Source: a virus
Strand: one strand, 5' to 3'
Length of the DNA: 36,626 nt
IMG/VR virus record: IMGVR_UViG_3300017763_004146
Coordinates: 1-36,626 of that record
Shown piece after piece: positions 1-36,626 of this stretch. Under the pieces are notes generated by a model. That model searched no databases and was not told the DNA's origin. It was given only the letters and a program-made list of their open reading frames with translations. The stretch's first letter is position 1; every line of letters begins with the position of its first letter. Position numbers and translations under genes: made by a program.

Positions 1-510
1 GAAGAAACAGAAGAAGTAAACGAAGACGAAAAACAAATCGCGGCAGATATTAAAGATTATGTTGACGACCACAAAAAACATTTTGATGCATATCCAATGG
101 ATGTAGAAGTTGATGATAGAGTTTACGACTATGATGAGTACTGGAAAATATTAGATAAGTATTATCCAGTGAATGAATATAATCAAGGTGGAACAATGTC
201 TCCGGGCGAAATGAGAGGTGCTCAAGCACAACAATCAGCGGCGGCTCAACAACAAGGACAAGATACGTCTCCACAAAATAAAACTAAAAAAGCACAAGCA
301 ATGCAGAGATTAGGTAAAAAGAATTTAGGTGGTGCTACTGCACAACAGGCGGCAGATGCATTAGACAAAGCAGGACAAGGTAAAACACTTACACCAATTC
401 AACGTAAAGCAATGGCCCAACAAGCGGCATCAGTTGACCAATTAGCGGCAGATCCAAAAACTGCAACACAGTTTAGAAATTTATTAAATAAACTAAATCA
501 AGGGAAATAG
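1..510 (+). CDS. Hypothetical protein, 3' part (5' end outside window)
   Basis: The reading frame is open from the first base of the window, so this is the last 169 residues of a gene that begins upstream. The first in-frame ATG, at 97, has no ribosome binding site and is probably internal. The N-terminal visible part is very acidic; the rest is low-complexity, rich in Gln, Ala and Lys (runs such as AQQSAAAQQQGQD), and looks like a flexible tail. It lies just before other small late-type genes, so a head or scaffold-related role is possible, but I do not recognise the family. Confidence 0.6.
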   Translation, partial: EETEEVNEDEKQIAADIKDYVDDHKKHFDAYPMDVEVDDRVYDYDEYWKILDKYYPVNEYNQGGTMSPGEMRGAQAQQSAAAQQQGQDTSPQNKTKKAQAMQRLGKKNLGGATAQQAADALDKAGQGKTLTPIQRKAMAQQAASVDQLAADPKTATQFRNLLNKLNQGK

Positions 511-514
511 TTTT

Positions 515-709
515 ATGAGATTGCAAGAAGTTTTAGGCGGAATTTATGTAATGATTACTGAGGAAGAAAGTGATTTATTTCTTAAGTACTTTTCAGAAAA
601 TCAATACGTACATGAATCTCAATTATCTGAAAGAGAACAGGTAGTTGCAGAAAGACTATCACACAAAGGTGTTCTTGTACCTTCACTCAGAGGGTATAGG
701 ACTGTATAA
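515..709 (+). CDS. Small hypothetical protein (64 aa)
   Basis: A short acidic, mostly helical protein that follows the previous gene by four bases. An AGGGAAA sequence about ten bases before the ATG could serve as a weak ribosome binding site. A second in-frame ATG at 551 would give a 52-residue product. The C-terminal half (ESQLSEREQVVAERLSHKGVL) reads like a helix-turn-helix or winged-helix fragment, but this is a weak impression. No family recognised. Its position between late genes suggests co-transcription with them. Confidence 0.6.
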   Translation: MRLQEVLGGIYVMITEEESDLFLKYFSENQYVHESQLSEREQVVAERLSHKGVLVPSLRGYRTV

Positions 710-720
710 CGGAGGACAAA

Positions 721-1362
721 ATGACTGGACCAAGTAGAGCGGATGTAGGTGCAATGGCAAATCTTCTTAAAGCATTAAATGGCGATAAGAGTGGATTAAA
801 AGCACAGACAGAAGCACAACAATCTCAGGGTGGGAACGAGATAGTGGATGTAAGTCCCGGTGTAAAAACTGCGGATATTAAAGCGATGGAAAATATTATG
901 AGAAATTTCCAGAGTGCTACATCTAATGTTGCACAGAAAGTTGCAACAACAATTAATGAGTCGAAAAAAACCGAAAAAGGAGTACAGGTAGGTTTATATT
1001 CTGTAGAAAAAACTCCTGAAACATCATTTAATATTGTAGACAGTAGAACAAATGATACTCTATTTGAAGATTTAAGAGCATATGAGACAGCATATGTGAT
1101 TGTACATCATTTAAATGAAGGTAAAAAGATTAATTCACAAGAGATAACTAAGGTTATTTCAACAAATGCAGTATTCGAAAAATTCTATTTCGATGCTTTA
1201 CAGCATAAAAATACTTATAAACAAGCAAAAAAGCGTGGTGATTTAGGCAAGATGGACATTGCAGAAGCTAGATTTAGCAGAGCAAAAGCAGAAGCCTGGA
1301 ACGCAAAAAAGCAAGTAAATGAGATATATGAGGCTGTGTCTAATCAAAAACCACTAATTTAA
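721..1362 (+). CDS. Hypothetical late-region protein (213 aa)
   Basis: The start is well supported: GGAGG sits six bases before the ATG. Residues 1-75 are low-complexity and polar; residues 90-213 look folded and mostly helical, with an Ala/Lys-rich helix near the C-terminus (residues ~165-200). No catalytic motif is visible. It sits in a run of small proteins beside virion genes, so a structural or assembly role is the best guess from context. I do not recognise the family. Confidence 0.65.
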   Translation: MTGPSRADVGAMANLLKALNGDKSGLKAQTEAQQSQGGNEIVDVSPGVKTADIKAMENIMRNFQSATSNVAQKVATTINESKKTEKGVQVGLYSVEKTPETSFNIVDSRTNDTLFEDLRAYETAYVIVHHLNEGKKINSQEITKVISTNAVFEKFYFDALQHKNTYKQAKKRGDLGKMDIAEARFSRAKAEAWNAKKQVNEIYEAVSNQKPLI

Positions 1363-1370
1363 TTTAAAAA

Positions 1371-1378
1371 GATAAATA
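1371..1378 (+). promoter_or_regulatory. Late promoter GATAAATA with overlapping inverted repeat
   Basis: GATAAATA matches the T4-like late promoter (TATAAATA class); the predicted start is about 1384, 33 bases before the ATG at 1417. A 9-bp perfect inverted repeat (1378-1386 and 1393-1401) overlaps the predicted start, and a second short hairpin (GTAAT/ATTAC, 1400-1404 and 1411-1415) holds GGGG in its loop just before the ATG. Confidence 0.6.
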
Positions 1379-1416
1379 CATAATATAAACACATATTATG
1401 TAATGGGGCAATTACC

Positions 1417-2253
1417 ATGAGAAGTACAAACTTTTTTAAAACAGATACTATAATAGTATCGTCAAAATTAAATGACTATCTAAAGTCTAACTTCAATTAT
1501 TCAGTTGAAGGTGACTTAGAATCATTAAGCGAGGCTAAAGATAAGCTGGAAGCTAAGAAACGTGAAATGCGTTCAGACTATCAAAATCGTGAGTATGTAG
1601 AGACTATGATGATGCTAGAAACAGTAAAATCATTGTTAAAAGCACACAAAGAGCAAACACTAGACGAAGGTGGAAAACACAAGTATGTCAGTGATGCTCA
1701 ACGTAAAGCAGTTCACGCCAAGAAGGCCGAAGAAAACACTAAAACAAAGGAACCAAAAATGGAAAACACAGATAAAAAATCTGCCGAGGTTTCTAATGAA
1801 AATTTAGAAGAAAGTCTTTTAGACCAGTTGAACAAACTACTAGAAGGTGATGCGGCTGAGGCTGAAATTACAATGGCGGCACGTGGTATCGTAGATGAAC
1901 TACAAGACGTTATCGAAAAATTAGGCAAAATTCAAAACGACCAGATAGGACCACTATCTGATGAAATGGCTTACACACATGGACCAGACCAAGCAGAGAC
2001 ATTTAAATCTTCTGTTGATTCAGCGATTGCTAGTTTACTAGACTCGGCTCGTTCAGCAAAAGATTCAGTAAACAGTGCGGCTCTAGTTCTTTCAGGTGAA
2101 GCACCGGCAAGCGATATGGCACCAACTGATACAGAACTTGGTGGCGATATGCAGGCAGATATGGAAGATGATATCACAGCCGATATTGCAGGTGGCGATG
2201 AGTCAGCATCAGGTGAAGTTGATGAACCTCTTGGCCGTGCGAAAAGAGACTAA
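1417..2253 (+). CDS. Hypothetical, probably virion-associated protein (278 aa)
   Basis: Residues 30-100 are charged and helical; a segment at about 150-235 (MAARGIVDELQDVIEKLGK and following) is a regular helical region of the kind seen in T4-like marine phage structural proteins; the C-terminus is acidic and Gly/Asp/Ala-rich. The gene follows a late promoter at 1371. An in-frame ATG at 1759 is preceded by AAGGA, so a shorter internal product is possible. The exact role is not known to me; a head or scaffold-related role is inferred only from context and composition. Confidence 0.65.
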   Translation: MRSTNFFKTDTIIVSSKLNDYLKSNFNYSVEGDLESLSEAKDKLEAKKREMRSDYQNREYVETMMMLETVKSLLKAHKEQTLDEGGKHKYVSDAQRKAVHAKKAEENTKTKEPKMENTDKKSAEVSNENLEESLLDQLNKLLEGDAAEAEITMAARGIVDELQDVIEKLGKIQNDQIGPLSDEMAYTHGPDQAETFKSSVDSAIASLLDSARSAKDSVNSAALVLSGEAPASDMAPTDTELGGDMQADMEDDITADIAGGDESASGEVDEPLGRAKRD

Positions 2254-2255
2254 GA

Positions 2256-2579
2256 ATGAAAATTTCGAGTCTGTTAAGCGAAGATGCTAATTATAATGCA
2301 CAGATGCGTAACGATGTAAATGCGTATCTAGTGAGATTAAAAGCAAATGATATTGGTACTGTTGGTACTGATATGATGGTTGACGAATTGACTCAAATGG
2401 GGTACAGTGTTACTCCCGAAAGTTTAGTAGATATGTTAGCTAACAGTAAGTATGTTAGCAAAGTAACAGTTGACACTATTGATTTAGCTGGAGCCCCATC
2501 CGGCAAAACTGATGGTGAAAAGGATAGTGAGAAAGTTAAAAAACTTGCTATCAAAACAGCGAATAAGAGGATAAAATAA
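2256..2579 (+). CDS. Small hypothetical protein (107 aa)
   Basis: Starts three bases after the preceding stop and ends in a TAATG overlap with the next gene, so it is translationally coupled on both sides. Residues 15-75 look like a compact helical domain (pattern MMVDELTQMGYSVTPESLV); the C-terminus is Lys-rich. No recognised family. Co-expressed with neighbours from the late promoter at 1371. Confidence 0.65.
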   Translation: MKISSLLSEDANYNAQMRNDVNAYLVRLKANDIGTVGTDMMVDELTQMGYSVTPESLVDMLANSKYVSKVTVDTIDLAGAPSGKTDGEKDSEKVKKLAIKTANKRIK

Positions 2580-3022
2580 TGGGCTTAATTGTAAAAGGCG
2601 AACATAAAATTATTTCTAAAAAAGAAATGGCAAATAAGGTCGCTCAGGATATCGAAAATAACGCTAAAGACGGTATGGAAAAAATGACCGATTCTCAAAA
2701 AGAAATTCGTAAAGAAATCGCCAGTGCTAAAAGACACCGTGAATTCATGCAAAGAGTAGCTACGAAAAAAGCAGTTTCAGTTAGAGAAGAACGTGAAATA
2801 GCTGAGAAAGAAGTTATCGAAACACCTGAGATTATTGTTGAAGCAAGAGCAGAAAAAGAAGAAGTAATGGCTTCTAAATCTGTATCACTTGGACAAAGAC
2901 CAGATTTCAATTCAATGACTAAAAAAGAAATTGATATGTGGGCTGATGAAAATCTAGGTTTAGCACTAGACCGTAGAAAAACTAAAGCAGATTTAATTAA
3001 ACAAATCAACGAAAATCTATAA
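2579..3022 (+). CDS. Hypothetical protein with C-terminal HeH/LEM-like motif
   Basis: 147 residues. The first ~100 are charged and helical, Lys/Glu-rich, probably coiled. The last ~37 residues (FNSMTKKEIDMWADENLG, then RRKTKADLIKQI) fit the helix-extended-helix pattern found at the ends of many phage head and DNA-associated proteins, usually linked to DNA or protein binding. The start shares its A with the previous stop codon (TAATG). Function beyond this is unknown. Confidence 0.65.
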   Translation: MGLIVKGEHKIISKKEMANKVAQDIENNAKDGMEKMTDSQKEIRKEIASAKRHREFMQRVATKKAVSVREEREIAEKEVIETPEIIVEARAEKEEVMASKSVSLGQRPDFNSMTKKEIDMWADENLGLALDRRKTKADLIKQINENL

Positions 3023-3029
3023 GTTTCTC

Positions 3030-3058
3030 TTGCATTGTTTAAGTTTTTATAGTATACT
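3030..3058 (+). promoter_or_regulatory. Sigma70-type promoter producing a leaderless transcript
   Basis: TTGCAT (3030-3035), a 17-bp spacer, and TATACT (3053-3058). The expected +1 is 3065, which is the A of the ATG of the nuclease gene. There is no Shine-Dalgarno sequence between the promoter and that ATG. Confidence 0.7.
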
Positions 3059-3064
3059 ATAAGT

Positions 3065-3754
3065 ATGCTAAATGAAAAATTTAAATATCAATCGCTTGAG
3101 CGTGTCAATATTGATGGTTCCCGCCATTATCAGACACCCGGAGGCAAACCATTGCCAAGTGTAACTACAGTACTAGATGCACTTAAAGACAAAACAGCAT
3201 TACATGAATGGCGTAAAAGAGTAGGCGATGATGAAGCAAATCGCATTATGAAACTTGCTACAGGCATAGGCACACAAGTTCACTTACATATCGAAAAATT
3301 TATACTTGAAGAAGATAGACCAAATGGATCTAATCTTATTCATCAAATGGCAAAAGAATTATCAAACATTGTTATTGAAAAAGGACTCTCAAATGTAGAT
3401 GAAGTTTGGGGTACAGAAGTTCCTCTGTATTATCCCGGATTATATGCAGGCACCACAGATTGTGTTGGTGTATGGAAAGGTAAACCTGCAATCATCGACT
3501 TTAAGACTTCTCGTAAACCAAAGAAACGTGAATGGATTGATGATTACTTTTTACAAGGTGCCGCATATTCGGCCGCACACAATGAAATACATGGAACAGA
3601 TATTAAAACTATTGTAATTATGATGATTGGTTGGGACGAAGAAGCAGACAATAAAGGCAATTATCAAGAATTTGTCGTAGAAGAACCTGAATTTAATAAG
3701 TATTCACTGCAATGGGCGAACAAGGTTCAAGAGTATTTTGATAAATACATGTAG
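3065..3754 (+). CDS. PD-(D/E)XK (RecB/Cas4-like) exonuclease
   Basis: A 229-residue nuclease of the type common in T4-like cyanophages. Motifs in order: PSVTTVL (31-37), GTQVHLHIE (69-77), Glu118, AGTTD with Asp132, IIDFKTS with Asp145 and Lys147, and the QxxxY motif at 164-168. This is the full metal-binding core of the family, so the enzyme should be active. It probably processes DNA ends during phage replication or host DNA breakdown. It has its own sigma70-type promoter, unlike the genes on either side, suggesting earlier expression. The ATG coincides with the predicted transcription start, so the mRNA would be leaderless. Confidence 0.85.
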   Translation: MLNEKFKYQSLERVNIDGSRHYQTPGGKPLPSVTTVLDALKDKTALHEWRKRVGDDEANRIMKLATGIGTQVHLHIEKFILEEDRPNGSNLIHQMAKELSNIVIEKGLSNVDEVWGTEVPLYYPGLYAGTTDCVGVWKGKPAIIDFKTSRKPKKREWIDDYFLQGAAYSAAHNEIHGTDIKTIVIMMIGWDEEADNKGNYQEFVVEEPEFNKYSLQWANKVQEYFDKYM

Positions 3755-3771
3755 TAACTAGGAGTTTTTAG

Positions 3772-5634
3772 ATGGCTACAACAAATGTTAAAATCTTATT
3801 AAGACGCGGATTCAGAAATGAAATTGGCAACGATACCCTTGAAACTGGCGAAATGGGTTTTGCTACTGATACTAATCAATTATACATTGGTATAGATAAA
3901 GCAATAAACGAAGTACGTTTTGATCCATTTGCAAACGCACAATCAGTTATTCAATCTTGGTTAGACAGTGCAGATAATCCAGAACCTGGATTAAAAGTTG
4001 ATGAAGACCTAGTTATTCGTCAAGTAACAGATGTTGATGCATTACTTGATGCAATGAATTTCTTTGTACAGACAATTACATTTGATACGATATCAACAAC
4101 ATTTACACCCGGTCATACTTTAAATCAAAAATATAATAAAGAATTAACAGATCCTGCTCAATATGTAATTTATGAAACAGGTGAAATTCTTTCTACAACT
4201 GTTACAGCCACTACTACTGAGGTTACAGTAAAAATAAGTGAATCAGGACGATTTGATGAAGTTGGTCAATTTTATACACCAGGCGGATTCAGAGGAGTAG
4301 CTGATGTAACAAAAACTCTTACGGCAGATATCAACGATGCAAGTGATCCACTAATCACTCCTGTTAGTTCAGTAGAGATAAGTGATCCAGCTTTATTACC
4401 AGATGATTATTATATTCCTGAAACTATAGATGTTAATAATGGGGTAGATGCAGAATATCAGTTAACTAGAGCAAATGCAGATTATACATATGTATACGAT
4501 AGTACTAATAAAAAGTATACTATTACTTTTGCTACACCTATTGCAGATGGTAAAGTTCAACAAGAACAAATTGGTTCAACAAGTACACTAACAGGTGATG
4601 GAACAGAAACACAATTTAATTTGTTAACTTATCCAGACCCAGCACCATCAAGTGTTGTAGTTAAAGACAGTGGCGGAAATGTATTGGCAACTCCAGCAGA
4701 TTATGAAATCTATGACCAAAATCATGCAAACTATAATGGTGTCGTAGAAGAAATAAAATTTACTACTGCTCCAGCAATTGGTACAGTTACTATTGAATAT
4801 AATGAAAACGTTGACGTAGATGAAAACGCAAGAGTTGACACACTAAAAGTTAATTTTTCTGATAACGGTGCATTTATATATGAAACAGTTGACACTGCCG
4901 ATGTAGTAACAGATTTATCATCATTGGTTACAGTTGCTCCACATATCACAGGTGGTTCTGATTTTCGTGTAAACAGATATGCAGGTGCAAGACGTAATGT
5001 AGAAGTAGTAACAGAAAACTCATTTAATCAAATGTTTGCAGACCAACATTTAGAGGCTTTAGATGCCTCAACAGGTCTACGTTCAAGTTTATTCAACAAA
5101 GAATTAAAGCAAAGACAACACGGTCCTGATAAGTTAGAGACTGGTTTAGAATATAAGATATTAGTTGTTGGTACAAATACTGATGCCCAAGCAAATTGGA
5201 ATACAGTAGCAGGAACAACTGGCGTAACATATGCAGTAGGTGATACTTTCACTGCTACTAGTCAAGTAGCGGCAGAAACAAACCAAGGTTCTGCAATTAC
5301 AAATCAAGGTACATTTTTAAAATACCCTAAAAACGATTGTACATCATTTTTTATTGATTACTCGCTAAAACAAGCAGATGCAACTAATACATATGTAAGA
5401 GTTGGACAGATAAAAGCAATTAATGGTGTGCCTCAAGGTATCAATCAAGTAAAATTAAGTGATGATAACACAGAAATTTGGCAAGACGATGGTGACAATA
5501 TTGCGGAAGCTGATGAATTTTCAAACATAACTTTCACTGCTACTATAGTTGGTGATGATGTCATATTTAAATTTACACAAGATTACGACTTTGAGACAAA
5601 TATAAGTTTTACGGTTAAAAGATGGACAATGTAA
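3772..5634 (+). CDS. Virion structural protein, tail/fibre type
   Basis: 620 residues, preceded by AGGAG. The first ~45 residues (ILLRRGFRNEIGNDTLETGE, then MGFATDTNQLYIGID) match the N-terminal 'major tropism determinant'-like module used by phage tail and fibre proteins to join the virion. Most of the remainder is Thr/Asp/Val-rich, beta-strand-rich and lacks Cys clusters, as in fibres. Two segments (about 280-340 and 180-260) have repeated strand patterns of the form TFATPIADG or KFTTAPAIGTVTIEYN. It is followed almost at once (5636) by a small gene of unknown function. Exact position in the particle is unknown. Confidence 0.75.
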   Translation: MATTNVKILLRRGFRNEIGNDTLETGEMGFATDTNQLYIGIDKAINEVRFDPFANAQSVIQSWLDSADNPEPGLKVDEDLVIRQVTDVDALLDAMNFFVQTITFDTISTTFTPGHTLNQKYNKELTDPAQYVIYETGEILSTTVTATTTEVTVKISESGRFDEVGQFYTPGGFRGVADVTKTLTADINDASDPLITPVSSVEISDPALLPDDYYIPETIDVNNGVDAEYQLTRANADYTYVYDSTNKKYTITFATPIADGKVQQEQIGSTSTLTGDGTETQFNLLTYPDPAPSSVVVKDSGGNVLATPADYEIYDQNHANYNGVVEEIKFTTAPAIGTVTIEYNENVDVDENARVDTLKVNFSDNGAFIYETVDTADVVTDLSSLVTVAPHITGGSDFRVNRYAGARRNVEVVTENSFNQMFADQHLEALDASTGLRSSLFNKELKQRQHGPDKLETGLEYKILVVGTNTDAQANWNTVAGTTGVTYAVGDTFTATSQVAAETNQGSAITNQGTFLKYPKNDCTSFFIDYSLKQADATNTYVRVGQIKAINGVPQGINQVKLSDDNTEIWQDDGDNIAEADEFSNITFTATIVGDDVIFKFTQDYDFETNISFTVKRWTM

Positions 5635-5635
5635 T

Positions 5636-6076
5636 ATGCAAGATAAAGCTACTTTGCTTTATGAGTGGCGACAGATTAGACTAAAACTACAAGAAAACTT
5701 CACACAAAAGCAACTACAAGATACTATGGATTGGTTCAATAAATTGAATCCAGCAGTCCATGGATTCAATTATGATGATATGTATACTTGGCCAGATATT
5801 TGGGAATATATCAATGAAGGTTGGTATACACTCAGTGGTAATGGTCTGGCATGTTACTTTACTTTAGATTTTGCATATCCGAGTAAAGATGTTGAGTTAT
5901 GGTTAATACATGACATGTTCTATGGTGATATGTATTTGGTTGCATATGTAGATGGATATGTGTTAAACAGGTCAGATGGGAAAGTATGTAAGTATGAAGA
6001 ACACAAAAAAGACTTGCATATTATGGAAAAATTTGATAGAATGAAGATTATTTCGACACTTAAGGATCGGAAATAA
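5636..6076 (+). CDS. Hypothetical protein (146 aa)
   Basis: Starts two bases after the fibre-type gene, so probably coupled to it. Rich in aromatic residues (Trp, Tyr), with a compact predicted alpha/beta pattern and no membrane segment. No recognised motif. Tail-associated or chaperone roles are possible from location only. Confidence 0.6.
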   Translation: MQDKATLLYEWRQIRLKLQENFTQKQLQDTMDWFNKLNPAVHGFNYDDMYTWPDIWEYINEGWYTLSGNGLACYFTLDFAYPSKDVELWLIHDMFYGDMYLVAYVDGYVLNRSDGKVCKYEEHKKDLHIMEKFDRMKIISTLKDRK

Positions 6077-6095
6077 ATACATACATAATTAACTA

Positions 6096-6103
6096 GATAA
6101 ATA
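6096..6103 (+). promoter_or_regulatory. Late promoter GATAAATA
   Basis: GATAAATAC, with predicted +1 at about 6109, leaves only about six bases before the ATG at 6115. A second, weaker AATAAATA lies at 6072-6079. It would drive the 6115-8459 baseplate-type genes. Confidence 0.6.
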
Positions 6104-6114
6104 CGAGAAAGCAA

Positions 6115-6420
6115 ATGTTAAAACAAAAAAGATACGATAAAGATGATATTGTCACACTAGTAATGGTAGGTGGACAAGAATTATTAGGGAAGTTTGTTAG
6201 TGAAAGTGGAGAATATTTTATTCTAAAAAAACCATTAACACTGGTATATGGAAAGCAAATTTCATTTCAGCCATTTACTGTAACAGGTGATAGTGAAAAT
6301 GAAGTAGTTCTATATTCTGATAAGATAGTTTCAGTTTTACAAACAAACAAAGAAACAACAAAGGCTTATCAATCTGCAACAAGTGGATTAGTAACGCCAG
6401 ATAAAGGATTAATTACGTAA
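6115..6420 (+). CDS. Small protein with Sm/Lsm-like strand pattern
   Basis: 101 residues. The stretch DIVTLVMVGGQELLGKFVSE followed by a strand ending FILKKPLTLVYG, then QPFTVTG and a final strand VVLYSDKIVSV, resembles the five-strand order of Sm/Lsm (Hfq-like) proteins: a 'v.l..GgqEllGkf' first motif and a late short strand motif. Similar small proteins occur near PAAR genes of T4-like marine phages, as far as I know without an assigned job. An RNA-binding function is not shown. It overlaps the PAAR gene by a TAATG, so a baseplate role is equally possible. Confidence 0.6.
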   Translation: MLKQKRYDKDDIVTLVMVGGQELLGKFVSESGEYFILKKPLTLVYGKQISFQPFTVTGDSENEVVLYSDKIVSVLQTNKETTKAYQSATSGLVTPDKGLIT

Positions 6421-6710
6421 TGCCGGGAGCCGCAAGAACAACAGATAGCACAACTGCACACTCACCCTGTAGTCCAGGTAAATGTGATATGGGTTCTGAT
6501 AATGTTATTATCAATGGACTGAATGCATTTAGAGTTACGGACAAAGATACACCACACGGTTATATTTTATGTGTACCTCACGTTACTCCACTATCTGCAG
6601 GATCACCAAATGTAATTGTCAATGGTAAACCATTAGGCAGAATTGGTGATGCGTTTAGTTGCGGTATTAAGGTAGCATCAGGCTCAGGCAATGTTATCGT
6701 AAATGGTTAG
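6420..6710 (+). CDS. PAAR-motif tail spike tip protein
   Basis: 96 residues with the PAAR-repeat signature: PGAARTTDSTTAHSPC near the N-terminus, VIINGLNAFRVTDKDTPHG, SAGSPNVIVNGKPLGRIGD and a final GSGNVIVNG. PAAR proteins cap the central spike of contractile tails and carry a metal ion bound by His and Cys; suitable His and Cys residues are present. The start shares a base with the previous stop codon. With the next gene it probably belongs to the baseplate hub assembly group. Confidence 0.85.
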   Translation: MPGAARTTDSTTAHSPCSPGKCDMGSDNVIINGLNAFRVTDKDTPHGYILCVPHVTPLSAGSPNVIVNGKPLGRIGDAFSCGIKVASGSGNVIVNG

Positions 6711-6719
6711 GAGTTGAGG

Positions 6720-8459
6720 ATGGCCAGTGAAGCAGAAATCGAAAGACTATATCAGGAATTTGTAAATAGAGGCGGAGGTCAATTTACATTCTCTAATATA
6801 AACACTACACCTGCACAATATTATAGTGCAACATCTTCTACATCGTTAACACCAGGACAACAAGCGGCCTTATTAGCAAAGCAAGAACAGTTTAATAGAC
6901 AATCTGCATTATCAACTATTGCCAGTGAGTTAGCTGGAAACAATTTTTCTAATCCTTATATAGCAAGAGCAGATAACAGTACAGGTATAATAAACAATTT
7001 TACAAGTATTGGATTAAATCCAACATTAACAAATATAACTGCATTAGCAGGTGCATTCGGTTCGTTTTCTGCTATTGAACAAACTGCTATTTTTGCCGGC
7101 ATATTAGAAATGACTGGTGTAGATATGGGTAGTTTTATTAAAGTACTAGGAATAGGTGCATTAGGTCTTGCGTTATTCAGTTCTTTAAAAAATCATACAT
7201 CAGGTCAGATGGCTGATTTACCAAAAACATTATCAGATGCAAGTGCATTAGCAGGAATGAATTCACAGTTTGGTGAACAAAGAGATAGTTGTTCATTTTT
7301 TAATGAAATACTAGGAGTTCTAAGTGGTGCATTCGATGGTACAATGGATTTTATCGATAGTGCTTTTGAAAAGATAAGTGGATTTTTACAACAATCTGGA
7401 TTAGGCGGAATTATAGACCAAATTACAAATGCAATTAGTGGTGCAGGAGGAATTATAGGTGATGTTATTAATGCAGTAGGTAATATTATAAATGGTGCAA
7501 CATCTTTACTCAGCAATGCATTAGGACAAATAGGAAGTTTAATAGGTAAAGTAACAAATGCAATAGCAGACGTAGTAAATCAAATAGCAAAAGAGGCAGA
7601 AAAACTTTTAAATTTAGCAACAGAATTAGCAAGTAAGGCATTAGCTTTAGCAATGGCGGCCGCGGCATTAGACCCATGTCAAATGGCAGTTATTCTTAAT
7701 ACAGGAAGTAGTGAAATGAAAGGTGCAGTTAATAAATTAACTCAACCTATGGATACACTTTCTACTGTACCAACTACTATTGATGGTAGAGCCGATGCAG
7801 GTACAGTTATAAAAACTATGGATCAAGCAAAGAGAGAGGCTTCACAAGCACCTGGTGTACCACAATCTCCATTTACTGATACTGCTAAACAACATCAACC
7901 ATTAGATGCATACTTGCATAATTTATTTAATGAAGTTACAGGTATCTTTGGTGATACATTCGATACTATAAAGAATGCAGTTGGTGGAGCAGTAGTATCT
8001 ACTGCATCTAACACAGGTTCTTTAGGATCCTCATCAACTTCAACTCCAGCTAAAACGACAACAACTATTTCAAGTGATGCTTGGAGACAATGGCAAGGAA
8101 CTTTTTCAAATACATTATTAGGATTAAAAAGAGATATCAAACATCTTAAGATGTTTATACAACAAGCAATTAATACTAAAACTTTTTCTACAGAAGAATT
8201 AAAGAAACAAGCAATCATATTATCAGAAGTGTTAGCAGAAAACGAAACTGCGGTATCTGCCGAATTAAAAAGTGCAAACAATCAGCTAGTATATGAATCA
8301 GAAGGAAACAAGTTTAGAATTGATACTAAAGAAAAAGAAAAAATTGAACTTTTAAATTCTAAAGTTGCACCTCATACACAAAGATTAATCAATCGTGTAC
8401 AAAGAGCATATTCTGATTCAGTTGTACAGTGGAATTCTATAGACCAAAACGTTAGATAA
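6720..8459 (+). CDS. Large virion protein, probable baseplate component
   Basis: 579 residues. An in-frame TTG at 6714 exists, but the ATG at 6720 has AGGAG six bases before it and is the better start. Residues ~210-310 form a Gly/Ile/Asn/Ala-rich, repetitive amphipathic or hydrophobic segment (patterns such as IIGDVINAVGNIING), like the hydrophobic repeats of phage membrane-contact or tape-measure proteins. The C-terminal 130 residues are long charged helices. It sits directly behind PAAR, which fits a baseplate or tail-tip protein. The family is not identified. Confidence 0.65.
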   Translation: MASEAEIERLYQEFVNRGGGQFTFSNINTTPAQYYSATSSTSLTPGQQAALLAKQEQFNRQSALSTIASELAGNNFSNPYIARADNSTGIINNFTSIGLNPTLTNITALAGAFGSFSAIEQTAIFAGILEMTGVDMGSFIKVLGIGALGLALFSSLKNHTSGQMADLPKTLSDASALAGMNSQFGEQRDSCSFFNEILGVLSGAFDGTMDFIDSAFEKISGFLQQSGLGGIIDQITNAISGAGGIIGDVINAVGNIINGATSLLSNALGQIGSLIGKVTNAIADVVNQIAKEAEKLLNLATELASKALALAMAAAALDPCQMAVILNTGSSEMKGAVNKLTQPMDTLSTVPTTIDGRADAGTVIKTMDQAKREASQAPGVPQSPFTDTAKQHQPLDAYLHNLFNEVTGIFGDTFDTIKNAVGGAVVSTASNTGSLGSSSTSTPAKTTTTISSDAWRQWQGTFSNTLLGLKRDIKHLKMFIQQAINTKTFSTEELKKQAIILSEVLAENETAVSAELKSANNQLVYESEGNKFRIDTKEKEKIELLNSKVAPHTQRLINRVQRAYSDSVVQWNSIDQNVR

Positions 8460-8474
8460 AGGATTTAAAACCAT

Positions 8475-9074
8475 ATGAACAGAGTTTGGTTATTTGGTGA
8501 AACATCTGATTTTTCTAAGACTTTATTAAGAGCAATACGAGAGAAAACATCAGATGTTCAAACATTTGGTAGAAGAAATATATCATATGATGAAGATTTA
8601 AGGACACAGATTAGTTTAAATGAAAATCTTCCAGATAAAGTAATCATAAATGTAAATTTAGGTTTTACTTGGGGTAAAACAAAGGCACTAAAATGGGTAG
8701 ATCCTTTACAAGTTATATATTTTATTTCAGAGTTACTTAAGGCTTTTCACGAATCAAATAAAGATATAACAGTTGTATATATTACAAGTTCAATAACAAT
8801 GGGTGTATGCCCTGAACAATATTTTCTAAAACATAAAGATTATGTTTCTATCAGGCACGTACAACAAACTATGTGGTCTGCATATACATCAGACAAACTT
8901 AAAGTATTAGCAGTTAGCCCTTCTAATGTGAATACTGATAATATGGAAAAGTATGCTGAAAGAATAGTAGGGTTTCTTTATAATCCTCCTTCTGTCAGAA
9001 AACCAATAATAGATTTAAACCAACATAAAAGTATTAGAGATGAATGGTTTGAATTGTACAAACTTGATAAATAG
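8475..9074 (+). CDS. Short-chain dehydrogenase-like Rossmann protein
   Basis: 199 residues. The N-terminus (VWLFGETSDFSKTLLRAI) has the strand-loop-helix layout of an SDR, but the Gly-rich TGxxxGxG loop is degenerate. A strand VVYITSS followed by a Tyr/Lys-poor region replaces the usual YxxxK catalytic pair, so enzyme activity is doubtful. It may be a binding protein derived from the sugar-nucleotide epimerase/SDR group. It ends five bases before the next start, with the late promoter of that gene overlapping its last codons. Confidence 0.5.
   Translation: MNRVWLFGETSDFSKTLLRAIREKTSDVQTFGRRNISYDEDLRTQISLNENLPDKVIINVNLGFTWGKTKALKWVDPLQVIYFISELLKAFHESNKDITVVYITSSITMGVCPEQYFLKHKDYVSIRHVQQTMWSAYTSDKLKVLAVSPSNVNTDNMEKYAERIVGFLYNPPSVRKPIIDLNQHKSIRDEWFELYKLDK
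9066..9073 (+). promoter_or_regulatory. Late promoter GATAAATA, predicted leaderless
   Basis: GATAAATA (positions -13 to -6 in T4 numbering) places +1 at 9079, the A of the downstream ATG. No Shine-Dalgarno sequence is present. The layout GATAAATA-N5-ATGCGT is repeated at 27006. Confidence 0.65.
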
Positions 9075-9078
9075 ATAT

Positions 9079-9768
9079 ATGCGTGTAGAAGAAATTATAA
9101 AATCAGTTGAAGAAGGGATAAATGACCCTCATATATTTAAAGCAGTATTCATGGCTGGCGGACCTGGCTCCGGTAAGTCTTTTGTTGCTAAAAAGTTTCT
9201 TTCAGGAACAGGCTTAAAGATGGTCAATTCAGATGAAATATTTGAACACCTAATGAAGAAAAATGATTTACCACTAGAACCAGACACTATTGTTTCACCA
9301 CAAGGTAGAGAACAAAGAGATAGAGCAAAGATACTAACTAAGTTGCGTAAAGATACTTATATCGACGGACGTTTAGGTTTAGTTATTGATGGTACTGGTA
9401 AAGATGTAATGAAGATTGGTAAGATTAAAGAAAAATTAGCACAAATCGGCTACGATAACATGATGCTATTTGTTAATACAAGTGAAGAAGTAGCACAAGA
9501 CCGTAATACTCAACGTACAAGAAGTATTCCAACAGAACTAGTAACAAAGATGTGGAAACAAGTACAAGATAACATTATGAAATTTCAACAAATGTTTAGT
9601 GCAGGTCGTTTCTTTGTTGTTGATAATTCTGGTGGACTAGAAGATCCAGAAAGAGCAGAAAACTTTACAAAAGTCAATAAGCAAATTGATAAGTTTCTTG
9701 TTCAACCACCAACTAAGCGAGAAGCTAAGAAGTGGATCGAAGACCAAAAAGCAAAACGTTCAAGTTAG
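9079..9768 (+). CDS. Zeta-toxin-like P-loop kinase
   Basis: 229 residues. The Walker A motif AGGPGSGKS (26-34) is followed by VNSDEIFEHL and a strand LVIDGTGKD, the arrangement of zeta-toxin and small-molecule/polynucleotide kinases. The RTRSIP segment may form the lid. The natural substrate is unknown; zeta toxins phosphorylate UDP-sugars, and related phage enzymes are annotated as kinases. An alternative upstream start at 9040 would overlap the preceding gene by 35 bases; the ATG at 9079 is preferred because it matches the predicted +1 and homologous start context at 27019. Confidence 0.75.
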   Translation: MRVEEIIKSVEEGINDPHIFKAVFMAGGPGSGKSFVAKKFLSGTGLKMVNSDEIFEHLMKKNDLPLEPDTIVSPQGREQRDRAKILTKLRKDTYIDGRLGLVIDGTGKDVMKIGKIKEKLAQIGYDNMMLFVNTSEEVAQDRNTQRTRSIPTELVTKMWKQVQDNIMKFQQMFSAGRFFVVDNSGGLEDPERAENFTKVNKQIDKFLVQPPTKREAKKWIEDQKAKRSS

Positions 9769-9771
9769 CAC

Positions 9772-9800
9772 TTGACATTCCCCACTAAATATAGTAACAT
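9772..9800 (+). promoter_or_regulatory. Sigma70-type promoter for the glycosyltransferase gene
   Basis: TTGACA (9772-9777), 17-bp spacer, TAACAT (9795-9800). A second box, TATAAT, lies just downstream at 9800-9805. The transcript would start near 9807, 17 bases before the ATG. Confidence 0.7.
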
Positions 9801-9823
9801 ATAATAAACTATAAAGGTGAAGA

Positions 9824-10681
9824 ATGGACAATAGTGTAATAGAAAAATTTCAAAACTATCGTAAAGATATTGACATGGATTTTATACAAAAAACTCATGT
9901 TCATTATTGCACACCTTGTTACGGTGGACAAGTAACAGAACCTTTCTTTCGTAGTTGGAGTCGGGCACATATGATGTTTACAAAATATCAAATACCCTAT
10001 TCAGTTACAACAAGTGCAAACGAATCTCTCATTTCAAGAGCAAGATGCCATATGGTGGCTTACTTTATGGCTAATCCAAAAGCAACACATATGATGTTTA
10101 TCGATGCAGATGTTAATTTTGATGCATTAGATATATTACATATGTTACAACATGATAAAGATATCATTGTAGGTGCATATCCAAAGAAAGATTTAGATTG
10201 GAGAGGAATAGAACGTAAAGTTTTAGGAGGTCGTGCAGATACATTAGAACAACTGCAACGAGCAGGTGCCAACTATGCATTAAACTTTGATTGGGAAATA
10301 CTAGAAGATAACACACGTAGAATAAAAAACAAAGATGGTTTAGTGAAATTACGTGATGCGGCTACTGGATTTATGTTAATTAAACGAGAAGTAATTGAAA
10401 AGATGATTGCTTCATACCCAGAGTTGTATTTTGAAAATGATTTAAACTTAGATGAAGAATTCGCTAAGTGGACTTATCTATTTTTTGATTGTATGCATGA
10501 ACAAGATACTAAAAGATATTTGTCAGAAGATTATGCATTTTGTCGTAGATGGCAAGCATTAGGTGGGGAAGTTTGGTTAGACCCACTAATCAATTTAGAC
10601 CACGTAGGTCATTTTACTTTTTCTGGAAATGTTGGTAAGATATTCCAACACGATGCTTCAATAGAAGATGATATAGAATAA
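9824..10681 (+). CDS. GT-A-fold glycosyltransferase
   Basis: 285 residues. The nucleotide-sugar/metal site DxD appears as MMFIDADVNFD (91-100, Asp94-Ala-Asp96). Later motifs are ATGFMLIKREV and SEDYAFCRRWQALGGEVWLD, typical of the Anp1-like/GT2-like family seen in marine myoviruses. It may glycosylate phage DNA, virion proteins or host surface glycans; the acceptor cannot be told from sequence. It has its own promoter and is followed directly by a bidirectional terminator. Confidence 0.75.
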   Translation: MDNSVIEKFQNYRKDIDMDFIQKTHVHYCTPCYGGQVTEPFFRSWSRAHMMFTKYQIPYSVTTSANESLISRARCHMVAYFMANPKATHMMFIDADVNFDALDILHMLQHDKDIIVGAYPKKDLDWRGIERKVLGGRADTLEQLQRAGANYALNFDWEILEDNTRRIKNKDGLVKLRDAATGFMLIKREVIEKMIASYPELYFENDLNLDEEFAKWTYLFFDCMHEQDTKRYLSEDYAFCRRWQALGGEVWLDPLINLDHVGHFTFSGNVGKIFQHDASIEDDIE

Positions 10682-10705
10682 AGGGGACCTAAGCCCCCTT
10701 TAAAA
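10680..10705. terminator. Bidirectional terminator between convergent genes
   Basis: AAAGGGG (10680-10686) and CCCCTTT (10695-10701) pair over an 8-base loop containing CCTAAG, with A- and T-rich flanks on both sides. It serves the glycosyltransferase gene from the left and the minus-strand microgenes from the right. The loop sequence is shared with the terminator at 32150. Confidence 0.75.
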
Positions 10706-10706
10706 T

Positions 10707-10754
10707 TTACTCACCGTTAATAAAATCTAGTTCTTCATCTGTATAAGGCCACAT
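10707..10754 (-). CDS. Possible 15-residue microprotein
   Basis: ATG at 10754 preceded by GAGG at a nine-base distance encodes MWPYTDEELDFINGE and stops just before the terminator. It overlaps the upstream microgene out of frame, like its neighbours. Very short, so coding status needs support from relatives; the good ribosome binding site and the acidic, helix-prone sequence argue for it. Confidence 0.45.
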   Translation of the reverse strand: MWPYTDEELDFINGE

Positions 10755-10878
10755 AGCTTTTTTCCTCTTGTTTGTTTCGTTTAGATTTTTTATCTAATAT
10801 TCCTCTACCAGAATCATCAGATAAGAATATCGTTGATACTAATAGAGAAACAATAACTGTTCTAATGAACTTAGGCAA
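10735..10878 (-). CDS. Small putative membrane protein, start uncertain
   Basis: An open frame of up to 47 residues with an N-terminal hydrophobic stretch (FIRTVIVSLLVSTIFLS) and a basic tail (RGILDKKSKRNKQEEK). A perfect AGGAGG lies just before it, but no ATG follows. The TTG at 10878 is directly against AGGAGG (too close), while an in-frame ATT at 10866 is 12 bases away. It may use a non-standard start, possibly to keep expression low. Membrane anchoring is inferred from hydrophobicity only. Confidence 0.4.
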   Translation of the reverse strand: MPKFIRTVIVSLLVSTIFLSDDSGRGILDKKSKRNKQEEKSYVALYR

Positions 10879-10993
10879 CCTCCTGGTCACACATCAAGCG
10901 TTTTGCTTGTTGATGATAACCTTGTCTTGCCAATTCGCTTGCCGCTCTCATACGACCAATATGTTCAAACCATACTACTAATCTCTTAAACAT
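10871..10993 (-). CDS. 40-residue basic helical microprotein
   Basis: Starts at 10993 in a TAATG overlap with the upstream microgene. The pattern WFEHIGRMRAASELARQGYH followed by QQAKRLMCD is an amphipathic helix pair of the type 'RAA.ELAR.GY...AK.LM' that I associate with small proteins of T4-like marine phages. Function unknown. Its stop overlaps the ribosome binding site region of the next microgene. Confidence 0.65.
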   Translation of the reverse strand: MFKRLVVWFEHIGRMRAASELARQGYHQQAKRLMCDQEVA

Positions 10994-11145
10994 TACACCC
11001 ACCCTTTTAAATTCTTATTCATTAAAACTCTTTGTCTACGTTCTAAGTCTTGCAAATCATGTGAGTTAGCAAGATAATCATACTCTTGTTGTGCCTGTGT
11101 TCTAGGTCTTATTGCATTCCATACTTTCTTTATCAACTTAATCAT
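10993..11145 (-). CDS. DUF3563-like small protein (50 aa)
   Basis: Starts at 11145 in a TAATG overlap with the gene upstream. Residues ~20-45 (QQEYDYLANSHDLQDLERRQ) match the short conserved core 'YLA.a.DL.DLErR.r.l' of DUF3563, a family of tiny bacterial and phage proteins of unknown role. The N-terminus is basic and amphipathic. Confidence 0.65.
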   Translation of the reverse strand: MIKLIKKVWNAIRPRTQAQQEYDYLANSHDLQDLERRQRVLMNKNLKGWV

Positions 11146-11345
11146 TAATTTTTACCTTTCGTTGGAAACATCTTTCCATTGATATATGTAGTCTTTGGTC
11201 CAATACCTGTTTGGATCATTGTTTGATAGGCATATTCCCAATCGTTCTTGTACTCTGTTTTGGCCCATGTTTCAAATTCTCTTTCTCTACGCCCAGGTTT
11301 AGCCGAAAAGACATTGATAAGGCCGCTGAAAAAATTCAACGTCAT
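11145..11345 (-). CDS. Small hypothetical protein (66 aa)
   Basis: First gene of the minus-strand microgene string. GGAGA lies seven bases before the ATG at 11345. The centre (GRREREFETWAKTEYKNDWEYA) is charged and aromatic. No family recognised. Expressed from the minus-strand late promoter at 11476-11469, about 115 bases upstream, with a structured leader in between. Confidence 0.65.
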   Translation of the reverse strand: MTLNFFSGLINVFSAKPGRREREFETWAKTEYKNDWEYAYQTMIQTGIGPKTTYINGKMFPTKGKN

Positions 11346-11398
11346 TTTACGTTCTCCGTATTAAATAAATTTTTGTTATGCTTGAGGACAGCAATACC

Positions 11399-11462
11399 CT
11401 GAGTCTTTTCTCAGTGTCACAGGTCTTTCCCAGTCGCCAATACAAAAAAGGACTTTTTGTAT
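11399..11462 (-). other. Structured leader of the minus-strand microgene operon
   Basis: Two hairpins precede the operon. ATACAAAAA/TTTTTGTAT (9 bp, arms 11440-11448 and 11454-11462) would form right at the 5' end of a transcript starting near 11463, and CTGAG/CTCAG (11399-11403 and 11410-11414) follows. A 5'-terminal hairpin could protect the mRNA from decay. No known riboswitch was recognised. Confidence 0.5.
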
Positions 11463-11468
11463 CACTTT

Positions 11469-11482
11469 TATTTATATAAATA
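11469..11482. promoter_or_regulatory. Palindromic divergent late promoter
   Basis: The 14-bp perfect palindrome TATTTATATAAATA contains a TATAAATA late box on each strand. The minus-strand start is predicted near 11463 (microgene operon) and the plus-strand start near 11488 (towards 11648). Confidence 0.6.
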
Positions 11483-11512
11483 TAACAGAAAAAACAAAGG
11501 AAATACAGTGTT

Positions 11513-11539
11513 TTTTCGACATTCCCGCTATGTCGAAAA
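11513..11539. repeat. 10-bp perfect inverted repeat
   Basis: TTTTCGACAT (11513-11522) and ATGTCGAAAA (11530-11539) flank a 7-base spacer. It lacks a following T-run on either strand, so a terminator is unlikely. It may be an operator, a structured leader element of the plus-strand late transcript or a replication-related site. The 11485-11590 stretch has no convincing gene. Confidence 0.55.
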
Positions 11540-11590
11540 TGCAACGCTAGTTCATAGTTGACATAACTAAACAACATATGCAAATAGCTA

Positions 11591-11619
11591 TTGATTTTCT
11601 ATAGTAAATATGTTATTAT
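11591..11619 (+). promoter_or_regulatory. Sigma70-type promoter for the YggX-like gene
   Basis: TTGATT (11591-11596), 17-bp spacer, TATTAT (11614-11619). The start is predicted near 11626, 22 bases before the chosen ATG. Confidence 0.65.
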
Positions 11620-11647
11620 AGTTATGTAATATTACAAAGGAGACATG

Positions 11648-11932
11648 ATGCCTAAAGTTTTTTGTGCAAAATATAATGAAGAACTACCCGGATTAGAAAA
11701 GGCACCCTTCCCTGGAGAAGCAGGTAAGAGAGTGCTTGATACTGTTTCAGAAAAAGCATGGAATGAATGGTTAAACTTTCAAACTATTCTTATTAATGAA
11801 AATAGATTAAATCTAATGGACGAAGGTGCTAGAAAGTTTCTATCAGAAAATAGAGATAAGTTCTTATATGAACCTGGTGAACTTGCAATGCCTGAGCAAT
11901 ATAGAGATCCGAATGTTCCTGATTTGAGATAG
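11648..11932 (+). CDS. yggX: YggX-like Fe(II)-trafficking protein
   Basis: 94 residues, near the usual length of about 90. The N-terminus (PKVFCAKYNEELPGLEKAPF) carries the conserved Cys of the family, followed by PGEAGKRVLD, VSEKAWNEW, and TILINENRLN, which match YggX block by block. YggX protects iron-sulfur clusters and takes part in iron handling under oxidative stress in bacteria. Of two adjacent ATG codons (11645, 11648) the second has the better spacing to AAAGGAG. It heads a run of accessory genes that includes Fe(II)-dependent oxygenases. Confidence 0.85.
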   Translation: MPKVFCAKYNEELPGLEKAPFPGEAGKRVLDTVSEKAWNEWLNFQTILINENRLNLMDEGARKFLSENRDKFLYEPGELAMPEQYRDPNVPDLR

Positions 11933-11946
11933 AAAGAGATAGTAAA

Positions 11947-12552
11947 ATGGAAATAAGATGTGTAGACCCAGAATATCCCGTATGGGAGTTGACTAAACTT
12001 GAACTACCTGATTTAGACGTTAATGCATTAAGAGGTGACGAAAGTAAAAGTGCGTTACCGATTAATAAGAAACGTGAACCAATGATGTTGAATTGGAGTA
12101 ATCAAAATCATTTTAATTTTAAGGAACGTTGGATTCAACGTAAAGCAATCTTACAAGATTATATAAAGGGACGAGCATACGAAGAATGTGATGAAATAAT
12201 GCCTATGTGGCCTAATAAGTTTGAAACGTTTGATTGGGGAACTGGAGAAGGTTCTGTACAAATAATACATGATAGAACAGGATTTCAAATGGGACCTCAT
12301 ATTGATAATCGTATGGTAATAGGAGTAATGATTGTAAATCTACAAGATAACCCAGAAGGATCTGGTACAAATTTTCATGTAGATAGGGATACACCAGAGC
12401 ATTGGTATAGTGGTCCTACAAGAAGAAACACAGGAATATTTTTTCTTAACAATTGGAATACATGGCATAGTATTCAAAACAATGGGCATGACAGACTTAT
12501 CTGCTATGATATTATGCATTTAGGTGAAATGTTCAGATTTGGAAACGGATAA
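11947..12552 (+). CDS. 2OG-Fe(II) oxygenase-like protein
   Basis: 201 residues. The iron-binding HxD is at GPHIDN (His118, Asp120), the distal His at TWHSIQ (His174) and the 2-oxoglutarate-binding Arg at HDRLICYD (Arg183). This spacing is that of the small phage hydroxylases common in T4-like marine viruses. The substrate is not known; sugars, nucleotides or proteins are possible. It sits between YggX and a thioesterase in one transcript. Confidence 0.75.
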   Translation: MEIRCVDPEYPVWELTKLELPDLDVNALRGDESKSALPINKKREPMMLNWSNQNHFNFKERWIQRKAILQDYIKGRAYEECDEIMPMWPNKFETFDWGTGEGSVQIIHDRTGFQMGPHIDNRMVIGVMIVNLQDNPEGSGTNFHVDRDTPEHWYSGPTRRNTGIFFLNNWNTWHSIQNNGHDRLICYDIMHLGEMFRFGNG

Positions 12553-12554
12553 CA

Positions 12555-12956
12555 TTGAAGAAATTAGTTTGGAAAATACACTTAACAGCCTCAGATGTCA
12601 ATGCTGGCGGGACAGTTAGTGGTGGCAGATTGTTTGATATGGCAGACGTTTCTGCTTATACAATGATTAATGAAACGTTTACTAGTATGAGACCAGAGTT
12701 ATCAGTTGTAACAAATGGTGCAAATGTAAAATTTATTGCACCTGCATTTGCTTATGGTTTTATAGAATCATATGCAGAGATAGTTGAAGTTACTCCTGCA
12801 AAGATAAATGTACTTATTACTATGAATTATAGACAAAATAAAGGCTTAGATTGGTATAAATGTTTTGAGGGTATATTCAGTTTTACTTGTTTAAATGCTG
12901 ATACTCGTAAAGTTTATAAAATGACGAAAGAGGATATGAATGAAATTCAAGGCTAA
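12555..12956 (+). CDS. Hotdog-fold acyl-CoA thioesterase-like protein
   Basis: 133 residues, with TTG as the likely start, three bases after the preceding stop. The motif SDVNAGGTVSGGRLFDMADV (residues 13-32) matches the central-helix motif of YciA/BfiT-type acyl-CoA hydrolases. A strand-rich remainder (VKFIAPAFAYGFIESYAEIV) fits the hotdog fold. It may hydrolyse acyl-CoA or another acyl thioester. The end overlaps the next gene by 17 bases. Confidence 0.7.
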   Translation: MKKLVWKIHLTASDVNAGGTVSGGRLFDMADVSAYTMINETFTSMRPELSVVTNGANVKFIAPAFAYGFIESYAEIVEVTPAKINVLITMNYRQNKGLDWYKCFEGIFSFTCLNADTRKVYKMTKEDMNEIQG

Positions 12957-13860
12957 AGTATTAGTAACAGGTGGTGCAGGTTATATAGGCACAGAATTAG
13001 TTAAGCAATTACTGGATAAAGGATACGATGTAACAATATTAGATAAAAAAGAAAAGCCTGAATTAGATAGTAGAGTAAAATATATTCAAGGAGATTTGCA
13101 GAGTGCCGCACGTTGCGTAATGGCATGTGCTGGTCAAGAATTTGTTATTCATCTAGGAGCAAAGCCTCGCATACCAGAAAGTTTTATTAATCCAGATGAG
13201 TACTTTGATAATAATGTTACTGGTACTAAAAATATACTAACAGCCGCAAGTGCAGTTGGTGTAAGAAAGTTTGTATTTGCTAGTAGTAGTTCTATTTACG
13301 GTAATAATCAGACTCCACATAAACCTTATCATAAGCCTGATCCACTAAATTATTATGCAATGACAAAAATATTTGGTGAACATTTGTGTAAACAATATAA
13401 GAATATGTTTGGATTGACATATAACATATTGCGTTTCTTTACAGTATATTCAGAAAATCAACCAAACTCTAATACTGGTGGACTGATGATAGGAAAGTTT
13501 GGAAGACTTGCAAAAGAGAATAACCCATTGACAATACACGGCGACGGAGAATATAAAAGAGATTATATACATGTTTCTGATGTAGCAAAAGCATGTATTT
13601 CTAGTATTGAGTCAAAAGTAAGAAATGAGATATTTAATGTAGGAACAGGAACTAATATTTCAGTTAATAAAGTAGTAGATATTATAAGAGAGTTTAAAGA
13701 TGTTACTGTAGTACATGAAGAAAATCCAAGAGGTTATGCACAAGAAACATTAGCAGATATAAGCAAAGCAAAGAAGTTATTAGGGTGGGAACCTAAAATC
13801 AATCAAGTAGAAGGAATAAGAAAAACATATAAGGAGATATTTAATGAACAAACAGATTGA
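12940..13860 (+). CDS. NAD-dependent nucleotide-sugar epimerase/dehydratase
   Basis: 306 residues, a normal length for the extended SDR family. The NAD-binding loop VTGGAGYIG is at 9-17, the Ser triad region FASSSSIYG at 113-121 and the catalytic YAMTK at 139-143. A C-terminal strand RDYIHVSDVAKA is typical of UDP-glucose 4-epimerase relatives. It probably makes a sugar nucleotide for glycan modification, which fits the glycosyltransferase and methyltransferase genes in the window. GAGG lies ahead of the start inside the previous gene. Confidence 0.85.
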   Translation: MKFKAKVLVTGGAGYIGTELVKQLLDKGYDVTILDKKEKPELDSRVKYIQGDLQSAARCVMACAGQEFVIHLGAKPRIPESFINPDEYFDNNVTGTKNILTAASAVGVRKFVFASSSSIYGNNQTPHKPYHKPDPLNYYAMTKIFGEHLCKQYKNMFGLTYNILRFFTVYSENQPNSNTGGLMIGKFGRLAKENNPLTIHGDGEYKRDYIHVSDVAKACISSIESKVRNEIFNVGTGTNISVNKVVDIIREFKDVTVVHEENPRGYAQETLADISKAKKLLGWEPKINQVEGIRKTYKEIFNEQTD

Positions 13861-14167
13861 ACCTATTAGAGAAAAATTAGACGAAAAAATTAAACAACTT
13901 AACTCTAGTAGAGTATTCAAAAAGGTTACACCTAAATATGATTTATCTTGGTATGTAAAATGGGTTGCTTCTATAATGATATTGATTGCGACTTGTGCCA
14001 GAGCAACTGGAACTATACCGCAAGTTGATTTATGGTTTGGTTTGTTTGGGACACTAGGTTGGTTTTGGGTAGGTATGTTGTGGCATGACAGAGCATTAAT
14101 AATGCTTAATGGAGTGCTTGTAACCCTAATTTTCATGGGTCTATTAAAGTTTTATTTTGGAGTTTAA
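13844..14167 (+). CDS. Small membrane protein, three TM segments
   Basis: 107 residues; start ATG at 13844 preceded by GGAGA and overlapping the epimerase gene. The N-terminal 40 residues are charged and cytoplasmic in character. Three hydrophobic segments follow at about 40-60, 62-82 and 85-105 (IMILIATCARATG, LFGTLGWFWVGMLW, LNGVLVTLIFMGLL). No family recognised. Confidence 0.65.
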   Translation: MNKQIEPIREKLDEKIKQLNSSRVFKKVTPKYDLSWYVKWVASIMILIATCARATGTIPQVDLWFGLFGTLGWFWVGMLWHDRALIMLNGVLVTLIFMGLLKFYFGV

Positions 14168-14170
14168 ATT

Positions 14171-15166
14171 ATGCACAGACAAGCATACATACCACCCGGA
14201 GCAGGTAAAAATTTCATATCATTATATGTTTTATGGGAAGGTGACCGTTCTAAGATTTTAAAGTATCAGGAACAAGTAAATGAGTTTCAAGTACTAGGTC
14301 AACACTCTACTCTTTGGGATTATACACAATTAAGAAACCCAACTGTTGAAGGTGCTATAAAAGAATTTGAAGCTAAGAATCCAAAAGTAGTAAATTTGTT
14401 GAAACCGTTCAGAAGCAGGGTAAAAAAAGAATGGTTTCTTGAAACTGCTGAAAAATTTGGTGCATCACCTCAGGGTTTACATGTACTTGAAAGAGATTGG
14501 TATTGGCTACCTATAATGGATTTCTCAATATTTTATGTATTATTTTTTGGTAAAAACAAAGAGTTAGATTATGTTATAAATCAACTTTGCGATTATCCTT
14601 GGTCATCACATAACGTAGCTAAAAAAGAATTAACATCTATAATACATTATTCACCAAATGATACTCTTGGTATGTCTCAAGTAAAAAATGAAATTAAAAC
14701 ATTACGTATATCATTTAAGGATAGTGAAGAATATATATCAGACTTGCTTTATGCAAAACATTCCATTCCTACTCAACATGAAAGAAATAATGCTGATACA
14801 GTAGCAGAAGAACGTTTCTATATAAAAGATACATCAACAACTGTAGTAGACGAAGTAATATCATATAGAAAGATATTTATGGAACAAAACAAGGCAGAAT
14901 TAGAAAGGCTATTTGGATTTTTTGGGAAAGAAGAATATTTTGATAAGAATACAGAAACGATTATACAAGATTTTCAAGAATATCATAAGACAAATAAAAC
15001 TATGGTTAGAAATTTTGATTTCTCAAATGTACCTGGATATGAAAAATCTTTTTTTAAAGGCTGGAAAGATAAACACGCCTCTGTAGAACATGTCGCTAAC
15101 CTTGAAAAACATGATAAAGAATTTGGAACAAACTGGAAAGCAGAACACGATGCCTCAAAAATTTAA
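14171..15166 (+). CDS. P-loop/sulfotransferase-like protein, paralog 1 of 3
   Basis: 331 residues. The N-terminus IPPGAGKNFIS and a C-terminal block ISYRKIFMEQNKAELERLFG, then FFGKEEYFD, are shared with the next two genes. The layout, a P-loop-like PGxGxNF near the start and a 'yR.lF....E...Lf.F.g' block near the end, is that of PAPS-dependent sulfotransferase-type proteins, but the similarity is weak. The middle is divergent and aromatic-rich. The target is unknown. The three copies are translationally coupled by overlaps. Confidence 0.55.
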   Translation: MHRQAYIPPGAGKNFISLYVLWEGDRSKILKYQEQVNEFQVLGQHSTLWDYTQLRNPTVEGAIKEFEAKNPKVVNLLKPFRSRVKKEWFLETAEKFGASPQGLHVLERDWYWLPIMDFSIFYVLFFGKNKELDYVINQLCDYPWSSHNVAKKELTSIIHYSPNDTLGMSQVKNEIKTLRISFKDSEEYISDLLYAKHSIPTQHERNNADTVAEERFYIKDTSTTVVDEVISYRKIFMEQNKAELERLFGFFGKEEYFDKNTETIIQDFQEYHKTNKTMVRNFDFSNVPGYEKSFFKGWKDKHASVEHVANLEKHDKEFGTNWKAEHDASKI

Positions 15167-16100
15167 AGAGTTATATGCTTTGCCAGGTGCGGCAAGTAAT
15201 TTTATTTCATACATGGCATTATATGGAGAACCCACAGACCTTGGTATAGTAGGACAGAAACACAACGTATCAAATGAATATGATATATGGAGAGAGAAAT
15301 CAAAATTCGTATTTACTGAGAACTTACAAAGATTAACTGTAAAGCGGATGCATCTTGAAGGAAAAAAGCATTGTTGGCATTGTGGGTTTCCAAATAATAC
15401 TACATACAAGTATGGCAATTCTTTGGGTATGTGGTTACAGGATAAGTTGAGACATGAATATCCTAAGCAATGGGGAAAATGTCAGGCTTTCTTAGCAGGC
15501 AAAAAACCATGGTTTGAAGACTTTGTAGAAAAATACAAAGATGAACCTAACCACAGTGATAGAGTAGATTTTCTCAAGTATCATTGGGATCTTATAGGAA
15601 TTTATGATGTTACAATGTACATAACATCATTTTTAGGATACGAAGATGAAATGGATAAGTGGATTGCTAAATGTATAAATTTACGATATGCGATTGCTAT
15701 AGATGTAGGACTTGAACCATATGTTATTACTCACTTTCACCCATTAACTCAGTTTAAGTATTTAAAAATGCCTGATGCAATTAAATTCGATACAATGGCA
15801 ATTAGCATAGACAAAGATGAAGACATAGAATTAGTTAATGCAATACATTACAGAAAGAGACCAGAAGTAGTAATCATTGACGAAATGAATAAACTTAGTA
15901 TTGCTAATAAAAAGTTTTCAGATAGGAGTATAGATTATAGAGATTTGTTCATCGAACCTAAAAAAGAATCGATAAGAGAATTATATGATTTTTTTGATAA
16001 TGTAGAGTTATTTGATTCTAAACCAAATTATATAATCAGTAAATTCAAGTCTTACCATGAAATAAACTTAGGGTTATTAGAAGATGCAAAAAGTAGATAA
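15150..16100 (+). CDS. P-loop/sulfotransferase-like protein, paralog 2 of 3
   Basis: 316 residues from the ATG at 15150; the upstream frame to 15090 would overlap the previous gene more deeply. The N-terminal ALPGAASNFISYMALYG and the C-terminal IDYRDLFIEPKKESIRELYD block match the neighbours, but the internal sequence is different and includes a WHCGFPNN patch with two residues that could bind metal (His, Cys). Overlaps paralog 3 by 17 bases. Enzyme function is unproven. Confidence 0.55.
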   Translation: MPQKFKELYALPGAASNFISYMALYGEPTDLGIVGQKHNVSNEYDIWREKSKFVFTENLQRLTVKRMHLEGKKHCWHCGFPNNTTYKYGNSLGMWLQDKLRHEYPKQWGKCQAFLAGKKPWFEDFVEKYKDEPNHSDRVDFLKYHWDLIGIYDVTMYITSFLGYEDEMDKWIAKCINLRYAIAIDVGLEPYVITHFHPLTQFKYLKMPDAIKFDTMAISIDKDEDIELVNAIHYRKRPEVVIIDEMNKLSIANKKFSDRSIDYRDLFIEPKKESIRELYDFFDNVELFDSKPNYIISKFKSYHEINLGLLEDAKSR

Positions 16101-17121
16101 CTTAAGGTTATTAATAGTAGGTGCTGGAGCTGGTAGTAATTTTATTGCATCTAGGCTAATTGATGGACAAACCGATGATGCGAAAGAATCAGATTTAAAT
16201 AATGAGTACCGTGCAAACAGAGAGTATGGTGGAATAAGAAATACAGTAAAAAATGAAGTCAAACATATGTCAGGAGAAGTATTTGACTTCAAAGAAAATG
16301 AACGATATCAGATTCTTATAGATGGAATATTAAAATCTAAATTTCCAACTGCGTTAGAACTTAGCAGAAAAGTAAAGAAACCTAAGTTATTATCAAGTAT
16401 TATAAATGTCATAAATCTAATGAGTAGATGGGATGGAGAAAAATTCTTAGATAAACCTCAAGCAGGTTATATAACATTAACTAACAGAATAAAACGTCAG
16501 TGGAGATATAATCTTTTTTGGAGACAACCACATTTTTGGTTTGAAAAAATTGAAATGTATATGGCTAATTTTGAAAAATGGACTAGGGAAAATAAACATA
16601 AAAGTAATATGTCAATATTGCTTACTGATGATTATAAAAGAACTAAAGAGTTTATAAGCAAATGGAATATGTTGGCTTGGGAAGTGCATAAGATAGAAAA
16701 TCAACCTTTGACTTCTATAGAGCATTACTTGCCTTTGTTTATGGATAAGAATGTTACGAAAGAGTTATCTAAACTAGTAAATATATGTGTAGTACACGTA
16801 GATGATAATACTACGGGCTTTGTTACAGATATACTAAATATGAAACATATGACTGAAACTATTAGAGAACAAACAAATTCTGTTAAAGTGATGGGACCAA
16901 ACTACGAAGAATTAGAATATGCAGATGTTGTAGTAAGTTATAGAAAGTTGTTTTATGATGCTAGTCCTACAGAAATACGTAAGTTATTTAAGTTTGTGGG
17001 TAGGGAAGAGTATTTTGATAATAATAAAGAAAAAGAAATAAAAGCATTTCACGATTATCATATGAGTAATGTAAACTATTACGTTGATAATTGGGAAGAA
17101 CTAAGCGAGGAGATTGTATGA
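16084..17121 (+). CDS. P-loop/sulfotransferase-like protein, paralog 3 of 3
   Basis: 345 residues. The N-terminal LLIVGAGAGSNFIASRLIDG is the most P-loop-like of the three. The C-terminal VVSYRKLFYDASPTEIRKLF and FVGREEYFDNN blocks are shared with paralogs 1 and 2, as is the final 'F.dYH..N' motif. It ends in an ATGA overlap with the deformylase gene. A tailoring or surface-modification role is inferred from the neighbouring epimerase and SGNH genes. Confidence 0.55.
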   Translation: MQKVDNLRLLIVGAGAGSNFIASRLIDGQTDDAKESDLNNEYRANREYGGIRNTVKNEVKHMSGEVFDFKENERYQILIDGILKSKFPTALELSRKVKKPKLLSSIINVINLMSRWDGEKFLDKPQAGYITLTNRIKRQWRYNLFWRQPHFWFEKIEMYMANFEKWTRENKHKSNMSILLTDDYKRTKEFISKWNMLAWEVHKIENQPLTSIEHYLPLFMDKNVTKELSKLVNICVVHVDDNTTGFVTDILNMKHMTETIREQTNSVKVMGPNYEELEYADVVVSYRKLFYDASPTEIRKLFKFVGREEYFDNNKEKEIKAFHDYHMSNVNYYVDNWEELSEEIV

Positions 17122-17633
17122 CTGTATTACAGTTGATAGATGAAAAAGACGAGAGACTAAAACAAGTATGTGCTAAACATGAAATAGATGAAGCTACAGA
17201 AAAATTAGTATATGATATGATTGTAACAATGCAAGAACATGATGGTATAGGACTTGCGGCACCGCAGTTAGGTGTTATGGAACAGATATTTGTAATAGGA
17301 CACAAAGATGCAGGATTTGTTGTTTGTATAAATCCAACTTGGGTTCCTACTACAGATGCTAAGTTAGAAAAGTTTCAAGAAGGTTGCTTAAGTTTTCCTC
17401 ATCTAGCATTGAACATAGAAAGATACAATCAAGTACATTGTACATTTACTAATCTAAAGGGCGAAACACAAACTCGTTTGTTTAATGGTGTATGGGCACA
17501 AGCGATACAACATGAACACGACCACTTAATGGGTATAACATTTGATAAGAGAGCAAAGACAAGTCAATTAAGTAGAGCATTAGCAATACGTAAAGAGAAA
17601 CTAAAAAGAATTAAAAAGAGAAGTAAAGATTAA
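17118..17633 (+). CDS. def: Peptide deformylase
   Basis: 171 residues. All three family motifs are present: GIGLAAPQ (43-50), EGCLS (88-92, metal-binding Cys90) and QHEHDHL (131-137, His132 and His136 as ligands with Glu133 catalytic). It removes the formyl group from new proteins. GGAGA precedes the ATG at 17118, which overlaps the previous stop (ATGA). Phage deformylases are known from cyanophages, where they are thought to help keep photosystem or other phage proteins in supply; here it joins several other translation-related genes. Confidence 0.9.
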   Translation: MTVLQLIDEKDERLKQVCAKHEIDEATEKLVYDMIVTMQEHDGIGLAAPQLGVMEQIFVIGHKDAGFVVCINPTWVPTTDAKLEKFQEGCLSFPHLALNIERYNQVHCTFTNLKGETQTRLFNGVWAQAIQHEHDHLMGITFDKRAKTSQLSRALAIRKEKLKRIKKRSKD

Positions 17634-18559
17634 TGGACTATTCCAACTATACATTACTAACCGTAGGGTGTAGTTTTACTTTTGGACAAGGCGCAGTTCC
17701 GCATTTCGATAAAAGTAAGTCAACTCCTGAGAATAATGAAGCTAGAGATAGATGGCGTAAAGAATGTAACTTACTTTCTTATAGTCAAAGAGTTAAAGAA
17801 ATAGTAAAATTTAAAAAAGTTGTTAACTTGGGTACACCTGCAGGAAGTAATGAACTTGCTTTACTCAATATGAATACTTGGTTGGATAAAAATAAAGGTG
17901 AAAATGTTTTTGTATTATTCAGTTTAGCTGATCCACAAAGAGAAATGTTCTTTACTAAGAATAAAATTAGTAGACAACCAGATGCTTATGGATTAGAAGT
18001 ATTCAATGTAAATCACACACAAGGTTTACATCCTAACGTAATAGAAGGTTTCTATACATATATTAATACTGACCTTAATATGACATTTAAGAACTGGATA
18101 TTTAGAAAACAACTAAGTTCAATATTGAGTTATAGAAATTTACCGAACTTAGTATTTCATGCTTATGACCCAATGGATATTAGAATTACTAAATTAAGAA
18201 AAATATTTAAATTAACTGAAGGTACTACGCATTGGCATGATTTAGATATTATATCAGACTTTATACAATGGATGGAAACAATAGAAGATGAACCTACATT
18301 TGAAAATTATATAAGCATTAACAAAATTAAAGAGTGGGCCCTATCAGAAGACTGGTCTAAAGACCTAAAAAATATAATAAAAATAGAAGATTACTTACAA
18401 GCATATTGTAAAAGAAACAAAAGACACCTCTTTGCACACAAAACACAGTACGGTAACAGAGGAGAAGCATATTCACCTTTCGATAATGCTCATTATAATA
18501 AACAAGCACATGTGATTTTAGGTGACAAATTGTCGCAAGAAATACACAAAATCAGTTAA
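17633..18559 (+). CDS. SGNH-hydrolase-like protein
   Basis: 308 residues. Block I is LLTVGCSFTFGQG with the candidate nucleophile Ser14; a block II-like NLGTPAGSNEL follows; near the C-terminus DNAHYNKQAH supplies an Asp284/His287 pair as in block V. This is the layout of SGNH esterases/acyl-transferases that act on glycans, though the middle is unusual in length. It starts in a TAATG overlap with the deformylase gene. Possible role: acyl modification or removal on a surface glycan. Confidence 0.65.
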   Translation: MDYSNYTLLTVGCSFTFGQGAVPHFDKSKSTPENNEARDRWRKECNLLSYSQRVKEIVKFKKVVNLGTPAGSNELALLNMNTWLDKNKGENVFVLFSLADPQREMFFTKNKISRQPDAYGLEVFNVNHTQGLHPNVIEGFYTYINTDLNMTFKNWIFRKQLSSILSYRNLPNLVFHAYDPMDIRITKLRKIFKLTEGTTHWHDLDIISDFIQWMETIEDEPTFENYISINKIKEWALSEDWSKDLKNIIKIEDYLQAYCKRNKRHLFAHKTQYGNRGEAYSPFDNAHYNKQAHVILGDKLSQEIHKIS

Positions 18560-18578
18560 AAATCAACTAAATACAATA

Positions 18579-18596
18579 GGGTATTATGATATACCC
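18579..18596. repeat. 6-bp hairpin GGGTAT/ATACCC before a small gene
   Basis: GGGTAT (18579-18584) and ATACCC (18591-18596) flank a six-base loop. No T-run follows, so it is either a weak terminator for the SGNH gene or a leader element of the small membrane protein gene. I saw no clear promoter in this 57-base gap. Confidence 0.4.
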
Positions 18597-18616
18597 GCAA
18601 AACAAAGGAGATTAAT

Positions 18617-18778
18617 ATGATGAAATGGATAAAAGATAGAACCAAAGAAAGAACATCATGGGATGGTGCAGTTTGTATAGCACTAGGTCTTATGATTTTA
18701 TTCATGGCACCTCTGGCAAAAATAGCGGCAGGCCTTGCTATTGCATGGGGCGTTTGGACAATCTGGAAATCAGAGTAA
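18617..18778 (+). CDS. 53-residue membrane microprotein
   Basis: AAGGAG six bases before the ATG supports this start (a second ATG follows at once). Residues 1-15 are basic and polar; residues ~17-50 form one or two hydrophobic helices (AVCIALGLMILFMAPLAKIA, then GLAIAWGVWTIW). The sequence resembles a small membrane protein I associate with T4-like marine phages; its function is unknown. Confidence 0.7.
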   Translation: MMKWIKDRTKERTSWDGAVCIALGLMILFMAPLAKIAAGLAIAWGVWTIWKSE

Positions 18779-18795
18779 GATTGTGAATTTTCTGT

Positions 18796-19014
18796 ATGAC
18801 ACCTGAATTCCGAAAAGAAGCATACCGTATGTTTTGGCTCGTAAAGGGCCATCTTGGGTGTCATACGTGGCCAGACGAAGACATTATCAAAATGCATGAT
18901 AGTTATTTTGTAAGAAATTGGAGATCCGGATGCGACGGAGCGCCGCATTATGAGAGAGAAGAAGGATTTGAAGAAGCATACGAGGAAATAATTGGAACAG
19001 AAAATACCCCCTAG
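18796..19014 (+). CDS. Small hypothetical protein (72 aa)
   Basis: A compact protein with many His, Cys, Trp and acidic residues (HLGCHTWPDEDIIKMHDSYF, later SGCDGAPHYE) that might bind a metal, although no standard motif is seen. No good ribosome binding site precedes the ATG. It overlaps the next gene by 23 bases. Confidence 0.55.
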   Translation: MTPEFRKEAYRMFWLVKGHLGCHTWPDEDIIKMHDSYFVRNWRSGCDGAPHYEREEGFEEAYEEIIGTENTP

Positions 19015-19243
19015 ATTAATACTTTTGTCTGAGTTTTTAGACCAGAGCAAAAGAAAAGAAGATGAAATTCACTTTTATGAAAAGGAACTCAGAAAGATTG
19101 AAGAAAAACTATATTGGCTACGTAGAGAAAAAAATCTAACAGAAACGATTATCAATATAATCACTCAGGAAAAAGTTGTCGATATTAAAGAAGAAATGGA
19201 AAAGCGATACCTAGCAGAAAGAGAAACACAAGAAGATAAATAA
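18992..19243 (+). CDS. Small coiled-coil protein (83 aa)
   Basis: TTG start with GAGG six bases upstream, inside the previous gene. Residues ~15-80 are continuous charged heptad-like helix (KRKEDEIHFYEKELRKIEEK and onward), so a dimeric coiled coil is likely. No family recognised. Its last codons overlap a GATAAATA late box. Confidence 0.55.
   Translation: MEQKIPPRLILLSEFLDQSKRKEDEIHFYEKELRKIEEKLYWLRREKNLTETIINIITQEKVVDIKEEMEKRYLAERETQEDK
19235..19242 (+). promoter_or_regulatory. Possible late promoter GATAAATA
   Basis: The box overlaps the end of the coiled-coil gene; the predicted start near 19248 is 16 bases before the ATG at 19264. Because it is made of in-frame GAT-AAA-TA(A) codons, chance occurrence is possible. 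Confidence 0.4.
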
Positions 19244-19263
19244 AAAAGAAAAAAGGCGAAGTA

Positions 19264-19641
19264 ATGGATTTATTTTTATTCTACCTTGCAGTAAGCGTAA
19301 TCGTTACTTCAAGTCTCATCATATATTTTAGAGAACATTTAAGAAAGCAGATTGGCTGGTACTTACTAGGCATGTTGGCCTTTATGGTCATTACAAACTG
19401 GAACGAGTACTGGTGGATGATGTTTTTTAGTTTGGTAGTATTTTTTCAAGTTCCACCATTTAGTGTGGAAGAAAAACTACTTACAAAGGCCGCTAATTCG
19501 GACAACCGGTTCAAGAGGTGGCAACGGAAGAAAGGAAAGTTTGTACAATTTATAGTATACATTTTATGTATGATATTATTGAGTGCATTCGTTACCTGGA
19601 TTTCAGGCGATGGAAATATACATTTCATCTTGATAGGATAG
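19264..19641 (+). CDS. Membrane protein (125 aa)
   Basis: Hydrophobic segments at about 2-21 (LFLFYLAVSVIVTSSLIIYF), 30-62 and 96-115, with a basic loop (RFKRWQRKKGK) between the second and third. AAGGCG precedes the ATG. No recognised family; an inner-membrane location is inferred. Confidence 0.65.
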   Translation: MDLFLFYLAVSVIVTSSLIIYFREHLRKQIGWYLLGMLAFMVITNWNEYWWMMFFSLVVFFQVPPFSVEEKLLTKAANSDNRFKRWQRKKGKFVQFIVYILCMILLSAFVTWISGDGNIHFILIG

Positions 19642-19644
19642 CTA

Positions 19645-19673
19645 TTGACTCACAATACAACCTATGATATAAT
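19645..19673 (+). promoter_or_regulatory. Strong sigma70-type promoter
   Basis: TTGACT (19645-19650), 17-bp spacer, consensus TATAAT (19668-19673). The start is predicted near 19680, giving a leader of about 50 bases before the envelope protein gene. Confidence 0.8.
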
Positions 19674-19729
19674 GCAATTAGTATTAATCTAAGAACAGGA
19701 TTAGTATGGACTTAACTAAGGAGGATGTT

Positions 19730-20083
19730 ATGAAAACATCAATTATCGGACTGCTAGTCGCAGTCTTTTTTTCTGCAACGGCGTTTGCAGAAGACACAAG
19801 TGTATCAAATGATATTTCTTGGTCTCTAACATTAGAGAGACAAACAGAAGCAAATGCTAATACAGGCGAACTAATGGGGACTATGGAAGTTTTAGGACTT
19901 GATGTTTCTGCGGGTGGACTGTGGAACATTGATAAATCAGGTGAAGATTTTATTGACTTGAATAAAACGATGTTAAATGTTAGCCACTCGCTTTCTGACC
20001 AAGCAAAAGTGTATCTAAAGAATGACTTTAGTACAGATTGGGACAGAACTGAGTCAACAATAGGTCTACAAATTACGTTTTAA
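19730..20083 (+). CDS. Secreted outer-membrane-barrel-like protein
   Basis: 117 residues. AAGGAGG lies five bases before the ATG at 19730; the upstream in-frame ATG at 19706 is not preferred. The N-terminus (MKTSIIGLLVAVFFSATAFA) is a signal peptide with an AFA cleavage site. The mature part has alternating polar/apolar strands (SWSLTLERQ, VLGLDVSAGGLW, AKVYLKNDF) and ends with IGLQITF, a C-terminal Phe as used for outer-membrane protein assembly. At about 97 mature residues it is too small for a classic porin. A role in envelope change or superinfection exclusion is a guess. Confidence 0.65.
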   Translation: MKTSIIGLLVAVFFSATAFAEDTSVSNDISWSLTLERQTEANANTGELMGTMEVLGLDVSAGGLWNIDKSGEDFIDLNKTMLNVSHSLSDQAKVYLKNDFSTDWDRTESTIGLQITF

Positions 20084-20087
20084 TTTG

Positions 20088-20118
20088 TTGACAAAAACAC
20101 CTCTATAGTGTATAAATA
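20088..20118 (+). promoter_or_regulatory. Overlapping early and late promoters of the tmRNA gene
   Basis: TTGACA (20088-20093), 17-bp spacer and TATAAA (20111-20116) form a sigma70 promoter; the -10 box is also the late box TATAAATA (20111-20118). Both predict a start near 20123-20124, so the RNA could be made throughout infection. Confidence 0.75.
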
Positions 20119-20123
20119 TAGAT

Positions 20124-20402
20124 GTTAACGTTGAAGCAAGTTCAACACTATACAGGACCTGGGGGCAGTACCCAGCAGGTCCACCATAAACACATTATCA
20201 GTTTGCATTAGTGTGTTTATGATGGGCCTGAACTAGGATCGACTGGTGGTTAATAGGCGAGTGGAGTTAACCGAGTGACTTCGTTATTGGTCAAACACTA
20301 TAATTGCAAACGACAATTATCAGCCAGAAATGGCAATGGCGGCCTAATTTAGGCACGTAGGGGTTGGTGACTTGCCTGGCAACAGAAAAGTCACATTTTT
20401 AT
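20124..20402 (+). ncRNA. ssrA: Circularly permuted two-piece tmRNA
   Basis: The acceptor piece comes first: the T-arm CTGGG-GGCAGTA-CCCAG is followed by the 3' acceptor strand CAGGTCC (20176-20182) and ACCA. A hairpin spacer (TAAACACA/TGTGTTTA, about 20187-20220) would be cut out. The coding piece begins GGGCCTG (20224-20230), which pairs with CAGGTCC with one G-U, then AACTAGGATCGAC. The resume codon GCA is at 20306 and the tag reads ANDNYQPEMAMAA, stop TAA at 20345. The ANDN start, the AA end and the permuted order are alphaproteobacterial features. tmRNA rescues stalled ribosomes and marks the unfinished protein for ClpXP; this genome also carries ClpX. Confidence 0.93.
20367..20402 (+). 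terminator. Terminator of the tmRNA gene
   Basis: GTGACTT (20367-20373) pairs with AAGTCAC (20388-20394), followed by ATTTTTAT. The hairpin may also belong to the 3' end of the coding piece. Some read-through into the ferredoxin gene, 22 bases further on, is likely because no other promoter is seen. Confidence 0.7.
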
Positions 20403-20423
20403 TTGGGAGTGGGTTTTTTGTAA

Positions 20424-20762
20424 ATGGCATACGTAGTAACGCAAGATTGTATAAAATGTAAGTATACTGATTGTGTGGAAGTTTGTCCCGTTGATTGCTT
20501 TTATGAAGGCAAAGATACTTTAGTTATTAACCCAGATGAATGTATAGATTGCGGTGTTTGTGAACCCGAATGTCCTGCAGAAGCAATAATTCCTGATACG
20601 CATGAAAAATTTACAATGCGACTCTACGATATAAATAAAAAGTGGTCAGAACAATGGCCAGTAATTACAGAAAAGCAAGATCCCTTACCTGATGCTGATT
20701 CACTAAATCCAGCAATGGGATATTCAGAAGATAAGACAAAGTTGTTAGATGAATACGATTGA
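20424..20762 (+). CDS. fdxA: 7Fe ferredoxin, FdxA type
   Basis: 112 residues, the normal length of this family. Cys9, Cys17 and Cys21 (with CPVDCFYEG) can hold one cluster and Cys40, Cys43, Cys46, Cys50 ([12 protein letters not shown]) a 4Fe-4S cluster; the C-terminal extension ([12 protein letters not shown]) is typical of proteobacterial FdxA. It carries low-potential electrons; phage partners could be oxygenases or reductases, but none is shown. It follows the tmRNA gene and overlaps the next gene by 14 bases. Confidence 0.9.
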
Positions 20763-21648
20763 TGATACTATCTGGAATGAAAGAGGCTGGGAATCAGTTA
20801 CTTTATCTTCATTTAATCAGTATAAAGAAATAACAACAAAAGCCGATACAATATCAAAACAAACTACTTGGATTTATAAAGCAACTTTATTAGATATTTG
20901 GGAAAATATACGAGGAGTTAAAACTTTTTATAAATCACTTGACAATTCTTTCAGACAAAATATTGACGAACTATTTGCTAAAGGCAATAAAGTTTGGAGT
21001 AATGCAGAATGGCTACAAGAATATTATGCACCTGCTGATTGTTCTTTAGCAGACCATTTGTTAACAAGAATGAGTGCTATGCATTATATGTTAGAAGAAT
21101 TAAGAAATGGTGGAAAGATTAATGACCCTATAAGTTGTTGTTGGTACCCAGATTGGTATATGCCAGGTATACCCGCTGAAAGACAAAAAGTAGAATTACA
21201 AAAAATTAAGAAACTTTATAAAAGTTCGGTTGGTAGATTTTTTATGCATCCTGGAACTACTAGGATATATCTAGCAGGAGTATATAAAGAAGAAGTCGAT
21301 GTAATTATAACAGATTACTCAAATGGAGAATTATATAATCTTTTTCCACAACCTGAAAAACTAAAACATATAAATGATGCCAAAGAGTTTGATGTAACAG
21401 GTAGAACGTTATATTTCTGTTACTCAGGATCTAAATCTCCTTCTCTTAATAAAGGTGACATAATATCGCCACGTACTCATATTAAAGATAAGTACAGAGA
21501 GTTATACGATGATACTGTAAGAACTAAATTACAATCACCAGGTAATAAAGTTCCTCCTGAGTTTTACGAAAAAAAGAATAATGAAATATTAGTAAATGGA
21601 AAAGTAGTATTAAGATGTAGTAATAATTTATGGGAATTAGTTTTATGA
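20749..21648 (+). CDS. Uncharacterised protein, tandem paralog A (299 aa)
   Basis: Not recognised. It shares a plan with the next gene: [14 protein letters not shown] near residue 35, [15 protein letters not shown], a strand/loop [26 protein letters not shown], and the ending NNLWELVL. The conserved His-Pro-Gly and Asp-Tyr-x-Asn-Gly motifs could form an active or binding site. Cytoplasmic, no signal or membrane segment. Paralog A has an extra CysCys pair (SCCWYPDW). Overlaps its neighbours at both ends (14 and 4 bases). Confidence 0.65.
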
Positions 21649-22442
21649 AGGAACCTATAATTGTTCATTGGGGTAATAACTATATAAATGTTGAAGATTA
21701 TCAAACCAATGATTGTAAAATAAATGATTGGGAACATTTTGTTGCTTTAACTAATCAAGCAGATGCGATTTCTAAAACTAAGACTTTTATATATAAAGGT
21801 TCTATAAGTTCAGTAGTAAAAGACTTATTGAAATGGGGTGACGATTATGATGAATATTCATCGCATAGATTTAGTCAAGAAATCGAAATGTTGTTTAGAA
21901 AATCAGATAAAGTTTTAAGTAATCAAGTTGGTCCAATTAAAAGTACAAAAATAAATGCATTTGATTACATACTTGAAACCTTCAGAAAAGGATATACAAT
22001 TATGGATCCACTTAATCTTCATTATTTTGGAAACGGTAAACTTACACCACACCCAGGTTATACTAGATTATTGTTTGGAAAGTTATACACAATGAATATT
22101 AATTGTATAATATATGATTACACTAATGGAAAATTTGTGCAAGATTTTAAAGACATAAATATCTTTACACCAGACGAAACAAACTTTGATATTAGTGAAA
22201 GAAGATATATGTTTAGTCACACAGGACAAACTAAAAAACCTAAACAGATACATAAAATGTCTGGCAAGAAAAATGGAGTTAAGTATAGAGAAGTTAATGG
22301 CAAAGATCCAATTCCAAAAGAATTGGGAGATCCTAGATTATATAATCCTCCAAAAATATATATAAAACAAAATAATTTAGTAACAGTAAATGGTAGGAAA
22401 GTACTTAAAAACAATAATGGACTTTGGGAGTTAGTATTATGA
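21645..22442 (+). CDS. Uncharacterised protein, tandem paralog B (265 aa)
   Basis: The start at 21645 is an ATGA overlap with paralog A; an upstream in-frame ATG at 21630 is less likely. Shared blocks with A: ADAISKTKTFIYKG, HPGYTRLLFGKLY, IIYDYTNGKF, FDISERRYMFSHTG and the ending NNGLWELVL. The two proteins probably arose by duplication and then diverged. Function unknown. It ends in another ATGA overlap with the oxygenase gene. Confidence 0.65.
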   Translation: MKEPIIVHWGNNYINVEDYQTNDCKINDWEHFVALTNQADAISKTKTFIYKGSISSVVKDLLKWGDDYDEYSSHRFSQEIEMLFRKSDKVLSNQVGPIKSTKINAFDYILETFRKGYTIMDPLNLHYFGNGKLTPHPGYTRLLFGKLYTMNINCIIYDYTNGKFVQDFKDINIFTPDETNFDISERRYMFSHTGQTKKPKQIHKMSGKKNGVKYREVNGKDPIPKELGDPRLYNPPKIYIKQNNLVTVNGRKVLKNNNGLWELVL

Positions 22443-22990
22443 TAATGACTAAAAAAGATTATGGTTATCCTGTTTGGGTAGTTGAAGAAGTATTTGAAAC
22501 TAATGTGGCAGATGATGTATTAAGACAATCAAAAGATTTACCATTTGTTCCAATGGAAGGCAAGAGAACAGATAAAACAGGTAAAAGAAATTGGATGAAT
22601 CAATATAAAGGCAAAGAATGGAATTCATTTGAAGAAGTATGTTTATTGTTTGATAGTAAATATATGAAAAAAAAGTTTAGTGACGTTTGTGAAAAAGACT
22701 TTACTAACTTAGGTACAAGAATAGAATTATGCAAAGATGCAAAAGGAAGTTGGTTGCACAATCACTTTGACGATAAAGCAAAGTTATTTACTTTACAGAT
22801 TTACTTAACAGACACAGATACAAGTACAAGTTTTATGAAGAAAGATACTCCTGCAAGAAAAAATACAGGTTGGTTCTTTGCAAATACAGGAACTGAACTT
22901 CATGGACTAAGTGCTTTGACACAAAATAGAATAAGCATCATTGTTAACTATTGTGATGAATCATGGAGAGATAGGTCTGTAATTGTATGA
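22439..22990 (+). CDS. 2OG-Fe(II) oxygenase-like protein
   Basis: 183 residues from the ATGA-overlapping start at 22439. LHNHFDDK gives HxD (His109, Asp111), TELHGL the distal His155 and NRISIIV Arg164 as the 2-oxoglutarate contact. Sequence blocks such as LFTLQIYLTD fit the jelly-roll strands of prolyl-hydroxylase-like phage proteins. Substrate unknown; its operon mates are the tandem paralogs and an FkbM methyltransferase, suggesting glycan or small-molecule modification. Confidence 0.75.
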   Translation: MIMTKKDYGYPVWVVEEVFETNVADDVLRQSKDLPFVPMEGKRTDKTGKRNWMNQYKGKEWNSFEEVCLLFDSKYMKKKFSDVCEKDFTNLGTRIELCKDAKGSWLHNHFDDKAKLFTLQIYLTDTDTSTSFMKKDTPARKNTGWFFANTGTELHGLSALTQNRISIIVNYCDESWRDRSVIV

Positions 22991-23709
22991 GATATAAAAA
23001 TAGTAATCAAAGAACTAAAGACTATCTAGCTAGATTTGACAAAAATAAAGTTTTACAAAACTTGGTAGGTACGGATACGCCTGTAATTTTAGATATTGGT
23101 GCTAACATTGGTCAAACTGTAGAAAAGTTAAAGATTATATGGGAGAATGCAGTAATACATTCTATAGAGCCTTTACCAGAAGCCTATCAGGAACTATACT
23201 TAACGAAGGGCATAATGTCAGATGTATATGTGTATAATCATGCTCTAGGCTCAGTAAATGGTTGGCAAGAGTTTAATGTCAATAAACATCAACCTATGCT
23301 TAGTGGTTTCTATAAGCTAAATGAGAATAGCAAAGATAGTATTGCTATCAATAAACCCGAAAAGGCACATAAGAACTTCTTAGAATCTGAACCCACACAG
23401 ATACCTGTTATGACATTAGATACGTTTACAAAGCAACATAACATAGAAAATATAGACATAATTAAGATGGACGTTCAAGGTGCTGAGCCTGAAATACTAG
23501 AACATGGTATTGAAACATTAAAAAATACACGAATCGTTCTTACCGAACTATCACTATATGATTTGTACGAAAAGCAGTGTAGTTTCTATGATATAGAAAA
23601 AACGTTGATTCCCTTGGGTTTTGAATTATATGATGTTGCTCATGTCAGCAAAAATCCAATGAATGGTCGTACAGATTGGGTTGATTTAATTTATTTGAAA
23701 AAAAGTTAA
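22987..23709 (+). CDS. FkbM-family SAM-dependent methyltransferase
   Basis: 240 residues; start in an ATGA overlap. The SAM loop VILDIGANIGQTV is at 33-45, the acidic SIEPLPEAYQEL block follows, and the family's IIKMDVQGAEPEIL motif with VLTELSLYDLY is present. FkbM enzymes usually O-methylate sugars or small molecules. Last gene of the run that begins at the ferredoxin. The next strong promoter lies nine bases after its stop and drives an RNA. Confidence 0.85.
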   Translation: MRYKNSNQRTKDYLARFDKNKVLQNLVGTDTPVILDIGANIGQTVEKLKIIWENAVIHSIEPLPEAYQELYLTKGIMSDVYVYNHALGSVNGWQEFNVNKHQPMLSGFYKLNENSKDSIAINKPEKAHKNFLESEPTQIPVMTLDTFTKQHNIENIDIIKMDVQGAEPEILEHGIETLKNTRIVLTELSLYDLYEKQCSFYDIEKTLIPLGFELYDVAHVSKNPMNGRTDWVDLIYLKKS

Positions 23710-23717
23710 AAAAAGGG

Positions 23718-23746
23718 TTGACTTTCCCGAATCATTATGCTATATT
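23718..23746 (+). promoter_or_regulatory. Sigma70-type promoter of the orphan RNA
   Basis: TTGACT (23718-23723), 17-bp spacer, TATATT (23741-23746); predicted start 23753. No open reading frame follows within 300 bases on this strand. Confidence 0.75.
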
Positions 23747-23752
23747 AATAAA

Positions 23753-24066
23753 CATAAGCATAAAACAATTTAGCGGTTGTTTTATTGTAGTGCAAGGAAG
23801 AGGCTGTTACCAGACGGTCGAACTTGACTAGTTAGGGGTGGTACCCAGGCTTAAAGCTGAGAGGCTAAGAGTCACATCGTTCTACCGAACGGAACTAGGT
23901 TCCCTGGATTCAGAATGGTATCTGTGTCGAGGGGTTGGGGGTGTAACCAAGTCCCTCCTACTTTGCTTATATTTCTGATTGCAATACCAAGCAATCAAAA
24001 TTAAGAGACGGTTAGCAAACCATATTTTACTCACTTTCATTTCATATTGCTAACTGTCTCTTTTTT
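23753..24066 (+). ncRNA. Unassigned structured RNA
   Basis: A gene-free stretch with strong promoter and terminator. Its GC-rich core stands out from the AT-rich genome. Visible pairings: ATAAGCA (23754-23760) with TGCTTAT (about 23964-23970), closing a domain of ~215 bases; ATAAAACAA/TTGTTTTAT hairpin just inside; GGGT/ACCC; CGTTC-UACC-GAACG; GGAAC/GTTCC; and GAGGGG-TTGG with CCAA-g-TCCCTC (23929-23957). A further hairpin GATTGC/GCAATC follows before the terminator. I compared it mentally with RNase P RNA, 6S, SRP RNA, glnA riboswitch and TPP riboswitch and found no convincing match. Mature size could be about 220 or 310 bases. Confidence 0.7.
24003..24066. terminator. Long-stem terminator of the orphan RNA
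   Basis: A 16-bp stem with one G-U (24003-24018 and 24047-24062; core GAGACGGTTAGCAA with TTGCTAACTGTCTC), 28-base loop, then a T-run to 24066. It also lies at the 3' end of the convergent minus-strand gene and may act in both directions. Confidence 0.75.
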
Positions 24067-24760
24067 ATTTCTCTCCAATTATAGATTTTATTTTCCAAGG
24101 TGTAAAGCATACAGTACCTAAACTTATGTGGTCTGCTCCTGCATCTATATAAGTCTGAGCATCTTCTTTAGAATATACTCCACCACCTGCTATGACTTCT
24201 ACGTGAGGATACTTATCTTTTATATAAGCAATAGTCCCCAAGGTATAGGGTTGAAGAATCTTTCCAGAAAGCCCACCCTTTTCACTGTGTAATGTGTTAC
24301 TTGCATGAATTTGTTTATATCCTTTATCTACTATTTTATCTATTAATTTATGTTTTGCAGTTGGAGGTATTTTAACTATACACCATTTATTCTGCATATG
24401 TTCTGGAAACTTATCGAAACCTTCAAATGTCGTAGTGTCTTCATGTGAATCTAAGTTAGGACAACTTATATTTAATTCTATATTTCTAACACGACTAATA
24501 GTTGTTCTTATTGTTTCCCAATCTGATTTTTCTATGGCCGCAAGTGATAACAAATTATCATATGATGTCTTCATCATTCCAGCACGTAATCCAGGATTGC
24601 GTAAACCTAATTTGTTTCTCCAACCCTGTTTAGTATATCTTAATGTTTTGATTATTTGTTTTAGTCTTCCTGGTCTTGGTTCTACTGTCCAGGTACCTGT
24701 AACACTAACTGTATCTTTAAAGTTGAGATAGTTTCCAAATGGTGCGGCTATAAAAAACAT
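24065..24760 (-). CDS. Dihydroorotate dehydrogenase-like flavoprotein
   Basis: 231 residues, shorter than typical PyrD (~310 or more) and missing part of the N-terminal barrel. Blocks present: AAPFGNYL and SVTGTWTVEPRPGR at the start, LRNPGL, IELNISCPNLD, WCIVKIPPT, HASNTLHSEKGGLSGKIL and the FMN-phosphate site VIAGGGVYSKEDAQTYIDAG with HISLGT. These fit class 1 PyrD, the pyrimidine step from dihydroorotate to orotate. GAGGAAAA precedes the ATG at 24760. With the downstream location to the synthetase-like gene it forms a minus-strand pair. The shortened length leaves room for a different substrate. Confidence 0.75.
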   Translation of the reverse strand: MFFIAAPFGNYLNFKDTVSVTGTWTVEPRPGRLKQIIKTLRYTKQGWRNKLGLRNPGLRAGMMKTSYDNLLSLAAIEKSDWETIRTTISRVRNIELNISCPNLDSHEDTTTFEGFDKFPEHMQNKWCIVKIPPTAKHKLIDKIVDKGYKQIHASNTLHSEKGGLSGKILQPYTLGTIAYIKDKYPHVEVIAGGGVYSKEDAQTYIDAGADHISLGTVCFTPWKIKSIIGEK

Positions 24761-24781
24761 TTATTATTTTCCTCATAAAAC

Positions 24782-24789
24782 TATTTATA
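24782..24789 (-). promoter_or_regulatory. Late promoter TATAAATA (minus strand)
   Basis: The minus strand reads TATAAATA from 24789 to 24782, with predicted start near 24776, 16 bases before the ATG at 24760. It lies between the two minus-strand genes, so the dehydrogenase gene can be transcribed alone late in infection. Confidence 0.6.
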
Positions 24790-24794
24790 TAAGA

Positions 24795-25616
24795 TTATTT
24801 CTTATCTAGTGCAGAAATCATCCTAGTCATTCCAATTCCTCCACCAACTCTTGGGAAGAAATCAAATTCTAAGAATTTTTCTAGTTCTGCTTCTACTCTT
24901 TCTTTAGAAAATAGTTTGTACAATAATTCTGAGTATTCACCATTTGTTATTGTGTGAAAAGTATCTCTCATCATTTCTACATCACATGAACGTTCTGCGG
25001 ATCCAATAGTTTCCATTCCACCTAAGATAACATCTATCTTCTTACTAGTTGCACCGCCTTCATTTCTGCTCATATTCCAGAACGGAGATGTCATTTCAGG
25101 AAAATCTGTAATCATTGTTGAACCGAATTCTTCAAACATTTTAGTTTCATGTTCTGCTTCCATTTCTACTGTTGGTTCTAAGTTGTAATGTTTTTGCCAA
25201 TCAGCATATGTTCTTTCTTCTGGTTTAGGGAACTCTAAGTATTCACATAGTTCGTATTCCATCTTTTTCAAATCATCAATGTCACCTGGCATTTCAAATT
25301 CAAACATTGGGAAGATAATATCGTGTCTACCTGGAATTGCATTTGGCTCTTGTCTATAGGACGTGGAGACACAAAAAAAGCCCTTTGTATCGGGCTTTGA
25401 GAGTAATTCGTGTTCTAACCACATTTGGCCTGTTTGGGGAAGCGGCCAGACTTGGCCTGCGTAATTGTATGTTGCTACATTGAACGGGTCTTCACATGCC
25501 GCCAATATAGATAATCTGTTTTGGGTATGGACTTCTAAAAATCCTTTATCCAAAAAAAATGACCTTAAAAGGCCAACTGTTCTTGTAAATTTATCCGGAG
25601 ATATTAATTGTGTCAT
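24795..25616 (-). CDS. Class II Asp/Asn-tRNA-synthetase-like protein without anticodon domain
   Basis: 273 residues from the ATG at 25616, preceded by AAGGAA; an upstream in-frame TTG at 25640 is less likely. Motif 1-like FFLDKGFLEVHTQ, motif 2 STSYRQEPN...GRHDIIFPMFEFEM and motif 3 VGGGIGMTRM (Arg kept, the usual Asp replaced by Thr) define a class II AsxRS catalytic core. The N-terminal OB-fold that reads the anticodon is absent. Such free cores include asparagine synthetases related to AsnRS and other aminoacylating or amidating enzymes, so the product may be asparagine or a modified molecule rather than a charged tRNA. Rare in phages as far as I know. Confidence 0.7.
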   Translation of the reverse strand: MTQLISPDKFTRTVGLLRSFFLDKGFLEVHTQNRLSILAACEDPFNVATYNYAGQVWPLPQTGQMWLEHELLSKPDTKGFFCVSTSYRQEPNAIPGRHDIIFPMFEFEMPGDIDDLKKMEYELCEYLEFPKPEERTYADWQKHYNLEPTVEMEAEHETKMFEEFGSTMITDFPEMTSPFWNMSRNEGGATSKKIDVILGGMETIGSAERSCDVEMMRDTFHTITNGEYSELLYKLFSKERVEAELEKFLEFDFFPRVGGGIGMTRMISALDKK

Positions 25617-25690
25617 TTTCTTTTCCTTTTTGTTATCCAAAAAAAAATATAGCCAAAAAAAAATTTGGTATTCGTTTTTGATGTTGTTTT

Positions 25691-25698
25691 TATTTATC
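25691..25698 (-). promoter_or_regulatory. Late promoter GATAAATA (minus strand)
   Basis: The minus strand reads GATAAATA from 25698 to 25691; predicted start near 25685, about 69 bases before the ATG at 25616. The leader contains two long A/T runs. A TTGATA box 17 bp further upstream might add early activity. Confidence 0.55.
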
Positions 25699-25741
25699 TT
25701 TTTTATTTAAAAAGTTATCAACAATTCAATTAAAAATTGTA

Positions 25742-25778
25742 TTGATTTCATATCTATTTTGTGTTACATTTATAAATA
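25742..25778 (+). promoter_or_regulatory. Early plus late promoters of the phosphate transporter gene
   Basis: TTGATT (25742-25747), 17-bp spacer and TACATT (25765-25770), with the late box TATAAATA directly after it (25771-25778). Starts are predicted near 25777 and 25784. Confidence 0.65.
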
Positions 25779-25783
25779 TGAAA

Positions 25784-25866
25784 GTAACAATGAGGTTACA
25801 ACCAGGCACCAATCGAGCCTGGTCTAATTATGTGAGCACCGTGGTAAAGACGGTAAGCAGAAGGAG
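25784..25866 (+). promoter_or_regulatory. Three-hairpin leader of the transporter mRNA
   Basis: GTAAC/GTTAC (25784-25788, 25795-25799) begins exactly at the predicted late start; ACCAGGC/GCCTGGT (25801-25807, 25817-25823) follows at once; ACCGT/ACGGT (25838-25842, 25850-25854) comes next, then AAGGAG (25861-25866) and the ATG at 25874. The order and GC-rich stems suggest a regulatory or stabilising leader. No known riboswitch class recognised. Confidence 0.6.
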
Positions 25867-25873
25867 ATAAAAA

Positions 25874-26836
25874 ATGGATGCACTCACCCTATGGATGGCA
25901 ATAGGATTTCTATTTGCCGCATATTCAGTAATCGCAAACGATTCAGTACAAACTCTTGGTACTTGGATTGCATCAAATAACGAAAAATTTAATTGGAAGA
26001 TAATGTGGGGAGCCGCAAGTGCGGTACTGCTTTATACTTTGTGGTATGGTTGGACAACTAATGGTGGAGATATTAGTTACGGACGATTAAACAAAATTCC
26101 ATTTCAAGAGATTCAATGGTATCATGCCGCCGCACCAGGCTTACTATTGATATTAACAAGAATAGGTGTACCAGTAAGTACAAGTTTCTTAGTGCTAAGT
26201 GCATTTGCTAGTACGTTTGTATTAGAGAAGATGCTAGTCAAATCAATGATGGGTTATGCAGTTGCGGCTGTGGCGGCATATGTAATCTGGATTGGTGTTA
26301 CTAAAATACTTGATGAAGCAAAACCAGTCGCTGAAAATCATAAAATGTATTGGCGAGTAGGTCAGTGGGTAACAACTGGCTTTTTATGGTTTACTTGGTT
26401 ATCACATGATATGGCAAACATTGCCGTATTCTTACCAAGACAAATCCCATTTGATTTAATGGTAATGGTAAGTGCAGTATTTGTATTTGGCTTAGGTTAT
26501 ATATTTTATACTGGTGGTGGTAAAATACAAAACATCGTAATTGAAAAACATAACACACGTTATGTAAGAAGTGCTACAATAATTGATTGTGTATATTTTC
26601 TAATTCTTTGGTTCTTCAAAGAACTGAATGATATACCAATGTCAACAACTTGGGTATTCGTAGGATTACTTTGTGGTCGTGAACTTGCTATGGCAACTAT
26701 TACAGGTAAAGAAAAGTTTAAAACTGTTTTCCCTCTTGTAACTAAAGACTTCATAAAGATGATGATTGGTTTAGGTGCAAGTGTTGGTGTAGTCTTATCT
26801 ATTCACTATATAATTGTTCCCAACGGTTTACACTAA
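25874..26836 (+). CDS. PiT-family inorganic phosphate transporter
   Basis: 320 residues with about nine hydrophobic segments. The duplicated PiT signature appears as VIANDSVQTLGTWIASNN near residue 20 and SHDMANIAVFLPRQIP near 178; PVSTSFLVLSAFAS and PMSTTWVFVGLLCGRE are the matching re-entrant/TM motifs of the two halves. PiT proteins take up phosphate with a cation. A phage copy would raise phosphate supply for DNA synthesis in phosphate-poor water. The second-half motif differs somewhat from GANDxANAxG, so a related anion is possible. It has a structured leader and both promoter types. Confidence 0.8.
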   Translation: MDALTLWMAIGFLFAAYSVIANDSVQTLGTWIASNNEKFNWKIMWGAASAVLLYTLWYGWTTNGGDISYGRLNKIPFQEIQWYHAAAPGLLLILTRIGVPVSTSFLVLSAFASTFVLEKMLVKSMMGYAVAAVAAYVIWIGVTKILDEAKPVAENHKMYWRVGQWVTTGFLWFTWLSHDMANIAVFLPRQIPFDLMVMVSAVFVFGLGYIFYTGGGKIQNIVIEKHNTRYVRSATIIDCVYFLILWFFKELNDIPMSTTWVFVGLLCGRELAMATITGKEKFKTVFPLVTKDFIKMMIGLGASVGVVLSIHYIIVPNGLH

Positions 26837-26839
26837 AAA

Positions 26840-26847
26840 GATAAATA
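26840..26847 (+). promoter_or_regulatory. Late promoter GATAAATA upstream of a gene-free stretch
   Basis: Predicted start near 26853. No open reading frame with a start signal follows before the terminator at 26960. Confidence 0.55.
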
Positions 26848-26852
26848 ACTTT

Positions 26853-26983
26853 ATAGAACAAAACTAATAACTAAGTACGCATAGGATTATAAACAAAAGT
26901 ATAAGTGTGTCGGACACTGCGTAACACATTCTGACATTCCACAAAACAAATTTATTGGAGCCCATTCTTCGGAATGGGTTTTC
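26853..26983 (+). ncRNA. Candidate small RNA of about 130 bases
   Basis: The interval between a late promoter and a UUCG-loop terminator holds no convincing gene. It contains a short hairpin AGTGT/ACACT near 26905-26920 and unpaired AC-rich segments. It might be a phage small RNA or simply a leftover leader and terminator of the transporter gene. Identified only by signals at the two ends. Confidence 0.4.
26960..26983 (+). terminator. Terminator with TTCG tetraloop
   Basis: CCCATTC (26961-26967), loop TTCG, GAATGGG (26972-26978), then TTTT. UUCG-capped terminators are typical of T4-like phages. Confidence 0.85.
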
Positions 26984-27005
26984 CATTTGTACCTGTGACA
27001 TAAAT

Positions 27006-27013
27006 GATAAATA
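27006..27013 (+). promoter_or_regulatory. Late promoter GATAAATA, predicted leaderless
   Basis: The box places +1 at 27019, the A of ATGCGT. No Shine-Dalgarno sequence is present. The arrangement copies that at 9066. Confidence 0.65.
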
Positions 27014-27018
27014 CATAT

Positions 27019-27801
27019 ATGCGTTATTCAGATATTATAAACATCACATTTAACCAAACACTCAATGAAGCATTCGATGTCAATGAGGCAGGAGAAAGTG
27101 CGGAAAGACAAGAGAATGGTTTTGTGAAAACAATAGCAGAAGCGATAGAACAGAATGGTGGTAAGCCTATTAAATTAATAGCAGGCGAAACTACTATTGA
27201 TGGAGTAACCGGTGCAGTAAAATACACTGGTAGACAAGATTCAGGTTCAGAGCCATATACAGATATTGTACTTAAAACAAGTAAAGGTGATTTAAATCTT
27301 TCAATGAAAGGCCCATCAGCACCATCATTAGCTGGCGGTGGGTTACGTGGTATTCAAGCAATTATACCAGATATCGGTGAAAACTTTTTTACTGCGGCCT
27401 ATAAGAATTTATTAAATAATGGTTACAAATCTGGAGATAAGATTCCAGATACAGTAGGTAAATTGAACGATAAGGACAAAATGTTACTTGTAGTTGGAAC
27501 AAAGGCTATGGGAGGTCCTATAGATTATATGTATATTGGTCCAATGGACGTATCGCATGAACAAAAAGATAATACAGTAAAAGTCAATGGATCTTTATAT
27601 ACATCAAAGTACTATGCAGAAAAGAAAGACTTATATTTCAGACTACGTGCTAGACGTATAGACCAGACGTTTGATGAGGACGCAAAATATAGTAATGGAA
27701 TCCCTAAAATATATGGAAAATCACCATCAAAAGGTGATAGTGCAGGAAGACTTGTTATCACAGATAAGCCATCTTCTAAGGCATTAAAGATTATATTCTA
27801 A
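27019..27801 (+). CDS. Hypothetical late protein (260 aa)
   Basis: The ATG at 27019 is chosen over the in-frame ATG at 27004 because the late promoter overlaps the latter and predicts +1 at 27019. The N-terminus (MRYSDIINITFNQTLNEAFD) is a short amphipathic tag like those found at the start of some late T4-like phage proteins. The body has a beta-rich part (GRQDSGSEPYTDIVLKTSKG, LNLSMKGPSAPS) and a tail with many basic residues. A capsid-associated or nuclease-like role is possible, but no motif is decisive. Confidence 0.6.
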   Translation: MRYSDIINITFNQTLNEAFDVNEAGESAERQENGFVKTIAEAIEQNGGKPIKLIAGETTIDGVTGAVKYTGRQDSGSEPYTDIVLKTSKGDLNLSMKGPSAPSLAGGGLRGIQAIIPDIGENFFTAAYKNLLNNGYKSGDKIPDTVGKLNDKDKMLLVVGTKAMGGPIDYMYIGPMDVSHEQKDNTVKVNGSLYTSKYYAEKKDLYFRLRARRIDQTFDEDAKYSNGIPKIYGKSPSKGDSAGRLVITDKPSSKALKIIF

Positions 27802-27829
27802 AAAAACATCTAAAAAGCAAGTAAAATAT

Positions 27830-27848
27830 GGCGTTTTTTACGCCTTTT
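27830..27848 (+). terminator. Short terminator
   Basis: GGCGT (27830-27834) and ACGCC (27840-27844) with a T-only loop, followed by TTTT. It sits between the 260-aa gene and the next promoter. Confidence 0.55.
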
Positions 27849-27852
27849 AAAC

Positions 27853-27881
27853 TTGACAAAACCACCAAAACCGTGTATACT
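27853..27881 (+). promoter_or_regulatory. Strong sigma70-type promoter
   Basis: TTGACA (27853-27858), 17-bp spacer, TATACT (27876-27881), predicted start 27888, 27 bases before the chosen ATG at 27915. Confidence 0.8.
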
Positions 27882-27914
27882 GTAAGTATATTAACAATGA
27901 GAAAGGTATATGAA

Positions 27915-28448
27915 ATGAAAAAACTAATTGTAATGATAACTGGTGCAGTTATGCTATTCTCAAGTGTAGCAATGGCTAATGCACATCATATTAATAAAAC
28001 TGTAAGAGTACAGGCAGAAGTTGTATCTTCTACTGCAATCACACAACAGGTAGTACAAAGAGTACCTGAGCAACAATGTACAGTTGTAGACGTACCTATC
28101 TATAGTACACAAAACAATGCTACTACGGGTGACGTAATAGTAGGTGCTATTATTGGTGGTGCAATCGGTAATCAATTTGGTAAAGGTAAAGGTAACGATG
28201 CGGCGACAGTATTAGGTGCTATCATCGGTGCAGATTCAGTTAACAAAAAGAATAGTAGTAAAACTATTGTTGGTTACAAACAAGTAAATCAATGTAATAC
28301 TATCTTTATCGAAACAGTTGCAGACAAGATTGTAGGTTATACTACAACTATGAAAACTACTGAGGGCGAAACATATACGTTTCAAACTAGTTCTCAATAT
28401 GCAGTTGGAACAATCGTATTCTTAAAAAAGCAAGTTTCACTAAACTAA
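27915..28448 (+). CDS. Glycine-zipper envelope protein with signal peptide
   Basis: 177 residues from the ATG at 27915; the upstream frame is excluded because the promoter lies inside it. The N-terminus MKKLIVMITGAVMLFSSVAM ending ANA is a signal peptide, not a lipoprotein signal (no lipobox Cys). Residues ~75-105 (VIVGAIIGGAIGNQFGKGKG, AATVLGAIIGAD) are a glycine-zipper 2TM motif as in the 17-kDa surface antigen/SlyB group. Two Cys flank the zipper and may pair in the periplasm. A role in envelope integrity, or in blocking superinfection, is a guess. Confidence 0.75.
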   Translation: MKKLIVMITGAVMLFSSVAMANAHHINKTVRVQAEVVSSTAITQQVVQRVPEQQCTVVDVPIYSTQNNATTGDVIVGAIIGGAIGNQFGKGKGNDAATVLGAIIGADSVNKKNSSKTIVGYKQVNQCNTIFIETVADKIVGYTTTMKTTEGETYTFQTSSQYAVGTIVFLKKQVSLN

Positions 28449-28466
28449 ACATAACATAGAAGTTAA

Positions 28467-28518
28467 ATTCTCCTTCTTAATTAGATAAATACAGATGAGG
28501 TCTACTAAGAAGGAGAAT
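28467..28518 (+). promoter_or_regulatory. RBS-hiding hairpin with late promoter in its loop
   Basis: Perfect 13-bp inverted repeat: 28467-28479 and 28506-28518. The 3' arm contains the ribosome binding site AAGGAG of the gene at 28522. The loop holds the late promoter GATAAATA (28484-28491) with predicted +1 at 28497, downstream of the 5' arm. Read-through RNA from upstream would fold and hide the ribosome binding site; late RNA lacks the 5' arm and leaves it open. Confidence 0.8.
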
Positions 28519-28521
28519 ATT

Positions 28522-30069
28522 ATGTTATTTCCAATTATTACCTTTGCTACGGCTATTGCGATTGCTTTTATAGCCGCGTGGTTTTCAATCGTCGGACTTA
28601 TGGCGATTTTTGCCGCCTCAGCAATACCAGTAGCATTAATGGCAGGTTCACTTGAAGTCGGTAAATTAGTTGCCGCCTCATGGGTGTACCGTAATTGGAA
28701 GAGGGCTCCATTTCTATTAAAATTTTATTTGACAATAGCAGTTGTCGTTTTGATGTTCATCACAAGCATGGGTATTTTCGGTTTCTTATCGAAAGCACAC
28801 CTTGAACAAGCCGCTCAGGGAACGGCTAACGTGGCAAAGGTTGAACGTATTGACAACGATATTATCAGGTTTAATGCATTAATAGAACGTACTGAAATTA
28901 AAATAGCTAAACTTGAAAATGAAACTAGTGATGATTCATCTGATATCAATGCTCAGATTGATGCAGAGCAACAACGTATGGATAATGCGTATGCTCGTAT
29001 TCAACCTGCTATTGATGAGCAAATGGAAATCATTAGAGAAGAACAAAAAGGTTCTGATGAACAAGTAAAATCTTATACAGAACAAATTAATCGTATAGAT
29101 GACCAGTTACAAAAGTTACAAACTTATGCTGATAACATCGAAGATGAAAATAATGTTAAGAAAATTCAGGCTATGATTGGTACAAAAGTAGATGGAAGAT
29201 ATGGATATCGTACTGCTGGCAAGGTTACTGATTTTATTGAGAAATCAAATGCTGAAAAACAGAAACTAATTGCTATTGTAGAAGATATTCGTAATTCAGT
29301 AAACACAGATATTATCGACCAGGCACGTGAAGAAATCAAAAGACTACGTGCAATGGCAGACAGAGAAATACAAAATGCACAAGATAATATTAATCGTCTA
29401 CGAAACGTCTTATCACAAGTAGGAGAAATAGACAATACAGATGAAATCGATACTTTAGTTATAAAGGTGTCAGATACAGAGCAAAGAATCGAAGTTCTTT
29501 TAGATGAGAAGTTTGAAATTGAAAGCGAAGTTAGACAACTTGAAGCAGAAGTAGGACCAATAAAATATATAGCAGAACTAATATATGGAGAAACCAATCC
29601 CACTATTATTGATTCGGCTGTACGTTGGTTAATCATCGTGTTTATATTTGTTTTCGACCCATTGGCTGTTATATTATTGGTTGCGGCAAACTACAGTTTT
29701 GCTAATAGAAATAACCATGAAAACAGACAACAAGAAATGTTTGATGGACTTTTTCACAGAAATGAAGAAAAAACGCTTGACAAAACGACCTCAATGAGCG
29801 ATAATAAAGATATTGATTTGGATACAGAAGAAGAAACTGTTGAAGAAATTAAAGATGAAATTAAAGATGAAAAAGAAACTGAAAACGTGGAAGTAGTTAA
29901 ATCAGAAACTAAAAAGCCAGGTGGCGTATATTTAGATCCAGCTGAAATTGATTTAAAGAACATCGATGAGAAATCATTGAAAGAAATTAAATCGAAAGTA
30001 GAAAGAGAAATAAATACTAAAGCAGAGAAACGTTCTGGCTGGCTAGATGATTTAAACAATGGAAAATAA
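28522..30069 (+). CDS. Large coiled-coil membrane protein (515 aa)
   Basis: The ATG at 28522 has AAGGAG six bases ahead; the in-frame ATG at 28495 lies before the late start and is rejected. Hydrophobic segments cover ~1-45 (IITFATAIAIAFIAAWF, LMAIFAASAIPVALMAG) and ~62-85; residues ~90-350 are a long coiled coil; another membrane segment follows at ~368-392 (WLIIVFIFVFDPLAVILLVA); the C-terminal ~110 residues are highly charged. Similar proteins occur in cyanophages without known role. It should span the inner membrane; lysis control, membrane reshaping or superinfection immunity are all possible. Confidence 0.7.
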   Translation: MLFPIITFATAIAIAFIAAWFSIVGLMAIFAASAIPVALMAGSLEVGKLVAASWVYRNWKRAPFLLKFYLTIAVVVLMFITSMGIFGFLSKAHLEQAAQGTANVAKVERIDNDIIRFNALIERTEIKIAKLENETSDDSSDINAQIDAEQQRMDNAYARIQPAIDEQMEIIREEQKGSDEQVKSYTEQINRIDDQLQKLQTYADNIEDENNVKKIQAMIGTKVDGRYGYRTAGKVTDFIEKSNAEKQKLIAIVEDIRNSVNTDIIDQAREEIKRLRAMADREIQNAQDNINRLRNVLSQVGEIDNTDEIDTLVIKVSDTEQRIEVLLDEKFEIESEVRQLEAEVGPIKYIAELIYGETNPTIIDSAVRWLIIVFIFVFDPLAVILLVAANYSFANRNNHENRQQEMFDGLFHRNEEKTLDKTTSMSDNKDIDLDTEEETVEEIKDEIKDEKETENVEVVKSETKKPGGVYLDPAEIDLKNIDEKSLKEIKSKVEREINTKAEKRSGWLDDLNNGK

Positions 30070-30086
30070 CAGAGAAAGTATAAACA

Positions 30087-31361
30087 TTGGCTGACAAAAA
30101 AGATTATCATTGTTCATTTTGTGGGAAACATAAGAATGAAATTAGTACATTAATTGCAGGTCCTTCGACATTTATCTGTAATGAATGTATTGACCTATGT
30201 CACTCTATCGTATATGAACGCAAGAATGTAACTAAAAAATCTAAAACTGTAAACAGTGACATTCCGACACCTGACGAAATTAATGAGTTTTTGAATGCTC
30301 ATGTAATTGGTCAGGGAGAAGCTAAAGAAGTCCTGAGTGTGGCTGTTTACAATCATTATAAAAGAATTAATCAATCAGAAGATGATGATGTAGAGTTAGA
30401 GAAATCTAATGTTATGATGCTCGGTCCTTCTGGTACAGGTAAAACACTCTTAGCAAAAACAATCGCAAAATTCTTAGATGTTCCTTTCGCACAAGTCGAT
30501 GCAACTACATTAACAGAAAGTGGTTATGTAGGTGAAGATGTTGAAAACGTAATACAACGTTTACTTATGAATGCAGACTTTGAAATTAAGAAAGCAGAAC
30601 AGGGTATTATCTACATAGATGAGATAGATAAGAAAGCTAAAAAGGGTGAAAGTATTTCAATCACTAAAGATGTTAGTGGTGAAGGTGTTCAACAAGCCTT
30701 ATTAAAAATTGTTGAAGGCACTGTTGTTCGTGTTCCGCCAGGTGGTGGGAGAAAACATCCAGGTGCTGATATGCTTGAAGTTAATACTGATAACATTTTA
30801 TTCATTGTAGGTGGTGCATTTGTAGGACTTGATAAAGTAATCAAACGAAGATTGAATTCAAATGGTTCAATTGGTTTTGGTGCAAGAGTTATGGCACAAG
30901 ATAGCAGTGATGATATGACAGTATCACAAGAAGTGTTGCCAGAAGACGTAATTAAATATGGTATCATTCCAGAATTTATGGGTCGTTTTCCAATACTTGT
31001 AGGCATAGACGATTTAACTGAACGTGAGTTAAGTCGTATATTAACAGAACCTAAGAATAATTTAACTGCACAATTTAAGAAGATTTTTAAATTAGATGGT
31101 GTAGATTTAAATTTTACTGAGGATGCAATAACAGAGATATCTAAAATAGCAAAAAAGAATAAGACTGGAGCAAGAGGTCTAAGAAGTGTTTTAGAAAAGT
31201 CATTGTTAAAATTACAATTCAAATTACCTAAGCTATCAAAGAATGCTGGCTTAACGTCTGTTGAAATAACTGGTGACTTTATTAATAAAAATGCTGATCC
31301 AATTTTGGTATTTAAGGATGAAACAGAGGAAAATATAAACATTAATGAAAAGAAACTTTAA
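30087..31361 (+). CDS. clpX: ATP-dependent protease unfoldase ClpX
   Basis: 424 residues, full length, probable TTG start. N-terminal zinc domain with Cys9, Cys12, Cys31, Cys34; Walker A GPSGTGKT (113-120); pore loop GYVGED (146-151); Walker B IIYIDEID (174-181); pore-2 GGGRKHPG (219-226); the ClpP-docking IGF tripeptide (262-264); PEFMGRFP with Arg300; sensor 2 GARGLRS (361-367). ClpX unfolds substrates such as tmRNA-tagged proteins and feeds ClpP. With the IGF loop kept and no ClpP gene seen here, it should use host ClpP. It overlaps the IF-3 gene by 17 bases. Confidence 0.95.
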   Translation: MADKKDYHCSFCGKHKNEISTLIAGPSTFICNECIDLCHSIVYERKNVTKKSKTVNSDIPTPDEINEFLNAHVIGQGEAKEVLSVAVYNHYKRINQSEDDDVELEKSNVMMLGPSGTGKTLLAKTIAKFLDVPFAQVDATTLTESGYVGEDVENVIQRLLMNADFEIKKAEQGIIYIDEIDKKAKKGESISITKDVSGEGVQQALLKIVEGTVVRVPPGGGRKHPGADMLEVNTDNILFIVGGAFVGLDKVIKRRLNSNGSIGFGARVMAQDSSDDMTVSQEVLPEDVIKYGIIPEFMGRFPILVGIDDLTERELSRILTEPKNNLTAQFKKIFKLDGVDLNFTEDAITEISKIAKKNKTGARGLRSVLEKSLLKLQFKLPKLSKNAGLTSVEITGDFINKNADPILVFKDETEENININEKKL

Positions 31362-31890
31362 AGATGAAAGAGGGCGAAAGCCTTTTATTATCGCTAACCA
31401 ACGTATCCGTGCAGACGAGTTACGTGTGGTAACAGACCAAGGTGAGCAACTTGGTATCATGCAAAAAAATCAAGCACAACAAAAAGCGGATGCTGACGGA
31501 TTAGATTTAGTTCTTATAGTTCCTAACGCCAATCCTCCTGTAGCAAAAATCATTAGTATAAATAAGTACAACTACGAAATCAAAAAACGTGAGAAAGAGA
31601 AGGCAAAACTAGCCAGACAAAATTCAGTTGAAGTTAAAGAAGTTAAGTTCAGACCAGCTATAGGCGAGAATGACCTAAAGATGAAACTTAACCAAGTTCA
31701 AAAGTTTATTGACAAAGGCAATAAAGTAAAAGTGACAATACAAATGAGGGGCAGGGAAAATGCAAAAGCTACAGAAGTTTTAGCATATTTCAATTCCCAA
31801 ATCTCTGAATACTTGAGTAGTTTTAAGTATGACCTTCCTCTAAAAACTAACGGGAATAGAATAATAGGTGTAATAATAAAAAATGACTAG
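31345..31890 (+). CDS. infC: Translation initiation factor IF-3
   Basis: 181 residues, the full two-domain length. N-domain: KPFIIANQRIRADELRVV and LDLVLIVPNANPPVAKII; linker rich in Lys/Glu; C-domain: VKEVKFRPAIGENDLKMKL, VKVTIQMRGRENA. IF-3 controls start-codon choice and keeps subunits apart. Unlike many bacterial infC genes it starts with ATG rather than AUU, so the classic autoregulation is absent. It overlaps ClpX (start) and bS21 (end). Phage IF-3 is unusual; it may bias the host ribosome towards phage mRNAs. Confidence 0.95.
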   Translation: MKRNFKDERGRKPFIIANQRIRADELRVVTDQGEQLGIMQKNQAQQKADADGLDLVLIVPNANPPVAKIISINKYNYEIKKREKEKAKLARQNSVEVKEVKFRPAIGENDLKMKLNQVQKFIDKGNKVKVTIQMRGRENAKATEVLAYFNSQISEYLSSFKYDLPLKTNGNRIIGVIIKND

Positions 31891-32149
31891 TTACAATAAT
31901 AGTTATAGAAACAAAAATAATAGAAATGATTTTTCACAAACAGGTAAATCAGGTCTAACAGTAGAAGTAAGAAACGGGCAGTTTGAAAGAGCATTAAGAA
32001 AGTTCAAAAAGAAAGTGCAAGAAGCAGGTATCATACAGGAAGTACGAGACAGAAAGGCTTATGTTAAACCAAGTGAAGTTAAACGTAAGGCTAGGGACGC
32101 CGGAAAAAAACGTTGGTACAGAAAAATGAAAATGCAGGAACTAGAATAA
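31883..32149 (+). CDS. rpsU: Ribosomal protein bS21
   Basis: 88 residues. The core LTVEVRNGQFERALRKFKKK, AYVKPSEVKRKARDAGKKRW is the bS21 signature; the N-terminus has an extra Asn/Ser-rich stretch of about 20 residues. bS21 sits near the Shine-Dalgarno/anti-Shine-Dalgarno site of the 30S subunit. bS21 genes are known from pelagiphages and other aquatic phages; a phage version may replace the host protein on ribosomes. It overlaps the IF-3 gene by eight bases and precedes a terminator. Confidence 0.95.
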   Translation: MTSYNNSYRNKNNRNDFSQTGKSGLTVEVRNGQFERALRKFKKKVQEAGIIQEVRDRKAYVKPSEVKRKARDAGKKRWYRKMKMQELE

Positions 32150-32178
32150 AAAAGGGGAACCTAAGTCCCCCTTTTAAT
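32150..32178. terminator. Bidirectional terminator
   Basis: AAAAGGGG (32150-32157) and CCCCTTTT (32168-32175) with a 10-base loop containing CCTAAG. It lies between convergent genes and resembles the terminator at 10680 in stem and loop. Confidence 0.8.
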
Positions 32179-32197
32179 CTTAATAATTATGTCTCTA

Positions 32198-32515
32198 TTA
32201 GAACAAATGATTATCAGAGAATTCTTCAAAGATAGGTTGACTATCAGCAAATCCTTGCATTTGAGTACCGATAGCAGTTTCAATAGCATTCATAGTTTCG
32301 TTGTTTGGATAAACAACTGTAATCATGCCTTCAAACTTATCAGCAGTCAATTCTTCTTTGTATTTTGTAGCATCATTCAAATCAATACCGTTATCAGAAA
32401 GAATTGTTCTCATAAGGTTGTAATATGAACTGTAGCTATTCTCAGAAATCAGTTGAGCATTATCGTCATATTGTTTCACAATATGTGGATAAAATACTTT
32501 TGTTTCTTTAATCAT
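32198..32515 (-). CDS. Hypothetical protein (105 aa)
   Basis: AGGAGG lies nine bases before the ATG at 32515. Residues suggest a small alpha/beta protein (KVFYPHIVKQYDDNAQLISE, FEGMITVVYPNNETMNAIET). No recognised family. It stands alone on the minus strand between the bS21 and the 81-aa gene, with its own late promoter. Confidence 0.7.
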   Translation of the reverse strand: MIKETKVFYPHIVKQYDDNAQLISENSYSSYYNLMRTILSDNGIDLNDATKYKEELTADKFEGMITVVYPNNETMNAIETAIGTQMQGFADSQPIFEEFSDNHLF

Positions 32516-32552
32516 AATAGGTGGCCTCCTAAAGTCTGTTTGATTATACTGT

Positions 32553-32560
32553 TATTTATC
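32553..32560 (-). promoter_or_regulatory. Late promoter GATAAATA (minus strand)
   Basis: The minus strand reads GATAAATA from 32560 to 32553; predicted start near 32547, 32 bases before the ATG at 32515. Confidence 0.6.
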
Positions 32561-32583
32561 AAAATTAAAATAAGGATTGTGAA

Positions 32584-32829
32584 TTGGATATAGATTTAGA
32601 CAAATTATCACTAAGAGAACTGCAACAAGAAAGCACCAGAGCATTGCTTACGCAGGACGGAACTAGTGTAGGTATCTCAAAATACAACAAAAAAGCTAAT
32701 CATAATAGTCAATTATGGTACAAAGCAGTACTTGAAGACTATATTGAGAAATATGGTGGTTTACCTCGTGATGCAGGCCCATCTAAGGGAATTGTACTTT
32801 TTTCAGAAAAACTTGATAAAGGCACTTGA
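32584..32829 (+). CDS. Small hypothetical protein (81 aa), TTG start
   Basis: AAGGA lies ten bases before the TTG. Mostly helical; contains LSLRELQQESTRALLTQDG and a C-terminal GLPRDAGPSKGIVLF. No family recognised. The next gene's sigma70 promoter overlaps its end. Confidence 0.5.
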   Translation: MDIDLDKLSLRELQQESTRALLTQDGTSVGISKYNKKANHNSQLWYKAVLEDYIEKYGGLPRDAGPSKGIVLFSEKLDKGT

Positions 32830-32883
32830 CATTTGGAAAAAAATCACTATATTATAATATATGCATAAAATTATGCATAAATA
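32826..32883 (+). promoter_or_regulatory. Promoters and 5' hairpin of the Hsp20 gene
   Basis: TTGACA (32826-32831), 18-bp spacer, TATTAT (32850-32855), predicted start 32862. The perfect repeat ATGCATAA/TTATGCAT (32861-32868, 32871-32878) sits at that start. CATAAATA (32876-32883) is a possible late box. A second hairpin, TGTAGAT/ATCTACA, is at 32888-32914. Confidence 0.65.
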
Positions 32884-32947
32884 ACTGTGTAGATTGCTTT
32901 AGATAGGATCTACATTTAAATTAACTTGCTTAATAAAGGAGTAAACA

Positions 32948-33391
32948 ATGACAAACGGACTATCTATTTTTAACCAGTTACGACCTGTAACTGTAGGCTT
33001 TGACAACATGTTTGACCACTTTGAACGTATGTTCGATGGCGATGTTGCAACATTTCAAACTCAAGTAAACTTCCCACCTTACAATATCGTAAAGACTGGA
33101 GATTTCACTTATGATGTAGAACTAGCATTAGCTGGATTCTCAAAAGATGATATTACAGTTGACTATGCTGATAACATTTTGACAGTTAAATCTGTTAAGA
33201 AAGAAAAATCAGATGATGATAAAGACGGTGTTCTTCACAGAGGTATCTCTAAAAGAATGTTCTCTAAAGCATTCACTATTGCAGATGATGTTGAAGTGAA
33301 AGGTGCAGAGTTGAAAGACGGGTTACTGAAAATATCTTTAGAACGTATCGTTCCAGAAGGTAAGAAGCCTCGTAATATCGAAATATCATAA
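32948..33391 (+). CDS. Small heat-shock protein Hsp20/IbpA type
   Basis: 147 residues. AAAGGAG precedes the ATG. The alpha-crystallin domain (about 40-140) shows YNIVKTGDFTYDVELALAGF, DDITVDYADNILTVK and the AELKDGLLKISLERI strand; the short C-terminus ends near PRNIEIS, close to the usual IxI-type anchor. Small heat-shock proteins hold unfolded proteins for refolding. Hsp20 genes are common in T4-like marine phages, where they are thought to aid virion protein folding. It has both promoter types and a strong terminator after it. Confidence 0.92.
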   Translation: MTNGLSIFNQLRPVTVGFDNMFDHFERMFDGDVATFQTQVNFPPYNIVKTGDFTYDVELALAGFSKDDITVDYADNILTVKSVKKEKSDDDKDGVLHRGISKRMFSKAFTIADDVEVKGAELKDGLLKISLERIVPEGKKPRNIEIS

Positions 33392-33410
33392 AATATTTCT
33401 AATCAAAATA

Positions 33411-33440
33411 AAAGCGAGGGATTCGTTCCTCGCTTTTTTA
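33411..33440 (+). terminator. Terminator of the Hsp20 gene
   Basis: AAAGCGAGG (33411-33419) pairs with CCTCGCTTT (33428-33436) over an 8-base loop, followed by TTTA. Confidence 0.85.
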
Positions 33441-33452
33441 TATAAAAATCAC

Positions 33453-33492
33453 TTGATAAATTCCTTTATAAATGCTATAATACAGATAAATA
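33453..33492 (+). promoter_or_regulatory. Tandem early and late promoters of the ClpS gene
   Basis: TTGATA (33453-33458), 17-bp spacer, TATAAT (33476-33481), predicted start 33488; the late box GATAAATA (33485-33492) follows, predicted start 33498. Confidence 0.7.
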
Positions 33493-33514
33493 CTATAGAC
33501 AGTGAGGAAAATAA

Positions 33515-33829
33515 ATGCACGTACAAAACGATAGTGAAACAGTAGTTGATGCATCTACTAGGACTTCAATAGAACCTCCTAAGAGATATTATATTGTTAT
33601 GCATAATGATGATTCAACTCCTATAGATTTTGTAGTAAAGGTGTTAATCGAACTGTATAAACACGAAGACCAAACGGCGGCTGACCTAGCAAATAAAATT
33701 CACATAGATGAAAAAGCTATTGTCGGCATGTTCAATTTAGAAATAGCAGAACAGAAGGTGGAAGAGACTCACGGAACAAGTAGGGCGCATGGTTACCCAT
33801 TAACGGTAACATTAGAACAAGCAGATTAA
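33515..33829 (+). CDS. clpS: ClpS adaptor protein
   Basis: 104 residues, typical length. The conserved YYIVMHNDDSTPIDFVVKVL block holds the Asn-Asp-Asp of the N-degron pocket, KIHIDEKAIVGMF supplies the pocket His, and the C-terminal YPLTVTLEQ strand is present. ClpS brings N-end-rule substrates to ClpA(P). No ClpA is seen here, so it would act on the host ClpA or a related AAA+ partner. GAGG precedes the ATG; early and late promoters are in place. Phage ClpS could steer host proteolysis. Confidence 0.92.
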   Translation: MHVQNDSETVVDASTRTSIEPPKRYYIVMHNDDSTPIDFVVKVLIELYKHEDQTAADLANKIHIDEKAIVGMFNLEIAEQKVEETHGTSRAHGYPLTVTLEQAD

Positions 33830-33843
33830 CCGGAGAACTCCCC

Positions 33844-34551
33844 ATGATTTCCTATAAATTTTTACAATATAACACGGATAACCTCCGCCTCGGATGGCCT
33901 ATCCTTGAACAGTTAGCTGGACAAAGCGACTTTTTATTACTACAAAGATTTCCAAAAGATAAACAAAAAGAACTATGCAACATAACTGGCAAAGCATTCT
34001 TAGGTGAAAGTGTAACGAATAAAAATTTATCACTTGCTATAGGTAGAGCAAATGGTTTAAGTTCAGTTGGAGGTATAGAAACTATAAACTTACCAAGTAG
34101 TCAACTAGTACAAGCAGTTGGTAATGAATGGCAAGGATGTAGTGCCCTAAAAGGTATGTATAATAATAAATTATTAGTTTCAGCATTACCTTGTTATCCC
34201 GAATCAATTGGAGAATTTCCAATATCAAAGGCAGATAACGAAAAAGATATAAAATTTCTTTTAGAAACATTCAAAGATGAGCCTACTATTATTGCAGGTG
34301 ATTTTCATTTTAGTCCAGAAGACAATGCGATAAATGACTTAATAGAAGCAAATGGATTTAAGAGTTATTTGGATGGACATAAGACATTCAAATCCTCAAG
34401 CAATGGACAAATGATGAATTTAGATAAATTATTATGTAACTTTCCTATTGACATTTCGGATATAATAGTGCATAATACAGATATAGATATACAACAAGGA
34501 CATTTTCCTATAACGTATACATTGAGTTGGGAAGCAAACCCAAAAGACTAA
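33844..34551 (+). CDS. EEP-superfamily-like protein, probably with altered active site
   Basis: 235 residues. The plan of endonuclease/exonuclease/phosphatase proteins is visible: N-terminal KFLQYNTDNLRLGW, AGDFHFSPED (151-160, where Asn of the usual GDFN is His), HKTFK, NLDKLLCN and a final GHFPITYTL (219-227), where the usual SDH is GHF. Loss of the Asn and of the Asp-His pair suggests weak or changed catalysis. It may bind nucleic acid or act on another phosphoester. It follows ClpS in the same operon. Confidence 0.6.
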   Translation: MISYKFLQYNTDNLRLGWPILEQLAGQSDFLLLQRFPKDKQKELCNITGKAFLGESVTNKNLSLAIGRANGLSSVGGIETINLPSSQLVQAVGNEWQGCSALKGMYNNKLLVSALPCYPESIGEFPISKADNEKDIKFLLETFKDEPTIIAGDFHFSPEDNAINDLIEANGFKSYLDGHKTFKSSSNGQMMNLDKLLCNFPIDISDIIVHNTDIDIQQGHFPITYTLSWEANPKD

Positions 34552-34564
34552 TATGAGGACATAA

Positions 34565-35242
34565 ATGAATTTAAAAATCTTACACGAATTAGATAGAATT
34601 CTAAAACACAATCCAAGTTTGCAATCAAATAAACACACACTTTGCCAAGTTGTAAATGGTGTATTTGATATTGAACTAAAGCAAATTGATAATACAGAGG
34701 TTCATGCACTAGCAGAGCAAATTGATAGAGAAGTGTTGTCAAACTATTTTAGTAGAGTTTGGCAACCTGAAACAAAGAAATACAAATATAGCGGTCTTTC
34801 AATCATAGATGAAGTGAATGCAATGAACCCTAATAATGTAGTTGATATTGGTTGTGGTTATAACGAGTTCAAAGGAAAGATTAGTAATCTAGTTGGTATT
34901 GATCCGTATAATGATAGAGCGGATATTAGTGTACATACATTAGATTATAAACCAGACGTTGAATTTGATGTTGCCATATGTTTAGGTAGTATTAATTTCG
35001 GTAGCAGTGATAAGATACTTAATGAACTTGAAAATGTAGTAAACATGGTCAAGTCAGGCGGTTTCTTATATTTCAGAGTTAATCCTGGTATTCAACATGA
35101 TAAACCAGCGGCTAAATGGATTAACTTTTATGATTGGGATCCAATCTTCATTTCAAATGCCGCAGAACATCTTAATTGTAACGTATTAACATTACGCCAA
35201 GACGAAGGCGATAGATTTTATTTTGTTTTACGTAAAAAATAA
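34565..35242 (+). CDS. Class I SAM-dependent methyltransferase-like protein
   Basis: 225 residues. The SAM-binding loop is VVDIGCGYN (92-100), followed by LVGIDPYNDRADI (acidic loop) and VEFDVAICLGSINFGSSDKI, then GGFLYFRVNPG as the late strands. The N-terminal 80 residues are helical and could hold a substrate-binding part. Substrate unknown. It follows the EEP-like gene by 13 bases with no promoter between, so it shares a transcript with ClpS. Confidence 0.75.
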   Translation: MNLKILHELDRILKHNPSLQSNKHTLCQVVNGVFDIELKQIDNTEVHALAEQIDREVLSNYFSRVWQPETKKYKYSGLSIIDEVNAMNPNNVVDIGCGYNEFKGKISNLVGIDPYNDRADISVHTLDYKPDVEFDVAICLGSINFGSSDKILNELENVVNMVKSGGFLYFRVNPGIQHDKPAAKWINFYDWDPIFISNAAEHLNCNVLTLRQDEGDRFYFVLRKK

Positions 35243-35270
35243 GCATATATAATTATATACGAATATAAAT

Positions 35271-35278
35271 GATAAATA
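35271..35278 (+). promoter_or_regulatory. Late promoter GATAAATA of the tricarboxylate transporter genes
   Basis: Predicted start 35284, within the first hairpin of the leader. The leader is about 146 bases long. Confidence 0.6.
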
Positions 35279-35280
35279 AA

Positions 35281-35391
35281 AGTAATACGGAGCCGTATTA
35301 CTAATACATGTATTGCAGAGTTGCAACATGTCTTATCTCACTTAAATCAAAAACAAGAAATAGGATATGGGTGTAATATGCAATTCCATAT
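35281..35391 (+). promoter_or_regulatory. Three-hairpin leader of the TctC-type gene
   Basis: Hairpin 1: AGTAATACGG/CCGTATTACT (35281-35290, 35293-35302). Hairpin 2: ACATG-(ta)-TTGCA with TGCAA-CATGT (35306-35317, 35322-35331), loop GAGT. Hairpin 3: ATATGG/CCATAT (35365-35370, 35386-35391). The ribosome binding site AAAGGAG lies further down, seven bases before the ATG. Not matched to a known riboswitch. Confidence 0.55.
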
Positions 35392-35429
35392 ACTATTCTT
35401 TATAACTAAACTACATAAAGGAGAAATAT

Positions 35430-36485
35430 ATGTTTAGAAAATTAGTAATGACAGTTGCATTGACTTTAGGTCTAGCAACATCGGCATTAGCTGATTATAC
35501 ATTGATTGTTCCTCAGGAGCCTGGTAAAGGTACTTCTGTATGGGGAGAAATCATTGCTAAGAACTTAGAAAAGTTCATCGGTGAACCAGTCGTAGTTCGA
35601 CATATCCCAGGTGCAAGAGATATTCCTGGATTCAATAAATTCCACAAAAGCCTACGTTTTGATGACAAAACAATCATGGTTGCACACGGTGGTAACGGTG
35701 TATCATACTTACTAGATAAAGTTGATTACAATTATTTCGATTATGAACTAATTGGTTCAATGAACAATGATATCGTTCTTGGTAAGCATGAAGGCGCAAG
35801 TGAAAAAGAAGACCATTGGACAATCGCAGGCGGATCAGGTTTCGAACCAGATGCGGCGGCAGTTGCAATGTTAATCTGTGGACCAACAGGTAATAATTCA
35901 GTTGATGATTATCTAGCATGTTGGAGAGAACGTGTAACTTGGGTTAACGGCGTATCAGGCGGTGAAAAACGTCTTGGTTTTAAAAACGGCGAATTCGATG
36001 TAGCACGTGAATCACCAGCGGCATGGAAACGTTTCTATGAAGGTATTGAAGGTAATGAACTATGGTTCACACACGGCATCCTAGACTTAGAAAACAATGT
36101 ACAAATGGCAGATCCAAACTTCCCTAACACACAGTTTGAGGATGTATACGAGTCACTATGGGGCGAAAGACCATCAGGTGATTTATATCAAGCATATAAA
36201 CTAACTCGTAACTGGCGTGATGCTATTCAAAAATCACTTTGGATGAACAAAGGTAACCCAAATGCGGCAAAAGTTAAAGCGGCTGTAACTGAAATGATTA
36301 ATGATCCAGTTGCAAGTGCAGAGATTTATGCTAAGACTGGTGTTTACCCTTGGATTCAAGATGGACCAGCTTTATTGGCGGCTTTGAAATCTTTAATTAC
36401 AGAGAAAGCACTTAAAGATGCGGTTCGTTGGAACCAAGAAGCATATGGCTTCCCATCAATCTATAAGCCTGAACTTTTAAACTAA
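35430..36485 (+). CDS. TctC-type solute-binding protein of a tripartite tricarboxylate transporter
   Basis: 351 residues. Signal peptide MFRKLVMTVALTLGLATSALA, cleavage after ALA. The mature protein opens YTLIVPQEPGKGTSVWGEII and VVVRHIPGAR, the start pattern of the Bug/TctC family, then AGGSGFEPDAAAVAM and a long C-terminal helical part. These periplasmic proteins hand tricarboxylates or other organic acids to a TctAB membrane pair. The TctA-type gene follows ten bases later, but no TctB gene lies between. The start has AAAGGAG ahead. A phage-encoded uptake system is rare. Confidence 0.75.
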   Translation: MFRKLVMTVALTLGLATSALADYTLIVPQEPGKGTSVWGEIIAKNLEKFIGEPVVVRHIPGARDIPGFNKFHKSLRFDDKTIMVAHGGNGVSYLLDKVDYNYFDYELIGSMNNDIVLGKHEGASEKEDHWTIAGGSGFEPDAAAVAMLICGPTGNNSVDDYLACWRERVTWVNGVSGGEKRLGFKNGEFDVARESPAAWKRFYEGIEGNELWFTHGILDLENNVQMADPNFPNTQFEDVYESLWGERPSGDLYQAYKLTRNWRDAIQKSLWMNKGNPNAAKVKAAVTEMINDPVASAEIYAKTGVYPWIQDGPALLAALKSLITEKALKDAVRWNQEAYGFPSIYKPELLN

Positions 36486-36495
36486 GGATATAGCT

Positions 36496-36626
36496 ATGGA
36501 TTATGTTATCTGGGCATTAATTGGCACCTGTTATGGAATGCTAGTTGGTATTATACCTATCGCAGGTGTAACTACCGCCCTGATAACTGTCTTTAGCATG
36601 GGAGCATACTTTATGGCCGACCCCTA
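36496..36626 (+). CDS. TctA-type membrane subunit, 5' part (runs off window)
   Basis: 43 residues visible, starting at an ATG preceded by AAGGA. The N-terminal helix IGTCYGMLVGIIPIAGVTTA matches the first G-x-x-x-G-x-x-P-G-like block of the TctA permease family. The stretch is hydrophobic throughout. TctA is the large transport subunit that works with TctC and usually TctB. Confidence 0.7.
   Translation, partial: MDYVIWALIGTCYGMLVGIIPIAGVTTALITVFSMGAYFMADP

Follow-up and report, generated by a model that had tools for sequence, protein, structure and literature searches.

Architecture of the locus

The window, by which we mean the whole 36,626-nucleotide stretch analysed here (IMG/VR record IMGVR_UViG_3300017763_004146), contains a gene-free interval (23753–24066) flanked by two genes. 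Upstream is an FkbM-type methyltransferase gene on the plus strand (22987–23709), the neighbour used to find the eight related contigs discussed below, and downstream is a convergent dihydroorotate-dehydrogenase-like (DHODH-like) gene on the minus strand (24065–24760). The longest open reading frame (ORF) overlapping positions 23745–24064 encodes 52 amino acids. The interval has a folding energy of −103.2 kcal/mol, compared with −77.9 kcal/mol (s.d. 5.05) for shuffled sequences, giving a z score of −5.0, and none of 100 shuffles was as low.

Other features of the window include a permuted alpha-type tmRNA (20075–20438, predicted tag ANDNYQPEMAMAA), which lies 3.3 kb before the RNA described here, and genes for a peptide deformylase (17091–17633), a ferredoxin-type protein (20424–20762), a class-II tRNA-synthetase-like protein (24795–25640) and a translation-initiation-factor-like protein (31345–31890).

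The interval is preceded by a predicted sigma70-type promoter on the plus strand (23718–23746), composed of a −35 element TTGACT (23718–23723), a 17-nt spacer and a −10 element TATATT (23741–23746) with TG ahead of it, scoring 10 of 12. From its position, transcription is predicted to start at about 23752–23754. Sites of this kind are, taken alone, in no excess over chance, with 10 in the surrounding 2 kb against 8.5 expected. The window promoter is credible because its spacing to the RNA is constant in relatives, and not by its score alone.

The predicted RNA body (23754–23970, plus strand) is closed by a helix of ATAAGCA (23754–23760) with TGCTTAT (23964–23970), spanning 217 bases, whose pairing is also predicted in relatives. 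On the same strand it is predicted to contain a first hairpin AAAACAA...TTGTTTT (23762–23783), a hairpin GGCTGT/ACGGTC (23802–23819), a hairpin with a GUGGUA loop (23835–23846) and a hairpin CGTTC-TACC-GAACG (23878–23891). A small hairpin, TGATTGC/GCAATCA (23976–23997, plus strand), variable in relatives, separates this body from a terminator-like stem (24003–24066, plus strand). In the latter, 24003–24018 pairs with 24047–24062 through 16 pairs, including one G-U, around a 28-nt loop (24019–24046) that contains ACTCACTTTCATT, and a T run follows. Our terminator scan accepts loops of 3–8 nt only and did not list this stem.

The initial annotation had described a near-consensus promoter, an ATAAGCA/TGCTTAT closing helix, internal hairpins in a gene-free interval and a 16-bp terminator stem, and each of these is present. 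A promoter and a terminator of its own, two features of an independent small RNA gene, are thus found by sequence in both the window and its relatives.

A divergent member of the manA family

Rfam identifies the RNA as manA (RF01745), with a match at 23769–23967 on the plus strand that scores 59.8 bits, above the family's cut-off (gathering score 55.2), and covers model positions 1–192 of 192. No other Rfam family was found in the interval, and a permissive search yielded manA alone. By sequence comparison, the window RNA is a divergent manA RNA. The initial annotation had called it an orphan structured RNA resembling no nameable class. Its description as structured, with its own promoter and terminator, stands at the level of sequence, and its orphan status does not, since a full-length match above the curated cut-off, the outcome that the annotation had named as refuting, rules out an unnamed class. 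Of the roles that it suggested, the RNA may have any, whether regulatory, decoy or catalytic. The motifs CTGAGA and GGGTGG are suggestive of a THI box, and a TPP riboswitch was rejected as a candidate because the permissive search returned only manA.

Weinberg et al. introduced the manA family in 2010, drawing on marine metagenomes and cyanophages, and marked it 'Y' for cis-reg and 'y' for switch, as a probable riboswitch; the family is also known from gamma-proteobacteria (PMC2864571). Its ZWD alignment, now Rfam's source for the family, contains 48 significant base pairs (PMC7779021), and manA is one of the ocean's better supported structured RNAs. It often adjoins tRNAs (PMC3692125, PMC10832533), and its weak, cloverleaf-like connection with the tRNA model has been noted (PMC3692125). 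Some members carry modular structures (PMC3023696). On the Bifidobacterium megaplasmid pMP7017, which bears a tRNA array, manA and tmRNA are among the non-coding RNAs found by transcriptome analysis (PMC10832533). The accessible portions of the manA literature report no experimental function and, supplements aside, make no claim of an independent trans-acting transcription unit.

Among cellular contigs, the cyanophage-type pattern gave manA in 0 of 18 loci chosen from 80 of at least 117 stretches, the window-type pattern gave no manA, and a distant BLAST search of plasmids gave a 22-base match only. These scans do not show absence from cellular genomes and plasmids, since manA is known from gamma-proteobacteria (PMC2864571) and from a Bifidobacterium plasmid (PMC10832533).

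Conservation of the fold

Across 23 distinct relatives and 50 pairs, 99.0% of cells contain a standard pair, and both partners have changed in 27 of the pairs. None of 500 shuffles of this alignment (23 sequences, 50 pairs) matched any of five pairing measures. The compensatory changes include the GGCTGT/ACGGTC hairpin and all five pairs of the CGTTC-TACC-GAACG hairpin. The 27 compensatory pairs and the 99.0% of cells paired therefore argue for selection on the folded RNA; conserved pairing in relatives, the check that the initial annotation had proposed, is borne out.

Two elements are less secure. A modelled kissing interaction between GGUA (23840–23843) in the GUGGUA loop and UACC (23883–23886) is paired in 96.7% of cells, with no compensatory change and one pair broken in 3 of 23 sequences, and we regard it as unproven because there is no co-variation there. 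A pseudoknot between a GUGGU loop and an ACC loop was drawn with a question mark by the original manA authors (PMC2864571). The outer closing helix is predicted with altered letters in several relatives and is unconvincing in the tmRNA-linked ones.

The FkbM-linked lineage

Positions 23700–24100 of the window are identical to part of a 342,607-base IMG/VR contig, from which it follows that the window probably derives from a jumbo phage. The FkbM gene led to eight contigs, seven related and one identical to the window, each with one manA behind FkbM; together they represent five distinct sequences across the manA stretch. The promoter, manA and the 3′ hairpin are retained in all eight, and the downstream genes change. 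One contig (L165) has a convergent DHODH-like gene, and three (L166, L167 and L172) have a convergent class-II tRNA-synthetase-like gene. In L170 and L171, a convergent tRNA-Asn is followed by a class-II tRNA-synthetase-like gene. L168 and L169 have neither a DHODH-like nor a synthetase-like gene; there, about 270 nt separate manA from the start of a same-strand gene homologous to window positions 25874–26836, and the counterpart of this gene in the window and the other long contigs sits further on. Among viral records with the DHODH-like gene (42 loci, L161 being left out of the manA search), 40 of the 41 searched gave no manA match, many of these records being fragments. As a separate observation, the tRNA-Asn(gtt) of L170 and L171 occupies positions 6091–6178, convergent to manA and beside the synthetase-like gene.

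The 3′ hairpin may do more than terminate transcription, because its loop sequence ACTCACTTTCATT is constant in all eight contigs while the stem changes, and because L170 and L171 keep the hairpin with no clean T run. As an antisense seed, ACTCACTTTCATT was found, with up to one mismatch, at five places in eight records besides the eight manA places, and no target emerged; the three of these five places that were inspected were each overlapped by an ORF on one or other strand, and this candidate was set aside. A role of the manA unit as a 3′ UTR of FkbM is conceivable, because FkbM is always upstream in this lineage.

The window's manA subtype

A pattern built on the conserved core retrieved 44 contigs which, with the Pelagibacter phage Mosig EXVC030M, provide 29 distinct variants. 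Two variants have too little upstream sequence for the promoter count. A promoter scoring at least 10 of 12, with its −10 element at a constant distance from the core, precedes 24 of the remaining 27. The three promoterless loci (L204, L217 and L218) have a permuted tmRNA directly upstream instead. Terminators stand no more than 110 nt past the end of manA in 23 of 28 variants, whereas random windows drawn from these loci gave 36 of 560. The five variants without one are L191, which has a hairpin with no clean T run; L204 and L217, where a terminator lies further on; and L218 and Mosig, where a gene follows.

Among pairs of subtype manA sequences at least 97% identical, the next 1 kb is similar in 67 of 72. 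Only five of the 72 have no downstream similarity, and the subtype unit is therefore found mostly in similar surroundings. L188 and L225 have 99.5% identical manA sequences with different terminators and no downstream similarity. L192 and L194 have identical manA sequences with different terminators and first genes; L192 and L213, the latter the same variant as L194, are similar again within 1 kb.

In the three tmRNA-linked loci, the permuted tmRNA (L204, 5104–5733; L217, 4308–4933; L218, 6704–7194) ends 10–13 nt before manA, apparently in one transcript, and L204 and L217 have about 110 more unannotated bases before the terminator. In the jumbo lineage and Mosig, the tmRNA lies 2.4–3.3 kb upstream. 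Linkage to tmRNA was rejected as a rule. Since the tmRNAs of marine phages often come in two pieces (PMC9004378), we claim no functional connection between the two RNAs.

Cyanophage-type manA RNAs

A cyanophage-type pattern returned at least 120 contigs; among those listed, 104 manA matches occur in 103 records, with 102 above the cut-off. Six listed matches cut at contig ends and two outside the analysed loci were left out, leaving 96 for study. Promoters were counted in 89 distinct listed matches with 100 bases upstream, and downstream classes in 94. The tRNA count covers 96 listed stretches, one contig (L085) being entered twice for its two manA RNAs.

A promoter of at least 10 of 12 stands at the start of 79 of the 89 listed matches, compared with 0–6 of 89 in 20 shuffles. 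In most of these listed cases, the −10 element ends five bases before the model's first position. Of the ten other listed matches, eight have, by eye, TTGACA before TATAAATA. In several listed loci (L050, L014, L049 and others), again by eye, the −35 TTGACA falls inside an upstream terminator-like hairpin, GAGGG-TTGAC-ACCCTC-TTTTTTT, an overlap that would make a very compact insulated junction just upstream of manA.

Downstream of the 94 listed matches, a crude rule assigns 33 to a terminator, 6 to a tRNA, 10 to a late-promoter-like sequence and 45 to an ORF with no called terminator, tRNA or late promoter ahead of it. The ORF starts within 60 nt in 33 of these 45 listed matches, 3 of which have a called start that overlaps with a terminator hairpin. 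A stricter terminator count gives 31 of the 94 listed matches, against 37 of 470 random windows. Where listed pairs of manA sequences are at least 97% identical, the next 1 kb has no similarity in 20 of 31.

All seven tRNAs that ARAGORN found in the 96 listed stretches lie within 52 nt of manA, and Rfam adds one, in the listed locus L069, 49 nt after manA. Five of the seven listed tRNAs within this distance are tRNA-Asn (L034, L007, L009, L094 and L054).

Immediately after 24 of the 96 listed cyanophage-type manA RNAs (L049, at about 4575–4613 on the minus strand, and 23 other loci) comes a further hairpin, GACCUAAGAUGCAAC...GGGCAGAUGGUC. Among the matches listed, it occurs 25 times across 357 loci, 24 of these times after a manA-type 3′ end. 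In the listed loci that were scanned, it belongs to no Rfam family at gathering scores, and it may be one of the modular manA structures mentioned in PMC3023696.

In 12 cyanophage records, Rfam scores manA at 142–193 bits, behind gp23, pstS, regA, ferredoxin or other genes. The first gene annotated beyond manA in P-TIM68 is convergent.

A probable free-standing RNA gene and its alternatives

For the window's lineage, we consider it likely that manA is an independent phage RNA gene running from promoter to terminator, and probably one that acts in trans. Host-type RNA polymerase would initiate at the sigma70 promoter, with the first transcribed base at the foot of the closing helix, and would transcribe about 310 nt before stopping at the terminator hairpin. 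The product, a structured phage RNA folded into the manA core, would then most probably act in trans by binding a partner, which could be a protein, the ribosome or another RNA. Transcription, the 5′ and 3′ ends and this action in trans are what we infer for the lineage, which presents a compact unit with both ends predicted to a few bases. In this setting the RNA cannot serve as an ordinary 5′ leader, because no same-strand gene stands before the convergent one and because the downstream genes change among relatives. What is unusual is the promoter–manA–terminator unit before a convergent gene; the manA family and its adjacency to tRNAs were already known.

The best surviving alternative, which we nevertheless judge unlikely, is that manA is a riboswitch or another cis-acting leader that has lost its gene here or been cut off from it, or whose terminator is an attenuator. 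A cis-regulatory and switch assignment is in print (PMC2864571), and some arrangements are as a leader would have them: 33 of the 94 listed cyanophage-type matches have a gene within 60 nt and are not separated from it by any called terminator, late promoter or tRNA; Mosig manA is followed by rubrerythrin after about 23 nt; and L168 and L169 have their same-strand gene at about 270 nt. Since the homologue of that gene lies further downstream in the other long contigs, it is possible that convergent genes were inserted between manA and the same-strand gene, cutting off an ancestral leader. However, the lineage keeps its promoter and 3′ hairpin while the downstream genes change, the window offers no same-strand gene before the convergent one on which an expression platform could act, and near-identical cyanophage manA RNAs precede unrelated DNA (20 of 31 pairs) or tRNAs among the matches listed. 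Attenuation was rejected: pairing between the terminator 5′ arm and the 3′ part of manA is no better than in shuffles across 23 variants (ranks 7–99 of 100), with a slight lean, 17 of the 23 ranking below 50, in what is a crude duplex test.

When all of manA is considered, the argument for a free RNA is no more than suggestive, since roughly one in three cyanophage copies leads directly into a gene. We put at somewhat less than even the chance that manA overall is not a riboswitch but a self-contained noncoding RNA gene that roams among phages and other mobile elements, which would have its own promoter and often its own 3′ hairpin, would sometimes be co-transcribed with tRNA or tmRNA, and would act in trans. 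The leader and free-RNA arrangements may be compatible if an RNA transcribed from its own promoter is released by processing where a terminator is absent, as would be natural beside tRNAs and tmRNA. Two properties of the samples bear on all these counts: the viral contigs were retrieved by manA patterns, which favours conserved copies, and many sequences are related, so that counts are not independent events. Should manA prove to be a free RNA and not a switch, searches for a ligand would be misdirected.

The put RNA of phage HK022, synthesized at the beginning of a transcript, modifies RNA polymerase and thereby lets it pass downstream terminators. By analogy, manA could be a cis-acting antitermination element that alters polymerase to pass later terminators, which seems improbable. 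Most copies do come first in the transcript of their promoter, and behind many of them a terminator precedes a variable gene; the mechanism is possible for many loci. It makes little sense before a convergent gene, as in the window, where readthrough would run antisense into that gene; moreover, genes past the terminator often have, by eye, promoter-like or late-promoter-like sequences of their own, and in three loci manA follows a tmRNA and is not at the start. A relic or selfish promoter–terminator cassette with a functionless RNA is scarcely credible, even though the unit is found in many different neighbourhoods, because 27 compensatory pairs and 99.0% of cells paired require selection on the folded RNA.

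Comparison with known systems

GOLLD and ROOL resemble manA in setting only, as phage-encoded structured RNAs of unknown function that are often near tRNAs; they form separate families, many GOLLD members being longer than 800 nt (PMC12286853), and neither has an Rfam match in the window. The manA of pMP7017, compared here by description only, is like that of the window in being an RNA on a mobile element with a tRNA array and a tmRNA, found by transcriptome analysis. In contrast to the window, pMP7017 is a plasmid and not a phage, and its authors kept the riboswitch label (PMC10832533).

An individual counterpart is the manA of Mosig EXVC030M (MT647606.1), with 74.7% identity over 61% of the query and the same promoter spacing. 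It differs in that no terminator is called and rubrerythrin follows almost at once. Compared with the 12 cyanophage records, at 142–193 bits, the window's 59.8 bits marks a distant member. Rfam types RF01745 as Cis-reg, which implies a 5′ UTR position and is a label rather than part of the model; the window RNA does not occupy such a position, having its own terminator and a convergent next gene. In the order of its helices and loops, in its full-length match above the gathering score and in its marine phage origin, the window RNA agrees with RF01745 manA.
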